Positions 1 through 64,000 of a DNA stretch of 64,000 bases are shown here, piece after piece. The position numbers and the translations under genes are program-made. The stretch covers positions 124,001 through 188,000 of the forward strand of contig CALFVF010000001.1 of NCBI GenBank assembly GCA_937928735.1. The letters are read 5' to 3'. The notes under the pieces are model-generated. The model was given only the letters and a program-made list of their open reading frames with translations. It was not told where the DNA came from and did not search any database. This DNA is from an uncultured Verrucomicrobiales bacterium (GTDB lineage: Bacteria > Verrucomicrobiota > Verrucomicrobiia > Verrucomicrobiales > Akkermansiaceae). Every line of letters starts with the position of its first letter. Position 1 is the stretch's first letter.

Positions 1-2
1 GC

Positions 3-392
3 GCGATTTACTTTATTGTTCCAAGAATTACGGGCAGAGAGTGGATCTCGACAAAGTTCATCCGAGTGCACTTCTGGTCGTCCATTTATGGTGTTGTCTT
101 TATTGCACTATTCTGCGGATTGTTAGGGGGGTATCTTCAAGGACAAGCTGTAGAGAATTTCTCCGAGCCTTTCGCTTCCGCAATGGGACGCTATAAGATC
201 TACACGATCGGTATGGCTATTGGCTGGGTGTTTGTCTTACTTGCGAACTTTTTCTTCTGTTTCCACCTTCTTTTGATGTGGCTTCGCCTCGGACGCCGCA
301 GCAATCATCCGACTTTACTCAAGCATAATGCTCATGGGCAGGTGCACGGGCCAGAAGGAGATCTCGATTCTCTCCAATCTCCGACTTCTTAA
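3..392 (+). CDS. ccoN: cbb3-type cytochrome c oxidase subunit I, C-terminal part (cut by window edge)
   Basis: This is the last 129 residues of the catalytic heme-copper subunit of a cbb3-type oxidase, which reduces O2 at the inner membrane. The frame is open from the first bases of the window, so the GTG at position 66 is an internal valine, not a start. Visible are a 'YFIVPRITGREW' segment, typical of the CcoN C-terminal half, and two hydrophobic helices (about 95-165 and 195-285 nt) before a polar tail. The metal ligands lie outside the window. The stop is 21 bases before ccoO, so the two genes are almost certainly one operon. Assignment rests on the CcoN-like segment plus the CcoO gene immediately downstream. 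Confidence 0.85.
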   Translation, partial: AIYFIVPRITGREWISTKFIRVHFWSSIYGVVFIALFCGLLGGYLQGQAVENFSEPFASAMGRYKIYTIGMAIGWVFVLLANFFFCFHLLLMWLRLGRRSNHPTLLKHNAHGQVHGPEGDLDSLQSPTS

Positions 393-413
393 ATTTCACG
401 CTATTTCTTCAAC

Positions 414-1106
414 ATGACTGTTAAACATTTCTTTTACGGACTCATCATTAGCTTTGCGGTGCCATGGCTACTGGTTGTTGCGATTCCCTTTGAGTCAATG
501 CGCTCACTGGAGTCAGTAGAATTTAGCGAAGATAAAGATGAACGTACAGGTCCATACATACCCTCACGTGGTGGGCGTATGAGCAATGGCTCTCTCATCT
601 ATGCTGCGGAGAACTGTGCGAGCTGCCACTCACAGGTGATTCGCCCGACATACGCTGGCAATGACTTATTCCGTGAAGGTTGGGCAGGAGCGAGTAAGGA
701 TAGTCGCCGTGAGTCCAATGCCTTTGATTACCCAGGGGAAATGAATGGAGCAGGGAATGCCTTTGCCCATATTGGGGAGAGCCGTAATGGCCCTGACCTC
801 TCCAACGTAGGCTATCGCTATGAGGGTGAGCAGGGTTACCAAGATCTTCTTGTGCGTCTCTACAATCCTAGATTATTAGAGGGCAATTATAAATCGATCT
901 GTCAGCCGAATCCTGCTTTGTTCAAAACAGAAGATGATAAAGGGCAGGCGAATCACCGTGACACTCTCGATGTCCCTACAAAAGAAGGTAAAAAAGTAGT
1001 CCCCCGTGACACAGCTTTGACATTGGCCAATTACATTCTATCTCTACGCCGTGACGATCAGGTGCCTGATAGCATGAACTACAATCCACGTAAGGGTAAA
1101 AAGTAA
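414..1106 (+). CDS. ccoO: cbb3-type cytochrome c oxidase subunit II (mono-heme cytochrome c)
   Basis: CcoO is the membrane-anchored mono-heme cytochrome c of cbb3 oxidases and passes electrons to CcoN. The 230-residue product has one N-terminal membrane helix (about residues 5-25) and one heme c site, CASCH at 68-72, followed by the CcoO-like 'SQVIRPTYAGNDLF' region and a 'GPDLSNVGYRY' segment. The usual CcoO 'NMPxY' stretch, which supplies the axial methionine, is not obvious; the equivalent place after 'YNPRLLEG' reads 'NYKSICQPNPALF'. The axial ligand may therefore be elsewhere or different. The ATG has no Shine-Dalgarno motif. It lies between ccoN and a second cytochrome gene. Confidence 0.88.
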   Translation: MTVKHFFYGLIISFAVPWLLVVAIPFESMRSLESVEFSEDKDERTGPYIPSRGGRMSNGSLIYAAENCASCHSQVIRPTYAGNDLFREGWAGASKDSRRESNAFDYPGEMNGAGNAFAHIGESRNGPDLSNVGYRYEGEQGYQDLLVRLYNPRLLEGNYKSICQPNPALFKTEDDKGQANHRDTLDVPTKEGKKVVPRDTALTLANYILSLRRDDQVPDSMNYNPRKGKK

Positions 1107-1128
1107 TTTCATTCTACACGATAATTCT

Positions 1129-1899
1129 ATGGTTCAAAAATACGCAGATTCTACAAAGCCCGATCTCGAAGAGGGGACCAATGTAGCGGCGACTCACGCA
1201 AGGCTGACAGATGCTTCTGCAGCTGCTGAGCGCGAGAAAGTGCTTCGTGAAAATGGCATGGAGCCAGTCTCACTCTGGGTAGTACTCGGCTGTTTCGCTG
1301 TTGTGCTCATTGCTGGAGGTGTGTTCTTTAAAGGGGGAAATTATTTCAATAACGCGGCGTTTGTTGCGGCAAATTACCAGCAGGGTGAAGAACCAGGTGG
1401 TGACACAGGCCCTGTGCTAGAGCCTGCGTTTAAGGCCTACATGGCAAAGGGTAAGGGTCTCTACGCGCAGAAGTGTGCGGCGTGTCATGGTGGTGACGGT
1501 AATGGTAATCCGGGCTTCCCGCCACTCACAGGTTCTGAGTACGTGGTGGATAATGCGCGCGTGGTGACGATGATTGCTCTCAACGGTGTTGCCGGACCCA
1601 TTGTGGTGAAAGGTAAGACCTATAATTCCAATATGGCTGCCCAAGCTGTGGGTCTCAATGAGTACGAACTAGCAGGTTTGATCACCTATATCCGTAACTC
1701 ATGGGGTAATGAGGGTGATGTGATGTCGATTGAACAAGCGGCAGAAATTCTGGCTGACTCGGACAGTCGCGGTGGTTCTCAGCTTTCTGGGGATGAGGCG
1801 ATCGAGATGATTCAAGATAAGTTAAAGGCTGCTCCTCTGAGTAAAGAGCAACTTGTGGATAAGAAAACAGGTATCATCGTGGATGCTACTGAAGGTTAA
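1129..1899 (+). CDS. ccoP: CcoP-like membrane-anchored mono-heme cytochrome c
   Basis: A 256-residue c-type cytochrome in the position of CcoP, the electron-accepting subunit of cbb3 oxidases. One membrane helix spans about residues 49-67. A single heme site, CAACH at 116-120, is followed by 'GGDGNGNPGFPPL', and 'YNSNMAAQ' is a candidate for the axial methionine. Classical CcoP is about 300 residues with two heme domains; here only one CxxCH is present and the C-terminal 70 residues are an acidic, polar tail. It could equally be a dedicated cytochrome donor for the aa3-type oxidase that begins 26 bases downstream. The gene symbol follows position and general architecture rather than full family match. 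Confidence 0.75.
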   Translation: MVQKYADSTKPDLEEGTNVAATHARLTDASAAAEREKVLRENGMEPVSLWVVLGCFAVVLIAGGVFFKGGNYFNNAAFVAANYQQGEEPGGDTGPVLEPAFKAYMAKGKGLYAQKCAACHGGDGNGNPGFPPLTGSEYVVDNARVVTMIALNGVAGPIVVKGKTYNSNMAAQAVGLNEYELAGLITYIRNSWGNEGDVMSIEQAAEILADSDSRGGSQLSGDEAIEMIQDKLKAAPLSKEQLVDKKTGIIVDATEG

Positions 1900-1925
1900 A
1901 CTAAATTTTTAAACGTATACATACG

Positions 1926-3770
1926 ATGGGCGACGACCACCATAATCCAAACTTCATTCAGAAGTATATTTTCTCCACCGATCACAAGATGATCGGAATC
2001 CAGTACGGCATTACTGCCTTACTCTTCCTTTTGTTTGGTTTTTTCCTGATGATGCTCATGCGCTGGAGTATCGCGTATCCGAATGAACCTCTCCCAGAGT
2101 GGTTAGGTTTTGCCTTCAATGAGGACTGGAAGGCACGCTGGCTAACAGACGGTAAGGTCACAGGGGAAACTTACAACATGTTTGGTGCGATGCACGGGAC
2201 GATCATGGTTTTCCTCGGTGTGGTGCCTCTTGGTTTCGGTGCCTTTGGTAACTATGTTGGGCCACTTCAGGTGGGTGCGATTGATATGGCATTTCCTAAG
2301 CTCAATATGATGTCTTACTGGCTCTATCTAGTCGGTGGTCTCATGATGTGTGGCTCTTTCTTCCTTGAGTCTGGAACGGCGAAGTCTGGCTGGACGAACT
2401 ACCCACCTCTCTCTTCCTATGCGGATTCGCAGCATCCCAATCAGTTCTTTACGGGTCAGACTCAGTGGCTACTGGGGATGGTATTCTTGATTTCGTCCTC
2501 CTTGTTAGGTTCAGTGAATGTGATTACAACTATTGTGAATCTACGTGCGAAGGGGATGACTTGGATGCGTCTGCCGTTCTTTGTCTGGGCGATGCTCGTG
2601 GTGGCTTTCCTACTTCTTCTGGCTTTCCCGCCACTTGAGGTGGCAGGTATTCTTCAGTTAGTGGATCGCTTCACAGGGTCTTCGTTCTTCCAGCCTACTG
2701 GTCTCTATCAGTCTGGAGTCGGAGTTGTGGAGCAAGCAGGTGGTGGTTCACCACTTCTCTTCCAGCACTTATTCTGGTTCCTCGGTCACCCTGAGGTGTA
2801 TGTTCTCCTCCTTCCAGCGATTGCGGTAGTGGCAGAAATTATCCCTGTGAACACCCGTAAGCCACTCTGGGGCTATAAGTCGATGGTGTATGCTGTGATG
2901 GTGCTTGGTTTCCTTTCGTTTATTGTCTGGGCGCACCACATGTACATTACAGGGATGGGGCCTGCGATCTCGACGTTCTTCCAGGTGACGACTGTACTTA
3001 TCTCGGTACCTTCTGTCGTTCTCATTACCTCGATGTTGATTTCTTTATGGGGTGGTTCGATTCGTTTCACCGTCCCTATGATGTGGGCTTGTGCTTTCTT
3101 GCCGATGTTCGGTATTGGTGGTCTCACGGGTCTACCACTAGCGTTTAACTTAGTGGATTTACACCTTCACGATACTTACTATGTGATCGGCCACTTCCAC
3201 TATGTGGTGGCTCCAGGTATTCTCTTTGGTCTCTTTGGTGGTATCTATCACTGGTATCCGAAGATGTTTGGACGCTATATGAATACATTCCTCGGTCACT
3301 TGCACTTCTGGCCGTCTCTGATCTTCATTAACCTCGTGTTCTTCCCGATGCTCTTGCAAGGAATGGCTGGTTTCCACCGTCGTTGGTACAATGGGGGAGC
3401 AGCTTACCTAGAGTCTGATCCTGATGGTGAAAACGTCTTTGGTCAGACAGTTCGTGAGTGGATCGATCTCAATGAACTGATGTCTTGGTCTGTCTTCTTG
3501 CTCGCGGCAGCCCAGCTTCCATTTATTATCAATCTCTTCACAGCTTGGTTCTCTGGACGCAAGGTGGAGAATGATAATCCGTGGAACGCGACGACTCTGG
3601 AGTGGAATACACCAACTCCACCACCACACGGTAACTTTGTGACAGAGCCTTCGGTCTATCGTGGACCATACGAATACAGCCGACCTGATGCGGATGGTGA
3701 CTACTACCCTCAGTGGGTGGATAAGTCAGAGACTGCGAAGTCGAATGAAAAAGAATCTGCGGACGCCTAA
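1926..3770 (+). CDS. ctaD: aa3-type cytochrome c oxidase subunit I, lacking the K-channel lysine
   Basis: Catalytic subunit of a heme-copper oxidase (614 residues, about 12 helices). Ligands seen: H90 and H425 for heme a, H423 for the high-spin heme, H288, H337 and H338 for CuB, with Y292 in the 'GHPEVY' motif (E290 marks an A1-type enzyme). D120 in 'AIDMAFPKLN' is the D-channel entrance. The K-channel lysine (K354 in Paracoccus) maps to L366. The alignment is gapless: the distance from the second CuB His to this residue is 28 and from it to the heme His is 57, as in Paracoccus. The C-terminal tail is polar. It is co-transcribed with a cbb3 set upstream and with ctaE 29 bases downstream. Confidence 0.95.
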   Translation: MGDDHHNPNFIQKYIFSTDHKMIGIQYGITALLFLLFGFFLMMLMRWSIAYPNEPLPEWLGFAFNEDWKARWLTDGKVTGETYNMFGAMHGTIMVFLGVVPLGFGAFGNYVGPLQVGAIDMAFPKLNMMSYWLYLVGGLMMCGSFFLESGTAKSGWTNYPPLSSYADSQHPNQFFTGQTQWLLGMVFLISSSLLGSVNVITTIVNLRAKGMTWMRLPFFVWAMLVVAFLLLLAFPPLEVAGILQLVDRFTGSSFFQPTGLYQSGVGVVEQAGGGSPLLFQHLFWFLGHPEVYVLLLPAIAVVAEIIPVNTRKPLWGYKSMVYAVMVLGFLSFIVWAHHMYITGMGPAISTFFQVTTVLISVPSVVLITSMLISLWGGSIRFTVPMMWACAFLPMFGIGGLTGLPLAFNLVDLHLHDTYYVIGHFHYVVAPGILFGLFGGIYHWYPKMFGRYMNTFLGHLHFWPSLIFINLVFFPMLLQGMAGFHRRWYNGGAAYLESDPDGENVFGQTVREWIDLNELMSWSVFLLAAAQLPFIINLFTAWFSGRKVENDNPWNATTLEWNTPTPPPHGNFVTEPSVYRGPYEYSRPDADGDYYPQWVDKSETAKSNEKESADA

Positions 3771-3799
3771 GCCCTAAACACCCTTTAGAGAAAACTATT

Positions 3800-5638
3800 A
3801 TGGAAATTCCCTACGTCGTTACTCCTCGCAAGGATACAGGTCTCAATAACTCGAAAATCGCTATCTGGCTTTTCCTAGCCTCAGAGGTGATGCTTTTTGG
3901 AGGTTTGTTCTCAGCCTACATTTTCCTGCGTATCTACGCAGATTATCCATGGCCTGAGCGTGCTCTCGCTGTACTTCCGGGGCTTGTGAATACATTCATT
4001 CTGATTGCTTCTTCAGTCACAGTGGTATTTGCCTGGGCTTCTCTGAAGCTAAGAAACTGGAGAGCTTTCCAGGGTTTCATGGGCTTCACTGTCTTCTGTG
4101 CTTTGGTCTTTATGGTGCTCAAGAGCATCGAGTATAACAGCAAGTTCCATCACCACGCGGTACGTACCTCTGAGTATTCTTCTGTAGAGGGTCATGTGCA
4201 CTACTTCGAGGAAGGTCATGGCTCAGGTTCTGGCCACGCAGGTGGTGAGAGCTCTGACAAGTCTGAGGGCTCATCCGATGGCCATAAATATCTATCGATC
4301 ACAGGAGAGACTTTAGAAGGTGGTAAACACATTGATCATAATTTCTATGTCGTGGATCCTACAGCAGGGGATGCGAATGTGACCTTCGATCTCGATCGTT
4401 TCCACCCGGATTATGATAAGTACATCAATGTGATTATTGGCTGTGCTGGTAAGGGTAAGATCACTCTTGCTAAGGACTACTGGTACACTCAGAGAGAAGT
4501 CTCTGGAAATTCAGTCAAAGTCACAGAAAAGATACTCTTCAAAGAAGGCTCAGTACTCGCTCTCCGTGATGAGAAGAATGAGGAATCTGTTATCAGCATT
4601 GCAGAGCTACAAGAGGCTAAGGACGCATTCCTACTAGCTCGTAAGCATGAGCAGAAGATCAGAACTAAAGCTCAGCGTGTCGCAGGTGCTGCTCTGACGA
4701 AAGCTCTGAAAGAAGATAGTCTACTCAGGGGCATGTCTCGCTGGGAAGATGATGCTGTGAAGTTCCGTGATAAGGTGCTTAAGGAAGAACTCGCGAAACT
4801 AGAGGCTAATGGTCAGTTCGATAGTGATTACGCTAAGGCAGCGAGCACGATTTCCTTTAGTGTCGCAAAAGACGCTCACTTGATTCGTGTGAAGCCATCT
4901 TGGGGCTTCATGACAGGTAAGGAAACGGGTAAGGACACCAATATCGCACTACTCGATGGCACACTCATTACTGGTATTGCTGGCGATAGTTCATTGCCCA
5001 TTGCTGTGGATGCACTCGATTTCACTCACCTAGTGATGCGCGCAGAGGACAAGGGACTCGATGCGGATGCTTTGATCGAGGAGTCGCTCCTCTTTGATAG
5101 TCAAGTGGACGCTACTGGTCAGCTCCGTACAGTCTGGGAAGCGCATAAGAAATGGCGCGCACTCTTTGCGGCGGAACTCGCGAAGAAAGGTAAAGTACCC
5201 ACAGAAAATGATAAATACCGTGTGACTTGGCACCAGATGGTGGCCTACCACAGACTTGACTACCAAATCGATAATCTCGGTGAGGTGAAAAAGGTGACAC
5301 CAGGCTTATTTGAAGACTTTAAGGGGGCGAACCATAAGAATAAGGAAGAGGTGAAGGCGTATCCCGAGCTTCGTATACCTCGTGAGAACATGGTGCTAGA
5401 CTCGAAGCTGACACCGAAGTGGAATAACTACTATGGCATCTACTTCACGATCACAGGTCTGCATGGTCTACACGTGATCGGTGGAGCGATTGTCCTTGGG
5501 TATTACCTCTTCTTTGGACGCAAGATGTATGATTCCAATCCAGATTGGTTAGCGAATCGTGTGGAAGTGGGTGGCCTATTCTGGCACTTTGTGGATTTGG
5601 TCTGGATCTTTGTGTTCCCGATCTTCTACCTCATGTAA
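3800..5638 (+). CDS. ctaE: cytochrome c oxidase subunit III with a very large hydrophilic insertion
   Basis: Subunit III is normally about 200-260 residues; this one is 612. Residues 18-112 contain three membrane helices, with the conserved 'ASEVMLFGG' (E29) and 'KSIEYN' (E111). The last 70 residues hold two more helices with 'TGLHGLHVIGG' and 'LFWHFVDLVWIF'. Between them, residues about 113-540 form a soluble, charged segment. It begins with a His/Gly/Ser-rich part, continues with Lys/Glu-rich, probably helical stretches and contains no membrane helix. The frame is uninterrupted, so this is not an assembly of two genes. The insertion lies in the loop before the penultimate helix. Its function is unknown. 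The gene is flanked by ctaD and ctaF in the same operon. Confidence 0.92.
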   Translation: MEIPYVVTPRKDTGLNNSKIAIWLFLASEVMLFGGLFSAYIFLRIYADYPWPERALAVLPGLVNTFILIASSVTVVFAWASLKLRNWRAFQGFMGFTVFCALVFMVLKSIEYNSKFHHHAVRTSEYSSVEGHVHYFEEGHGSGSGHAGGESSDKSEGSSDGHKYLSITGETLEGGKHIDHNFYVVDPTAGDANVTFDLDRFHPDYDKYINVIIGCAGKGKITLAKDYWYTQREVSGNSVKVTEKILFKEGSVLALRDEKNEESVISIAELQEAKDAFLLARKHEQKIRTKAQRVAGAALTKALKEDSLLRGMSRWEDDAVKFRDKVLKEELAKLEANGQFDSDYAKAASTISFSVAKDAHLIRVKPSWGFMTGKETGKDTNIALLDGTLITGIAGDSSLPIAVDALDFTHLVMRAEDKGLDADALIEESLLFDSQVDATGQLRTVWEAHKKWRALFAAELAKKGKVPTENDKYRVTWHQMVAYHRLDYQIDNLGEVKKVTPGLFEDFKGANHKNKEEVKAYPELRIPRENMVLDSKLTPKWNNYYGIYFTITGLHGLHVIGGAIVLGYYLFFGRKMYDSNPDWLANRVEVGGLFWHFVDLVWIFVFPIFYLM

Positions 5639-5677
5639 TCCCCTTGAGACTCATTTAATTTAGAACTTTAGAATACT

Positions 5678-6037
5678 ATGGCAGGAGACAGTCCAGAAGC
5701 GATTAGGAAAGCGTGCAAGCTCTACGGGGTTATAGGTGGGTGCCTATTTATAGGTACTATCCTTACAGTAGCGGTAGCGAAGATCCCGTGGCTTGATGTC
5801 GGGGGGCACGGTTTTGATGGTTATGATGCGATCTTAGGATTAGCCATTGCGACGACCAAGGCCTCCCTGGTAGCGGTGATTTTCATGCACTTGAATCATG
5901 AGAAGAAAGCGATTTATTGGATCTTCTTTGGGGCTCTCTTTTTTGGGGCAGCTTTGATCGCGATCTTCTGGGGCGCCTATGCGGATCCCATCACATTTGA
6001 CAATCTGCTTCCCGAGGGTAGTACTCTTAATCGATAG
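5678..6037 (+). CDS. ctaF: cytochrome c oxidase subunit IV, prokaryotic type
   Basis: A 119-residue protein with three predicted membrane helices (about residues 15-36, 49-72 and 83-102), the layout of the small bacterial subunit IV family (COX4_pro). The 'TKASLVAVIFMHLNHEKK' segment is characteristic of that family. It stabilises subunits I and III and is not catalytic. It lies 39 bases after ctaE and 8 bases before the next small gene, inside the oxidase operon. The C-terminus is short and polar. Confidence 0.88.
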   Translation: MAGDSPEAIRKACKLYGVIGGCLFIGTILTVAVAKIPWLDVGGHGFDGYDAILGLAIATTKASLVAVIFMHLNHEKKAIYWIFFGALFFGAALIAIFWGAYADPITFDNLLPEGSTLNR

Positions 6038-6045
6038 TTCTTATT

Positions 6046-6246
6046 ATGTCACTGCGTGGATTTCATCTTTTCTTCATGAGTGTGATCACTCTGTTTTGTG
6101 CAGCAGTGACACTCTGGGTGTTTCAATTTGTATCTAATCCTTCCTCAGGCCTGTACTTTGCGGGAGTGACCTGCGGTCTTCTTGCCTTAATCACACCACC
6201 TTATGGAATCTATTTCTATAAGAAGATGAAAAAACACTCACTCTAA
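6046..6246 (+). CDS. small two-helix membrane protein of the oxidase operon, unknown function
   Basis: A 66-residue protein not recognised as any known oxidase subunit. It has two hydrophobic helices (about residues 6-27 and 34-54) and ends in a basic tail, 'YKKMKKHSL'. It is 8 bases after ctaF and 7 bases before the next small gene, so it should be translated together with the oxidase. It may be an accessory subunit or assembly factor; this is inferred from context only. Confidence 0.7.
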   Translation: MSLRGFHLFFMSVITLFCAAVTLWVFQFVSNPSSGLYFAGVTCGLLALITPPYGIYFYKKMKKHSL

Positions 6247-6253
6247 TCCTGAT

Positions 6254-6463
6254 ATGTTTCACTTCACTCTAGCTTGTAAAACCTGTGCAGAGGCTATGGC
6301 TGCAGAGAATGACAATGCCACAGGCTACGCGATTTTATTTATGTTGGCAGTGATTTTACCGACTGCTGCCGCTATAATGGTCTTTTTTATCCGCTTGGCT
6401 AGACGCTCTACACAAACTCTCGAACCTGAATTTCAAGATTCTTACGAATCGACAGCTCACTAA
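6254..6463 (+). CDS. small single-helix membrane protein of the oxidase operon, unknown function
   Basis: A 69-residue protein with one clear membrane helix (about residues 24-48) and a polar C-terminus. The N-terminus carries the closely spaced cysteines C8 and C11 ('CKTC'), a pattern that could bind metal or heme, though nothing else supports that. It has no recognised family. It is 5 bases before ctaC, so it is very likely translationally linked to subunit II. A role in CuA or oxidase assembly is possible but speculative. Confidence 0.65.
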   Translation: MFHFTLACKTCAEAMAAENDNATGYAILFMLAVILPTAAAIMVFFIRLARRSTQTLEPEFQDSYESTAH

Positions 6464-6468
6464 ATCTC

Positions 6469-7302
6469 ATGACGAATACTTTAGCAGAAATTGATATTAC
6501 CTCACCAGCGAGTTGGTTTGGTATGCCTGAGAACTACTCCGCACATGGCGATGAGGTTGGCCACATGATCGATGTGGTGCAGTGGTTCATGGTGATCTTG
6601 TTTGTGGGGTGGACGATCTTTTTCTTCTACGCCATCATTCGCTTCTGGAATAAGAGACAACCACGTGCTGACTACCATGGTGTGAAGAATCATGCTTCGA
6701 CGCACTTAGAAGTTGGGGTGATTATTGTGGAAGCTGCGCTTTTGTTAGGTTTTGCGATTCCTCTCTGGAATGAGCGTACAGATTCCTTTGACCGTGTGAT
6801 GGGGGAGAATCCTGTGCGTGTGCGAGCAGTTGGCTTCCAGTTTAACTGGGTCTTTCACTATGCAGGTGCTGACGGGAAGTTTGGCCGTATTGACCGCACT
6901 CAAGTCTCCTACCCTGGGGATCCTTGCATCGATAAGCTCGATCCGAACGGCTACGATGACATTGTGACTAACAGCTTCCAGCTTCCAGTGGGGCGTCCGG
7001 CAATCGTGCAGACCACTTCCACGGATGTGATCCATAATTTCTCCATTATTCCTATGCGTATTCAGTCTGACGCGATTCCTGGGAAAGATATCCCGATGTG
7101 GTTTACTCCACTCAAGGAGATCGAGACGTCTGTTGTCTGTGGCCAGCTCTGTGGTGCGAGCCATGCTGATATGGTGGGTGCGATGAAAGTGGTGGCCCAA
7201 GCTGACTTCGACAAATGGCTCAGTAAAGAGTCAGCGAAGTCAAAGGAGAAGTCACTCTCTGAATTAGAGACTCAGAATGCAGTGACTGCTCTGAATCAAT
7301 AA
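6469..7302 (+). CDS. ctaC: cytochrome c oxidase subunit II (CuA protein)
   Basis: Subunit II takes electrons from cytochrome c through a binuclear CuA centre. The 277-residue product has two membrane helices (about 35-59 and 82-100) and a periplasmic cupredoxin domain. CuA ligands visible are H189, C224, C228, H232 and M235, with Q226 where most A-type enzymes have Glu. The aromatic electron-entry segment reads 'GFQFNW', so F125 replaces the usual first Trp. Both changes resemble ba3-type oxidases. E81 matches the K-pathway entrance Glu. There is no cleavable signal peptide or lipobox, and no fused cytochrome c domain. The gene is last in the operon instead of first, which is the more common order. 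Confidence 0.93.
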   Translation: MTNTLAEIDITSPASWFGMPENYSAHGDEVGHMIDVVQWFMVILFVGWTIFFFYAIIRFWNKRQPRADYHGVKNHASTHLEVGVIIVEAALLLGFAIPLWNERTDSFDRVMGENPVRVRAVGFQFNWVFHYAGADGKFGRIDRTQVSYPGDPCIDKLDPNGYDDIVTNSFQLPVGRPAIVQTTSTDVIHNFSIIPMRIQSDAIPGKDIPMWFTPLKEIETSVVCGQLCGASHADMVGAMKVVAQADFDKWLSKESAKSKEKSLSELETQNAVTALNQ

Positions 7303-7336
7303 GTGATATTCTGCTCTAGCAGAAACTGTAATAGAT

Positions 7337-7366
7337 AACGCAAGTAGGGAACTGCTTGCGTTTTTT
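7337..7366 (+). terminator. Rho-independent terminator of the oxidase operon
   Basis: An 11-bp stem (7337-7347 pairing with 7352-7362, one G-U pair) closes a GGAA tetraloop and runs into a T-tract. It lies 35 bases after the ctaC stop and is the first terminator-like structure seen in the cbb3/aa3 cluster. Confidence 0.92.
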
Positions 7367-7424
7367 ATGCATAGATGAAAACGAAACTAGAGAGAACTCT
7401 GATCTAGAGAATTCCTAGCTAGAA

Positions 7425-8246
7425 TCACCCTACGATAGAGGTAAGTAGGGTCCAGAGCTTACGAGGCTTGGAGAGCGAATAGCGCTGGTGAAAGACCTGG
7501 AAGTTATCGGCTTTCATTTTTAAGAGAATGGCGTGGTAGATCTTGCGCATTGCTTCCGCGGCCTTGAGTGCGTGTTTATCCTGTTCAGGGATAGCGGCGA
7601 TTGCCTCTTCATAGAAGTGCTCAGCTCGCTCTGCGTGGTAATTCATCATCGCGACAAATCTGCCGTCGTGCACTTTCCCTACGAGATCGCGCTCGGAGTA
7701 CTGGAAGCGTGCCATATCATTGATAGGGAGATAGATTCTCACACCTTCTTCGAGGTCTTCACCGACATCACGTAGGATATTGGTGAGCTGGAGTGCGTGG
7801 CCGAGTTTGATCGCATACTGAGTCGAGTCAGGGTGTGTGCAGCCAAAAATTTTAATCGAGATGAGGCCCACGCAGCAGGCGACTTTATAAGTATAAGTCT
7901 GGAGTTCTTCCCATGATCCGAAGCGCTGAGGGTAGAGATCACTTTCACAGCCTTCGATCAGGTCGATGAAGGGTTGGTTAGGTATCTCGTAGTGATCTCT
8001 GATCTGGAGGATGCCAGACTCGATTTCATTCGGGGAGGTGAAGCCTTTGAGGAAACCGTCTTTCCAGTGCTGGAGCTGCGTTTGTTTTTTCTCTGCGGGC
8101 GTGTCAGGGCAGTCTGCGATGTCATCAATGATTCGGCAGAAGGCATAAAAGGTCACCATGTCAGCACGCCTAGTCTTCGGAAGACAGGTGAGGGCGATAG
8201 CAAGATTGGACTTTGCTTTTTTTGTGATTTCCTCAGCAGAAGCCAT
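7425..8246 (-). CDS. squalene/phytoene synthase family protein (HpnD-like)
   Basis: Members condense two prenyl diphosphates head-to-head. HpnC/HpnD types make squalene via presqualene diphosphate, and CrtB makes phytoene. The 273-residue product has the first Asp-rich motif DDIAD (41-45) and the second, D160-V-G-E-D164, within 'NILRDVGED', both needed to bind Mg2+-diphosphate. Length fits HpnC/HpnD/CrtB (about 270-300). Which product is made cannot be told from sequence; squalene is attractive because Rubritalea species accumulate it. It lies 11 bases after lepB on the same strand and is probably co-transcribed with it. No other hopanoid or carotenoid gene is nearby. Confidence 0.88.
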   Translation of the reverse strand: MASAEEITKKAKSNLAIALTCLPKTRRADMVTFYAFCRIIDDIADCPDTPAEKKQTQLQHWKDGFLKGFTSPNEIESGILQIRDHYEIPNQPFIDLIEGCESDLYPQRFGSWEELQTYTYKVACCVGLISIKIFGCTHPDSTQYAIKLGHALQLTNILRDVGEDLEEGVRIYLPINDMARFQYSERDLVGKVHDGRFVAMMNYHAERAEHFYEEAIAAIPEQDKHALKAAEAMRKIYHAILLKMKADNFQVFHQRYSLSKPRKLWTLLTSIVG

Positions 8247-8257
8247 AGTGACTGGGG

Positions 8258-9583
8258 CTAATTAATGAATCCCCAGTGGCCTGTGTCGATCGGCCAGAGG
8301 GAGAAGAAGGCGGGCCCGACAAGGTTATCTTCTTTGACAGTTCCCCAGTCACGAGAATCTGAGCTATTGCGACTATTATCACCTAAGGCGTAGTACTCGC
8401 TAGTACCTGTGCCTGGACGGTCTGTGAGCGTCCTTGGGGCATTGACTGTCGGTAGTCTCGCTCCGTCGTTCGTGTAGCCGTGATAGCCATGCTCTTGAGA
8501 CATGATCATCTGGAATGTAGATTCTTTTGGGAGTTTATCATTAATATAGATGTGAGGAGGGTCGACATAAATGGTGTCTCCGGGTACGGCTCCTAGGCGC
8601 TTGATGTAGTGAGAGCCAGCTTCTTGTTCCTTGTTTTTACTCACACCGTGGATGCCGGCGATGTTTTGAGTATCGAAGACAAAGACTTCGCCACGCTTTG
8701 GTTTTCTAAAGTGGTAGGAGAATTTATCGACAAGAACTAAGTCGCCTGTCTTTGTACTACCTTGGGCAAGTATTTGATCTTTTTTGATACGCACGGGGCC
8801 ATTGTATGGAGAAAAGCTCTTCTTATCGCCGAATCTGTAGAGTCTTCCAAATTTTGCCTCATTTCGGCTAGTTTGGTGAATGCCGATTCCTGAGGGGAGT
8901 TTGAGATTATTCTCTAGTCCCATGCCTTTGAGAGAAGAGATGGAACCGGCGACACTAATGGGTTCACTATTTTTGAATAGGATCTTAGTGCGTGTGAAGA
9001 AGTGGAGGGACTGGACTTGCTTAAAGCCGATGATTTCATCATCCACTGGTGAGATGACTTGGTGGTGGCTTTTCCCGCCAGCAATTGTATCCCATGTGCG
9101 ACGAAAGAGATTTGGCTTCTGATAGGAGGTGTCGTAGCTAGCTTCTCCAACGATACCGTTGAGCGTGGGCTGCATCGAGCCTGTAGGAATGCGGAAGGGC
9201 TGGAGATAATAGGTGCGGAGCCCTACAGCGATGACGATGGCGACAAAGAAGACTTCGACATTCTCAGCCAAAGCGGAAGGTTTGCGGTATTTAGGAAATG
9301 CTTTTTCGCAAGTAGATCCTAACATTTCACTCGCTTCTCGAGCTGCATTTTCATCCTTATTTTTAATGCTGTCTCGTAAATCTTTTCGACGAGACTGGAT
9401 CTCATCAATGCGATCAGGTTCAATAAGATCGCGCTTGTAATGAAGGAATTTTTGAGCGGCTTTATCGAGAAGCTCTGCCTCTTTTTTCCACTTGGGTGTC
9501 AGAAATAGCATATCAATGTCTGGATTGGTTTCAACATGTGCCAGCAAGCTCGCCTTGGCTAGGCAAAAAACGCTTGATTCCAT
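8258..9583 (-). CDS. lepB: signal peptidase I with an enlarged catalytic domain
   Basis: Inner-membrane serine protease that removes Sec/Tat signal peptides. From the longest start the product is 441 residues. It has a charged helical N-terminal region (about 30-100), one membrane helix (109-125), the catalytic Ser S136 in 'PTGSMQPTL', the catalytic Lys K287 in 'LVLVDKFSYHF', and the late box 'GDNSRNSSDSRDWG'. Ser and Lys are 151 residues apart, against 55 in E. coli LepB, so about 95 extra residues lie between them. An ATG at 9511 would remove 24 residues and gives a more natural N-terminus ('MLFLTPKWKKEAE'); neither start has a Shine-Dalgarno motif. It is divergent from clpB. Confidence 0.92.
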   Translation of the reverse strand: MESSVFCLAKASLLAHVETNPDIDMLFLTPKWKKEAELLDKAAQKFLHYKRDLIEPDRIDEIQSRRKDLRDSIKNKDENAAREASEMLGSTCEKAFPKYRKPSALAENVEVFFVAIVIAVGLRTYYLQPFRIPTGSMQPTLNGIVGEASYDTSYQKPNLFRRTWDTIAGGKSHHQVISPVDDEIIGFKQVQSLHFFTRTKILFKNSEPISVAGSISSLKGMGLENNLKLPSGIGIHQTSRNEAKFGRLYRFGDKKSFSPYNGPVRIKKDQILAQGSTKTGDLVLVDKFSYHFRKPKRGEVFVFDTQNIAGIHGVSKNKEQEAGSHYIKRLGAVPGDTIYVDPPHIYINDKLPKESTFQMIMSQEHGYHGYTNDGARLPTVNAPRTLTDRPGTGTSEYYALGDNSRNSSDSRDWGTVKEDNLVGPAFFSLWPIDTGHWGFIN

Positions 9584-9710
9584 GCTTAGAAGGGTGTCGC
9601 GAGATATTTCAAGAGGGAGATAAAATAGCTCATAGTAAAAAAATGAACAAAATTATTTGGTGTCATCTTTTATCTATGATACAAGGTGTTCAACAACACA
9701 ATCAAACCGT

Positions 9711-12287
9711 ATGGGATTAGATAAATTGACAAATAAATTTCGAGAAGCTCTGCAAGCTGCGGCCTCACTGGCAGGCCGCTCAGGGCACAGTGAGGTGAAG
9801 AGTACACATGTGCTCTGGGAACTACTGGAGCAGGAAGGGGGAATTACACTACCGATTCTCAGCCACGCTGGTGTGGATCAAGCTACTTTAAGGACACAAT
9901 TAGCGAGTCAGCTTGCTGAACTGCCAACAGTGAAGGGGGCGACTGGCCAGCCGCAGTTGAGCTATGGCCTCCGCAGCACCTTAGACGCAGCTGATGCAGC
10001 GCGTCAGAAGCGCCAGGATGAATTCCTCAGTGTGGAGCACTTTTTAGAAGGAGCACTGCAGTCGCAGAGTCCCGCTGGGAAGTTACTCACGGCCTCCGGT
10101 GTGAGTGAGGAAGCTTTCCAAGAAGCACTGAGGGCTGTGCGTGGCAATCAGCGCGTGGTGGATGAAGATCCAGAGGGTAAGTATCAGACACTAGAGAAGT
10201 ACGGGACAGATCTCACAGCGAGAGCTGCTGAGGGGAAAATTGATCCAGTCATTGGTCGAGATGATGAGATTCGCCGTGTCATGCAGGTGCTCAGCCGTCG
10301 TACAAAAAACAATCCTGTTCTCATTGGTGAACCTGGTGTGGGTAAAACCGCCATTGTCGAGGGACTTGCGAGGCGAATTGTCAGCGGTGATGTTCCAGAT
10401 TCGATGAAGGGGAAACGAGTCGTTACACTCGATATAGGCAGCATGGTGGCTGGGGCGAAGTATAGGGGCGAATTTGAAGATCGGCTGAAGGCCTTTCTGA
10501 AAGAAGTCACAGACTCTGATGGTCAGATTATTTTGTTCATTGATGAGCTACACACCATAGTGGGTGCGGGAGCGACAGAAGGGGCGATGGATGCTTCTAA
10601 TTTATTAAAACCTCAGCTAGCACGTGGCGAGCTGCATACAATTGGTGCGACCACTCTGGATGAATACCGAAAGTACATAGAGAAAGACGCGGCTCTAGAG
10701 AGAAGATTTCAGCCTGTGAATGTGGGTGAGCCTTCTGTGGAGGACACTGTGGCGATACTGCGTGGTCTCAAGGAGCGCTATGAAGTGCACCATGGTGTGC
10801 GAATTACTGACAGTGCCATAGTCGCTGCCGCTTCACTAAGTGATCGCTATATCTCGGAGCGTTTTCTCCCCGATAAGGCGGTTGACCTTGTTGATGAGGC
10901 GGCCTCACGTCTGAAAATTGAGCTCGATAGTGTGCCCACAGAGATTGATCAAATAGATCGCCAAGTACTACAGCTCGAGATGGAGCGCCAAGCTCTGGAG
11001 AAAGAATCCGATGCTGCGAGTCAAGAGCGCTTAGCGAAAGTGAAAGAAGAAATGGCGAATCTCAAAGAGTCATCTTCTGGTCTGATGGCGCAGTGGCGCA
11101 ATGAAAAAGAGGTGATTGATCAAGTCAATGAGCTGCAAGAAAAGTTAGATCAGCTAAAGACTGAGGTCGAGCAAGCACAGCGGATAGGTGACCTGAATCG
11201 CGCCTCAGAAATCACCTATGGAGATCTCCCAGCAACTCAAAAAGAACTCGAAAACGCGCAAGCTCTCCTCGCTGAGTTACAAGCGCAAGGGCGGATTCTC
11301 ACAGAAGAAGTGACGGAGGAAGATATCGCAGAAGTCGTGGCCAGTTGGACAGGGATCCCGATGAGTCGGCTGCAAGAAGGAGAGCGCGCGAAACTCGTCA
11401 AAATGGAAAAACGTCTCGCACAGCGAGTCATCGGGCAGAAAGAAGCACTCAGTGCTGTATCTCATGCAGTGCGGCGAGCCAGAGCTGGTCTGCAAGATGA
11501 GAATAGGCCGATTGGGTCATTTCTATTCCTAGGGCCTACTGGTGTGGGTAAGACAGAGCTCTCAAAAGCACTCGCTGAGTTCTTATTTGATGATGAGAGC
11601 GCTATGGTGCGTATCGACATGTCTGAGTACATGGAGAAGCATGCCGTGTCGCGCCTGATTGGCGCACCTCCGGGCTATGTTGGCTATGAAGAGGGAGGCC
11701 AGCTTAGTGAACATGTTCGTCGAAAGCCCTATTCAGTAGTTCTCTTTGATGAGGTGGAGAAAGCTCACCCAGATGTCTTTAACGTTCTCCTGCAAGTGTT
11801 AGATGATGGTCGAGTCACAGACGGTCAGGGGCGAACTGTGGATTTTCGCAACACGGTGCTTATTATGACATCTAACATTGGGAGTCAGGCGATTGCCCAA
11901 GAAGGGAATCGTGAGCAGAGAGAAGCCCAAGTGCAGAGTGCGCTCAAAGAGTACTTTAGGCCTGAATTTCTGAATCGGGTGGATGAGGTGATTCAGTTTG
12001 AGCGTCTAGGGCGTGAAGATATTGGTGAAATTGTTAAGTTACAGCTGCTGAGAGTGCAGAAGAGACTGAGAGATCAAGATCTCGGAATCGAGTTCACAGA
12101 AGCTGCAAAGCAATATCTAGCAGACCAAGGTTATGATCCTGTCTATGGAGCACGACCACTGAAGCGAGCGATTCAGAAGCATGTGCTCGACCCGCTGAGT
12201 CTGTCATTATTAGATGGCGATTACATAGCAGGAGATCAGATGACAGCTGACGAGAAAGACGGGGTGATCGTGTTTGAGAAATCATAA
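9711..12287 (+). CDS. clpB: ATP-dependent disaggregase ClpB
   Basis: Hexameric AAA+ chaperone that, with DnaK, extracts polypeptides from aggregates. The ATG at 9711 gives 858 residues, matching the usual ClpB length of about 857; an upstream in-frame start at 9657 would add 18 residues that do not match. Order: N-terminal Clp-N repeats (1-145), AAA1 with Walker A '[13 protein letters not shown]' (about 205), the coiled-coil middle domain (about 405-520) that separates ClpB from ClpA/ClpC, AAA2 with '[14 protein letters not shown]' (about 605), and a D2-small domain. No CIRCE-type operator was seen in the 127 bases shared with the divergent lepB. Confidence 0.97.
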
Positions 12288-12301
12288 CTCTGAAGTAGAC
12301 A

Positions 12302-13093
12302 TTAGTGGTGCCCAATAAGATCGATGAGTCGATGGAGATCCTTGATAATCGCATCAGGCTGCGCGTTGAGTGAGAGCCCTTCGCGCAGCCTCAGTGAGCG
12401 AGCATCTCCTGCAAATAAGCAGGTTCGCATACCCAGAGCGTGGGCTGGCGCTATATCATTGCGCATGTCATTGCCGACATAGAGTACCTTGTGGGCTGGG
12501 AGCTGAGACTGAGAGAGAAATTCTTGAAACAGAAAGGGATCGGGCTTAGCTCGTAAGTGCTGGTAAGAGTAAATCTCTGTTGAGAAACCTAGTTGATGAG
12601 AGTTCTTGCCAAGGTGTCTTTGGAAGAGATCGTGTGTGTAGAACTGAGCATTGGAAATAATGCCTAACAGTATTCCTCTAGAACGTAGAGTACGAATCGT
12701 TTCAAGAGATCGGGGCATGGCAGCTGTGGGGTGAACACTGGCTTCATAGGCGCGAATGATTTGTGCGATCTGTGCTCTGGATCTAGAGATCTGGAGTGGT
12801 GAGAGAAGCTGCTGCCAAATAGAAATAATATCGACCTCAGGGACTGGATGGCCTAGTTCTTTGAGGCGACTATGCTCACGTGTGATGAGTACGTGTTTTT
12901 CTTCTTCGAGCTGAAAGGATATAGGCTCGTGCAATATCTGACTGAGATCAAAGTGATTGGGTGGAGCCTCATCAGGTGAGGAGAGTTCACCCGCAGCGGA
13001 TTGGAACAAGGTGCCGTAAAGATCAAAGCAAATACACTCGATACTTTCTAGAAGAGGGCGGTGTTCTGCAAGAGATGTTGGAATCGGCTGCAT
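12302..13093 (-). CDS. HAD-superfamily hydrolase
   Basis: Haloacid dehalogenase-fold phosphatase of 263 residues. The nucleophile motif is 'CFDLYGTLF' (DxYGT), motif II is 'GIISNAQF', and motif III/IV is the 'KPDPFLF' lysine followed by 'VLYVGNDMRNDIAPA', which carries the Mg2+ acidic pair. A helical cap of about 120 residues lies between motifs I and II, so it is a C1-cap type. The substrate cannot be predicted. It is the last gene of a minus-strand run (helicase, ruvC, glycosyltransferase, this gene) and is convergent with clpB, 14 bases away. Confidence 0.85.
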   Translation of the reverse strand: MQPIPTSLAEHRPLLESIECICFDLYGTLFQSAAGELSSPDEAPPNHFDLSQILHEPISFQLEEEKHVLITREHSRLKELGHPVPEVDIISIWQQLLSPLQISRSRAQIAQIIRAYEASVHPTAAMPRSLETIRTLRSRGILLGIISNAQFYTHDLFQRHLGKNSHQLGFSTEIYSYQHLRAKPDPFLFQEFLSQSQLPAHKVLYVGNDMRNDIAPAHALGMRTCLFAGDARSLRLREGLSLNAQPDAIIKDLHRLIDLIGHH

Positions 13094-13107
13094 GGATGCG
13101 GGGTTTG

Positions 13108-14628
13108 TTAGATAAGGTCTTGTGGAGAGCTATGTAAGACGCGGAAGTGCTCAGGGGCTAACTTGTGGGGTAGGAGGTCTCGATAGCTGCGCCATTCTGG
13201 AGGACTGGCTTGTGTACCGAGTAGTGCGTGGTAGATCTCTATGAGCTGATTCGCGTGTTCTTGTGGGCTCCATGCTTTGATTTGTTCGACCTTGGGAGAG
13301 GGTAAGCAAAGAGCAGAAGCTATCCATTCTGCGAAGGGGACAGGAGGTTGATTATTTTTGTTAGAAAGAGCGAGGATGTGGTCGCGGTCTTGGGGATGCT
13401 CTGTGATGTGTCGAATCACGATTTCTTGGAAGTTCTCTGGAAGCTGGGCGAAGTCGTAGTGATCTGGGTGGGCAGGATGAGAGCTGATGTGTTCCCAGAG
13501 TGTATGTGGTGATTGCTTATCGAGTGGTTGTTGGTAGAGAGTGAGGGTTCTCTGCCACTGGGTGAGTAGGGTGGTTTTGAGCTGTTCTTGATCCAGCCAA
13601 GATTTAGGGATGAGCAGAGCTTGGTAGAGATTGTTCTCGTGGATATCTGGGAAGTCTTGGGTGATTTCTGCTAGATTTCTGCCAAGCATAGGAATCTGAT
13701 GTCCTATAGGCTCAAGAAACGCGAGGCCAAAGCCCTCAGCAACTGAGGTGGAGAGAATGTGAGTTGAGTGTGCTAGCCATGTGGAATAATCGCTAGTAAG
13801 CTGGTTGTTCTGATTCTCGTTCTCTCCTGTTAGATTGGTGTTTGCTAGTTCATCGGGGGTGATGCGATCTACCACGGCGAACTCTATAGGGAGGTCTAGT
13901 TGCTTACTGAGTGCGATCCATTTCTCATACTGGGGGATCCACTCTGGGTTACGAGGAGCGAGGGTGACAGCGATACTGTGACCTGTGAGAGCTGTCATGA
14001 GAACTGCTTCACCGAGGTTTTTACGGCGAATACCGCGAACAGGGTAGAGGAGTAATGGGCGGCTTTGGGCAGTTCTCTCTATGGGTTTTCTCTGGGTGGG
14101 CTGTATCTCGATGGGTGGGGGGAGTACTGAGGCATTCGTGATATTCGCCGCTTTGAGGTGCTGAGCGTCACGGTTGTTGAGTGTGGCGTAGTGAATCTGA
14201 GGAGCTACTGGATAGGTCTCTAGCTGGAGGTTAGTCAGATTCTGAGGTCTGCCGTCTTCTGCAAAATCGTGGGTTTGTAATAAGAGAGGGGTGAGGGAGT
14301 CAGCTATTTGTCTCAGTAACTCGGGGAATGCAGCGTTTTTTCCTAAAGTCGGGTTATGGATATGCCAGAGATTCGGTGGTGCTCCGAGGGCTGAAGTGGC
14401 GGTCTCTAAGCAGATTTGATAGAGTTTCTCATTCGTCTCTGTGCTGTAGTCGAGGGCGTCGATCCTTCTGGTGGCGGTACTCTCGAGTTGGCTAGAGTTC
14501 TGAGTTCCATGCAGAATGACGTGAGAAATACCGAGGCTTGTAAGAATCCTAGATTGGGCTTCTAGAATGCGAGTCACGCCACTTGGTCGAAGGTGGTAGT
14601 GAATGAGGACGATGCGGGGCTGTTCCAA
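13108..14628 (-). CDS. glycosyltransferase, GT-B (family 4-like)
   Basis: A 506-residue protein with a GT-B look. The N-terminus 'IVLIHYHLRPSGVTRI' is the donor/acceptor entry loop of group 1 glycosyltransferases. The middle has 'LLYPVRGIRRKNL', and 'STSVAEGFGLAFLEPIGHQIPMLG' (about 288-312) matches the E-x7-E nucleotide-sugar region. About 150 extra C-terminal residues follow, with no recognised domain. The sugar and acceptor are unknown. It is 18 bases after ruvC and 14 bases before the HAD gene on the same strand, so these three are likely one transcript; a role with the HAD phosphatase in sugar metabolism is possible. Confidence 0.75.
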   Translation of the reverse strand: MEQPRIVLIHYHLRPSGVTRILEAQSRILTSLGISHVILHGTQNSSQLESTATRRIDALDYSTETNEKLYQICLETATSALGAPPNLWHIHNPTLGKNAAFPELLRQIADSLTPLLLQTHDFAEDGRPQNLTNLQLETYPVAPQIHYATLNNRDAQHLKAANITNASVLPPPIEIQPTQRKPIERTAQSRPLLLYPVRGIRRKNLGEAVLMTALTGHSIAVTLAPRNPEWIPQYEKWIALSKQLDLPIEFAVVDRITPDELANTNLTGENENQNNQLTSDYSTWLAHSTHILSTSVAEGFGLAFLEPIGHQIPMLGRNLAEITQDFPDIHENNLYQALLIPKSWLDQEQLKTTLLTQWQRTLTLYQQPLDKQSPHTLWEHISSHPAHPDHYDFAQLPENFQEIVIRHITEHPQDRDHILALSNKNNQPPVPFAEWIASALCLPSPKVEQIKAWSPQEHANQLIEIYHALLGTQASPPEWRSYRDLLPHKLAPEHFRVLHSSPQDLI

Positions 14629-14646
14629 GGTGAAATGGGATAGCGA

Positions 14647-15150
14647 TCAAACTTGTTTCCGATCCAGCAGGTGAGCTTTGAGCGGATCAGCACTGGCGAT
14701 GTGTGCGAGACCTATGGCTAGTGCGTCAGCAGCATCATGCGGTGGTGTTTCCTTCAGACTGAGGAGGGCGCGCACCATAAAGGCAACTTGAGCCTTATCG
14801 GCATTACCTTTTCCAACAACAGCCTTTTTCGCTTTTTTAGGGGCGTATTCATAGACCTCTAGGCCGTGATTGGCCGCAGCGATGAGAGTGGCAGCTCGTG
14901 CCGCGCCCATGCTGATGGCTGTGCGCGTGGACTGGACATAAATAATAGCCTCTACGGCAACGACATCGGGCTCCCAAGTGCGGATGAGGTTTCCGATACC
15001 TGTACAGACCGCGGCGAGGGCTCCAGACTGGGTGATTTTCTGTGGGATAGAAATGACGCCGTAGTCGAGTGCGCGCTGAGTCTGAGGGTCACCATCGAGT
15101 ACCGCAAAGCCGGTATTGCGAATCGCGGGATCTATGGCTAGTACTCTCAA
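14647..15150 (-). CDS. ruvC: Holliday junction endonuclease RuvC
   Basis: RuvC dimers cut Holliday junctions during recombinational repair, working with RuvAB. The 167-residue length is typical. All four catalytic acidic residues are present and near their E. coli positions: D7 in 'LAIDPAIRNTG', E67 in 'VVAVEAIIY', D139 and D142 in 'HDAADALAIGLAH'. ruvA and ruvB are not in the window. It lies 50 bases after the DEAD-box helicase gene and 18 bases before the glycosyltransferase gene. Confidence 0.95.
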   Translation of the reverse strand: MRVLAIDPAIRNTGFAVLDGDPQTQRALDYGVISIPQKITQSGALAAVCTGIGNLIRTWEPDVVAVEAIIYVQSTRTAISMGAARAATLIAAANHGLEVYEYAPKKAKKAVVGKGNADKAQVAFMVRALLSLKETPPHDAADALAIGLAHIASADPLKAHLLDRKQV

Positions 15151-15200
15151 TGTGGAGATGTTCTCAGGGTCAGGGCTCAGCTTCTAGCGCTCAGTGCCAT

Positions 15201-16397
15201 TTAGCGCCTGCGGCGGCGAGGTGGAGCTGGGCGCTTCTTGCGGATTGGCTTGGCTGGGGAATCATCCAGCAGGGCTGTGTAGGTGTATTGGAAACTCTCG
15301 AGTTTCTTGCGCTCGATTTTCTTATCAATAAACGTTTCCACAGCACTGGCGAAGTCCAGCTCATCCGCAGTCAGAATGGTAAAGGCATCACCTTCTGACT
15401 CGGCGCGGCCAGTACGGCCAATGCGGTGCACATAGTCCTCAGGGTTTTCGGGGACGCGGTAGTTAATCACATGTGAGACTCCAGAAATGTCGATGCCGCG
15501 CGCAGCGACGTCAGTCGCGACGAGGATGTTAAACTTCCCTTCTTTAAAGCCCTTGAGAGCTTCCATTCTGTCCTTCTGCTTAATGTCTGAGTGCATTGCC
15601 GTGACTTGGAATCCCTCGGATTTATTGAGCAAGGTGCAGACTGTGTCCGCCTCTTTGCGAGTGCGTGTGAAGATCATCGTGGACTGGAAGTCAGTGCCTT
15701 TGAGTAGACCAACGAGGAGCTCATCACGCTGAGTCATGGCGACTGGGTAGAAGGCGTGCTTTACGGTGGAAGCGACTGCTCTGCGAGCGATCTCTACAGA
15801 AGCTGGGTCAGTCAGGCAGAATTCCGCAAAGCTCGCGATAGCTGGCGGCATAGTGGCTGAGAAGAAGAGAGTCTGGCGCCCTTCCCAAGGAGAGAGGTTA
15901 ATGATCTTACGCACAGCGGGTAAGAATCCCATGTCGAGCATGCGATCCACCTCATCGAGAATAAGAATCTTCAGAGAGCCAAAGCGCATGGTGGCGCGGT
16001 AAAAGTGGTCAATCAGGCGTCCGGGGGTCGCGACCACGATGTCGGCCTTTTGGAGATCTTCGGTCTGCTGGCCATAGCCGACACCGCCGTATAGAAGTGC
16101 GACCTTACAGCCTGTGTGCTGACCGTATTGGCGGAATTGCTCAGCCACTTGGTCTGCGAGCTCGCGCGTGGGCTCTAGAACGAGAATTTGGGGCTTACCC
16201 AGTGGCTTTATGCGAGAGAGCGAAGGAAGGGCGAAGGCCGCAGTTTTCCCTGTTCCTGTCTGGGAAGCTCCGATGAGATCCTTGCCTTCGAGCACGATGG
16301 GAATAGCCTGGGCTTGGATAGGAGTCGGTTTTTCATATCCGGCCTCTGTGACGGCCTGAAGAATCGAGTCGGAAAGACCTAGTTCATTGAACAGCAT
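15201..16397 (-). CDS. DEAD-box ATP-dependent RNA helicase (RhlE-like)
   Basis: A 398-residue superfamily 2 helicase that unwinds short RNA duplexes, probably in ribosome assembly or RNA turnover. Motifs in order: Q motif 'YEKPTPIQAQAIP', motif I 'ASQTGTGKT', Ia 'PTRELADQ', Ib 'TPGRL', motif II 'LDEVDRMLDMGF', III 'SAT', IV 'IFTRT', V 'ARGIDI', VI 'HRIGRTGRA'. Motif II reads DEVD rather than DEAD; the catalytic D-E pair is kept. The C-terminus ends in a short Arg/Lys/Pro-rich tail that probably binds RNA, as in RhlE proteins. It is the first gene of the minus-strand run. Confidence 0.93.
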   Translation of the reverse strand: MLFNELGLSDSILQAVTEAGYEKPTPIQAQAIPIVLEGKDLIGASQTGTGKTAAFALPSLSRIKPLGKPQILVLEPTRELADQVAEQFRQYGQHTGCKVALLYGGVGYGQQTEDLQKADIVVATPGRLIDHFYRATMRFGSLKILILDEVDRMLDMGFLPAVRKIINLSPWEGRQTLFFSATMPPAIASFAEFCLTDPASVEIARRAVASTVKHAFYPVAMTQRDELLVGLLKGTDFQSTMIFTRTRKEADTVCTLLNKSEGFQVTAMHSDIKQKDRMEALKGFKEGKFNILVATDVAARGIDISGVSHVINYRVPENPEDYVHRIGRTGRAESEGDAFTILTADELDFASAVETFIDKKIERKKLESFQYTYTALLDDSPAKPIRKKRPAPPRRRRR

Positions 16398-16549
16398 GAG
16401 GTGGACTTATTCGGGATGGTTGTTGAAAGAAAGCAAAAAGCTCCAAATTGATCAGAAATCGTTGATACTGAGAGAAAATGTGATTCGTGCTTTCGTATAA
16501 ATCGATAATGGCTTGCTTTTCTGCGAGTATGCCCTATGCAGTGCCAAAG

Positions 16550-16708
16550 ATGAAACCAATTGTTTACACCCTATCGACATTGATCTGCCTGTTTGGAGTG
16601 ATTTCCTGTGAGCGTCACTCCTGGGAAGATGTAAAAGAGGTGAATCCAGAGAATGGGAAAGAAGAGGTGATTGTCGAAAAGGGCACAAAGCGTCTATTCG
16701 GTCATTAG
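16550..16708 (+). CDS. small putative lipoprotein
   Basis: A 52-residue product whose first 20 residues form a lipoprotein signal: basic start 'MKP', hydrophobic core and lipobox 'GVISC' with Cys at residue 19. After acylation only about 34 charged residues remain. The ATG at 16550 is preferred over upstream in-frame codons because it places the signal at the N-terminus. It has no recognised family. The next 246 bases (16709-16954) hold no supported gene: an ORF there overlaps both neighbours and has no protein-like features. Confidence 0.6.
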   Translation: MKPIVYTLSTLICLFGVISCERHSWEDVKEVNPENGKEEVIVEKGTKRLFGH

Positions 16709-16954
16709 GGTGTCTCTGCCAATCTCATTTCTAAAAATACCACCAGACTCCTCCATCTCTGCGTTGTCCACAATTCTCATGAATTTATGCAGGAGAGATT
16801 ATGTTTGCTCTGATCGCAAAAAACCTGACGGTACTTTTCAATCGAAAGCAGATTGCTGGAAGAACCCATTCAATGCATATTCAAATGAGTGGAAATTTCC
16901 CCGGAGTTTCCGATCTCTTAAAGTGGGATTGATTCTCTTGAAGTTTTCACGAAT

Positions 16955-17911
16955 ATGAAAAAACAGACACCACCATTCTGGCTAGTGCCGAATCTACTGA
17001 GCTTAGACGCTCCTGTAGTGGCAGTTGTCTGGATGTGGATGCTTGCTCACTCGATGCGTGTCGAGTATGTGGATACAGCCTCCTACGTTCTGCTGCCAGT
17101 CGCTGTGTGGGTGGTCTATGTGATGGATCGTATCCGTGATGTCAAAGCAGGGATACATCCTATCGAGGGCGAAATGCCCTGGCGCCATTCCTTTCACTGG
17201 AAGTATCGCCTTCCACTTACTGTTCTAGCATTCTTGACAGTCATCGGAGCACTCTACAGCTCTGTGGTGTATCTGCCAGTGGCTGTCCTCTCTGCAGGGG
17301 TGGTTGGTCTGTTTCTTGTCTCTCTCTACCGCATTGTGTCTAAGTTCCAAGTGCCTGATCAGGTGCCTTTTGGGAAAAACCTTATGGCAGGGCTGATCTT
17401 TGGTTTTGGCGTGGCAGTGCCCGTTGTCGTCCACTCGGGGATTATGCGCACTAGTCTCATAGAGGTCATTGGCGCGTACCGTAGTGGCGTGGCGAATGGG
17501 TCGGCCCTTCAGGGGCTCTTAGCTTCCATGGTGCAGGTCATTCAGATGGTTTTTGAGTGTGTGCTAGGCGTGTTTGATCATCCAATGGTGCTCTTTATGG
17601 CCTTGTTGTTTTTTTTAAATATCACAGCGATCGACTTGTGGGAGTCCTCGCGACGCACCGAGGATGTCGAGTCGAAGGCGACGCATGAAGTGACTTTGAC
17701 AATTGGCTTGATCTGTCTTGCGGGGCTGGTTGTCTTTTGGGCAGTTTTCCGTGCCGATGATTGGGCTAGACCATTTTGCTACGCAGTGATGACTTCCACT
17801 GCTCTCTTGCAGCTGATTAATCGAAATCGCTCGCGCTTTTCTGTTGATGCTCTGCGTGTGTTAGCAGATATTGCTCTACTCGTGCCTTTCCCCTTATTGT
17901 GGTTAGACTAA
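16955..17911 (+). CDS. UbiA-like polytopic membrane protein
   Basis: A 318-residue protein with about eight or nine membrane helices. Near the N-terminus 'LLSLDAPVVAVVW' resembles the entry of UbiA prenyltransferases, and 'VYVMDRIRDVK' (about residues 50-60) stands where these enzymes have their first Asp-rich, diphosphate-binding motif. The second motif is weaker ('ITAIDLWESSRRTED', about 226). If active it would attach a prenyl chain to an aromatic or other small acceptor, but the motifs are not complete enough to name a substrate. It is convergent with the exported helical protein gene at 17970. Confidence 0.6.
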   Translation: MKKQTPPFWLVPNLLSLDAPVVAVVWMWMLAHSMRVEYVDTASYVLLPVAVWVVYVMDRIRDVKAGIHPIEGEMPWRHSFHWKYRLPLTVLAFLTVIGALYSSVVYLPVAVLSAGVVGLFLVSLYRIVSKFQVPDQVPFGKNLMAGLIFGFGVAVPVVVHSGIMRTSLIEVIGAYRSGVANGSALQGLLASMVQVIQMVFECVLGVFDHPMVLFMALLFFLNITAIDLWESSRRTEDVESKATHEVTLTIGLICLAGLVVFWAVFRADDWARPFCYAVMTSTALLQLINRNRSRFSVDALRVLADIALLVPFPLLWLD

Positions 17912-17969
17912 CTAGAGAATACACGGCCTCATGCTGGTTTCTAGCACTGCATCTAAGTACCGCTGTCCT

Positions 17970-18941
17970 CTAGTGTGGTGGCATGCCGATGAGCTGAGAT
18001 CTGTATGAGTCCATCTGCTCTTCTGTGAGTATATCTTTAAATCGCCCTATTTTCTGCTCAGCGAATCCTTGATGCGTTCTACGCATCACCTGCAAGAGTT
18101 CTTCTCGATGAGCATCGTTTAGTGCTTCATTTCCAGCGAGGATCTCAGGGGTTAAGGATAGGCCTTGGAAGAGCTGGTCTTGATTTAACTCCGACCATAC
18201 CTCAATACCATAGGCTAAATTCTCTGTAGTGCCTGAGAGAATGTCTGTGGGATTAAAGTAGTCAGAGGGTTTTGTCTGAATGTCTTGCATTTCCTCGTGC
18301 AGGCGGGAGTAGATTGCATCCTTTTGCTCGTCACTAAGAGAAAGCTTCGTGTCTAATACGGTGAGGCTTTTCAGGGCAGAAGATTCAGAGGAGTTTTCTT
18401 TTTCTTTTGTTTTAAATGCTTCATAGATCAATTTTTGCTCATGAGATAATAAGGCATCAAGGTGGGTGTCCACATGTGTCATTGCGTGAATATCATAGAG
18501 CTCTTGGAGGCTAAAATGAGCTGTTAGCGGAATGCCTTCTTCGGTGTATTGTTTGACTCTCGTTACCATCTCTAGGTGAGTTTTGGCTTCAGAGTCTATG
18601 AATTGTGTCACACTTTCAATGATGTCGCTCTGTAATCCATCGGGAAAGGCGGCTTTGAGGCGGTTTAAGAATAAGCTAGTTCGTTGCTTTTTGAGGTAGA
18701 GGTACATGGAGCTTTTTGTGACATCTTCTTCGAGCTCAAGGGGGGTGGATTGAGTGTCAGATGCTGACTCCTGAATGCTTTGTACTACTTGTGAGTGAGC
18801 TGCTGTGGAGGAGGTGAGTGTTGGTGATTGAATGGGTTCTTTTGAATTTGGAGATGGTTGATTGCGAAAGGTAAAGAAGAAGAGACCGGCGAGGATAAGA
18901 CATAGGATGATGAAAGCGCGTAGTATGTGTGTTAGTTTCAT
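17970..18941 (-). CDS. exported helical protein with LTxxQ-like motifs, tandem paralogue 2
   Basis: A 323-residue protein with an N-terminal membrane anchor (about residues 6-24) and an otherwise soluble, helical, charged body. Three L-[ST]-x-x-Q motifs occur: 'LLSHEQKLIYEAF', 'LSLSDEQKDAIYSRL' and 'ILTEEQMDSYRSQL'. Such motifs mark the Spy/CpxP family of periplasmic chaperones and stress sensors, though overall size and order differ. The ATG at 18941 is 7 bases after the upstream paralogue's stop; a longer start at 18995 would overlap that gene and bury the anchor. The paralogue at 18949 shares motif order and spacing, so the pair arose by duplication. Function unknown. Confidence 0.75.
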   Translation of the reverse strand: MKLTHILRAFIILCLILAGLFFFTFRNQPSPNSKEPIQSPTLTSSTAAHSQVVQSIQESASDTQSTPLELEEDVTKSSMYLYLKKQRTSLFLNRLKAAFPDGLQSDIIESVTQFIDSEAKTHLEMVTRVKQYTEEGIPLTAHFSLQELYDIHAMTHVDTHLDALLSHEQKLIYEAFKTKEKENSSESSALKSLTVLDTKLSLSDEQKDAIYSRLHEEMQDIQTKPSDYFNPTDILSGTTENLAYGIEVWSELNQDQLFQGLSLTPEILAGNEALNDAHREELLQVMRRTHQGFAEQKIGRFKDILTEEQMDSYRSQLIGMPPH

Positions 18942-18948
18942 GTCGTTC

Positions 18949-19854
18949 TTAGAGAGAATGTTTGAGATGCGTTTTGTATATTTCGATTTGATCATCAGAT
19001 AGAATGCCTTTGAGTTTGTCTATCTTGTGCTCAATGTATGGTTTTGAGGTTTCCTCTAGATAATCGAGAGCTTCTTGTCCTTTGAGGTTCTGAAATGCAG
19101 CATCATTGATTGCGCCATTTTTGTTTTGTGCCGTCATCCAGCGCGCCAGTGTAAGGGATAATGATGTATCATGAAATGCATTGTTCACGAGTGCTTCGAG
19201 GTTGAAGAACTGGGCTGGTTCTTCAGCGATAGAAGTCGCTTCTTGATCAAATATCTGGTAAATAGCGTCCTTTTGCTCTTTTGAGAGGAGAAGGTGATTG
19301 GGTAGACTTGCCAGCTCAAGTAGAGAGTTGTTTTCAATCGCACGGTTCTTCGTAGATTCTCTAAATTCCTCGTAGTTCGCTAAATCCTGATCTGTGAGAA
19401 TAGACTCTATTTCATCACGGAAGCGATCTAGAGTGATTGTTTCAATAAGAATCTGTGTGTCACTGTTAGATAATGTTCCGTCGTAGTATTTTTTAAGAAG
19501 TCTCTTATGCTCAGCTATGTTTTTTGCTGCCAGTGCTTCGATTTTTTGTAGAGTTGTTTGATCCCAATGGAGCTTCGCTGTGGTGCGCGAGAGTTGGTCA
19601 TTAAGGTGTTTTTTAAAATGAGCTCCCTGAGTCTGATACAGGTGGGATGTCTTAGAGTGCTGTTGAGTCCTTGAAGCCTGTTGCCTGCGCGCTAGAGATT
19701 GATGAGAAGTGTCTCGTGTTGTGGTTTTCTTCTTTATTAGCCCTAGTGCTTCTTCTGGGTGTACTCGTTGTTCTTGTTTCACGTGTATTACCCATGCTGT
19801 TAGAAGAGTGATAATCGCACCGAGAAGGACTATTTTATAGGGAAAGGTGGGCAT
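18949..19854 (-). CDS. exported helical protein with LTxxQ-like motifs, tandem paralogue 1
   Basis: A 301-residue protein with one N-terminal hydrophobic helix (about residues 6-23), a basic Gln/Ser/Thr-rich linker (35-75) and a helical C-terminal body. Three LTxxQ-like motifs occur at about 150 ('ILTDQDLANYEEF'), 190 ('LLSKEQKDAIYQIF') and 285 ('ILSDDQIEIYKTHL'). The 'EQKDAIY' stretch is identical in the downstream paralogue. It probably faces the periplasm. Just 6 bases upstream of its ATG lie three perfect copies of an 8-base repeat, which could affect its expression. Known relatives of this motif respond to envelope stress; applying that here is inference. Confidence 0.75.
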   Translation of the reverse strand: MPTFPYKIVLLGAIITLLTAWVIHVKQEQRVHPEEALGLIKKKTTTRDTSHQSLARRQQASRTQQHSKTSHLYQTQGAHFKKHLNDQLSRTTAKLHWDQTTLQKIEALAAKNIAEHKRLLKKYYDGTLSNSDTQILIETITLDRFRDEIESILTDQDLANYEEFRESTKNRAIENNSLLELASLPNHLLLSKEQKDAIYQIFDQEATSIAEEPAQFFNLEALVNNAFHDTSLSLTLARWMTAQNKNGAINDAAFQNLKGQEALDYLEETSKPYIEHKIDKLKGILSDDQIEIYKTHLKHSL

Positions 19855-19860
19855 AGACGG

Positions 19861-19884
19861 ATGGGCTAATGGGCTAATGGGCTA
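19861..19884. repeat. three perfect tandem copies of an 8-base repeat
   Basis: The unit 'atgggcta' occurs three times in a row, ending 6 bases from the minus-strand ATG at 19854. It therefore lies in the ribosome-binding and 5'-untranslated region of that gene. A change in copy number would alter spacing of any upstream signal. Confidence 0.9.
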
Positions 19885-20177
19885 ACTTGTTCTCCTCAAA
19901 TTCTTATTGTATTGACTTATGGCGTATGAGTAGGTGCGTGAGAATTCGGCATAAACACAAGAATAGTATGGACTTCAGGCTAAGTGCTTTCTGGAGAAAT
20001 GTAAAGTTATCAACTATGAAAAGTTATATTCTTCATGGCTTCTTACTGTGTTTTCGTGGTGTGGGCGTATTGCGCTATTTGAGTCAAAATGGGCTGGAGG
20101 GGTAGTGTTTTGGCGGAAATGTGTAACGAGGTGTTGCCAAAACTGAGGCTTTCATTAACACTCTGGCCTCTATACCA
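19885..20177. other. intergenic region before the pyrophosphatase gene
   Basis: This divergent intergenic stretch holds no supported gene; a 72-residue ORF in it looks random. One hairpin, 20107-20114 pairing with 20136-20143 (8 bp, 21-base loop), lies 35 bases before the pyrophosphatase ATG and could be part of its leader. Promoters for both divergent units must lie here, but no clear -35/-10 pair was found. Confidence 0.5.
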
Positions 20178-21875
20178 ATGAGTGATTCATCAAACAGACC
20201 CGTCTATGTAGTTGGCCATAAAAACCCAGACACAGATGCTATTTGCGCAGCGATTGCTCAAGCCGAGTTTTTATCTCAAGTAGAAGGAACGAAAGCTGAG
20301 CCGATTCGTTGTGGCGAGATTCCAGAGAGAACGCAGTGGGTGCTGACTCAAGCTGGAGTGCAGGCACCTGAACTTGTGATGGATGTGAGAACTAAGGCGG
20401 AGGAAATCTGCCATCGTGGTGCTCTTCATGTCTGCGAGGCAGATACGTTCTTATCTGCCTACAATATCATGAGAGAGCACGAAGTTCGAGCAGTTCCCGT
20501 AGTTGGCACTTGCGGACAAGTGGTTGGAGTCTTGCGTTATCTGGATTTGCTAGAGCTGGTGATGCCCCAAAAAACGGGAACCTCTGCGGTGAAAGAATTC
20601 ATCGCATCCACCAGAAAGATTCTCGAAGTCATTGATGGTGAGAGTATAGGGGCTGATCTGCCTGAGGGCTATGAGGAGGAAGAGTTGGTCTTTTTTGTGG
20701 GAGCATCGAGTGAGGAATTCGTGCGCTTGCGACTAGACCGGGGGAGTGAACAGGGAGTCTCTGGTCGCCAAGTAGTGATTACTGGGGATCGTCCCGAGTT
20801 GCAGATGACAGCGATCGAGCATGGAGTAAAGGCTCTGGTTGTGACAGGTGGATTTCAAGTAGAGCAGAAGGTGATAGAGCTTGCCCTCAAGAAGGGGGTG
20901 ATTGTGATGTGCTGCACCTATGATACTGCGACAACTGTACAACTCGTGCGCTGTAGCCGAATGGTAAAGAACGCAGTGGAGAGGGGTTGTCATTATGTAG
21001 AGGCTTCTGAGGCAGTTTCTGAGCTGAGAGCGCGCCTCAGCCACAATAACCAGGATTTATTTCCAGTTGTCGAAGACGGGACTCGTAAACTCATTGGAGT
21101 CCTGACGAATTCTGACCTCATGGCGCCTGCGAAAACCAAGGTTGTGATGGTCGATCACAATGAGTTCTCCCAAGCAGTCAAAGGAATTGAAGAATCCAAT
21201 ATCATTGAAGTCATTGACCATCATAGACTTGGTGGTGATGTGGTATCGAGTGAGCCGATTCGCTTCCTCAATGAACCAGTGGGCTCTAGCTGCACTCTGA
21301 TCGCCAGAAAGTTCCGCCAGTCTGGGCGCACGCCGAGCAAAGGTGCTGCACTCTGCATGTGTGCCGGTCTGATTTCAGACACGCTGAATTTAACAAGTCC
21401 TACAACGACAGATCTGGATGGAGAGATGCTTGGCTGGCTCAGTGGCATTGCAGGGATAGAGCCTGCTCAATTTACCGCAGATTTCTTCGCCGTTGGTTCT
21501 CTACTTCTTACCGCAGAGGCGATGGATGCGATCACGACGGATCAAAAGCACTTTGAGGAAAATAGTCTCACGATTTCACAAATTGAAGAAATTTCACTAG
21601 AAGCATTTGATGAACGCCGCGATGACCTAGAGGCGGCACTCGTCGTACTGATGAAAAACTTGGATTGTGAGGTAGGGGCGGTGGTTGTCACAGATATCAC
21701 CAAGAAGTTTAGTAAACTCATCGTGAAGGGCCCCCCGAAAGTCCTCGAGAATATAGAGTGGACGAAGGTGGATGACAATGTCTGGGATGCGGAAGGAGTT
21801 GTGAGTCGCAAGAAGCAGATTCTTCCCGGAATGTGCCGAGCGATTTACAATAGCGTAGGAGGCTGCCTCACATGA
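20178..21875 (+). CDS. ppaC: manganese-dependent inorganic pyrophosphatase with CBS-DRTGG regulatory insert
   Basis: Family II (DHH) soluble pyrophosphatase, 565 residues, against about 310 for the unregulated form. The N-terminal 'VVGHKNPDTDAICAAIA' carries metal-binding His and Asp residues. A CBS domain (about 70-130), a DRTGG domain (about 175-250, 'ITGDRPELQ') and a second CBS domain (about 255-310, 'GVLTNSDLM') are inserted before the rest of the DHH domain ('VMVDHNEFSQ', 'EVIDHHRLGG') and the C-terminal DHHA2 domain. In known relatives the insert binds adenine nucleotides or diadenosine polyphosphates to control activity. The stop overlaps the proB start (ATGA), so translation of the two is coupled. 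Confidence 0.95.
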   Translation: MSDSSNRPVYVVGHKNPDTDAICAAIAQAEFLSQVEGTKAEPIRCGEIPERTQWVLTQAGVQAPELVMDVRTKAEEICHRGALHVCEADTFLSAYNIMREHEVRAVPVVGTCGQVVGVLRYLDLLELVMPQKTGTSAVKEFIASTRKILEVIDGESIGADLPEGYEEEELVFFVGASSEEFVRLRLDRGSEQGVSGRQVVITGDRPELQMTAIEHGVKALVVTGGFQVEQKVIELALKKGVIVMCCTYDTATTVQLVRCSRMVKNAVERGCHYVEASEAVSELRARLSHNNQDLFPVVEDGTRKLIGVLTNSDLMAPAKTKVVMVDHNEFSQAVKGIEESNIIEVIDHHRLGGDVVSSEPIRFLNEPVGSSCTLIARKFRQSGRTPSKGAALCMCAGLISDTLNLTSPTTTDLDGEMLGWLSGIAGIEPAQFTADFFAVGSLLLTAEAMDAITTDQKHFEENSLTISQIEEISLEAFDERRDDLEAALVVLMKNLDCEVGAVVVTDITKKFSKLIVKGPPKVLENIEWTKVDDNVWDAEGVVSRKKQILPGMCRAIYNSVGGCLT

Positions 21876-22633
21876 AGCCTCTTATTGTTGTTAAGGTTGG
21901 AACAGGGGTTCTAACACGTGAGTCTGACGGCCAGCTCGATGATCCGTCCTTAGCAGACTTGGTGAAAGCCCTTGCTGCTCTCATGGAGCGAGGGCAGCGC
22001 TGCATACTCGTGTCTAGTGGAGCTGTGGGTGCAGGGACATCCGCTCTGGGACTGAGAGAGTATCCTTCTGATGTACCCACTCGGCAGGCCTGTGCTGCTG
22101 TGGGACAGACACGGCTGATGCACGCCTATCAGAGCCTCTTTGCACCTTATGGTCTGGATGTCGCACAGGTACTACTGACACCAGAGGATTTAGAATCAGA
22201 GAGGCGCGTAGAGCGCTTAAATCAGACCTTCCAGCGTCTGGCCGAGGTGAAGGCAATCATTCCTATTGTGAATGAGAATGACTGCGTGGCTGTAGAAGAG
22301 TTGACCTTTGGGGATAATGACATGCTCTCTGCTAAGGTAGCGGCGATTGTATCTGCGGATCGTCTTGTATTATTCACTTCCGTAGATGGTCTAATGCCTC
22401 CAGAAGGAGGAGATTATATCGAAGTGGTAGAGGATGTTGAGGAGGTGTTAGATTTTGCCCATGGAGATAGTGGGAAATTTTCGATAGGTGGTATGAGCTC
22501 TAAGCTGCAGGCTGTGAAATTCGCAGTGGATGCAGGTATCGAGACAGTGATCGCGAATGGTCGCCATCCAGAGCGCCTCGCCCAGCTGAGCCAAGGAGAG
22601 GGAATAGGAACAATATTTAGAGCGAAAGCATAA
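21872..22633 (+). CDS. proB: glutamate 5-kinase (without PUA domain)
   Basis: Catalyses the first step of proline synthesis, ATP-dependent phosphorylation of glutamate. The 253-residue product is an amino acid kinase domain only: 'VVKVGTGVLT' at the start, 'LVSSGAVGAG' (about 50), 'PIVNENDCVAVEE' (about 130), 'FGDNDMLSAKVA' (about 150) and 'GGMSSKLQAVKFA' (about 207). The PUA domain of E. coli ProB (367 residues) is absent, as in many shorter bacterial forms. It overlaps the upstream pyrophosphatase by four bases and lies 6 bases before proA, so three genes form one operon. Confidence 0.95.
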   Translation: MKPLIVVKVGTGVLTRESDGQLDDPSLADLVKALAALMERGQRCILVSSGAVGAGTSALGLREYPSDVPTRQACAAVGQTRLMHAYQSLFAPYGLDVAQVLLTPEDLESERRVERLNQTFQRLAEVKAIIPIVNENDCVAVEELTFGDNDMLSAKVAAIVSADRLVLFTSVDGLMPPEGGDYIEVVEDVEEVLDFAHGDSGKFSIGGMSSKLQAVKFAVDAGIETVIANGRHPERLAQLSQGEGIGTIFRAKA

Positions 22634-22639
22634 AAAGGT

Positions 22640-23914
22640 ATGACGCAAGAGGAGATCAAAGAGCAGGTTTACACGATGGGTCGCCAAGCCAAGGCGGCAG
22701 CCCACGCGCTGAGTTTACTCAGTGCTCAGCAGAAGAATGAGATTCTACGTGCTATGGCGGCAGAGCTGAGAGCATGCCGTGCCAATATCGTGGAGGAAAA
22801 TGCCAAAGACATTACTGCGGGCGAGGAGCGAGGACTTGGAGTAGCGATGTTAGATCGCCTGCGCCTTGATGCAGCTCGTGTCGATGCCATTGCTGCTGGG
22901 ATCGAGAAGGTCGCTGATCTAGCAGACCCAGTGGGAGAAGAGCTGAGTTCATGGGTGAAGCCTGAGAACGGGATTCGTATTCAGCAAGTGAGAGTGCCCA
23001 TCGGGGTGATCGGTATCATCTATGAGAGCCGCCCCAATGTGACCTCAGATGCGGCTGTATTGTGCCTGAAATCAGGAAATGCGACGATTCTTAGAGGAGG
23101 CTCTGAGGCGATTTATTCCAATCGCGCTATAGCTGCAGCACTTCAAGCGGGTGGTCAAAAGGCAGGCCTGCCTGCAAATGCGATTCAGCTGATCCCCTTT
23201 ACCAATAGAGAATCTGTCGCTGTGATGGCTGGCATGGATCAATGGATGGATCTGATCATTCCACGGGGTGGGAAAGGTCTGATCGAGGCTGTTGTCTCCA
23301 TGGCACGGATGCCTGTGATTAAGCACTATGACGGGATTTGTCACATGTATGTGGATACTGCGGCAGACCTTGATATGGCAGTGAGTCTAGCCTTTGACTC
23401 GAAGACCCAAAAGCCCAGTGTCTGCAATGCCCTAGAGACTCTGTTAGTGCATGAAAGTATCGCCGCCGAGTTTTTGCCAAAAATGGCTGAGAAAATGGCT
23501 GAGAAAAACGTAGAATTGCGCGCGGATGCCTGTGGGTTAGAAATTCTAGGTTCACGTGCTCAAGCAGCTGCGGAGGAGGACTGGCATACAGAATACCTCG
23601 ATTATATTCTCTCTGTGAAAGTGGTCAAAAATCAGACAGAAGCGGCCGAGCATATCAATGCCTATGGCTCTGGTCACAGTGATTGTATCGTGACAGAGGA
23701 TGAAGCTGCTGCTGAGCAGTTTCTGCGCCAGATAGACTCAGCCTGTGTCTATCATAATGTCTCGACGCGCTTCAGTGACGGGGAAGAATTTGGCTTTGGA
23801 GCGGAGATCGGAATCTCCACAGATAAACTACACGCCCGCGGCCCAATGGCTCTGCGTGAGCTAACATCCTACCAGTACCGGATTCGTGGCGAAGGGCAGA
23901 TCAAAGGGAACTAA
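22640..23914 (+). CDS. proA: gamma-glutamyl phosphate reductase
   Basis: NADPH-dependent reduction of gamma-glutamyl phosphate to glutamate semialdehyde, the second step of proline synthesis. The 424-residue length is typical. Recognisable segments are 'VPIGVIGIIYESRPNVT' (about 115-131), 'NATILRGGSEAIYSN' (about 147), 'LIIPRGGKGL' (about 207), and the catalytic Cys region 'KPSVCNALETLLVH' (Cys near residue 259). 'AYGSGHSDCIVTE' (about 340) is also family-typical. Its TAA stop is shared with, or abuts, the left end of a MITE-like element. Confidence 0.97.
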   Translation: MTQEEIKEQVYTMGRQAKAAAHALSLLSAQQKNEILRAMAAELRACRANIVEENAKDITAGEERGLGVAMLDRLRLDAARVDAIAAGIEKVADLADPVGEELSSWVKPENGIRIQQVRVPIGVIGIIYESRPNVTSDAAVLCLKSGNATILRGGSEAIYSNRAIAAALQAGGQKAGLPANAIQLIPFTNRESVAVMAGMDQWMDLIIPRGGKGLIEAVVSMARMPVIKHYDGICHMYVDTAADLDMAVSLAFDSKTQKPSVCNALETLLVHESIAAEFLPKMAEKMAEKNVELRADACGLEILGSRAQAAAEEDWHTEYLDYILSVKVVKNQTEAAEHINAYGSGHSDCIVTEDEAAAEQFLRQIDSACVYHNVSTRFSDGEEFGFGAEIGISTDKLHARGPMALRELTSYQYRIRGEGQIKGN

Positions 23915-24078
23915 TACCAACTCAAAAAACTATCTGGTAGAATTCGCTAGATCTTTGACGAGATGCCATCGTTGTCACTCGTCGGAGATGCTCGCATCAC
24001 CGACGGGTTCCGCCTTGGTCTCCCACCAAATCTCTTCGCGCTTTCTACCAGTTAGTTTTCCTCATTGGTATAATACCA
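23912..24078. mobile_element. MITE-like element with imperfect terminal inverted repeats
   Basis: About 165 bases that encode no protein and have matching ends. The left end (23914-23941, beginning 'taccaactc') matches the reverse complement of the right end (24045-24071) at about 22 of 28 positions, including 'ctggtagaa' in both. Internal short palindromes ('catcgttgtcactcgtcgg' region, 23967-24005) suggest secondary structure. The left end coincides with the proA stop and 'taatacca' occurs at both outer edges (23912-23919 and 24071-24078), a possible duplication or part of the terminal sequence. No second copy was noticed in this window. Confidence 0.65.
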
Positions 24079-24437
24079 AGAAGGGGCTGAGCCTTATTGT
24101 CTCTCAAGTGCTGCTTGTACTCAGCATTGTGTTGAGTAGTCATTGTGCCTATCAGAACTATCCTGTGGAGCCTCTACCAGAAGATAGAGTCTTTCTGAAG
24201 GAAGGAGTGAAGACATTACTCCGGGAGGGTGATTACGTGGAACTCGAATATGTGGAGCGCCAGTTTATCCAAATTGAGCGCATCACCACCGATCAGATGG
24301 AAGTGCGCGTACTAGGAGAAGAGCCAGAATCAATCATCATTCCCGAGCAGGGTTACGCCCCGAATCTAGCGCTGAGAATGGTGCGTTTACGAGATGGCGA
24401 AGCTGTGGTGGTCATGCAGCATGACATACTGCTATAG
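23988..24437 (+). CDS. putative lipoprotein, 5' end altered by the MITE-like element
   Basis: The reliable part is from about 24080: a basic-hydrophobic signal 'KKGLSLIVSQ' onward, a cysteine in 'SSHCAYQNYP' that could be a lipid-modified Cys, and a 90-residue soluble domain with no recognised family but regular beta-like pattern. No ATG precedes the signal naturally. The frame is open leftward through the MITE-like element, where an ATG at 23988 would give a 149-residue product with about 35 element-derived residues. A GTG at 24108 inside the hydrophobic core is an alternative. The element may have replaced the original start codon, so expression is doubtful. Confidence 0.5.
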   Translation: MLASPTGSALVSHQISSRFLPVSFPHWYNTKKGLSLIVSQVLLVLSIVLSSHCAYQNYPVEPLPEDRVFLKEGVKTLLREGDYVELEYVERQFIQIERITTDQMEVRVLGEEPESIIIPEQGYAPNLALRMVRLRDGEAVVVMQHDILL

Positions 24438-24512
24438 AGGATTTGTTAGCCAATAACAAAAGAGAAGCCATATTATAGCTGCATTTCTTGCTAATGTTAT
24501 TAATCTACTGAG

Positions 24513-24893
24513 ATGAAGCCAATCTTAGTGATTAATGACGATAGTAAAATTCTGGGTGAACTAACGAGTATCCTTAGGGAAGGAAACTATTTTCATATAG
24601 CCGCATCGAGTGGAGAGCAGGCTCTAGAGCAGACATCTGGATATGATTTTGCACTAGTGATCCTTGATTTAAAGTTAGGGGATATGGATGGAGATCAGCT
24701 CTATGAGAAATTAATCGCTGCTGAGTCACACTACACCTTGCCAGTTGTGGCACTAGTGGATTCGCTGGATGGGAGTGAGGTAGATGTTGTGAATCGCTTG
24801 CTGCCTCAAGTTCAGGTGACTTTATTATCCAAGCCTCTGAAGCGAGAATGGCTTGATGACTTATTTGCAAAGTACGGTGAAAAGCGCGGCTAA
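24513..24893 (+). CDS. single-domain response regulator (receiver domain only)
   Basis: A 126-residue CheY-like receiver with no output domain. The acidic pair is D9-D10, the phospho-acceptor D52 in 'ALVILDLKLGD', and the conserved lysine K107 in 'LLSKPL'. The position normally held by Thr/Ser after the fourth strand is V82 ('VALVDS'), so the usual switch residue is missing. It must act by protein-protein contact. No histidine kinase is nearby. It is separated by 75 bases from the lipoprotein gene. Confidence 0.88.
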   Translation: MKPILVINDDSKILGELTSILREGNYFHIAASSGEQALEQTSGYDFALVILDLKLGDMDGDQLYEKLIAAESHYTLPVVALVDSLDGSEVDVVNRLLPQVQVTLLSKPLKREWLDDLFAKYGEKRG

Positions 24894-24916
24894 CAAGTCG
24901 TCATATCCAATAGTCC

Positions 24917-25007
24917 GTGCTCTGATCTGAGCACAAATAGGGAGAAGCGAAATTCTCCCGCAATGACTGCTGATTTATGGGTCTCGTAGTCAAGAGACGA
25001 GACCCAT
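24917..25007. terminator. cluster of three hairpins between response regulator and desaturase genes
   Basis: Three hairpins follow one another: 24917-24922 with 24929-24934 (6 bp), 24940-24946 with 24953-24959 (7 bp, 6-base loop), and 24977-24987 with 24997-25007 (11 bp perfect, 9-base loop). The convergent genes end at 24893 and 25095, so the last could stop transcription in either direction. None is followed by a good T-tract, so they may act as mRNA 3'-end protectors or Rho-type ends instead. Confidence 0.55.
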
Positions 25008-25060
25008 GGAATGGAGGAATGGATAGGGCTCAAGCGCTATCGTTTCAGCCGCGATCATTG

Positions 25061-25111
25061 CTATGACGCAATAACTGTTATGATGCGCTAACTGCTATGA
25101 CGCGATGGCGT
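25061..25111. repeat. three imperfect 17-base tandem repeats at the desaturase 3' end
   Basis: Units start at 25061, 25078 and 25095 with the pattern 'ctatgacgcaataactg', 'ttatgatgcgctaactg' and 'ctatgacgcgatggcg'. The third unit is the last codons and stop of the minus-strand desaturase gene, so the other two look like duplications of its 3' end lying beyond the stop. Confidence 0.7.
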
Positions 25112-26249
25112 CTTGGAGAGCTTTGATATGAGGGACAGCACCACGGACTTCTGAGCGGAGTTCGCGGAACATAGTGGAGGAACGGGCAATTGTGTCTTCT
25201 CCTTTGTCCTTGAGCTCCACGATGGTAGTTTTGAGGCGCTCTTTGAGCTCTTCGAGGTACTTGATGGAGGCGTCTAAATTCTCTTGGCCAAGCTCTTTGA
25301 CTTTAGAAATGAGGCTTTCATCCACTTGTTCGTGTAAGTTACGGCTGAGTTCTTGTAGCTCTGCGGCCATGATTTTCCCCTCAGGGATACGTTTGAGCTT
25401 AGAGGCGAGGCCAATGGCTGCGCAGAAACGAATTGCCCACTTAGAAGGATCCCACTGCCAAGGCTTCACGCCATTGCGGTAGTCATACTGGAAAGTGTGG
25501 TGGTAGTTATGGTAGCCCTCACCATAGGTGAGAAAGGCAATCCACCAGGAATCACGCGCTGTGTGGCGAGTGTCATAAGGGCGCTCACCGATCATGTGGC
25601 AGGCAGAGTTAATGAGGAAAGTACCGTGCTGGACAAAGACAACGCGCAGGACACCGAGAATGAGGAAACCACTCCAAGCTCCTGTCACCCAGTCTCCATC
25701 GACAAACCAGAGTTGGTAGAGTGCTCCAAGAATAGTGGGAAAAATAAGGCCGACAGAGACGGCGATACGCTGCACGCAGCGGTGCTGCCAGAGGACAAGA
25801 GGGTCTTTCTCGAGGTCTTTGACATTATTCATCGGAGGCTTTGGCCCTATTTTAAAGAGAAGCCAGCCGATGTGAGCGTAGAAGAAGCCCTTAGAGATGT
25901 CATAGGGATCATCGTCTGTGTCGACATGCTTGTGGTGTCTACGGTGGTCTGAGGACCAGTCGAGAGCTGAGTTCTCAAATGTAGCGGCACCAAATAAGAG
26001 GGTGAAGAGGCGCACTGGCCACTTCGCCTCAAAAGCTCTGTGAGAGAATAGGCGGTGATAGCCGACTGTGATGCTCATCCCTGTAGCGTAGCCAAGAACG
26101 ACAAACATCGTTAAGGTGAATGCCCATGGAATCTGGCCAAAGTTATTGTGAATGAAGAGAGGGACAGCAGTGAGTGAGAGCAGGAAAGTGCCGATAAGGA
26201 ACACAGAAGTGATCCAGTTGACTCTGTCCCATGGGATTCTAGAAAACAT
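25095..26249 (-). CDS. acyl-CoA/fatty acid delta-9 desaturase
   Basis: Membrane di-iron desaturase that puts a double bond in saturated acyl chains, so tuning membrane fluidity. The 384-residue product has four hydrophobic helices in two pairs and the three histidine boxes that bind iron: 'GYHRLFSHRAF' (about 62-72), 'DHRRHHKHVD' (about 101-110) and 'EGYHNYHHTFQYDYRNG' (about 239-255). The family core ends near residue 290; the last 90 residues are a charged, coiled-coil-like extension not needed for catalysis and of unknown purpose. The gene stands alone, with 261 bases to serA upstream of which only the serA terminator is recognised. Confidence 0.93.
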   Translation of the reverse strand: MFSRIPWDRVNWITSVFLIGTFLLSLTAVPLFIHNNFGQIPWAFTLTMFVVLGYATGMSITVGYHRLFSHRAFEAKWPVRLFTLLFGAATFENSALDWSSDHRRHHKHVDTDDDPYDISKGFFYAHIGWLLFKIGPKPPMNNVKDLEKDPLVLWQHRCVQRIAVSVGLIFPTILGALYQLWFVDGDWVTGAWSGFLILGVLRVVFVQHGTFLINSACHMIGERPYDTRHTARDSWWIAFLTYGEGYHNYHHTFQYDYRNGVKPWQWDPSKWAIRFCAAIGLASKLKRIPEGKIMAAELQELSRNLHEQVDESLISKVKELGQENLDASIKYLEELKERLKTTIVELKDKGEDTIARSSTMFRELRSEVRGAVPHIKALQDAIAS

Positions 26250-26453
26250 AAATGATGAGTAGTGACTGAGGATTCAGTGGTTTAGTGAAAATGGAATGGA
26301 AGCGCTATTGGGGGCTGAGGAGGGGGGCTGAGGAGAGGAATAATCATGCGCTGCGGTTCGGTAACAGAGGAATGGTGGAAATGCAACACACATATTTTGT
26401 GGAATCATACGATAGTTTAGCGCTAAATTGCGAAAACAGGGAGTGATGCGAGC

Positions 26454-26481
26454 CTAAAAAAGCGAGCCAAGTGGCTCGCTT
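26454..26481 (-). terminator. Rho-independent terminator of serA
   Basis: A perfect 9-bp stem (26461-26469 with 26472-26480, tight loop) reads on the minus strand into a run of T (complement of the 'aaaaa' before 26461). It lies 30 bases after the serA stop. Confidence 0.9.
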
Positions 26482-26510
26482 AGAGAGTGCTATCTACCTT
26501 AGTAAGTAAC

Positions 26511-28115
26511 CTAGATGCTCACATTTTGGGCACTGAGGACACCTGCGGTGGCGCGGATGCTCTCGAGTACGTCTGTGCAGGGCTCAGAGTCGATTTCAAT
26601 GACATTGAGCGCATTTCCCTCTGAGGCATTGCGTGCGAGCGAGAGATTGGCAATATTGATGTTCTTAGAACCAAGGATTGTTCCGAGAGAGCCAACGATT
26701 CCCGGGCGGTCATCATTTTTCACAATCAGGAAGTTTCCTTTGATATTGGTGTCCACGTAGAGCTTGTCGATTTCTACAATGCGCGGAGACTGGCCAATGA
26801 TGGTGCCTGCGACGCGGAATTTCTCACCGTCTTTCTTGAGTTCGACCACAATGAGTTCATTAAACTCTGTGTTGGCATTGATCGTGGACTCTGTGAGGTT
26901 GAGCCCCATTTGCTTAGCGACTGCTGTGCAGTTCACGATATTGACCTGACCATCTGAGCGAGCGGCCTCCAGATAACCGTTGAGTACGGTGCGAGAGACC
27001 AGAGAGGTGTCCTTGCTGGCGATATCACCGTGGAATGAGACGCGGAGTGAATCAGGATTCGCGGGACCCAGCTTGGCAAGGAACTTACCGAGGGCAGAAG
27101 CGAGATCGAGGTGATTGCCGAGTTCTGCGAGAGCGGAGGCATCGAGAGAAGGCATGTTGATGGCATTACGGATCTCGCCAGTGGTGAGAATATCGCGAAT
27201 TTGCTCAGCGACTTGAATACCGACATTTTCCTGGGCTTCATTGGTGGAGGCACCAAGGTGTGGTGTGAAGGCAATGTGCTTAGGCAAGGTGAAGAGAGGG
27301 TGATCTTTCGTCGGAGGCTCTTCCTCGAACACATCGAGACCGCAGCCAGCAATATGACCGTTATCAATCGCTGCTTTGAGAGCTGGCTCATCAATCAGGC
27401 CACCACGGGCACAGTTTACGACAATAGCACCTTGATTCATCAGGGCGAGGCGCTCTGCATTGATGATGTGCTTGGTGTCAGGAGTCATCGGCACGTGCAG
27501 TGTCACGAAGTCAGCCTTGGTGAGGGCTGCGTCTGGAGTTTCGGCGAGCTCGACTTTGAGCTGGTCAGCACGTGCTTGAGTGAGAAAAGGATCATAGGCG
27601 ACAACGTCCATGCCAAAGGCCTGAGCGCGCTTGGCGAACTCAGCTCCGATACGACCCATGCCGATCACTGCGAGGCGCTTACCAAAGATCTCGATACCTT
27701 TGTAGGCTTTGCGGCCTTCTTTGAAATTACCAGTCACTACGGACTCGTGGGCTAAGCCGATATTGCGCGCTGTAGAAAGCATGAGGGTGAAGGCAAGCTC
27801 AGCTGTGGAAATCGTGTTTCCACTTGGCGTGTTCATCACCACGACACCGTGGTCGGTAGCGGCTTCACGGTCGACATTGTCCACACCAACGCCAGCTCGG
27901 CCGACTGCCTTGAGCTTCGTAGCAGCTTCGATCACTTCTCGAGTCACCTTAGTCTGAGAGCGAATCACTAGGCCTTCGTAGTTAGGAATGATTTCAAGAA
28001 GCTCTTCTGGTGTGAGGCCAGTGTTTACATCGACCTCGAGGTCGGGGTGAGCAGCAAGAGCTTCCACGCCCTTTTCAGAAATAGGATCAGATACAAGAAT
28101 TCGCTTAGTAGCCAT
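26511..28115 (-). CDS. serA: D-3-phosphoglycerate dehydrogenase
   Basis: First enzyme of serine synthesis, oxidising 3-phosphoglycerate with NAD+. The ATG at 28115 ('MATKRILVSD') gives 534 residues, the size of the long type with an intervening domain; an upstream ATG would add 13 unrelated residues. Order: substrate-binding part with 'GRAGVGVDNVD' (about 72), Rossmann motif 'GMGRIGAEFAKRAQAFGM' (about 147-164), catalytic 'NCARGGLIDE' (Arg near 235), 'HLGAST' with the catalytic His (about 287), an allosteric substrate-binding domain (about 320-450), and a C-terminal ACT domain ('NDDRPGIVGSLGTILG', about 463) for serine feedback. Confidence 0.97.
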   Translation of the reverse strand: MATKRILVSDPISEKGVEALAAHPDLEVDVNTGLTPEELLEIIPNYEGLVIRSQTKVTREVIEAATKLKAVGRAGVGVDNVDREAATDHGVVVMNTPSGNTISTAELAFTLMLSTARNIGLAHESVVTGNFKEGRKAYKGIEIFGKRLAVIGMGRIGAEFAKRAQAFGMDVVAYDPFLTQARADQLKVELAETPDAALTKADFVTLHVPMTPDTKHIINAERLALMNQGAIVVNCARGGLIDEPALKAAIDNGHIAGCGLDVFEEEPPTKDHPLFTLPKHIAFTPHLGASTNEAQENVGIQVAEQIRDILTTGEIRNAINMPSLDASALAELGNHLDLASALGKFLAKLGPANPDSLRVSFHGDIASKDTSLVSRTVLNGYLEAARSDGQVNIVNCTAVAKQMGLNLTESTINANTEFNELIVVELKKDGEKFRVAGTIIGQSPRIVEIDKLYVDTNIKGNFLIVKNDDRPGIVGSLGTILGSKNINIANLSLARNASEGNALNVIEIDSEPCTDVLESIRATAGVLSAQNVSI

Positions 28116-28352
28116 GACGAAGAGGGATGTAGGAGGGTTTCTGTGTTTTGTCAAAGCCTGCGATGAGGAATTTTAGCGCAAGTTTGCGAAAGCTCATGCC
28201 TAGGGGAATGATTCGTAGAGTACACTGTGGGAAATCAGGGTTGAAGAACCTGCGTTCTTCTCTATAGTAATGGAGTTGAATTTGTAAAACCTCATGAAAC
28301 CTGATGGTCTTCATCATCTTGATTATGTTTTGTAAAATCGGCACGAAGATCC

Positions 28353-29669
28353 ATGAGTGAGCAGAACTACAGCTGGCGCAATGTGCGACATAGCTCGACC
28401 TTTCATCTACCAAAGAGTGAAAAGCTCGGGCGCTGGATCTGGGCGGCGATCACTCTTGCGATTATCGTGCATGGAATCGTCCTCATCGCACTAAAGCAAA
28501 TCCCTGTGATGCTGAATCGTCTGGAGCATTCTCGAAATGAGACTCTCACTCAGCCCATGAAGGTGGATCGAGTCGAGTTTGATGAGCTCGTGCTTGCCGA
28601 GCAGCCCGATGAGATCCTCGAAACACCACAGAGCGATGCCCTAGACTTACTCAATGAAATCGACTTGCTCGAAGTCCTGCCTGAGGATCTAGAGGTTGAT
28701 GTGAGTCCGACCATTGAGAACCCAGAGATTTCTGTGGCCATGGAGATTCCAGCAGCCACTGGGGCCCTGATCGCAGATGCTCTAGAACCTGTGGCCGCAC
28801 CTGATTTCACCACAGATGTTCCAGAGTTAGGCTCGACGAAAGATTTCTTTAAAGATGCTGCCGACGGACAAGTCGTGATTGATGCGGGGGCACTTGAGGC
28901 AGATGAGCATGATCCAGATGCTTTTACCGATGGACTACTGAAGAAGGGTGCGGAGGGCTTGGCGGATACTGGGGCAATTGATGGCTACACGACACTGGCG
29001 GATATGCAGAATCTCAGCGGCAGTGCTCTAGAGACTTCTAAGGCCCTGATAGGGAGTGATTTACTCTTCGAGTATAATTCAAAGGAACTCAGGCAGACCG
29101 CTCGGCACAGTTTACTGAAAGTGGCGTTATTAATTGATAAGAATCCAGAGATGAACTGTTGGGTGGAGGGGCACTCTGATTTATTTGGAGGGGTGGAATT
29201 TAACCAGAAACTATCCCTTCAGCGCGCTCAGGCAGTGAAGCGCTGGCTAGTGGAGTCGATGCGCCTGGATCCAGAGCGTGTGATTGTGCGAGGTCTAGGC
29301 AAGAGTGACCCGATTGTGAAAGAAGGTGACCAAGACGCCCAAGCGATCAACCGTAGAGTAGTGATTAAAATGCGCAAGGGAGTGCCCGAAGATGAGCCTA
29401 TTCTTGTCAAACCACTGATTGACCCACCACGAGCTGCGATTATTGAAGAATCGAGTGCAGAAGCTGATGGAGAAAATACACAGCCCCCTCAGCCTAGCGA
29501 ACCTGCCGTGGAGATTCCCGAGCCACCAGCCCAGCTCCCTCGGGCAACGGTTGTGGAAGAGACTGTTCCCATCCCCTCACGAGCACAACGCGTCGAAGAG
29601 GATCAGGAGGATGAGCAGGAAGAGGGAGGTGAAGAAGAATTGCCCGGCCGTGCCGTACCTGTAGAGTAG
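28353..29669 (+). CDS. OmpA-family peptidoglycan-binding protein with N-terminal membrane anchor
   Basis: A 438-residue protein that probably ties the inner membrane to the cell wall. One N-terminal helix (about residues 28-50) is followed by a long acidic segment (60-230) without recognised domain. An OmpA-like domain follows (about 232-345): 'LLFEYNSKEL', 'VEGHSDLFGG' and 'NQKLSLQRAQAVKRWL' are the strands and helices that grip diaminopimelate, and 'NRRVVIKM' ends it. The tail is Pro/Glu-rich and ends in a strongly acidic block. A MotB-type role is unlikely because no motA is nearby. It begins 237 bases from the divergent serA. Confidence 0.85.
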   Translation: MSEQNYSWRNVRHSSTFHLPKSEKLGRWIWAAITLAIIVHGIVLIALKQIPVMLNRLEHSRNETLTQPMKVDRVEFDELVLAEQPDEILETPQSDALDLLNEIDLLEVLPEDLEVDVSPTIENPEISVAMEIPAATGALIADALEPVAAPDFTTDVPELGSTKDFFKDAADGQVVIDAGALEADEHDPDAFTDGLLKKGAEGLADTGAIDGYTTLADMQNLSGSALETSKALIGSDLLFEYNSKELRQTARHSLLKVALLIDKNPEMNCWVEGHSDLFGGVEFNQKLSLQRAQAVKRWLVESMRLDPERVIVRGLGKSDPIVKEGDQDAQAINRRVVIKMRKGVPEDEPILVKPLIDPPRAAIIEESSAEADGENTQPPQPSEPAVEIPEPPAQLPRATVVEETVPIPSRAQRVEEDQEDEQEEGGEEELPGRAVPVE

Positions 29670-30002
29670 ATAGGTAGAGCGTCTGTCTAAATGAAAATAC
29701 CTGTCACAAAGGCATCATTAGGAGACGTGTTTGGCTCAATTATCGAGTCAGTTCTGGAGTAGTTCAAGAGATCCTAGCCTCCTGTTTTAAATCTCATTGG
29801 TACATGGGGTATTTGATTGTAAGGGTTTGTTTGATTCGTCTTGAGGAAGACGCGCCATGAGTGGCATTTAGAGTCATCTATAACAGCAAGGAGCAATCAC
29901 TAAAGTGGTCTCATAAACAGGGAGTGTGATATGGAGTTTCTAAAATCCTCTGAATAAAAGGACACGAGAGCTCGTCGAAGGTGGTGAATCAAATAAACAC
30001 CT
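29670..30002. other. intergenic region without recognised content
   Basis: Between the OmpA-like gene and a small lipoprotein gene no ORF with protein-like features, strong hairpin with T-tract, tRNA or repeat was found. It probably contains the promoter and a long leader of the lipoprotein gene. Confidence 0.5.
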
Positions 30003-30317
30003 ATGAACAAGCTACAACAAATCACTCTTGCTCTTTCTACTGCTTTCGCTCTCACGAGCTGTACGACAACCTATGATGCGTCAGGTAGGCCTGTGCAGAC
30101 TGTGGATGCTGGTGCTGCTGCGATAGGCATTGTGGCTGCTGGTGTGCTGGGAGCGGCGATTGCGAATAACAATAGTAGAGGGAGCTACCAAAAGGGGTAC
30201 AGATCGAGTGGTTATAAGTCGCACTACAAACACCAGGGGCACTCGAGTAGCTATGGTCATGGTGGATATAGTAGCTACAATCGCTATGGTAGCTATGGCG
30301 GTTGTGGTGGCTACTAA
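30003..30317 (+). CDS. small Gly/Tyr/Ser/His-rich lipoprotein
   Basis: A 104-residue product with a lipoprotein signal ending in 'ALTSC' (Cys20). A Gly/Ala-rich hydrophobic segment (37-54, 'AIGIVAAGVLGAAIANN') resembles a glycine-zipper. From residue 58 the chain is low-complexity, made of Tyr, Ser, His and Gly, ending in 'GGCGGY'. Such tails occur in outer-membrane-associated structural or surface proteins, but no function is known. It has its own leader and stands alone. Confidence 0.75.
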   Translation: MNKLQQITLALSTAFALTSCTTTYDASGRPVQTVDAGAAAIGIVAAGVLGAAIANNNSRGSYQKGYRSSGYKSHYKHQGHSSSYGHGGYSSYNRYGSYGGCGGY

Positions 30318-30462
30318 TTTTATAGAAAATAGGTGCAATATACCGGCTCTTTGTTTCGTCAGCGTTTACTGACTTTGTGGTATGATTGTATTTTCGGAAA
30401 CTTTTGAAAGATAATCTCTTGTTTTTTAAGCGAATGCATTGATAGTGCTATTACACACGCTT

Positions 30463-31089
30463 ATGAATATAAAAGAGATTGAGGATAAGTATTGGGAATT
30501 TCGACTGACGAGAAAAGGGGGCTTTAATAGCGTTTTTGAATTTTGTCAGGAAGTGGGGATCGAGGAGGCTAAGTTCTACGATTCTTATGCTAGTCTAGAG
30601 GTCATCGAGTCTGAGTACTGGAAGAGGACAGTGAGTGTGACTCTAGAGACTCTCAAGGCGGATAAGGACTTCGAGACGTATTCACTCGAGCAGAAGCTTT
30701 TGGCTTTCTTTTACACCTACATTTCAGGCATTCAGCCGTATCGTTCACGGCTTGTGGCTAGTTTCCCAACAACAGGGGGGATGTCGAAGTTACTTGGAAT
30801 GCGAAACGAGTTCTTAAAATTCGCCACGTCGGCTGTGAAAGAAGCGGTTACTGCGGGAGACATTGCGGATCGTAAAAAAATTAACGAAGCCTATGGCCCA
30901 GGGTTATTTGAGCAGTTTCGTATGATTCTGGAGTTCTATAAGCGAGATGAGAGTTCGGGGTTCCAGGACACCGATGCCTTTATTGAGAAGAGCGTGCGAC
31001 TTGGGATCTCTGCGGCACAAACTGGAGTGCTTGAGGCGGGCATGGACTTCGCGAGATTTATGGTGGGAAGGTTACCCAAGATTCGATGA
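30463..31089 (+). CDS. TetR-like helix-turn-helix protein paired with an ABC1 kinase
   Basis: A 208-residue helical protein. Its N-terminus has a weak TetR-type helix-turn-helix: 'SVFEFCQEVGIEEAKFYDSYASLE' has the spacing of the recognition helix and the following Tyr-x-x-Phe-like turn, although basic DNA-contact residues are few. The rest is a TetR C-terminal-like helical bundle. A TTG start at 30439 is possible but the ATG at 30463 is preferred. Its stop overlaps the ABC1 kinase start (ATGA). It could be a regulator, or a lipid-binding partner related in fold to COQ9, which works with UbiB-type kinases. Both are inference. Confidence 0.65.
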   Translation: MNIKEIEDKYWEFRLTRKGGFNSVFEFCQEVGIEEAKFYDSYASLEVIESEYWKRTVSVTLETLKADKDFETYSLEQKLLAFFYTYISGIQPYRSRLVASFPTTGGMSKLLGMRNEFLKFATSAVKEAVTAGDIADRKKINEAYGPGLFEQFRMILEFYKRDESSGFQDTDAFIEKSVRLGISAAQTGVLEAGMDFARFMVGRLPKIR

Positions 31090-32396
31090 AGCAGCAAACT
31101 TCGATCCCCAAACACAAGTTCACACGTGCAGCGACCTTGGCAGGAGCTGGTGCTCGGGTGGGTGCGAATTACCTGAAGTACGAGGTGCGTAAGCGCCTCA
31201 CAGGCAATCAGGATAAGACGTCCTTTCATGAGGATACAGCAGCTGAGGCCTTTGAGACCTTTAGTAAGATGAAAGGGGGGCCTCTTAAGCTCGCGCAGAT
31301 GCTCTCGATGGATCAAAATATGATCCCTGAGCAGTATGTGAATGAATTTGCGAAAGCTCAGTATTCAGTCCCTCCGCTATCCTACCCACTCGTCGTGCGG
31401 ACATTCCAGCGTGAGAAGGGGAAAGGGCCGACAGAAATCTTTGAGACATTCTCCAGAGAAGCTGTGGCTGGTGCCTCGATTGGCCAAGTGCATGAGGCGT
31501 CTCTCAATGGTGAGAAGTTAGCGGTGAAGATCCAGTACCCAGGGGTGGCGGATAGTTTACAGAATGACCTGCGAATCGTGAAGCCTATTGCGATGCGCCT
31601 ATTCTCACTGGATGCTCGGGCGATTGATCCCTATGTCAGTGAGGTGGAGGAGCGGCTGGTGGAGGAAACGGATTACACTCTTGAGCTACGCAGAAGCCAG
31701 GAGCTCGCAGCACAGTCCGCCCAGCTTGAGCGCACGAGATTTCCGAAGTTTTATCCGGATCTTAGCTCGGAGAAGATTCTTACGATGCAGTGGGTGCCGG
31801 GTGATTTAATGGATGCGTATGCGAACTCAGATGCTCCACAAGAAGAGAAAACAGCTGTGGGGCAGGCTCTGTGGGACTTTTACCATCACCAGATCCATGA
31901 ACTGCGGGTCTTCCATGCGGATCCTCACCCAGGGAATTTTAAGGTCGCAGATGGTGAATTGTGGGTGCTTGACTTTGGCTGTGTGAAGACACTTCCAGAG
32001 CCATTTTACCAAGATTATTTTAAATTCATGGATCCCACTCTTCCAGCGGATGATGCTCGATTTGAAAGAGTTCTCAGAAAAGTGCATTTACTGCTGCCAA
32101 GTGACACGCCAAGGCAGGTGGAATTACTCAAGGAGCTATTTCGAGAGAGTATCGAGCTGCTGAATCGGCCATTTCATGAGGGGAGCTTTGATTTTAGTGA
32201 TCAGAGTTATTTCGCGGAGTTGGCCGCCTTTGGGGAGCGCTCAAAAACAAATTCTGAGCTTCAAGTACTTAGTTCTGCCCGTGGTAGTGCTGATGCACTG
32301 TATCTGAATCGTACTTATTTTGGCCTCTACCATCTCTGTGGGGCGCTTGGGGCGAAGATCGAGACACGCTTGCCAGAGTTTTTGTGTCAGTCGTGA
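31086..32396 (+). CDS. ABC1/UbiB-family atypical kinase
   Basis: AarF/UbiB-like proteins are kinase-fold ATPases linked to isoprenoid quinone synthesis and lipid handling. The 436-residue product has the family's Ala-rich loop in 'AVAGASIGQVHEA' (in place of a Gly-rich loop), the ATP lysine in 'LAVKIQYPGV', the catalytic loop 'HADPHPGNF' and the metal 'LDFGCVK'. The KxGQ signature before the kinase domain reads 'LKLAQMLSMD', so Gly is replaced by Ala. No C-terminal membrane helices are evident, unlike E. coli UbiB. The gene overlaps the TetR-like gene by four bases. Ubiquinone or menaquinone genes are not in the window. Confidence 0.88.
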   Translation: MKQQTSIPKHKFTRAATLAGAGARVGANYLKYEVRKRLTGNQDKTSFHEDTAAEAFETFSKMKGGPLKLAQMLSMDQNMIPEQYVNEFAKAQYSVPPLSYPLVVRTFQREKGKGPTEIFETFSREAVAGASIGQVHEASLNGEKLAVKIQYPGVADSLQNDLRIVKPIAMRLFSLDARAIDPYVSEVEERLVEETDYTLELRRSQELAAQSAQLERTRFPKFYPDLSSEKILTMQWVPGDLMDAYANSDAPQEEKTAVGQALWDFYHHQIHELRVFHADPHPGNFKVADGELWVLDFGCVKTLPEPFYQDYFKFMDPTLPADDARFERVLRKVHLLLPSDTPRQVELLKELFRESIELLNRPFHEGSFDFSDQSYFAELAAFGERSKTNSELQVLSSARGSADALYLNRTYFGLYHLCGALGAKIETRLPEFLCQS

Positions 32397-32880
32397 TACT
32401 GAGTCGCCTGGTAGATTCATTCCTCAGGGGGTTGGTTCGTCCGGAGATTCACTCTCTTATTCTACTGCCAGAAATCGTCTTAGAGTGAGTCAGCTCAGAT
32501 TCTTTCTTTGATTTATGAAAGAAGGTTCTGGTATTTTCTGCTAAATTGGTAAAACTATTCCGAATTCTCTTGACTGTGAACAAAAGTCGAGTAATTCCTC
32601 TCTCCGCCTTGAGCCAAATTGCGTGATTTGGAGGGACTCTTGGCGCTGGAAAACAGATATTTACAGAATCATTGATGGAAAAAAATTCTGCGCTAATTCA
32701 AATTGCCAATGGGTGTTTCTAAGTGATTTATAATCAATGAGGTGGCTTTGCTAAAGTGAGGCTGCCTTTTGTGTTTTCTAGAGAAATTTCAGACGTTTCT
32801 TCAACAGAGATGTCAGAGGTGAGCCAACAAGAGGAAAAGAGTAGTATTAAACAGCATAGAATAAAATAGAGAAAAAGACT
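32397..32880. other. upstream part of the long rpoB intergenic region
   Basis: No supported gene lies here. A candidate sigma-70-type promoter is TTGACT (32570-32575), 16-base spacer, TAATTC (32592-32597). The same -35 hexamer is seen before the DUF1800 gene. If used, the rpoB transcript would have a leader of about 495 bases including the hairpins that follow. No rplJ or rplL gene is present. Confidence 0.35.
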
Positions 32881-32956
32881 GAGTGGCTAGATTTCAGCTC
32901 TGATACATGCAGATAACTTTGGTGAAACTGCATGTAAACAGGGCTGAAATCTACTC
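32881..32956 (+). promoter_or_regulatory. long imperfect hairpin in the rpoB upstream region
   Basis: A nearly continuous stem: 32889-32898 with 32943-32952 (10 bp), then T-G and 'ctg' 32900-32902 with 32939-32941, then 32904-32912 with 32928-32936 (9 bp), around a 15-base loop. 'gagt' 32881-32884 can pair with 'actc' 32953-32956. It lies 144 bases before the rpoB ATG and has no T-tract, so it is not a classic terminator. A leader regulatory structure or a small RNA is possible. Confidence 0.7.
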
Positions 32957-33012
32957 ATTCCAAGTGAGGCACAAAGACAGTATTTGCTGGATGTGTTTCA
33001 TAGAAGAAAGAG

Positions 33013-33067
33013 TAGGATCAGGATCCTATTTACCGAACATCTGCCTAGGCTGGAATCAGTGCTAGGC
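33013..33067 (+). promoter_or_regulatory. two short hairpins just before rpoB
   Basis: The first is 33013-33018 with 33023-33028 (6 bp, tetraloop). The second is 33043-33048 with 33062-33067 (6 bp) extended inside by CTG/CAG pairs around a GAAT loop. Together with the longer hairpin upstream they suggest a structured leader ending 32 bases before the start codon. Confidence 0.5.
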
Positions 33068-33099
33068 TCAACCGCCTCTAAGCAAACATAGAATCAACC

Positions 33100-36000
33100 A
33101 TGGCCGAAAGACGCTACTTTGGAACGATTGAAGAAGTCATTCAACCTCCGAACCTCATCGAGGTTCAGAGTAAATCTTATGAAGATTTCTTGCAGAAAGA
33201 TGTGCCCGCATCACAGCGAACTGAAACAGGACTACAGTCCGTATTGAGGGAGGTTTTCCCGATCAAGAGCTATGATGAGACCATAGAACTCGATTTCATC
33301 GCCTATGATATCGAAGATTCTAAGATCACAGCTTTAGAGGCGCTGCAGACTGGCGAAAGCTTCAGTGCAGCTCTTTATGTGACGTTCAAGCTCAAGGACG
33401 AGACTGGTACGAAGAAAGAGCGTGTCTACATGGGAGAGCTCCCGATGATGACGCGTCGTGGTACTTTTGTGATAAATGGCGCTGAGCGTGTGATCGTTTC
33501 TCAGCTCCACCGCTCACCTGGTATCTGTTTTGAAAAATCTCAGCACCTTAATGGGAAGGATCTCTTCTCTTTCCGTATCATCCCAGACCGTGGATCATGG
33601 CTTGAGACTCAGTTTGATACCAATGATCTACTCTATGTCTACCTAGATCGCCGTCGTCGTAGACGTAAGTTCTTAGCATCCACTTTCCTCCGTGCACTTG
33701 GATATCCGACGAACCGTGACCTAGTTTCTCAGTTCTATGACATTGAGAAACTCAAGCTCAAGCAGGAGATGGACGAGGAGGAACTTGCTATTAAATTACC
33801 ATTTGAAGATGTCTTTGATGGTGAAGTGGTTGTAGCAAAAGCACTTGAGCCAATGTCTATTGGTGTGGTGCGCCAGCTGATTGCTCTCGGCACAAAGTCG
33901 ATTGAAGTCATTAGCTCAGGCCCTGAGGACGTCTTTATTAAGTCACTGAAGAAAGATCCTTCACACGATGAAGAATCAGCTCTCAAGGACATTTACAAGA
34001 AGCTGCGCCCCGGTGATCCACCAACGGCTGCAAACGCTAAGGCACTGCTTAAGCGCCTTTTCTTCGATGAGAAGAAGTATGACCTCACTCGCGTGGGACG
34101 CTACAAGATCAATCAAAAGCTCGGCATTGAAGTCGACGCTGCTGAGCGCACTATGGTCGGTGAGGATTTCCTCAATGCCGTAAAGTATGTGCTCAAGCTG
34201 AAGGGTGGAGACGGGGTTCTCGATGATATCGATCACCTTGGTTCTCGTCGTGTACGTGCAGTGGGTGAGCTACTTGCAAATCAGTGTCGTGTCGGTCTGG
34301 CTCGTACAGAGCGCCTTGTGAAGGAGCGCATGACTCTCTTTGATGTGAATATCGAGGGCATGACACCTCAGAAACTCATTAACCCGAAGGCTCTCTCCGC
34401 TGTGGTTCGTGACTTCTTTGGCCGCTCACAACTCTCTCAGTTCATGGATCAGACAAATCCTCTGGCAGAGCTCACGCACAAGCGTCGTCTCTCGGCCCTT
34501 GGACCTGGTGGTTTGAACCGTGACCGTGCGGGTTTTGAGGTGCGTGATGTTCACCCATCTCACTATGGACGTATTTGCCCGATTGAGACTCCAGAGGGAC
34601 CAAATATTGGTCTCATTAACTCCATGTGTACGTATGCACGCATCAATGAATTTGGTTTCATTGAGACTCCTTATCGCAAGGTGGTCAAAGGTCGTGTGAC
34701 CAACGAAATCGAATATGTCACTGCGGATCAGGAGGAAAATTTCCTCATTGCTCAGGCAAACAACCCGATTGATTCTAAAGGAAATTTCCTCAATGAGCGA
34801 GTGACTGTGCGCGAGCGCGGTGAGTTCCTCGAGATGGAACCTAAAGACATCCAGTACATGGATGTTTCACCGAAGCAGCTCGTTTCTGTAGCTGCTGGTC
34901 TGATTCCTTTCCTTGAGCACGATGATGCGAACCGCGCACTGATGGGCTCAAACATGCAACGCCAAGGTGTGCCACTTCTCGTGTCAGAAGCACCATTTGT
35001 CGGTACTGGTCTTGAGGCTAAGGCCGCTGCGGATTCTCGCTCAGTAGTGATCTCTGAGTCAGATGGTATTGTCGCGGCCTCTACGGCAGAAATGATCGTT
35101 GTGTCTAAAGACGGTGCACTCCCAGTGTCTGATGAGCAGTTCATCTCAGATTCAGCTTCTGTAAACTCGAATCCTGAGAAAGGTGTATACGTCTACCCTC
35201 TGCGTAAGTTCATGCGCTCCAATGCGGGTACATGTATGAATCAGAAGCCGATTGTGAACCGTGGTGACAAGGTGAAAATCGGTTCTGTTCTCGCGGATGG
35301 GCCGAACACTGAAAACGGTGAGCTTGCTCTTGGTCGTAATGTTCTTGTGGCCTTCATGCCATGGAATGGATATAACTTTGAGGATGCGATTGTGATCTCA
35401 GAGAAAGTGGTGAAGGAAGATATCTATACTTCGATCCATATTTCTGAGTACGAATGCGCTGCTCGTGACACCAAGCTCGGGCCTGAGGAAATCACCCGTG
35501 ATATTCCAAATGTTGGTGAGGAAGCTCTCAAGAACCTCGATCATGACGGTATTGTCCGCATTGGTGCAGAGGTGAAGCCTGGTGATATCTTAGTAGGTAA
35601 GATCACGCCAAAGTCAGAGACAGAGCTCGCACCAGAAGAGCGCCTACTGCGCGCGATCTTCGGGGAGAAAGCCGCTGACGTAAAGGACACTTCACTCCGT
35701 GTGCCTTCTGGAACCATCGGTATTGTTCAGGACATTCGCATCAGCACGCATGGAGTCGCTCGCCGTAAAGGGGACGTGGATCCTGCTGAGATGAAGAAGC
35801 AGTTCAAGAAGATCAATGATGATCACAAGAAGAAAAAAGATGCTCTCATCAGTCAGCTAACAGAGAAGCTCTCTGACATCTTACTTGGGGAGAAAATTCC
35901 TCTGGATGTGGTGAACGCTCAGACGGGTGAAATCATCATTCCTGCGAACCGTAAGATCACAAAGACGCTCTTGCGTAAGCTCGCAGACATCCATGATCAT

Positions 36001-37032
36001 ATCGAAATTGATCCATCTCCGATCCGTAACAAGATCCTTGAAATCATCTCTTCTTTCGAAGGGCGTTTCCAGGAGCTAGATACAGATCGTGAGCGCCGTC
36101 TCGACCAGATCGAATCAGGGGACGAAGTGGATCCTGGCGTGATTAAAGAAGTGAAAGTCTATGTCGCCAAGAAGCGTAAGCTCTCTGTTGGTGATAAGAT
36201 GGCTGGTCGCCACGGTAACAAAGGTGTTGTTGCTGTGATCGTGCCAGAGGAGGACATGCCCTACACAGAAGACGGAACTCCAGTGGACATTTGTTTGAAC
36301 CCACTTGGTGTGCCTTCCCGAATGAACGTCGGTCAGGTTTTGGAAACTCACCTTGGAGTCGCGGCGAAAGCCCTTGGCTTCACGGTAGCTACGCCAATTT
36401 TTGATGGTATTCCTGAGGAGAAGATCTGGAACTACATGTCTGAGGCGAAGAAAGTCGAAGGCTACACCTGGATTGGTGATGGTAAAGATGGTTCTGTAGG
36501 CGGTAAGTCTACACTCATTGATGGCCGTACAGGTGAAGCGATTCACCAACCAGTGGTGGTAGGCTTTATCTACATGCTGAAGCTCGGTCACCTCGTGGCG
36601 GATAAGATTCACGCTCGTGCAGTGGGACCATACTCACTGGTCACACAGCAGCCGCTGGGTGGTAAGGCTCAGTACGGTGGCCAGCGATTCGGTGAGATGG
36701 AAGTCTGGGCGCTCGAAGCGTATGGAGCAGCTTATACCCTACAGGAAATGCTCACAGTGAAGTCCGATGACGTGCAAGGTCGTACAAGAATCTACGAGGC
36801 AATTGTCAAAGGTGACAATAACCTCGAAGCTGGTACGCCAGAGTCCTTTAATGTTCTCATTAAGGAAATGCAGTCACTCGGTCTGGATGTTCGCCCTGGT
36901 AAGAAGGGAGACCGCCCAGCACATGCGCAGGAGCCCACGGACTTTAGTGGAGGCTTTGATTTAAAGAATGATAGTCCTTCTAGTGATAATGATGCCTCTG
37001 ATGATTTCTCTCTCGATGATCTCACGCTCTAA
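33100..37032 (+). CDS. rpoB: RNA polymerase beta subunit
   Basis: Catalytic-core subunit of RNA polymerase, 1310 residues. The rifampicin region begins at about residue 442 ('[15 protein letters not shown]', then '[13 protein letters not shown]') and carries the sensitive-type Asp, His and Ser residues. Others: '[21 protein letters not shown]', '[18 protein letters not shown]', '[11 protein letters not shown]', and the C-terminal '[18 protein letters not shown]'. The C-terminus has an acidic, Ser-rich extension (about the last 35 residues). Unlike in most bacteria no rplJ-rplL genes precede it; a 700-base region with hairpins and an ABC1-kinase gene lies upstream. rpoC follows after 48 bases. 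Confidence 0.98.
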
Positions 37033-37080
37033 GCTCAACACAAACACAGACAATAAACTACTAACCGATAAACTTATATC

Positions 37081-40000
37081 ATGAGTGTTGAAACAAATCT
37101 TCGCGAATTATTCGGCGTTAATGACAAGCCAGAAGCTTTTGATCATGTCGCCATCACTGTCGCTCGTCCTGACATCATCCGCGGATGGTCACAGGGTGAG
37201 GTGCAGAACCCAGAAACAATCAACTACAGAACCTTTAAGCCCGAAAAAGGCGGCTTATTCTGTGAGCGTATCTTCGGCCCAACACGTGACTGGGAGTGTG
37301 CCTGTGGTAAGTACAAGCGCATTAAGCACAAGGGAGTGATCTGTGATCGCTGTGGTGTGGAAGTCACACTCTCACGCGTTCGTCGTGAGCGTATGGGTCA
37401 CATTGAGCTTTCTGTCCCTGTCTCTCACATTTGGTTCTACAAGTGTATGCCTTCTCGTATTGGTCTTGTGCTCGACATGAGTGCTCGCCACCTTGAGCGC
37501 GTCATTTACTATGAGGACTACATCGTGACTGACTCTGGCACGACACCACTTGAGCGTGGTCAGCTTCTCACAGAGAGTGAGCTGCGTGATGCTGAGGAAG
37601 ACTACGGTGAGGACACATTCCGTGCGGCTATGGGTGCTGAGGCACTCCAGGATCTACTCTCACAGGTTGATCTCCTTGAGCTTGTGAAAGAGCTCGAAGA
37701 AGCCATGGAAACCACTCGCTCCAAGCAGGTTCGCAAGAAGCTCGCTAAGCGTCTGAAGCTCGCTCAGGGTTTCCACACCTCAAAGAGCCGTCCAGAGTGG
37801 ATGATCATGAATGTTCTGCCGGTGATCCCGCCAGATCTTCGCCCGCTCGTACCTCTTGAGGGTGGACGTTTTGCGACATCAGATCTGAATGATCTCTATC
37901 GCCGTGTGATTAACCGTAACAATCGTCTAAAGAACCTTCTTCTACTGAAGACTCCAGAGGTGATTATCCGCAATGAGAAGCGCATGCTGCAGGAAGCTGT
38001 GGATGCTCTCTTTGATAATGGTCGTCATGGCCGCGCTGTCACAGGTGCTGGTAACCGTGCGCTGAAGTCACTCTCTGACATGCTTAAGGGTAAGGGTGGC
38101 CGTTTCCGCCAGAACTTACTTGGTAAGCGCGTGGATTACTCTGGTCGTTCTGTGATCGTGGGTGGCCCTGAGCTTAAGCTTGGTCAATGTGGTCTTCCTA
38201 AGAAGATGGCACTCACACTCTTTGAGCCATTTATCATCCGCCGCCTGAAGGAACTCGGCTACTGCCACACAGTGCGCTCAGCCAAGAAGATGATTGATCG
38301 TAAGACTACAGAGGTCTGGGACATCCTCGCTGAAGTGACGAAAGGTCACCCAGTGATGCTCAACCGCGCCCCGACTCTTCACCGTCTCTCTATCCAGGCC
38401 TTTGAGCCAGTGCTCATTGAGGGCTCAGCGATTCGTGTGCACCCACTGGTGTGTACTGCGTACAATGCTGACTTTGACGGTGATCAGATGGCGGTTCACG
38501 TGCCACTTTCTGTGGAAGCACAGATGGAAGCGCGTCAGCTGATGCTAGCTCCAAATAACATCTTCTCACCATCTTCTGGTAAGCCGATTACGACTCCATC
38601 GCAGGATATTATTCTCGGTGGTTACTACCTCACCTACTCACGTATTCGCACAGCAGCGGAGCGTGAGCGCATGAAGGAAGTGCATTTACCACTCTTTGAG
38701 AACACCACTGAGGTAGAGTTCGCGATTGCCTCTCGCAAGGTGAAGTACCACGATTTGATTCGTCTGCGTAACCCAGATTTCGCTAAGGAATCTGTCTTTG
38801 GTGATGCAGAGAGCAAGATTATTGAGACGACTGCTGGTCGTGTCCGCTTTAATGAAATCTGGCCAGAAGGTCTTGGCTTCATTAACTTCAATGTGGGCAA
38901 GAAGCAGATCGGTGATGTGATCTGGCGCTGCTACCAAGTTTCTGGTAAGGAACAAACCGTAGAAGCTCTCGATGACCTCAAGGCTCTCGGCTTTAAGGAG
39001 GCGACTCGTTCTGGTATCTCTATCGGTATCGTCGACATGGTGATTCCAGAGGAGAAGCCAGCTGAGCTTGAGAAAGCGTATGCAGAGATCGACACTGTCA
39101 CTGAGCGCTATCAGAATGGTGTGATCACAGATGGTGAGCGCTACCAGCAGGTGGTGGATACATGGACTCGCTGTGGTGATAATATCGCCAATGCTCTCTA
39201 CCGTAAGTTAGAGCATAACGAAGGTGAAGAAATGGCGAACCCACTCTACATGATGGTGGACTCTGGTGCTCGTGGTAACAAAGCACAGATTAAGCAGCTC
39301 TCAGGAATGCGTGGTCTGATGGCGAAGCCTTCTGGTGAGATCATTGAGCGTCCAATTACCTCGAACTTCCGTGAAGGTCTCTCTGTACTTGAGTACTTCA
39401 TTTCCACGCACGGTGCGCGTAAGGGACTTGCTGATACAGCTCTTAAGACTGCGGACTCAGGCTACATGACTCGTAAGCTTGTGGATGTGTCTCAAGACGT
39501 GATCATCAATGAGTCTGACTGTGGTACTGTCAATGGTATCGTTGTGAAGCCAATCTACGATGGTGATGAGGAAACTGCCTCACTCGCCTCACGTATCTAT
39601 GGTAGAACATCTTGTGAGCAGGTGATTGATCCTGTCTCAGGTGAGGTGATCATCAAGGTCAATGACATCATCTCGGAAACTCAGGCAGATGCTGTTGAGA
39701 ACATTGGTTATGAGCGTCTAAAGATTCGCTCTATCCTGACTTGCGAAGCAGATAAAGGCTGCTGTGCCCACTGCTATGGCCTGAATCTCGCGACTGGTGA
39801 AATCGGTAAAGATGGCGAAGCTGTCGGAATTATTGCCGCTCAATCGATTGGTGAGCCAGGTACTCAGCTGACAATGCGTACATTCCACGTTGGTGGTGTG
39901 GCGACAAATGTCGCGAAGCAACCAGAAATCAAGGCGAAGAATGGTGGTACAGTGGTTTACAAGAACCTACGTACCGTAAAGGACCCAGAGGGTAACTTCG

Positions 40001-41268
40001 TTGTTCTCAATAAGAATGGTTCTGTACTCGTGAATGACGCGGACGGTCTTACTCTAGATGAGAACTTCCTAGTGATCGGTTCCGTGATTAGCGTAGCTGA
40101 TGGCGAGAAGGTCAAGAAAGGGAAAGTCTTTGTCACATGGGATCCATACAACGTACCGATTCTCACAGAGAAGCCAGGTAAGATTGAGTTCCGTGACATG
40201 ATTTCTGGTATCACAGTTTCCACGGAAACTGATAAGGAAACGGGTAAGAAGGGCATGGTTGTTACCGAGCACAAAGAAGATCTTCACCCAATGGTACTTA
40301 TCCTTGATGAGAAGACTTCGGAAGTTCTTGCTCAGTATCCAGTGCCAGTCGGTGCTCACCTTTCTGTCACAGAAGGGAAAGTTGTTGCTGGTGGTAGCCA
40401 ACTTGCGAGAACGCCTCGTAAGGCTTCTAAGACAAAGGACATTACTGGTGGTCTTCCTCGAATTGCTGAGCTCTTTGAGGCTCGTAAGCCGAAGGATGCT
40501 TGCACAATTGCAAAAATCGACGGTGAAGTTTCCTTTGGTGCGAATGTTCGCGGCAAGAAGAAGGTGATTGTGACCAATCAGGAAACTGGTGAAAGTGCCG
40601 ACCACCTCGTTGCTATGAATAAGCCAGTCACAGTGGGTGAGGGTGATATTCTCGCGCGTGGTGAACAAATCACTGATGGCCCGATTTCTCCAGAAGACTT
40701 GCTAGAGGCTTGTGGTGCGCAGGAGCTCCAGGAGCACCTTGTGAATGAAGTGCAAGCGGTGTACCGACTGCAGGGTGTAGAGATCAATGACAAGCACATT
40801 GAGATCATCATTCGCCAGATGCTTCGTAAGGTGAAAATCACCGAGCCTGGTGATAGTGAATTCCTCTGGGGTGACCAAGTGGATCGCACGTCCTTTGTGA
40901 AAGCTAACCGTGAGATCGAAATCCAAGGTGGTAAAGCTGCCGAGGGTGAGCCAGTACTACTTGGTATTACGAAGGCATCTCTCGAGACAGATTCCTTTAT
41001 CTCAGCCGCTTCCTTCCAGGACACGACACGTGTTCTTACAGAGGCGGCGACTCTAGGGCGCGTCGATAATCTCGAAGGCTTTAAGGAAAACGTCATCATG
41101 GGTCACCTCATTCCTGCGGGAACAGGTTTCCCAACGCACAAGGAAGCTCGCTTTGAATTCACAGAGCAGCCAACTATGCTGACTCAGGAAAGTGAGGATG
41201 CAGCGACTGGCACCGAAGGTGCGGAAGCGACTCCTGCTGTAGCTGCCGAAGACGAATTCACCGTCTAA
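37081..41268 (+). CDS. rpoC: RNA polymerase beta' subunit
   Basis: Largest subunit of RNA polymerase, 1395 residues. N-terminal zinc site: C73, C75, C88 and C91 in 'CACGKYKR' and 'CDRCGVE'. The catalytic Mg2+ loop is N462-A-D464-F-D466-G-D468. The second zinc site includes '[15 protein letters not shown]' (about 890-905). The bridge helix/trigger-loop segment includes '[23 protein letters not shown]' (about 725), given here in part only. A long insert of the usual sandwich-hybrid type lies between 940 and 1130. The tail of about 25 residues is Ala/Glu/Thr-rich. A perfect terminator follows 25 bases after the stop. Confidence 0.98.
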
Positions 41269-41293
41269 GTCGAAACTGACAGACTGACTCTAC

Positions 41294-41328
41294 ATCCCTC
41301 TGATCCTTGCTGATCAGAGGGATTTTTG
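41294..41328 (+). terminator. Rho-independent terminator of rpoBC
   Basis: A perfect 12-bp stem (41294-41305 with 41312-41323), 6-base loop, followed by five T. It is the strongest terminator in the window. Confidence 0.95.
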
Positions 41329-41499
41329 TGTCTGAGAGGTGGCTTGTTATGGCGATCGTGGGGCACTTTAAGCCACGCTTGTTTAGTGATGGGGCGGTGG
41401 AAGGAAGCAGGCATACTTTAAGAATCTATCTATGATGCACTCCTTGTGCTCCTGTACTTGCCTTTCGGATAAAATACGACTACTGCTTTCTCGCTGACT

Positions 41500-42552
41500 A
41501 TGTCTATATCGATCAATTTTAAGAAAGCTAGTGTCCTCTCCATCTCTCTAGCGAAAGTAGGAAACGCTCACCGTGGTGAACCTCTCAAAACATCACGTGA
41601 TCTCTGTAAGTTTGATGAGGCGGATAATGAGATGCTCACCCACGCCTTTCTCAAGCCTTTCCGTGGACTTGAGCGCTACTCTCTTCATCATCACTCTGAG
41701 TTGAGTCTGAATGAAATGTATGGCTACGCTGATTCTGTCTTTAGTCAGCAAGAGAGATTTCTGTCCTTTAGCCGTAAAATGGCGAGGCACCTTTACGATA
41801 AATCACGCCACCCGAACATTAAGGCAGGGGATTTGTGTATCGCCCTAGTTGGGAATGTGTATGTGAACAAGCTCCCATGCACAGCCATTAGTATCGTGAA
41901 GTCTGAGAGCTTAGTGCCATTCTTAGAAATCTCGGATAAAGAGGGTGATTTACAGCTCACGACGCACAATGGAATTTACCCAGATAAGATTGATAAGGGA
42001 GCACTACTTGTTGATTTCCAGAAAGACGACGGTTTTCTTGTCTACACATTCGATAAAAGTGGGGCGGATGCGAATTTTTGGGTGAAAGATTTCTTGGGAG
42101 CGAAGCCACAGAGAGATGATGAGTATAAGACCAAGCAGTATGCAGAAATGTGCGCTTCTTTTGCCAAAGACGGTCTTCCTGATGATCTTGGGGAAGAAGA
42201 TCGCTTCCGCCTAGCGAATCAGGCCGCGCAGTATTTTTCTGAGAAAGACCAGTTTGAGTCAGAGTCATTCCAGCAAGAGGTGCTTAAAGAACCTGAGCGT
42301 ATCGAAGCTTTTCGTTCCTATAAGGATAATTACAAGGATGAAGAGGGCAAGCCAGTGGATGAGGAATTCCAAATTGCTGGTGGTGTCGCGAAGAAGGCGA
42401 TGGGGAAGGTGAAATCTGCTCTGCGATTAGACTCAGGGGTGCTTCTGCGCTTCACACCAGATTTTGTTGATCACCCGGATAGTATTGAGCGTGGTTTTGA
42501 TGAAGAACGTGGTCAGAAATTCATCAAACTCTATTATGAGGAAGAATTATAA
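41500..42552 (+). CDS. nucleoid-associated protein, NdpA/YejK family
   Basis: A 350-residue protein resembling the 37-kDa nucleoid-associated proteins (YejK/NdpA), which bind the chromosome. Supporting features are the length (335 in E. coli), the early acidic-His rich region, 'SQQERFLSFSRKMARHLYDKS' (split: about residues 84-104) and the central beta-rich domain with 'AGDLCIALV' and 'ALLVDFQKDDGFLVYTF'. The C-terminal 'VDHPDSIERGFDEERGQKFIKLYYEEEL' region is a lone-start ending seen here at 323-350. Identity is fairly secure at family level; its role in this organism is unknown. It is a single gene, downstream of the rpoBC terminator, with 230 bases of leader. Confidence 0.78.
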   Translation: MSISINFKKASVLSISLAKVGNAHRGEPLKTSRDLCKFDEADNEMLTHAFLKPFRGLERYSLHHHSELSLNEMYGYADSVFSQQERFLSFSRKMARHLYDKSRHPNIKAGDLCIALVGNVYVNKLPCTAISIVKSESLVPFLEISDKEGDLQLTTHNGIYPDKIDKGALLVDFQKDDGFLVYTFDKSGADANFWVKDFLGAKPQRDDEYKTKQYAEMCASFAKDGLPDDLGEEDRFRLANQAAQYFSEKDQFESESFQQEVLKEPERIEAFRSYKDNYKDEEGKPVDEEFQIAGGVAKKAMGKVKSALRLDSGVLLRFTPDFVDHPDSIERGFDEERGQKFIKLYYEEEL

Positions 42553-42763
42553 ATGGTTAGAAAAATATTGTAGGTCACTAGAGTTACCTTATAGCTGAAG
42601 GCAGGCAATGTGCTTTGTCTTAGTGAGAAGGGTGGTCAGATTGTCTCTCGATCCATGGTAATTATCAGAAATGTGATGTGATTTATCAATGCGTTAAAAA
42701 TGTTACGATAATGACTCATTTTTTTCTGGGAATACAGCAACGAATTCGCAGAATACACGCGCT

Positions 42764-43588
42764 ATGAGAAACAAAACAATAATGGCTATAGTGGCAAGTG
42801 CAGCATGTGCAGGCACTTCCCTTGCAAAGGATGAGATCTCTGAGGATATCGCACCTTCTTACACTAACTCAGTCTCTACTTTCACAGAGAATGTAGACGT
42901 TTCCTTTTTTGTAGGTTACGATACGAACTACATCTTCCGTGGTACAGACTTCGGTAATGATCTCTACTCCTTTGGGGTAGATCTTTCTGGTTCTAGTGAT
43001 CTAGGTTTTGACTGGTACGCTGGTGTATGGAGAGGATCATACAACAACGATGGTCTATCAGGTGGCTCAGGCCCTGATGAAGATGAGACAGATATCTATG
43101 GTGGTATCTCAAAGGATCTCGGCTTTGTCACAGTGTCTGCTGGTATCCTTCACTTCTCTTTTGATTCAAACTCAGGAGATGTTAATACTGAAAACTTTAT
43201 TGGTAGCACAGACACCACTGAGCTAGTCTTTGGTCTTTCCAAGTCTGTAGGTCCTATTGATCTTGCTTTCACTTGGTACGAAGACATCGATGCGTTTGAT
43301 TCTACTTACATCGAGTTCACTGTAGGTCACAGCCGTGAACTATCTGATAAACTCACTCTCAACCTTGAAGCAGGCTGGAGTAACTACGATGACTTTGCAG
43401 GTGCTAATGGCGACGAAGCTTATTCTTTCACATCTGTTTCAGCAGGTATTGACTATGCACTCAATGACAATATGACATTGAGCTCATACATCGCAGCTGA
43501 GTTCACAGATGGCGCTTCTGGCACAAATACACCAAACACCACAGATGACGAAATCTATGGTGGTATTTCACTTTCTTTCTCTCTCTAA
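42764..43588 (+). CDS. outer-membrane beta-barrel protein, TorF-like putative porin
   Basis: A 274-residue exported protein with an N-terminal signal peptide (about 1-21, cleavage near 'GTSLA'). Most of the chain alternates hydrophobic and polar residues, as in beta-barrels, with recurrent aromatic 'Y-x-G-x-S' turns ('DIYGGISKDLGF', 'EIYGGISLSF'). The last residues, 'GGISLSFSL', look like a terminal barrel strand recognised by the BAM complex, though ending in Leu rather than Phe. 'GYDTNYIFRG' near the start is like the TorF/Gcw_chp family. Acidic turns are common, suggesting a marine or cation-rich setting. Leader of 211 bases; own terminator. Confidence 0.75.
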   Translation: MRNKTIMAIVASAACAGTSLAKDEISEDIAPSYTNSVSTFTENVDVSFFVGYDTNYIFRGTDFGNDLYSFGVDLSGSSDLGFDWYAGVWRGSYNNDGLSGGSGPDEDETDIYGGISKDLGFVTVSAGILHFSFDSNSGDVNTENFIGSTDTTELVFGLSKSVGPIDLAFTWYEDIDAFDSTYIEFTVGHSRELSDKLTLNLEAGWSNYDDFAGANGDEAYSFTSVSAGIDYALNDNMTLSSYIAAEFTDGASGTNTPNTTDDEIYGGISLSFSL

Positions 43589-43615
43589 TTTCTGAGAGTT
43601 TAGAAGATTTTATAG

Positions 43616-43646
43616 GAGGAAGCTCGTATGGGCTTCCTCTTTTTTT
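43616..43646 (+). terminator. Rho-independent terminator of the porin gene
   Basis: A perfect 8-bp stem (43616-43623 with 43632-43639), 8-base loop, then seven T (43640-43646). It excludes the ORF start at 43628 as the start of birA. Confidence 0.92.
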
Positions 43647-43723
43647 GTGAAGATGCTTTGTTTCCTTTGGAGAATCAAAGATTCTTCTTGAGTGAGAAAG
43701 TAGAGATAAAAGTTAACCAGAGC

Positions 43724-44470
43724 ATGGCATTACATAGAGCATTTGATCCTGCGAAGTTTAAGGCTCTTTATCCGCAGTATACCCAGTACTTGGAGTATGA
43801 ACCTCGGATGGAATCCACGAGTTTACGAGTACGCGCTGAGGTGGAGGCTGGTCGTGCATGCTCGGGCTACCTGGCTGTGACGGATTATCAATCAGCGGGA
43901 AAGGGGCGGCGTGAGAATGCTTGGCAGGCTCTAGCGGGCTCTTCCTTGCTCTTTACTCTGGTCATCGAGACAGAGTTACCCACTGCTCAATACTCAAAAC
44001 TAGGCCTATCCGCAGCTCTCGCCGTGGTGCGTGTTTTGCGCAAGAATCATTATCCTGCGGCCCTCAAGTGGCCCAATGATGTATGGTTAGAAAGAAAGAA
44101 ATGCTGTGGTATTCTGGCAGAAACGATAGGAGAATATGTTCTATTAGGTGTTGGGCTCAATGTGACAAACTCTCCTGATGGGGGCTCATGCCTTTCTCAA
44201 TATAGTGATGAATTCATTCCGAAAGAAAAACTATTAGGTGAGTTAATTTATGAAATTATGTGCCAAGCAAGCCGAGTAGGGCATCCCAGTTTTATAAAAG
44301 AATGTCAGAGTCTACACGGCCTTACAGGGAAGAAAGTCCATTTAATCAGTGGGCGTGAGAGTCTCCAGGGGGTAGTCTCATCCATTAGTGTTGATGGAGG
44401 ATTATGTCTACGAACGGATCTAGGAGTGCGCGAGCTCATGCAGGCACATAGTATCCAGATTATGGAGTAA
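43724..44470 (+). CDS. birA: biotin-[acetyl-CoA-carboxylase] ligase
   Basis: Activates biotin as biotinyl-AMP and attaches it to the biotin carrier of acetyl-CoA carboxylase. The ATG at 43724 gives 248 residues; an ATG at 43628 would lie inside the terminator stem. There is no N-terminal helix-turn-helix, so it is a ligase only and not the bio-operon repressor. Motifs: 'MESTSLRVRAEVEAG' (biotin-binding start), 'TDYQSAGKGRREN' (the Gly-Lys-Gly-Arg-Arg adenylate loop, with GRGRRG-like spacing), 'LKWPNDVWL', 'GILAET' and 'GVGLNVTN'. A C-terminal SH3-like domain covers about 205-248. It is convergent with the TPR gene. Confidence 0.93.
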   Translation: MALHRAFDPAKFKALYPQYTQYLEYEPRMESTSLRVRAEVEAGRACSGYLAVTDYQSAGKGRRENAWQALAGSSLLFTLVIETELPTAQYSKLGLSAALAVVRVLRKNHYPAALKWPNDVWLERKKCCGILAETIGEYVLLGVGLNVTNSPDGGSCLSQYSDEFIPKEKLLGELIYEIMCQASRVGHPSFIKECQSLHGLTGKKVHLISGRESLQGVVSSISVDGGLCLRTDLGVRELMQAHSIQIME

Positions 44471-44496
44471 GGTGGGTGAACCTTATATCCTACATA

Positions 44497-47199
44497 CTAG
44501 GGAGATGGAGAAATGCTATCTTCTTCCCAGATCATGTGTTTGATGCTGAGCTCATTGGCAAGTGCTAGGGCTTCCTTAGAGCGTGGCCCTTCTCTCTGAG
44601 CGACTTGTCTGGCAATAGCGACTGCAGATCTCCATTGTTCAGCTTCTTGGAGAATACTTAGGGCGTCAAAGGCGCAGTTGTAGTACCAGTGCCATTCTAG
44701 GCTTTGTGGACTCTCTGTGATCTGGTTTTCTTGTTGGATGACACTCAGGTAGACGTCGAGGGCTTTGTCGAGTTGATCGATGCTTTCGTAGGTTTGACCT
44801 AAGAAATTGTGGAGCTTATTGCTCGTGTATTGGGAAAGGTCTGGTTGGTGAATTAATTCCTGATAGATTTGGATGGCTTTCTGGAAGTTGGCTCCTGTTT
44901 CAGCGGAAGGACGGCGGTAAGCGTCTGCTAGGAGTAGACCTAGGTCATGGCGAGTGGCTGGTGATTGAGCATTTGTGTAGTGCTTCTCTAGAGAAGACTT
45001 AGCACGCTCAATTTGATCGAGGTCTATGAGGATGCGGGCTTGTTGTATCACCGCGTCCTCGACGAGATGGTGTGTGCTCTCAGTAATACTCTCAAAAATA
45101 TCGATAGCTTCAATCAGTGATTGCGGCGTGTTCTCTGCCCTAGCTGCCATAGCATTGAAAAATAATGCGTATGTGTTCAGGGGGTGGTCAGGGGCTTCAA
45201 GGGTGAGTTTAGCAAGCACTTGACGAGCTTGATTGGGCTGGCCATTACGCATCATGGCTTCTCCCATGCGCAGGGTGATGTTAAAGAGTTCGGGGTGGTT
45301 TGGGTAGGCTTTTATGAAGCTTTCACTGATGAGGATGGCTTCTTCCCATTGGCTCTGAAGTTCTGCGAGTTTTATCTTGGTTTTTGTGAACTCGTAGCGC
45401 AGCCAATCACTATTGAGGCTTTCTTGGGCGAGCTCTAACTCTGTCTCAGCGAGAAGAGTTTCGATGGGTTGGGTTTCTAGGTATGCGGCAGCAAGTGCAA
45501 GCCGCGCATCAGTGTGCCTGGGGTGATCGTGGTGTTGAGTCAGGAAGAGATTCAGTGCGGTGCGAGCTTCTGGGTGTGAGCTGCGGTGCATCCAGAGTGC
45601 TTTTTCAAGCTCTAGTTGGGTGCGAAGCTCTTGATCTGAGATTTGTGAATAGCGGTCATCAAAGGCGGCTAAATTACCTTCTCGGAGGGAGGCGGAACTG
45701 GCGTTAATTGTGGCAGCTGTAGAGAGTTCTTTATCATGAGATTCTGAGGCGAGAGTGAAGGCAGCTCGTGCTTCTGCCCAGTGACTGGAGTCAGCTTCTA
45801 ATTGACCTTGGATGAATGCGGCAGCTTGTCTGAGTCTCGGGGATATGACGTTGGCCTGGAGGATTTCTAGGGTATTGAGTGAATGTTCTCTTTGCTCTGC
45901 GGCGAGTTGGATTCTTGCTGTTTCTAGGAGTGATCTTTGGGAGAGAATGTGAGTGGGGTACTGAGCTCGTAGGTAGGCTAGTAGGATAAGTGCACGAGAA
46001 TTCGCTCCTGCGATGTCTTGGGTGGAGGTGATGAGTGCTAGGTGGTAGAGGGAGGTAGCGGCGAGATCTGGGAATTGTATTTCCTCGCCACTGGAGGGTT
46101 CATAGAGTCCTAGAGATGCTGGGGGAGAGTCTTGGCGCAGAATTGTGGTGCCTGGGAGGAAAGTGCTCAGAGGAGGAGTGGGCTTGTTTGTGCTATTGCT
46201 GGGCTGTGGCTGGAGAAGGGAAGGGAGCGCCCACTCACTGAGTTGGGTGAAAATAGGGTGGTCGGGTGCTGGATTTTCTGGAATCCAGTGGGCAATTCGC
46301 TCAAGCATAGTGATGAGCATGGGAGAATCGGGGTGATTCTGGATGAATTCTGTCAGAGAGAGTGCTGCTTTTTCAGTTTCTCCGCTGGCAGCAAGTGTGT
46401 CTGCGAGTGCGAGGGCTGAGCCGTGGAAAATACGCTGACTAATGAAGGGAGGGGTTGTTTGTAAGTACTCGAAGAGAGCGAGAGCAAGATCATATTGTGA
46501 GCGCGCCAGATAACATTGACCTTGGAGGTATGTCTTCGCAATTAAGAGGGCCTTGTCTTCTGAGTCAGTGATTTGTTGGAGGTGATTCTGTGCGGTTTGG
46601 GCTTGGCCTTGTGAGAGCTCTAGCTCGGCGAGTAAAATGAATGCCGTGTGCTGGATGTTTGGATCATTGATTTCTACCGCTTTAGTGAGCTTGTCTGTGG
46701 CCTCAGGGATTTGGCCGAGAGATTGGTTTAGGCGTGCACTGGAGAGTAGAGAGTCGCCATAGTAGGGGTGATCGGGAGTAATGACTGAGAATGCCTCTGC
46801 TGCTTTTTCGTATTGTCCAGAGGCCGCTAGTGCTTGGGCTTGCCAGTAGGCTGCCTGGGGGTGCTGGAAGAGGTCTTTGTTTTTTAGTAGCGAAAGCGCG
46901 AGGGCGCCCTTACCTGCACGCACATTACTCTCGGCAATGCGCATCGCAATTTCAATTTGGGCCTCAGGGCTGAGGTTCGGGGTGGCGCGCGCCGTCTCGA
47001 AGCGCCTAGCGGCTTGCTCAGGTAAGAATGTGGCTAGTGCCGAGAGACCATTTTGATAGGAAGGGATCTTAGCGAGCTCTTCTTTGAGTCTTTGCTGCGG
47101 GGAGACATCCTGTGTTTGAGGGGCATTTTGCTGAGCGTGCACAAGTGTGCTGTGGCAGAGAGAGCTAAGAAGGATGGTACGCCAAATGGACATGTTCAA
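44497..47199 (-). CDS. secreted or periplasmic tetratricopeptide-repeat protein
   Basis: A 900-residue protein with a signal peptide ('ILLSSLCHSTLVHAQQ', cleavage after about residue 22) and then helical repeats over almost its whole length. Many repeats read as TPR-like pairs ('QALAASGQYEKAAEAFSVI', 'YLARSQYDLALALFEYL', 'AMMRNGQPNQARQVLAKL', 'GQTYESIDQLDKALDVYLSVI'). It likely acts as a scaffold for envelope protein assembly. No enzymatic domain was seen. The gene starts 41 bases after metA on the same strand and may share its transcript. Codon use and composition match neighbours. Confidence 0.85.
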   Translation of the reverse strand: MNMSIWRTILLSSLCHSTLVHAQQNAPQTQDVSPQQRLKEELAKIPSYQNGLSALATFLPEQAARRFETARATPNLSPEAQIEIAMRIAESNVRAGKGALALSLLKNKDLFQHPQAAYWQAQALAASGQYEKAAEAFSVITPDHPYYGDSLLSSARLNQSLGQIPEATDKLTKAVEINDPNIQHTAFILLAELELSQGQAQTAQNHLQQITDSEDKALLIAKTYLQGQCYLARSQYDLALALFEYLQTTPPFISQRIFHGSALALADTLAASGETEKAALSLTEFIQNHPDSPMLITMLERIAHWIPENPAPDHPIFTQLSEWALPSLLQPQPSNSTNKPTPPLSTFLPGTTILRQDSPPASLGLYEPSSGEEIQFPDLAATSLYHLALITSTQDIAGANSRALILLAYLRAQYPTHILSQRSLLETARIQLAAEQREHSLNTLEILQANVISPRLRQAAAFIQGQLEADSSHWAEARAAFTLASESHDKELSTAATINASSASLREGNLAAFDDRYSQISDQELRTQLELEKALWMHRSSHPEARTALNLFLTQHHDHPRHTDARLALAAAYLETQPIETLLAETELELAQESLNSDWLRYEFTKTKIKLAELQSQWEEAILISESFIKAYPNHPELFNITLRMGEAMMRNGQPNQARQVLAKLTLEAPDHPLNTYALFFNAMAARAENTPQSLIEAIDIFESITESTHHLVEDAVIQQARILIDLDQIERAKSSLEKHYTNAQSPATRHDLGLLLADAYRRPSAETGANFQKAIQIYQELIHQPDLSQYTSNKLHNFLGQTYESIDQLDKALDVYLSVIQQENQITESPQSLEWHWYYNCAFDALSILQEAEQWRSAVAIARQVAQREGPRSKEALALANELSIKHMIWEEDSISPSP

Positions 47200-47240
47200 T
47201 CAATGTACTAAGTTCCTTCTCAGAGGCAAGTGAGCAGTCT

Positions 47241-48188
47241 TTAATCTTTAGTAATGACAGCACGATGATGCCGATCCTTGATCTGAGTGAGCTCAAATGG
47301 CGTGTCTTGGTAGAGCTCATTAATGAAATTATTAAAGAGCAAGAAGGCATAGGGTCGCCAACGATTGATAGGCTCTAGGCTATCGTCGTCATCTGGGTAG
47401 TAGTTTTCGGGGATAGGGGTGGTCACGCCGGCGTCCTTATCTCTTAAGTATTCCTGACCCAGGGTGTCTGCGTCATACTCGAGGTGATTGAGGATAAATA
47501 AATCTCCACTTCGCTGGCAGCGAGCCATACCCACACCAGACTGCTCGGATTCTGCGAGAACGGTGAGCCCTGCCTCTGTGATGTCCTCGAAACGATTCGC
47601 CGTGTAGCGGGAGACAGGCATGGGGAAGCGATCTATAAATCCCTGCATCAGCCTAGTTCCAGAGTCTTGCCTTAAGCGGTGGTCGTAGACTCCAAAGAGC
47701 TTTTTTTTGATCGGATATTTTTCGACATTGTAGAGCACTTTCATGAGGGACTGGGCTCCCCAGCAGATACCGAGGCGGCGAAACACATGGGTGCGAGACC
47801 ACTGGATGATGTCTTTGAGCTCTTGCCAGTATTTGACATCCTCGAAGGGCAGGGTCTCGATGGGTGCTCCGGTGACAATAAGAGCATCGTAGAACTCATC
47901 GCGAATGTCATCGAGAGTGCGGTAGAATTCAATTAAGTGGTCTTTGCCCGTGTTCTTTGGAGTGTAGCTCGCCGTTGTCATGAGGGTGAGCTCGACTTGC
48001 AGGGGAGACGCCCCCAGTAGGCGCGCGTACTGGATCTCAGTTTGTACCTTTTTGGGCATCAAGTTGAGAAGAAGCACCTTCATCGGGCGAATGTCTTGGA
48101 GGGCAGCACTGGTGCTATCAATCAGGTCAACGTCCTCAGCTTGTAGTGTCTCTCTGGCTGGAAGGGTGTCTGGAATTTTGATGGGCAT
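47241..48188 (-). CDS. metA: homoserine O-acyltransferase MetA, predicted to use acetyl-CoA
   Basis: Acylates homoserine at the start of methionine synthesis. The 315-residue length is typical. The catalytic residues are C142 in 'LGICWGAQ', H235 and E237 in 'LNHLEYD'. Residue 111 is Glu ('TGAPIETLPFEDV'). In this family Glu at 111 goes with acetyl-CoA and Gly with succinyl-CoA, so O-acetylhomoserine is the likely product despite the usual family name of succinyltransferase. No metB, metY or S-adenosylmethionine riboswitch was seen. It follows the acyltransferase gene by 5 bases. Confidence 0.95.
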   Translation of the reverse strand: MPIKIPDTLPARETLQAEDVDLIDSTSAALQDIRPMKVLLLNLMPKKVQTEIQYARLLGASPLQVELTLMTTASYTPKNTGKDHLIEFYRTLDDIRDEFYDALIVTGAPIETLPFEDVKYWQELKDIIQWSRTHVFRRLGICWGAQSLMKVLYNVEKYPIKKKLFGVYDHRLRQDSGTRLMQGFIDRFPMPVSRYTANRFEDITEAGLTVLAESEQSGVGMARCQRSGDLFILNHLEYDADTLGQEYLRDKDAGVTTPIPENYYPDDDDSLEPINRWRPYAFLLFNNFINELYQDTPFELTQIKDRHHRAVITKD

Positions 48189-48193
48189 AGTGC

Positions 48194-48997
48194 TTAGTGG
48201 GGCTGAATTTGGTAGACAGAGTGGCGCAAGTAAGCGGTGGGATCGTCCTGAGCCGCTAATTCCTGCGCAGAAATGAGAGGGCCGCCGGTGCAGGAAATCG
48301 TCAAATTAGGGCGGTTGAGAAAACAGCGCAGTAGCAGAGTGGTGCGAATGAGTTTACTCAATGCCCCTGGGAGCTGAAACCACCAGGGATTCGCCTCGTG
48401 ATATTTGATGGGGAGTACTGGAACTCCTGCTTTGATGGCAATTTTAGCAATATGCTCAGACCAAGTAGAATCAGTGATCGCTCCGTGGTCTTTTTGGAAA
48501 TGAGAGACGGAGCCGGCTGGGAAGACGGCGATAGCGCCTCCTTCCTTAAGGTGCTTGAGGGTGGTGCGTAGCGTCGGTAGGTTCTGCTTCACGGCATCTG
48601 GCTCACCAAAGATAAGAAGAGGAAGTAATTTCCCCTCCATTCCTGGAGTTTTTGCCAAGGTCGCATTTGCCAGTGTCTTTAGGTCAGGGCGAATCGAGGA
48701 GCAGAGAGAAATGAGTGAAATCGCATCGGCAACTCCTAGAGGGTGATTGGCAATGATCATAATCCCACCCTTGGAGGGAATCTGCTGCGCTACATTGGCG
48801 TGATCAAGGTGGACACCATTGAGCTCTAAGACTCGACGAAAAGGATTCTCAGGAGACTGCTGAGCTCCGAGATGAGCCATCTGGCGCATCTTGGTGATGC
48901 CAATGAGGCGTTCTGCCCACCCACGCCACTGCGCGCGGCGGCCTTCCCCTTTGAGCCACGGGAGGTTTTTGGTGATGTCCAGAAACTGGTGTTCCAT
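48194..48997 (-). CDS. lysophospholipid acyltransferase family protein (PlsC-like)
   Basis: A 267-residue glycerolipid acyltransferase-like protein. The catalytic motif is 'IIANHPLGVADAIS' with an H-x5-D spacing, used by the hemolysin-type acyltransferase subgroup rather than the HX4D of classical PlsC. A second block is 'LPLLIFGEPDAV', a third 'GGAIAVFPAGSVS' (the acyl-acceptor E/P-G motif as 'FPAGS'), and 'GVPVLPIKYHEANPWW' a fourth. It probably makes or remodels a lipid with an acyl chain. It begins the minus-strand run with metA and the TPR protein, but no metabolic link is known. Confidence 0.82.
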   Translation of the reverse strand: MEHQFLDITKNLPWLKGEGRRAQWRGWAERLIGITKMRQMAHLGAQQSPENPFRRVLELNGVHLDHANVAQQIPSKGGIMIIANHPLGVADAISLISLCSSIRPDLKTLANATLAKTPGMEGKLLPLLIFGEPDAVKQNLPTLRTTLKHLKEGGAIAVFPAGSVSHFQKDHGAITDSTWSEHIAKIAIKAGVPVLPIKYHEANPWWFQLPGALSKLIRTTLLLRCFLNRPNLTISCTGGPLISAQELAAQDDPTAYLRHSVYQIQPH

Positions 48998-49191
48998 GCG
49001 GGAGTGTTTCGCTCAGGGGGAGAATATTCAAGTTATTTGCGGAGTATTTCTGTTCTAAAAGAAAGCTTCAGAAGGTGTCTTCGAGCTCCAGGTTACCGAA
49101 AATGCCCTAAATTGCTAAAAACTGAGAGTTCTTCTAGGAATGGTGACAGTTCCCTCTTGATATTCCTCGGTGAGAGCGAGATGCTGCCGCA

Positions 49192-50694
49192 GTGAAGGAC
49201 TTGCCAGTCAAACCGACTCTAGAGACATTCTGTCAACTCGCAGGACAAGGAAATGTCGTGCCCGTACACGCCCAGCTGGCGGCTGATTTTGAGACGCCGC
49301 TTTCTGCCTACGCGAAACTGGTGGAGCAAGGAGGTGCGTTTTTATTTGAGAGTGCTGAGAGCACAGATGCGAGTGGACGCTATTCGATCATGGGGACGCG
49401 ACCCAGAGCGATGTTTATCGCCCAAGGGAAGACCATTAGCTATACAGAGGGAACGGAGAGTCGCTTCTGGGAGGCTCAGCAAGATGTGCTCGCAGAGCTC
49501 GAGCAGCTCATGGCGAAGTATCAGCCAGTCACCCATGATGGCGCACCTCCCTTCTATGGCGGGGCGGTTGGCTACCTTGGCTATGATGCCGTGTCGCAGT
49601 TTGAGCCCGTGATAGCGGCCAATGAACGCGATGATCTGGGGCTGCCTGATGCTGTCTTTATGCTCGCGGACACTGCTCTCGTGTTTGATCACCGTCTGCG
49701 CAGGGTTCTAGTGGTTGCCAATGCGTTTTTAGATGATTTTTTGACACCAGAGGAAGCTTACGCTGATGCGAATAGGCGAATTGCCGAGATGCTCGAAAAA
49801 CTCGACGAGCCAATTCATGTCAAACCTCTCAATGGCCTAGCAGACTATGAGGCTCCTGAGCTTGTGAGTAATACCACCCAGCAGGAATACGAGGGTATGG
49901 TAAAAAAGGCGAAGGAATATATCGCTGCCGGAGATGTCTTTCAGGTTGTGCCCAGTCAGCGCTTTGAGGTGCCCTTTGAGGGATCACCGATTTCACTCTA
50001 CCGTGCTCTGCGCCATGTGAATCCCTCCCCCTATATGTTCATTCTCCAACTCGATGATTTTTCACTAGTAGGAAGCTCCCCTGAGGTGCATGTACGAGCG
50101 ATTCAGGGACGTATTGATATTCGACCGATTGCAGGCACTCGCTGGAGAGGTGCCACTGCCGAGGAAGATGACGAACTTGCTGCGGATTTATTAGCGGATG
50201 GGAAAGAATGTGCTGAGCATCTGATGCTGGTGGATCTGGCGCGCAATGATGTCGGCAGAATCGCCAAGCACGGCAGTGTGAGTGTGGATGACTTCATGAT
50301 TGTAGAGCGCTACAGCCACGTCATGCATATTGTGTCAAATGTTCACGGAGATCTATCGGATAAGCACACAGCCTACGACGCGCTGCGCTCGACATTTCCA
50401 GCGGGAACTGTCAGTGGAGCTCCAAAGATTCGCGCGATGCAAATCATCAATGAGTTAGAAAAGAATAAACGCTGCTCCTACTCAGGGGCTGTTGGGTACT
50501 TTGGCTGGGATGGGGGGCATGATTCTTGCATCGCACTGAGAACTTGCCTGCTAAAAGACGGGAAGGCCTATGTGCAGGCAGGAGCAGGAGTCGTGGCTGA
50601 TAGTGATCCGACATATGAGTATGAGGAAACTAGGAATAAAGCCATGGGCATGCTGCGTGCGATCGCTCTAGCAAAAACAATTACAGAAGAATAA
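49192..50694 (+). CDS. trpE: anthranilate synthase component I
   Basis: Converts chorismate to anthranilate with ammonia supplied by TrpG. The product is 500 residues. The start is GTG at 49192, beginning 'VKDLPVKPTLE'. An N-terminal domain with the Trp-binding 'LLESAES'-like segment ('FLFESAEST', about 43) indicates feedback control by tryptophan. The chorismate-binding domain has 'GDVFQVVPSQRF' (about 246), 'LVGSSPEVHVR', 'RPIAGTRWRG' (about 308), 'HLMLVDLARNDVGR' (about 343), 'GTVSGAPKIRAMQ' (about 406) and 'GAVGYFGWDG'. trpG follows after 3 bases. No trp leader peptide or tandem Trp codons were seen upstream. Confidence 0.95.
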   Translation: MKDLPVKPTLETFCQLAGQGNVVPVHAQLAADFETPLSAYAKLVEQGGAFLFESAESTDASGRYSIMGTRPRAMFIAQGKTISYTEGTESRFWEAQQDVLAELEQLMAKYQPVTHDGAPPFYGGAVGYLGYDAVSQFEPVIAANERDDLGLPDAVFMLADTALVFDHRLRRVLVVANAFLDDFLTPEEAYADANRRIAEMLEKLDEPIHVKPLNGLADYEAPELVSNTTQQEYEGMVKKAKEYIAAGDVFQVVPSQRFEVPFEGSPISLYRALRHVNPSPYMFILQLDDFSLVGSSPEVHVRAIQGRIDIRPIAGTRWRGATAEEDDELAADLLADGKECAEHLMLVDLARNDVGRIAKHGSVSVDDFMIVERYSHVMHIVSNVHGDLSDKHTAYDALRSTFPAGTVSGAPKIRAMQIINELEKNKRCSYSGAVGYFGWDGGHDSCIALRTCLLKDGKAYVQAGAGVVADSDPTYEYEETRNKAMGMLRAIALAKTITEE

Positions 50695-50697
50695 GCG

Positions 50698-51270
50698 ATG
50701 TTACTAGTGATTGATAATTACGACTCATTCACCTATAACTTAGTCCAGTACTTTGGCGAGTTAGGGGCAGAAATGAAAGTGGTGCGCAATGATGAGATAT
50801 CTGTGGCCGATATTGAGAGCCTAGCGCCCGACCATATTCTGATCTCACCAGGACCTTGCACACCCAAGGAAGCTGGTATTAGCTGCCAAGTTATTGAGCA
50901 ATACGGAGGAGAAATCCCGATTCTAGGAGTGTGTCTAGGGCACCAGAGCATCGGGCAGGTCTTTGGCGGTGAGGTTGTGCGAGCTCAGCAGCTGATGCAC
51001 GGGAAGACCTCAGAGGTTTATCATGAAGCTCAGAGTGTGTTTCGAGGCTTGCCGAGTCCATTTCAAGCAACTCGCTATCATTCACTGGTGATTGCACCCG
51101 AGTCTCTACCAGAGAGTCTAGAGGTGACAGCGAGAACAGAGGACGGAGTGATCATGGGGGTGCAGCATAAAACGAAATGTATTCACGGGGTGCAGTTTCA
51201 CCCTGAGTCCATTCTAACAGATCACGGCAAAGCCATATTACAGAATTTTCTGGATATGAAAGCATCCTAA
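50698..51270 (+). CDS. trpG: anthranilate synthase component II (glutamine amidotransferase)
   Basis: Supplies ammonia from glutamine to TrpE. The 190 residues form a class I glutamine amidotransferase: '[14 protein letters not shown]' at the start, '[11 protein letters not shown]' (about 50-60), the nucleophile C79 in 'LGVCLGHQ', and His and Glu in 'GVQFHPES' (about 167-174). A PabA role in folate synthesis is also possible, since single amidotransferases often serve both, but direct linkage to trpE favours TrpG. It is 3 bases after trpE and 5 bases before the next gene. Confidence 0.94.
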
Positions 51271-51275
51271 GTTCC

Positions 51276-52550
51276 ATGCCAGCACTGACTCAGCAAGATT
51301 TGTTAGGTTCTTTGCCTGAGAAAGGTCTCAGAGAAGGGGCGAGCTGGTTGTTCTCTCCAAAGCCCTTTGAGCTGACAAAGCGTGAAGCGCGTAAAATGAT
51401 GAGCTTGGGGCACCCGTTGGCGCAATTTCAGAAAATCTCAGACTCGATCTATCAGCGCAGTCGCAGAGGCCAGCTGCCGCAGTGGATCGCAGAGCTCCTA
51501 GATGCTGGGAAGCCGGATTGGCTAGTTGAGGCGCAGAGTGATATCAAATTACAGTCTGCCTTGCCGCAGGTGATTCGGCCTGATTTGATTCTAACTGAGC
51601 AAGGCTACGCTCTAACAGAATTAGATAGTGTACCTGGAGGTATGGGTGTGACAGCATGGCTGAGTCAGGTCTATGCAAAAGTGGGCTATGATGTTCTGGG
51701 TGGAGGTTCTGGTATAGTGGAGGGCTTTAGGCGAATACTCCCTGAGGGCGGGCAAGTGCTTGTGAGTGAGGAGTCCGCAGATTACCGACCAGAGATGCAG
51801 TGGCTCGTGGATCAGTTAGGTGCTAACTACTCGATGCGGTGTGCCGAGGCTGAGAGTGTTGATGAAGGGGCTATTTATCGGTTCTTTGAGTGGTTTGACT
51901 GGAAAAATATACCCTTAGCTAAGCCCTTAGCTGCTAGAGGGAATATCACTCCTCCTTGCAAACCTCATTTAGAAGAAAAGCTGTGGTTAGCTCTCCTCTG
52001 GTCACCGGCACTGCGCGAACTCTGGAAGAGAGAGCTAAGAGGGTCTCATCTAGCGAGATTGCAGGAAATGATTCCCTATGGCTGGGTGGTTGATCCCGCA
52101 GAACTACCACCCCATGCGGCTCTGCCTAAGCTCGATGTGCAGACATGGCAAGAGGTCGCTAGCTTTAGCCAGCGAGAGCGAGAGCTTGTGTTAAAAATCA
52201 GTGGCTTTCATGAACTTGCCTGGGGGTCGAGAGGTGTGCACATTGGGCATGATCTTTCTAGTAAAGAGTGGAAGGGGGCTATGTTGAGCGCTATTGCTCA
52301 ATTTAAAAATTCTCCATGGATGTTGCAGGAATTTCATTCAGGGAGAATCGTTGAGCATCCTTATTTTGATCCTGAAACTGGCGAAGAACGTATGATGCAG
52401 GGCCGGGTGCGGTTGTGTCCGTATTTCTTCAAAGATGGGGAGGGTGTGACTGAGTTCGGAGGTGCGCTAGCGACCATTGTGCCTGCTGATAAGAAGAAAA
52501 TACATGGCATGAAAGATGGGATTCTTGTGCCGTGCTGTCTTGCTCACTAA
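51276..52550 (+). CDS. unidentified protein in the trpEG operon, possibly ATP-grasp-like
   Basis: A 424-residue soluble protein of unknown function. The stretch 'LTELDSVPGGMGVTAWLSQVY' (about 112-132) and 'GGQVLVSEESADYRPEM' recall circularly permuted ATP-grasp and glutathionylspermidine-synthase-like enzymes. Near the C-terminus 'PWMLQEFHSGRIVEHPYF' followed by 'RVRLCPYFF' and 'EFGGALATIVPADKKKIHGMKDG' could be the metal-binding and ATP-lid end. No motif is strong enough to name an enzyme. It is only 5 bases after trpG, so co-translation is likely. It may ligate an amino acid or be a passenger of the operon; this is inference. Confidence 0.6.
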   Translation: MPALTQQDLLGSLPEKGLREGASWLFSPKPFELTKREARKMMSLGHPLAQFQKISDSIYQRSRRGQLPQWIAELLDAGKPDWLVEAQSDIKLQSALPQVIRPDLILTEQGYALTELDSVPGGMGVTAWLSQVYAKVGYDVLGGGSGIVEGFRRILPEGGQVLVSEESADYRPEMQWLVDQLGANYSMRCAEAESVDEGAIYRFFEWFDWKNIPLAKPLAARGNITPPCKPHLEEKLWLALLWSPALRELWKRELRGSHLARLQEMIPYGWVVDPAELPPHAALPKLDVQTWQEVASFSQRERELVLKISGFHELAWGSRGVHIGHDLSSKEWKGAMLSAIAQFKNSPWMLQEFHSGRIVEHPYFDPETGEERMMQGRVRLCPYFFKDGEGVTEFGGALATIVPADKKKIHGMKDGILVPCCLAH

Positions 52551-52654
52551 ATTTGTTCGTGTTTGTGCTATGTTCTTGAATTGGATTTCCATTGAAATAC
52601 GGCGAAAATTTCTCCATAACTCAGCCCTCTCAAACACACAAATACACAAAAATT

Positions 52655-53071
52655 ATGTTAAAGGAATTTAAAGAGTTTGCCTTCAAAGGTAACATTGTGG
52701 ACATGGCTGTAGGCTTCATACTAGGAGCTGGATTCACAACAGTGGTGAAATCCTTGGTGTCAAATATCATTATGCCTCCACTTGGGCTGCTGATGGGTGG
52801 CGTTGACTTCAAGTCGATGAAATATGTAATTCAAGAAGCAGCCGTTGGGCAAGATGGGAAAGAAGAAGCCGCTGAAGTCGCGATCGCTTACGGGCAGTTT
52901 ATTGATGATGCTGTCGCTTTTTGTATGCTTGCCTTTGTTGTCTTTTTGATTGTGAAAAAATTCATAGCAGGATTAGCCAAGAAGAAGGAAGAAGCACCCA
53001 AAGAGCCAGCAAAGCCCTCAGAGGAAGTTGTTCTTCTCACAGAGATTCGTGACGCATTAGCGAAGCAGTAA
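52655..53071 (+). CDS. mscL: large-conductance mechanosensitive channel
   Basis: Homopentameric channel that opens under extreme turgor after hypo-osmotic shock. The ATG at 52655 gives 138 residues and the family-typical start 'MLKEFKEFAFKGNIVDMAVG'; an upstream in-frame ATG would add 21 unrelated residues. TM1 is about 15-40 with the Gly-rich packing segment 'GFILGAGF', TM2 about 82-103 ('AFCMLAFVVFLIVKKF'), then the basic/acidic helical C-terminal bundle (about 108-138). The periplasmic loop holds 'DFKSMKYVI'. Relevant to life in salt water. Strong hairpin downstream. Confidence 0.95.
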   Translation: MLKEFKEFAFKGNIVDMAVGFILGAGFTTVVKSLVSNIIMPPLGLLMGGVDFKSMKYVIQEAAVGQDGKEEAAEVAIAYGQFIDDAVAFCMLAFVVFLIVKKFIAGLAKKKEEAPKEPAKPSEEVVLLTEIRDALAKQ

Positions 53072-53113
53072 TCAAAAGGTATCAGAGTAGCGAAGAATAA
53101 AAAATCTGCGCTA

Positions 53114-53150
53114 CATTTATAGGAGAGGCGAAGTGTTTCTCCTATAAATG
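53114..53150. terminator. perfect hairpin downstream of mscL
   Basis: A perfect 13-bp stem (53114-53126 with 53138-53150) with an 11-base loop, 42 bases after the mscL stop. There is no T-tract, so it may be a Rho-type or 3'-protecting structure. Confidence 0.65.
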
Positions 53151-53381
53151 ATTCCAATAGTACTATTTGAACTCACGTAGTTGTGACTACTTAAAGTGGA
53201 GTTGATAGCTTGCTTGAAATTAGTATAAAATAAGCAAGTATATGTAATTTTATTGTGTAATCTATCAGATTTTCAGCGAGGTTTTAACGAATTGCGGCAA
53301 TTCTCGAATCGAAGCCTATTAACCTTGACTTTATACACTTTTGAGAGCTAATTAGCGCCAGATTACATATAGAACAACTAC
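53151..53381 (+). promoter_or_regulatory. intergenic region with a candidate promoter for the DUF1800 gene
   Basis: An A+T-rich region without genes. TTGACT (53325-53330), an 18-base spacer and TAATTA (53349-53354) form a plausible sigma-70-type promoter, giving a leader of about 20 bases before the ATG at 53382. The -35 and -10 are similar to those proposed upstream of rpoB. Confidence 0.4.
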
Positions 53382-56300
53382 ATGAGAAGCAGATCTATTT
53401 TTCAACAGGTCGCCGCTCTTAGTTTTCTCCTAACCCCCCTACATGCAGAAACCTTTGAAGACTGGCAACAGCGTAACTTCAACCCTTCACAACTTTCTGA
53501 TGATACAGTATCAGGGTTGTTAGCTCAACCTAACCAAGACGGTCTGACCAATCTTGTTAAGTATGCGCTAGGGCTTGATTTTAATGAACTTCCAAACACA
53601 GCCGTGCCTCAAGCGGATGTTTCAGCAATTCGAGCTGGAGCTCTCAATGTGAGCTTTACAAGGCCCTCGGATTTGGAAGATGTGACATACCAAGTGCAGT
53701 ACACATCCACTCTCGATGAGACTACCCCGCCAGAGATTGCCTCATTGACTGTGACAACTCTCCCAAATGGTGACGAACTTGTTGCTGCACAAGATCCTAA
53801 TCCAGGTGCGGGAGCTCCTAGGTTTGCTCGTCTCTTCATTATCCATGATTCGGGTGTGACTTCTAGTCCTGCCACTAATTTAGTTGCGACACCAACTAGT
53901 GCGACTGAGGTGTTTCTGGAATGGGAAAGTAATCAGACCTCTGGAGGGTTCTTGATTGAGCGTTCTGTTGAGGGTGGTGAGTTTGAAGTTGTGGGTTTTG
54001 TGCCAGCTGGGACGAATTCTTTCCAAGCAAGGAATTTGATTCCTGGTGAAGAGGTCACTTTCCGTGCAGTTGCTGTGAGTGCTACGAGCAGTGTGGATTC
54101 CACGCCTAGTGAGTCTGTCTCTGCGACTCCTCTTATTGGAAGTGATGGGGCTGTGATTTTGCGGTTTGCCAACACCTCTGGTTTCGATAATACGAGGCTA
54201 GCGCTGAACATGGTGGTTGAGAATTCGACCAATGAGGATATTCCATTACAAGATCTCACGATACGTTACTGGATGCGTAACGAAGACAGGGATACACCGA
54301 TTACCTTTAATAATTTCTTCTCTGAAGTCAGAGGTAATAGTGCAGGTGATCTTGGTGGTGGTCCTACCATTGTGATCTCAGAAGTCTCACCTGTGCTAGA
54401 AGGTTCTGACCGTACGATAGACTTTGTCTTCCCAGCAGCAACAGGAGTGTTGCCAGCGAGAGGAGCGATTGGTATCGAAGGAGCTCTTTATCGTAATTTT
54501 CAACCTGGAACCTTTGATCCCACCAACGACTTTTCCTTCCAAGCCGGCAATGACGCGGTGATCAACAATAGGATGAATATCCTTAGAAACGGTGAGTTGA
54601 TCTTTGGCGTTGAACCAGGAGGTGGTTCGGGTGGTGATGGCCGCCCTGATAGTCCAATCGCTCTGCGAACACAGAGTCTTAGTGAGTCCTCCATTGCTCT
54701 TAGCTGGGAAGATAACTCAACGAACGAAACTTTATTTATCATTGAGCGTAGCTTTGATGAAAACGATGATGGCTTTGGTGTCGTCACTAGTGTACAGCCA
54801 AATACAACCAGCTTTGAAGATAGCAATTTGCTAGACAATGCGCAGTACCAATACAGGGTGCGCGCTGTGAATCCTAATGGAGTTTCCTCGGCAACGAACA
54901 TTGCGAGTGGAGTGACTTTTGAAGGTATTTCTCCGCAGTTCACACCCGTGACGCCAAGAGATCTCAATGTGTCTACGTTTTCTAGTGGTCGCTTAGATAT
55001 TGATTGGACAGATGCCTCACGCAATGAATTCGGATTTGTGATCGAGCGTCGTGTCCCTGGTGGGAGCTTTACAGAAGTTGGCCGTGTTCCTGCGGGGACG
55101 ACTTCTTTCATTGATTTTGGACTCGATCCAGCCACGAGCTACACATACCGCGTCAGAGCATTTAACCTTGCTGGTGAGAGTACTTCGAGTAACTCGATTG
55201 CGAGCACAGATGCGTCTGATCCAGAAATTGATCTGACCGATGCAGAGATCACTCGCTTCTTAAGACAAGCCGCATTTGGGGCAACTCCTGAGCTGATTGA
55301 GGAAGTCCGAACTCTTGGTTTCGAGGCGTGGATTGACCAGCAGTTTACACTCCCCCCGACACTCCATCTTCCGCAGACGAGAGCTTTGGGTGGTGACCAA
55401 GCGGCTCGCGTTGAAGCGTGGTGGCAGACAGCTCTAACCGCTCCTGATCAAGTTCGTCAGCGTTTAGCATTTGCCCTTAGTCAGATCTTTGTAGTTTCCC
55501 AAGCCGATGGCGATTTGGCCGATCAGGCAGTGGGACTAGCAAACTACTACGATATGTTAGTGCAGGCTCCAGAGTCAAACTTCCGTGAGCTGCTAGAGGA
55601 TATTACCTTCAGCCCTGTAATGGGGAACTATCTGGATCACACACGCAATCAGAGAGCGAATGGGAATGCTAGACCAGATGAGAACTATGCGCGTGAGATC
55701 ATGCAGCTCTTTAGTATTGGTCTCAATCGTCTTAACCTCGATGGAACACCTATCCTAGATAGCGACGGTAATCCAAGACCTACCTACGTACAGGCAGATA
55801 TCGAGCAGGTGGCGCGTATATTTACTGGGCTGACCTTTGCTGGTTCGAGTAATTTCTTCACGAGTGCAGAAAACTACATCGACCCAATGATCCTGTTTCC
55901 TGCATTCCATGAAAATGGATCCAAGGTATTCAGTGCATTGACTTCTGATATTCCTAGCATTGATGCTCTTAGCTCAGGAGAGGATCCTCTCAGTGACTTT
56001 GAAGCAATTCACGATGGCTTAGCGAATCATTCCAGCAACCCGCCATTTATTTGTCGTCAGCTGATTCAGCGCACAGTGACAAGTAATCCAAGCCCTGCCT
56101 TCATCGAGCGTATTGCCCAAGTCTATGTCGATAATGGAAGTGGTGTACGCGGTGACTTCAAGGCAGTGTTTAAGGCGATACTTCTCGATTACGAAGCTCG
56201 TAGCCTTGATCCTCGTGACAGTATCACCTACGGGAAGCAACGTGAACCACTCATTCGCTTAGCGAGTACTCTGAGAATGCTCAATGCCTCAGCTGGCACT

Positions 56301-56726
56301 GGTGGATTCGGAATTGGAGATTTAAGCTCTAGTGTTCAGCAGGGGCCACTTGCGGCACCTTCTGTGTTTAACTTCTTTGAGCCTGACTTTGCACTACCTG
56401 GTGCCATCACTCGTGCAAATATTGTTTCGCCAGAGTTCCAAACAACTCAGCCCTCTACGGTGATAGGTTCTGCAAATTTGTTTAACGACTTATTGTTTAA
56501 CACGGCTCAGCTGGGTGGATTTAGTCTCGATTTATCGAGATACGAATCCCTACCAATCCCTGCACTAGTGACAAGGATAGAAGATGACTTAATGGATGGA
56601 CGCATGCCTGCAAGCATGAGATTCATCATTGAGCAATACTTAGAAAACGTGTCACCGGGAGAAGCACGTATTAACGCAGCATTATACTTGGTGACTACTT
56701 CTGCTGAATTCACTATCGAACAATAA
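53382..56726 (+). CDS. secreted DUF1800 protein with fibronectin type III and CBM3-like domains
   Basis: A 1114-residue exported protein. Signal peptide about 1-22 ('TPLHAETF' at the cleavage). Order: linker; a fibronectin III-like domain (about 163-248); a CBM3-like module (about 251-411) ending in 'FDPTNDFSF' and 'NILRNGELIFGVEP', which match the terminal strand of family 3 carbohydrate-binding modules; two further fibronectin III-like domains (about 420-512 and 520-606); and the DUF1800 domain (about 620-1114), starting 'ITRFLRQAAFGATPE' and containing 'DENYAREIMQLFSIGLN'. DUF1800 and DUF1501 genes are regularly adjacent in Planctomycetota and Verrucomicrobiota. Function is unknown, probably polysaccharide-linked. 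Confidence 0.88.
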   Translation: MRSRSIFQQVAALSFLLTPLHAETFEDWQQRNFNPSQLSDDTVSGLLAQPNQDGLTNLVKYALGLDFNELPNTAVPQADVSAIRAGALNVSFTRPSDLEDVTYQVQYTSTLDETTPPEIASLTVTTLPNGDELVAAQDPNPGAGAPRFARLFIIHDSGVTSSPATNLVATPTSATEVFLEWESNQTSGGFLIERSVEGGEFEVVGFVPAGTNSFQARNLIPGEEVTFRAVAVSATSSVDSTPSESVSATPLIGSDGAVILRFANTSGFDNTRLALNMVVENSTNEDIPLQDLTIRYWMRNEDRDTPITFNNFFSEVRGNSAGDLGGGPTIVISEVSPVLEGSDRTIDFVFPAATGVLPARGAIGIEGALYRNFQPGTFDPTNDFSFQAGNDAVINNRMNILRNGELIFGVEPGGGSGGDGRPDSPIALRTQSLSESSIALSWEDNSTNETLFIIERSFDENDDGFGVVTSVQPNTTSFEDSNLLDNAQYQYRVRAVNPNGVSSATNIASGVTFEGISPQFTPVTPRDLNVSTFSSGRLDIDWTDASRNEFGFVIERRVPGGSFTEVGRVPAGTTSFIDFGLDPATSYTYRVRAFNLAGESTSSNSIASTDASDPEIDLTDAEITRFLRQAAFGATPELIEEVRTLGFEAWIDQQFTLPPTLHLPQTRALGGDQAARVEAWWQTALTAPDQVRQRLAFALSQIFVVSQADGDLADQAVGLANYYDMLVQAPESNFRELLEDITFSPVMGNYLDHTRNQRANGNARPDENYAREIMQLFSIGLNRLNLDGTPILDSDGNPRPTYVQADIEQVARIFTGLTFAGSSNFFTSAENYIDPMILFPAFHENGSKVFSALTSDIPSIDALSSGEDPLSDFEAIHDGLANHSSNPPFICRQLIQRTVTSNPSPAFIERIAQVYVDNGSGVRGDFKAVFKAILLDYEARSLDPRDSITYGKQREPLIRLASTLRMLNASAGTGGFGIGDLSSSVQQGPLAAPSVFNFFEPDFALPGAITRANIVSPEFQTTQPSTVIGSANLFNDLLFNTAQLGGFSLDLSRYESLPIPALVTRIEDDLMDGRMPASMRFIIEQYLENVSPGEARINAALYLVTTSAEFTIEQ

Positions 56727-56744
56727 TTTTAACTCGTTAATACA

Positions 56745-58163
56745 ATGAACGAAGAATCTTTTTATAAACATAATTCACTCTTTTCACGCAGAGATTTCCT
56801 ACGTCTTAGCCAAGGAGCATGCGCAGGTATGGGTATGGGGGCTTTGACCAATACCTTAATGCACCAGAAACTGTTAGCAGCGGTTTCCTCTACGGGGGAT
56901 CTGAATGCCAGTGATGACTATAAGGCTTTAGTCTGTATTTTCATGTTTGGCGGTAATGACGGTATGAACTGTTTCTTGCCGACAACTAATTTTGAGAATT
57001 ACACAAGAGATCGTAATCAAGTTGCTCTACAACGTGAAGGGCTGCATGACTCAGCTAGAATGCCGGGCTTTGCCTTCCACCAGGAGTTACCATTCTTCCG
57101 CGATGCTTTTGACGCTGGTAACTTAGCTGTAGTCGGTAATGTTGGTACATTAGTAGAGCCTGTGAGGAACCGAGACGCATTTCTGAATCCACGTAGTGGA
57201 GTTGTCGTGCCGCCTCAGTTATTCTCTCACAATGATCAGCAGACTCAGTGGCAAACATCACTACCAGGCTCTGATAGCCCCTCTGGTTGGGGTGGGCGTA
57301 TTGGTGATGCAGCGCGTAATTTTAACGAAAATGCTAGTGTTTCTGTGAGTGTTAATGTTGGCCGTGCCAATGTCTTTACAGTGGGCGACCGTGAGACTCG
57401 CTTAGATCTTGGTGGTGGACAGGTGACTCTTTCACAGTCTGGCCCTTCTGGAATCGCGCAAGCAGCAGCAGATATTAGAAATTTGCAAAATCCTCATCTC
57501 TTTAGACAGGAATTTGCCAATATCACATCACGCTCTCTGGAGTCTCAGGTATTGTTGAATACAATCATCAACAATACTCCGTCTGGTGAGCAGGTCGGTG
57601 CTCGTTTCCAAGAGAGACCAAGTGAGTTGATCTTCCAGCAGCTGCGAAGCGTGAGTCAGATGATTAATGCGCGCAATGACCTTGGGCTCAAGCGCCAGAT
57701 TTTCTTTGTGAACCACAATAACTTTGACACACATGGTGATCAGCTGGCGGGGCACTCAGAGCGTCTTGAGATACTGAATCGCGCCGTTGAGCTCTTCTGT
57801 GAGGAAATCGACGGTCTTGGTCTAGCTGATAATGTCACAACCTTCACGACAACTGAATTTGGTAGAACCTATAGCTCAAATGCAAATGGTACAGACCATG
57901 GTTGGGGGAATAATCACTTTGTGATTGGTGGCGCTGTGGATGGCGGTCGTATTCATAATGAACTGCCTGACTTTGAGATCAATGGTCAGCAGGATGCTGG
58001 CTTTGGCCGCTGGATTCCGAGTGCTTCCACTGACGAGTATGCGGCGACATTGGCGAGATGGTTCGGTATCAGTGAGTCTGATATGTCGACAGTGGTGCCT
58101 AACATTGGTCGTTTTGGGACGAATTTCCAAGACGGCTACCTCGGTTTCCTGGGGAATAGTTAG
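56745..58163 (+). CDS. DUF1501 family protein with twin-arginine signal
   Basis: A 472-residue exported protein. The N-terminus 'SRRDFLRLSQGA' is a Tat signal motif (S-R-R-x-F-L), so it is exported folded. The body resembles alkaline phosphatase/sulfatase-fold proteins: 'FMFGGNDGMNCFLPT' (about 65-80), 'SHNDQQTQWQTS', 'NNFDTHGDQLAGHSERL' (about 325) and 'TTEFGRTYSSNANGTDHGWGNNH' (quoted in part; about 370-392), where His and Asp residues could bind metal. It is 18 bases after the DUF1800 gene and forms the usual pair with it. Substrate unknown. Confidence 0.9.
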   Translation: MNEESFYKHNSLFSRRDFLRLSQGACAGMGMGALTNTLMHQKLLAAVSSTGDLNASDDYKALVCIFMFGGNDGMNCFLPTTNFENYTRDRNQVALQREGLHDSARMPGFAFHQELPFFRDAFDAGNLAVVGNVGTLVEPVRNRDAFLNPRSGVVVPPQLFSHNDQQTQWQTSLPGSDSPSGWGGRIGDAARNFNENASVSVSVNVGRANVFTVGDRETRLDLGGGQVTLSQSGPSGIAQAAADIRNLQNPHLFRQEFANITSRSLESQVLLNTIINNTPSGEQVGARFQERPSELIFQQLRSVSQMINARNDLGLKRQIFFVNHNNFDTHGDQLAGHSERLEILNRAVELFCEEIDGLGLADNVTTFTTTEFGRTYSSNANGTDHGWGNNHFVIGGAVDGGRIHNELPDFEINGQQDAGFGRWIPSASTDEYAATLARWFGISESDMSTVVPNIGRFGTNFQDGYLGFLGNS

Positions 58164-58211
58164 AAATGATGTGGCGCTTATACATTCAGCGTCACAGATG
58201 ATAAAATACCT

Positions 58212-58763
58212 ATGAAGTCTCTAGCAGTTTTTATTGTTCTCATTGCATGTTTTATTCTGGTGGTTTGGCTGAAGCCTTCTAATCCAGAAGATGAAATAGG
58301 GAGCAATAAAGCTGCTAGATCTGATATTGCAAAACCTCCCTCCTCTTCAAGCAGGTCTTCACAGGGCTCAGATAGTGCTCAAGACCCCATTGATGATACG
58401 CCGCCTCAAGTTCTCTACACAGAGGAGGCTGCGGACTCATCACTAATCGCTAAGCTCAATACGCCTGAGGGGACTCTGGAAGATGACTTAAAACTCATTA
58501 AGAGTGTCTTCATGCACTATCGTACTGTGTTTAAGCAAAACCCTATCGGCAGTCAGCAGGATATTGTTGCTATTTTAAGTGGTAAGAATGCACAAGAGAT
58601 TGAGTATCTGCCTAAGTCGCACCCAGCGCTCAAAGCGGATAAACTCTACGATCGCAATGGGGTGCCATTTTACTTCCATCAAATCTCAGGAGAAGTGATG
58701 GAAATCCGCTCTGCGGGAGAAGACGGGGTTCACTGGAGCCAAGATGATGTGGTGATCCGCTAA
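58212..58763 (+). CDS. membrane-anchored protein downstream of DUF1501, unknown function
   Basis: A 183-residue protein with a single N-terminal helix (about 3-20), a Ser-rich linker (32-60) and a compact C-terminal domain (90-183). The end, 'KLYDRNGVPFYFHQISGEVMEIRSAGEDG' (in part), resembles the C-terminal part of type II secretion pseudopilins, where an Asp-Gly rich loop sits near the end, but the pilin N-terminus is missing. It lies 48 bases after the DUF1501 gene and is probably co-transcribed with the pair. Confidence 0.7.
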   Translation: MKSLAVFIVLIACFILVVWLKPSNPEDEIGSNKAARSDIAKPPSSSSRSSQGSDSAQDPIDDTPPQVLYTEEAADSSLIAKLNTPEGTLEDDLKLIKSVFMHYRTVFKQNPIGSQQDIVAILSGKNAQEIEYLPKSHPALKADKLYDRNGVPFYFHQISGEVMEIRSAGEDGVHWSQDDVVIR

Positions 58764-58841
58764 GTCGTGTGAGTAGCTCATGTAGTCTCAATTTCTATTC
58801 TCACTTCTTTTCTTTTTTTTAAAAAAAATCCTATCCACACT

Positions 58842-59480
58842 ATGTTTTTACTTCGTACATACTTTAAGTCATTGATGCTTGTCTTATTGGTTGCATCCAC
58901 TTCGCATCTTTCTGCTGTGACGGTTTTTAATGAACTGGATTTGGGCGAGTTCTCCGATGACTTTAGTAATCCGACACGCATTGATGTGAGTAATGGTGTG
59001 ACGACTCTAGACTTTAGCATCGGTGGGGGGCCTAGGATGGGAATGGCTCCTAATGGAACTGGTGGTGCTACGGATGGGTCTGATGCGGATTTTTTCTTAA
59101 TTGATCTCGATCCAGGCCAGGAAATCACAAGTATTTTTGTTCGTTCCAGTGAAGGTGGGGCGCATTTTTTTGGGGCAGAGAGAGGCACTCAATTTTCTGC
59201 TCAGCCAGATGAGGATTCTACGGGAGAATTTGCGTCTAATTTAAATGCCGCGTTTGTCTTTTTCCCAGGTGTTGAGCTGCTCAATTTCTTCGATACGGAT
59301 ATCCCTTTTGAAGACTTTGAACTCGCTGAAGATGTGAGTTTTCTCTTTCAAGACAATGATGAGCCTGGATTTGTCAATGTGGTCATAGAGATCACGGTCG
59401 TGCCTGAGCCGACTGTTTTAAGCAGTCTTGGGCTCTGCGCGGCACTACTGGTCATGAGGCGTCGTCGTATGCGTATCTAG
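58842..59480 (+). CDS. PEP-CTERM sorting domain protein
   Basis: A 212-residue exported protein. Signal peptide about 1-25 ('LMLVLLVASTSHLSA'). The C-terminus has the PEP-CTERM tripartite signal: 'VPEPT' motif (about 186-190), a hydrophobic helix (about 191-204) and basic 'RRRRMR'. Such proteins are cut and sorted by exosortase EpsH-type systems, often together with exopolysaccharide; no exosortase is in the window. The body is acidic with Gly-rich turns, has no family name and might be a surface adhesin. Upstream (58813-58828) lies a run of eight T then eight A, 13 bases before the ATG. Confidence 0.85.
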   Translation: MFLLRTYFKSLMLVLLVASTSHLSAVTVFNELDLGEFSDDFSNPTRIDVSNGVTTLDFSIGGGPRMGMAPNGTGGATDGSDADFFLIDLDPGQEITSIFVRSSEGGAHFFGAERGTQFSAQPDEDSTGEFASNLNAAFVFFPGVELLNFFDTDIPFEDFELAEDVSFLFQDNDEPGFVNVVIEITVVPEPTVLSSLGLCAALLVMRRRRMRI

Positions 59481-59508
59481 AGAGAGGGGTTTTTTAGGGG
59501 GATTTACA

Positions 59509-60549
59509 TTATTCACCGAGAAATCTCTTCTTGTAGCGTGGTGGAATGGCATTGAGGTCGACTTTTAGGAGACAGTAGATTGCGTTATTAAAACTTGGCT
59601 CAACTTGGAAGGAGAGGAATTTCGCACCCAGAGCGAGGTAGTAGCGAATGAGTGGGGGAATAGGACGATGGTTGTCCTCGAGCTCTAAAATGAGTTTGTT
59701 GAGACTACCTATGCCACTGGATGCGTATGCTTTGGTGGCATGGTTGTGAGTTGTGGTTTGAGCTATAAATGGGTATTTCGCCTTTATTAGTTCTCTGAGT
59801 TCTGCTGGAGCACTGTGTAGTGTGTCGAGTGTGTCGACGAGGATGGCTTGGGAAAGTGGGCTAAACGTGTTTGAAATGGTGACTGAGCCAAACATAGTTT
59901 TGATATTGAGTTTCTTGGCCACAATACCGAGACCTTTCCAGAGTAGGTCGAGCATTCTGGGAGATTTCTGATAACTCGGTAGAATGAAGGAGCGTGAGAG
60001 CTCCAGGCTGTTGCCGAGCTTGACATAGAAGTCTTTGTGAATCTCAAAAAGGTGGTCAAGGTAGATGCCTGATGTGCCCTGTGAGGTGATGATGTCCTCT
60101 AAGACGCCGATTCGATAGGCTCCAATGAGGCGATGATTCTGCCGATCCCAGAGAGCGAGATGATGGTAGTATGTATCCTCAGCGGAGAGGTCGACGTCTT
60201 CGCCCGAGCCTGCACCAATGGCGGCAAAGGTCTCAGCTCTACCGCGCCCAATGGCCTGGAGCATGTCACTGGCTGTGTCACCACGGAAGAAATAGAGAGA
60301 GATTTCTTGGGTTTGGTGAATGAGCTCATCTGCACTGAGTTGGGCAATGGCGAGATTCTGAACTGGCTGCGCTTTAGAGTTATTTTGAAGGATTTCTTGG
60401 TTTTCATTGAACTCAGGGGGACTGGGGGGGGTGCGATCTGGTTCTAGCTGCGTTAAGAGATCTGTCATAGATGTGAGGTGTTGATGAACTGATTCGTATT
60501 CTAAAATGGTTGCTGATGGCGAGTGTGCAATCAGCGTGATTTTATGCAA
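59509..60549 (-). CDS. GNAT-fold acyltransferase-like protein (OlsB-type)
   Basis: A 346-residue protein of the Acetyltransf_5/OlsB-like group, which transfers acyl chains from acyl-ACP to lipids such as ornithine or to homoserine-lactone-like acceptors. Visible are 'HLALWDRQNHRLIGAYRIG' (about 130-148), 'LGNSLELSRSFILPSYQ' (about 182-198) and 'KTMFGSVTISNTFSP' (about 223-237), in the order seen for this group. The first 90 residues are a polar extension with Pro-rich stretch and unknown role. The actual acceptor is unknown. It is 24 bases after the fusion gene on the minus strand, so the two may be co-transcribed. Confidence 0.72.
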   Translation of the reverse strand: MHKITLIAHSPSATILEYESVHQHLTSMTDLLTQLEPDRTPPSPPEFNENQEILQNNSKAQPVQNLAIAQLSADELIHQTQEISLYFFRGDTASDMLQAIGRGRAETFAAIGAGSGEDVDLSAEDTYYHHLALWDRQNHRLIGAYRIGVLEDIITSQGTSGIYLDHLFEIHKDFYVKLGNSLELSRSFILPSYQKSPRMLDLLWKGLGIVAKKLNIKTMFGSVTISNTFSPLSQAILVDTLDTLHSAPAELRELIKAKYPFIAQTTTHNHATKAYASSGIGSLNKLILELEDNHRPIPPLIRYYLALGAKFLSFQVEPSFNNAIYCLLKVDLNAIPPRYKKRFLGE

Positions 60550-60573
60550 TTAGGCTGTGGTGTGGAGATGTGG

Positions 60574-62247
60574 CTAGAATGAGTCGATTTCTAATGCCGA
60601 GGAGCTCCAGAGACTAATTAGATCCGCTACATATTCGGCTTTTCCAGGCTGCATGAGGAGGTGGTCTGCCCCTGCTAGTGAAATGAATGATTTAGGGTGG
60701 CTGAGAGCGGAATAAATTTCCCCTGCACTACGGAGGGCGACAGTTGTGTCCCCAGGAGCGTGCATTATGAGTTTGTCAATACCCTTTAGCTTACGAATCT
60801 GGCTGAGATGTTCTAGACCTTCTAGGTCATCGAGGAATGTTTTTCCGATCACAAAGCGCCTCCCTGCTAATAGTACCTCTGCGGAGCCTTGACTCATAAT
60901 TTCAGGAATATAGGCCTCAAAGAGGTGTTTGACGTGAGCTGGTTCTGCGGGAGCACCAATTGTCGAAATTGCTTTTGTACTGGGTATGAAGGCTGCTGTG
61001 GCAAGCACGGCAGCTCCACCAAGAGAATGACCAATGAGGAGCTTGGGGGCCTGGAAGTGTGTTTCTAGCCACTGAGAGGCAGAAATGAGGTCTTCTATAT
61101 TTGTGAGAAATGATGTTTCAGAGAACTCTCCTTCTGAATGCCCCAGACCCCTGAAGTCAATACGAAGTGTGGCAATACCTTGTTTGGCAAGCCTTTGAGT
61201 AATACGCTTCTCTGGTAGGAAATCTTTACCACAGGTGAAGCAATGGGCAAATAGAGCATAGGCTTTTGGTTGTTCTTCGGGGACTTCAAGCACCCCCGCG
61301 AGAGTGCCTTGCTCTGTGGGAATGCTGACAGAATTTGAGCCAGCGGATACGGTGAGAGTAGGTGAAGTGGACATTTCTGATGTAGATTCTATATTTGTTA
61401 GGAGGGTTTCTTTATGCGGAAGTTGAGAGAACAGTGCTTGGATCTCTTGAATGTTTTCGTGAGTGAATAAAAGGGCAAAGAGCAGGGAGCGTGCCGAGGT
61501 GTCTCCACCAGCTAGGCCATTAAGGCTGATGCACTCCATGAGTGATAAATCAGTCTGAAGGGCAAAGAATAAACTAAGCGGAAATGCTTCTGTGAGGTGA
61601 CAGGTAAGACCGATGTCTGCTGCAGCACTTAAGATGTCTTTGCCTTGGGCTAAGCGAGCTTGGTTGAGGTGAGCTTGCACATTCAGAGAGGTGTAATCCC
61701 CTTGCTTACTGGCCTGCTCTAGTGCGTCAGCTCTGGTGGAGCCCCCCTTGATAGCATAGATAGCGCGGACGTAGAACTCGGCTGCATCTGCGACTCCAGG
61801 ATCACCGTGGGTGAGGGAGGTTTGTTCTCTGGCAGCTGTGATTGTAGCGCGGAGATCAAGCTCTAAGTCAAGTAGTGGGGCCAATCTCGCTGCTCCAGCT
61901 AAGTCGTGTGAGCCAGAGGGTTGGAGGCCTTGGTTTTTGATAGTTTCTCTAGTGGCGCTATCTACATAGCCTTTGTACTGGCTCATAGAATCTAACCATT
62001 CTTTTTGCCAAATTTCTTTTGAAAAAGCGTTTGATTTTGCAAGCACTTTGTAGAGAAGCAGAGTTTGATCACCATAGTGGGTGAAATCACCAGCTGTTTT
62101 ATTGGGGTGATAGTTACTGATTGGTGGAGAATAAGTGTCTATGCCATTGGGGTAGAGGCGTTTGAGTTTAGACTGATTGTAGACCCAGTGAGGGCCTAGA
62201 GAGAGAGCATCTGCGACGAGTGCTGTTTGGGTGTAGATGGATTGCAT
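60574..62247 (-). CDS. ADP-ribosylglycohydrolase-like / alpha-beta hydrolase fusion protein
   Basis: One 557-residue frame with two domains. Residues 1-290 are an ADP-ribosylglycohydrolase/crystallin-J1-like helical domain: 'ADALSLGPHWVYN' (12-24), 'FTHYGDQTLLLY' where the Asp-Asp-Thr metal motif would be, 'THGDPGVADAAEFY' (about 144-157) and 'LNGLAGGDTSARSLLF' (about 242-257). Some metal ligands differ from active enzymes. Residues about 300-557 are an alpha/beta hydrolase: oxyanion region 'LFAHCFTCGKDF', nucleophile elbow 'IGHSLGGAA' (Ser near 403), Asp in 'HAPGDTTV', and catalytic His in 'AGADHLLM'. The C-terminal half belongs to short-chain esterase-like hydrolases. The combination is unusual; substrate unknown. 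Confidence 0.82.
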   Translation of the reverse strand: MQSIYTQTALVADALSLGPHWVYNQSKLKRLYPNGIDTYSPPISNYHPNKTAGDFTHYGDQTLLLYKVLAKSNAFSKEIWQKEWLDSMSQYKGYVDSATRETIKNQGLQPSGSHDLAGAARLAPLLDLELDLRATITAAREQTSLTHGDPGVADAAEFYVRAIYAIKGGSTRADALEQASKQGDYTSLNVQAHLNQARLAQGKDILSAAADIGLTCHLTEAFPLSLFFALQTDLSLMECISLNGLAGGDTSARSLLFALLFTHENIQEIQALFSQLPHKETLLTNIESTSEMSTSPTLTVSAGSNSVSIPTEQGTLAGVLEVPEEQPKAYALFAHCFTCGKDFLPEKRITQRLAKQGIATLRIDFRGLGHSEGEFSETSFLTNIEDLISASQWLETHFQAPKLLIGHSLGGAAVLATAAFIPSTKAISTIGAPAEPAHVKHLFEAYIPEIMSQGSAEVLLAGRRFVIGKTFLDDLEGLEHLSQIRKLKGIDKLIMHAPGDTTVALRSAGEIYSALSHPKSFISLAGADHLLMQPGKAEYVADLISLWSSSALEIDSF

Positions 62248-62334
62248 ATTCTTATGAGAATGAAACCTCTTGTAGATTCCTTATGAAAAGTTTTGGAATA
62301 AGGATCTCGCGGAGGCGTCCTATTCTTTACAACC

Positions 62335-62874
62335 ATGAAAGATGAATTTCAACAACTGGTCGATGATCATTACCAACCTCTTTATCGTTTTGCATATTCG
62401 CTGGCGAAAAGTTCTGATCGAGCAGCTGACCTTGTCCAACAAGTGTATTGTGTGTGGGCCCAAAAAGGCCACCAACTTAAGGACAGGAGTAAGGCGAAGA
62501 CTTGGTTGTTTACAACATTGTATCGTGAGTTCCTAGGGCAGGCGAGACGCAGAAATCGCTTCCCTGAAGAAGATATTGAGGAATCAGAGTATCAACTTTC
62601 ATCCGAAGAGACAGATACACCTAGGCACATGGATGCGAAGTATGCTGTGGAGCTCCTCTCTAACTTAGATGAAACATTTCGTGCCCCCCTTATGCTGTTT
62701 TACCTCCAGCAGCATAGCTACAAAGAAATTTCGGAGATCTTAGATATTCCGATCGGAACTGTCATGTCTCGTATTTCTAGAGGCAAAGAGCAGCTTCGTA
62801 AGAAAATGAAAGATGTCGTAGCAGGAGAGAAGGTTGTGGAGATTAACACTAACGAATTCAGAAAAAATGGATAA
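62335..62874 (+). CDS. RNA polymerase sigma factor, ECF/sigma-70 family
   Basis: A 179-residue ECF-type sigma factor. Region 2 covers about 8-75 ('YQPLYRFAYSLAKSSDRAADLVQQVYCVWA', in part, with '-TWLFTTLYREFLGQ-'), and region 4 about 105-160 with the helix-turn-helix 'HSYKEISEILDIPIGTVMSRISRGKEQLRKKM' (in part). There is no sigma-70 region 1 or 3. Its 3' end overlaps the next gene (ATGG at 62867 before TAA at 62872), so the two are translationally coupled, which is typical of sigma/anti-sigma pairs. Signal unknown. Confidence 0.9.
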   Translation: MKDEFQQLVDDHYQPLYRFAYSLAKSSDRAADLVQQVYCVWAQKGHQLKDRSKAKTWLFTTLYREFLGQARRRNRFPEEDIEESEYQLSSEETDTPRHMDAKYAVELLSNLDETFRAPLMLFYLQQHSYKEISEILDIPIGTVMSRISRGKEQLRKKMKDVVAGEKVVEINTNEFRKNG

Positions 62875-63862
62875 AGAACAAGCTAAATTTGTTTTGCAAA
62901 GCTTTCGACCTGATGGCGCTGATGCTAAGGATCTTAGTTTTGCCAATGCACTTAAACTAGCCACTGAAGACAGAGAACTAGGAGAGTGGTTGGCGAATAG
63001 ACGAGCTGAAGACGCTGAGTTTGCAGCCGCGCTGAGTTCGATTCAGATCCCGAATACTTTGAGAGGTGAGATATTGGATATATTGAAGTTTGATGGTAAT
63101 CGTCATGAGGATGCGGATGACGCTATATTCATAGGCGCTCTTGCAAGTGTACCTGTACCAGAGAATTTGCGTGAGCAGATCTATAGTGCCCTCGAAGTGG
63201 AGCTAGCAGGAGGTCAGAAGAGGTCTAAAATTATTCCATTTCCTTTTTTTTCGCTACTTGGTGGAGTGGCAGCGGCAGCGGCCTTGGGATTCAGCGCTTA
63301 TTTAGTGTTCTCTCCACAAGAAGAGGCTAGCCAAATAGCTGGAGTGGATTCACCAGGAGGGACAAATTATGTTGAGCGTGTTGAGCTTTCTCAAGCGATT
63401 GTCCCGGTGGCACTCAATTCTATGTCCGCGCAGATGGAGATGGGTATGTCACTAAAGACTTCTATCAAGAATATCGACTTTGGTTACACCCCACAGCCAG
63501 GAGAAGGCATCGAGCAGGTGAACTCGTGGCTTAGTGGTCAACATCACCCAGTGCCGTCTTCTCTGCCGAATGGTTTAGAAAACGCACCTATATTAGGCTC
63601 TAAGCAGGTGATTTTAACCACAGGTCATAAGGCGTCCTTAGTGTCTTTCCATAAGGAGAACATGGGGGAGATGCACATGGTGATTTTAGACCTAGAGAGT
63701 GTTGAAGATCTTAAGAACTTCGAGACCATGGATAAAGTAGGTCTTAAGAGCTGTAAGACATGTCCGGTGTCTGAGTTCTTAATCACACGCTGGCGTGATA
63801 GCTCGAATGCTTATATGCTCTTATCTCACGCGAAGCCGCTAGAGATTAAGACCATCTTTTAA
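62867..63862 (+). CDS. probable membrane anti-sigma factor
   Basis: A 331-residue protein with one membrane helix (about 123-146, after 'RSKIIPFPFF'). The cytoplasmic part (1-120) is helical and contains two similar units, 'FAAALSSIQIPNTLRGEIL' (about 45-63) and 'FIGALASVPVPENLREQIY' (about 85-103), as an internal duplication. The periplasmic part (150-331) has no recognised family. The ATG at 62867 is preferred over 62834, as it overlaps the sigma stop by a few bases and gives the sequence 'MDKEQAKF'. No zinc-binding HxxxCxxC motif is present, so it is not a ZAS-type. Function as anti-sigma is inferred from coupling. Confidence 0.7.
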   Translation: MDKEQAKFVLQSFRPDGADAKDLSFANALKLATEDRELGEWLANRRAEDAEFAAALSSIQIPNTLRGEILDILKFDGNRHEDADDAIFIGALASVPVPENLREQIYSALEVELAGGQKRSKIIPFPFFSLLGGVAAAAALGFSAYLVFSPQEEASQIAGVDSPGGTNYVERVELSQAIVPVALNSMSAQMEMGMSLKTSIKNIDFGYTPQPGEGIEQVNSWLSGQHHPVPSSLPNGLENAPILGSKQVILTTGHKASLVSFHKENMGEMHMVILDLESVEDLKNFETMDKVGLKSCKTCPVSEFLITRWRDSSNAYMLLSHAKPLEIKTIF

Positions 63863-63883
63863 ATGATTTTATGTTGAGGGTAA

Positions 63884-63940
63884 GTAGAGTGGACTGAGAG
63901 AAAGGTTGGATCGCATTTCATAGTTCTCAGTTCACTCTAC
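63884..63940. terminator. long hairpin after the anti-sigma gene
   Basis: A 16-bp stem (63884-63899 with 63925-63940, one G-U) closes a 25-base loop, 22 bases after the stop. There is no T-tract. The remaining 60 bases of the window hold nothing recognised. Confidence 0.6.
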
Positions 63941-64000
63941 ACTTCGACAGCCTAATTTGACTCTTTTCTCAGTATCTCAATGCTAGACAGAGTGCGAGGT

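Follow-up and report, generated by a model that had tools for sequence, protein, structure and literature searches.

In E. coli, the spacer between rplL and rpoB is described in a passage of PMC4670729 as an attenuator, and in a passage of PMC2777011 as a substrate of RNase III. The supposed role of the region is to set the supply of polymerase apart from that of the ribosomal proteins, and how RNA polymerase is set separately from ribosomal proteins of the same operon is incompletely understood even in E. coli (both points as stated in sections of PMC4670729). Precedent for structured RNAs associated with rpoB is given by the Lacto-rpoB RNA (RF01709), an RNA named for rpoB that a table in PMC2864571 gives as structured, rated likely cis-regulatory, and present in Lactobacillales only. 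A table in PMC2659441 also lists, for Shewanella, a predicted motif in the 5′-UTR of rpoB that is linked to transcriptional attenuation. Like the element presented here, the Shewanella motif is a computed structure before rpoB, but it is proteobacterial, and we liken the two by description alone. For Verrucomicrobiota, a search of the open literature found no description of an rpoB leader RNA.

The window that we analyze is a stretch of 64,000 nucleotides (bases 124001-188000 of contig C1) in the 2.65 Mb genome of a marine bacterium, whose closest named relatives are Rubritalea and other Akkermansiaceae (Verrucomicrobiota). A first-pass annotation of this stretch had remarked that rpoBC comes without rplJ or rplL in front, and that it is preceded by a gene-free gap of some 700 bases behind an ABC1-kinase gene. 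Both remarks are borne out. The gap between the kinase gene and rpoB-rpoC (32397-33099) is 703 bases in length, its upstream neighbor has a PF03109 domain, and there is no long ORF in it (the longest, of 63 aa, overlaps the kinase gene). The annotation had also suggested looking for rplKAJL elsewhere, and it is found on another contig (C27), where rplK-A-J-L closes with the only rplL of the genome and an ordinary terminator comes next.

Unlike the E. coli region, which has rplL on one side and rpoB on the other, the leader in the source genome has no rplL upstream. We observe rpoB in 11 of the 12 genomes of this Rubritalea-like genus, the remaining genome being listed as 58% complete. In 3 of those 11, rplL is found about 235 nt before rpoB; in the other 8 the two genes are apart, in every case on different contigs, and rplL now has a hairpin and U-run of its own at its end. 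Among 80 named loci, rplL is ahead of rpoB in 72, Rubritalea marina (L036) being one of them, and the 8 loci without it fall in the Rubritalea-like clade. Seven of these 8 repeat genomes of the genus (as judged by upstream identity), and the eighth is L058 (CAKZON010000109.1). L058 is labelled Crocinitomix (Bacteroidota), it has a Rubritalea-type rpoB and leader nearly equal to those of genome G002, and the RpoB tree places the two together; it is probably a mis-binned contig. In that tree, the split rows all fall to the same side of a branch (support 48/86), a result that does not tell one split from several. The upstream neighbors differ among the split genomes that were read (MarR-like, peptidase-like, sulfatase-like, and symporter-like, by sequence reading and not by family search), thus the unit that stays together is the leader plus rpoBC.

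The structure in the gap is limited to 32731-33099 (z -6.89), its last ~360 bases, and the preceding bases 32397-32730 are unstructured. As controls, of 13 other gaps of at least 90 bases in the window, 2 drop below z -4 for the + strand, each of them flanked by convergent genes, and ten 250-nt pieces of the rpoBC coding sequence have a mean z of about -1. The features of the locus are given in Table 1.

Table 1. Features of the rpoBC locus, in coordinates of the window.
Feature	Position	Strand	Evidence and remarks
ABC1-family kinase gene, upstream neighbor	31086-32396	+	PF03109, E 8.8e-52; context only, other split genomes have different neighbors
Unstructured 5′ part of the gap	32397-32738	+	z -1.16 for 32397-32730; would hold the presumed new promoter
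H1, terminator-like hairpin (stem 32739-32768, U-rich tail)	32739-32778	+	Terminator scan; fold -16.4, z -3.39
H2, long hairpin	32881-32960	+	Fold, covariation, single copy
H2 helix	32881-32886 with 32955-32960; mismatch 32887/32954; 32888-32902 with 32939-32953		
H2 own apical helix	32904-32912 with 32928-32936	+	Apical extension spans 32904-32936
Two short predicted hairpins (32965-33000; 33010-33031)	32965-33031	+	Fold -21.7, z -4.08
H3, start-proximal stem, 10 pairs, one-base bulge	33043-33067	+	Covariation over five genomes
YAACCG	33069-33074	+	Second copy ahead of rpoC at 37062-37067
rpoB	33100-37032	+	Rpb2 domains
rpoC	37081-41268	+	Rpb1 domains

The RNA fold of 32860-32975, which holds H2, has -43.8 kcal/mol, compared with -20.8 (sd 3.05) for shuffled sequences (z -7.55), and none of the 200 shuffles is as stable. 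The very long hairpin that the first-pass annotation had placed at 32889-32952 is real by this measure, and that span is the core of a full helix that reaches from 32881 to 32960. The annotation was also right that the long hairpin has no T-tract. As an intrinsic terminator H2 is ruled out, because no U-run or T-tract comes directly after the stem; the terminator scan listed only H1.

When the 11 genomes are aligned, 94.3% of the cells of H2 are paired, in comparison with 81.0% (sd 1.6) in shuffles. Double changes are found in 9 of the 21 pairs, adding up to 27 cells where 9.0 are expected, and the covariation score is 0.480 versus 0.213 in the shuffles, none of which (0/500) scores as high. 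If the partners are shifted by 1-3 columns, the pairing falls to 28-52%. The check for covariation and conservation of the stem that had been proposed with the annotation thus leaves the hairpin standing, as H2 covaries over all the genomes that show rpoB (11 of the 12 in the genus). Restricting the alignment to the 8 split genomes leaves 158 of 167 cells paired, with changes on both sides in 8 of the 21 pairs, an argument that the hairpin stayed under selection after the operon split.

Within the genus, a covariance model built on H2 hits a single place in each genome, ahead of rpoB. The model also matches the reverse strand at the same place, as an inverted repeat predicts, and there is one weak match elsewhere (in genome G003, E 0.84). 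Among 69 sources, its matches are the window and L058 alone, and the 67 other loci, outside the genus, are without a match at E up to 1, so that what is shared more widely is position and layout. Used as a DNA query against 58 genomes, the whole gap matched the source genome alone, because the sequence turns over while the structure stays, and protein-anchored loci were required. In five split genomes (L053, L057, L061, L060, and L040), we also see a near-identical block, CAGCGGAAAUGCCUGAGGACGCUCAGUGUAGAUGCA, directly after H2, which is absent from the source genome and from G002.

For H1, the scan reports terminator-like hairpins at chance level (1 found, 0.8 expected). By alignment, H1 is present in 10 of the 11 genus genomes, G003 being the one that lacks it, and in the source genome the U-run that follows is weak. 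Counting pairs on alignment A2, 90.8% of the cells are paired (11 genomes), and the covariation is modest, with 4 of 12 pairs, a level that 11 of 500 shuffles reach. The sequence UUUUUGCGC comes after H1 in 8 of the 11 genomes (it is absent in the source genome, G003, and G006), and in other Akkermansiaceae the U-run after H1 is mostly missing. The E. coli spacer is likewise very stable (z -7.98), with the order hairpin, UUUUUGCGC, long hairpin, as in the genus, and the long duplex that the E. coli type has downstream of a terminator-like hairpin is matched here by H2. For the attenuator that had been suggested for this gap, the candidate is thus H1 and not the long hairpin.

The E. coli region overlaps the Rfam family P26 (RF00630) with 74.5 bits; in the genus, the P26 model is over cut-off in 0 of 12 genomes, and it has no match at the rpoB leader. 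An Rfam search of the window reports no family over cut-off and four weak matches at E up to 10. The L10 leader, which we take to be RF00557, is below cut-off in the window and is none of those four, and for Lacto-rpoB (RF01709) nothing in the window matches up to E 10.

Closer to the start codon, H3 is fully paired (50 of 50 cells) in the five genomes with this form of the stem, and both partners have changed in 7 of its 10 pairs. Five other genus genomes have, at the same position, a different stem with a conserved loop, and the stem of G002 is unlike both forms. The motif YAACCG is invariant in every genus genome having rpoB, 25-31 bases before the rpoB start. Its copies in the window are fewer than chance would give (17 vs. 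30.65), yet it appears shortly before both rpoB and rpoC. Across 82 loci examined, 13 have YAACCG within 60 bases, and 12 of these 13 are Rubritalea-like. A recognizable Shine-Dalgarno pairing upstream of the start is found for about 4 of the 36 genes examined in the window, and rpoB and rpoC have none.

Upstream of H1, we can read from the sequence the hexamers TATAAT (32729-32734) and TTGCCA (32703-32708), with a spacer of 20 bases; a promoter scan of the gap reported no site that passed. Presumably, the new promoter of rpoBC sits in 32397-32738.

How far does this structure extend among relatives? For the 80 named loci, the region before rpoB has z < -2 in all 80 and z < -3 in 77 (taking, for the 8 split loci, the 360 nt that precede rpoB), and the same region has z < -2 in ten of ten order-level loci. 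Three other groups with 13, 15, and 16 loci, which make up 44 of the 72 joined loci, present three helices in the same order. The pairs doubly changed in those groups are 13/29, 19/29, and 15/33, respectively, and 0 of 500 shuffles reach the covariation score; in one of the alignments of these groups, A5, the third helix hardly varies, so that it says nothing on covariation. The largest hairpin per spacer has a median of 21 pairs in 103 spacers (14 sequences are present twice), compared with 13 in shuffles of a subset. The leader corresponds to the rplL-rpoB spacer of related Akkermansiaceae, and it predates the separation from rplL, given that this spacer is still present in 72 of the 80 named relatives. 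As for the idea of a structured leader specific to rpoBC, it is supported in that the element covaries and is found once per genome, always ahead of rpoB; what does not hold is that it is peculiar to this gap, since it has its counterpart in the rplL-rpoB spacer of the relatives.

Single-sequence folds of several Akkermansiaceae also propose a long-range helix between a segment that follows the rplL stop and another ahead of the rpoB start. We find it unsupported as a general feature, because both segments vary little or are palindromic, and there are few such pairs in the consensus folds. A separate observation on these spacers is that in L054, L063-L066, L070, L072, and their kin, nearly invariant GGGCCCGGCCGGAG ... 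CUCCGUUCGUGCCC and ACGGAAUUGCAAUUCC stand in a spacer that is otherwise fast-changing, and that in the same spacer CUCCGGAUUU after rplL faces AUCCGGAU before the rpoB start.

With hairpins preserved by matching mutations in relatives, the leader very probably functions in control or processing and is not a chance sequence. The reading that we favor, and that we consider to have about an even chance of being correct, is that 32739-33099 is the 5′ leader of rpoBC, equivalent in Verrucomicrobiota to the region of attenuation and RNase III processing between rplL and rpoB of E. coli, and that after the split it would be a free-standing cis-acting element. Its mechanism we infer, attenuation and cleavage included, and so too any autoregulation. 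Transcripts would start shortly before H1, and H1 would let only part of the polymerases pass (attenuation). RNase III, or some comparable nuclease of double-stranded RNA, could then cut the long, nearly perfect duplex of H2, and this cleavage would set the mature 5′ end of the rpoBC mRNA; the source genome does encode an RNase III gene. H3, just before the start codon, may with the invariant YAACCG tune the translation of a start site without Shine-Dalgarno. Several observations speak against attenuation and processing: the U-run of the source genome is weak, H1 covaries modestly and is lost from G003, other Akkermansiaceae mostly have no U-run there, no site scored in the promoter scan, and H2 is undetected beyond the genus.

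Other readings have to be weighed against a leader of attenuation and processing. One is autogenous regulation, in which a protein (β/β′, an assembly intermediate, or other RNA-binding protein) would bind the leader and repress rpoBC when polymerase is in excess. The leader did persist with rpoBC after the separation from rplL, YAACCG is invariant, and in some groups the loops or flanks are nearly so. We consider this regulation unlikely, for in H2 and H3 the sequences turn over and the helices stay, which points to a shape rather than to a sequence-specific putative binding site. Conserved structure with free sequence change is also what one expects if the hairpins merely guard the rpoBC transcript from 5′ decay, or separate ribosomes and nucleases, with no regulation at all, and the sole perfect -10 hexamer would in fact place the start at the base of H1. 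Such a purely stabilizing role seems improbable to us: three helices, in fixed order and family-wide, exceed the needs of a generic 5′ stabilizer, and H1 is not at a 5′ end where rplL is joined.

A separate small RNA made from the gap, as the first-pass annotation had also contemplated, could draw on the terminator-like hairpin and on the high stability of H2. We regard it as very unlikely, given an H2 without T-tract, and a free sRNA finds no support because the element is always in sense, directly before rpoB. The near-perfect inverted repeat in the DNA could also bring to mind a mobile palindromic repeat (REP/MITE) inserted ahead of rpoB. That possibility has next to no probability left, as it is contradicted by a single copy per genome and by a fixed position, the same in 11 of 11 genomes, with covariation.

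The genus provides a natural experiment. In 8 of 11 genomes, rpoBC left the operon; its neighbor changed, as did probably its promoter, whereas the folded leader remained in place and continued to covary, which suggests that the leader serves rpoBC itself and is more than a spacer or the tail of rplL. A larger proposal, possible but on balance doubtful, is that a class of cis-regulatory RNA not yet described is present in Verrucomicrobiota and sets the supply of β/β′ independently of the ribosomal proteins. The element alone would then suffice, so that rpoBC could leave the ancient rplKAJL-rpoBC operon and keep its control. Attenuation, processing, and control of translation are all made testable by the natural pairs of joined and split loci.

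Other gaps in the window are also structured. The one at 24894-25094, between convergent genes, is very stable on both strands (z -6.8 and -5.3) and is perhaps a two-way terminator, and the one at 53072-53381, ahead of a gene that starts at 53382, has z -3.8 on the + strand.
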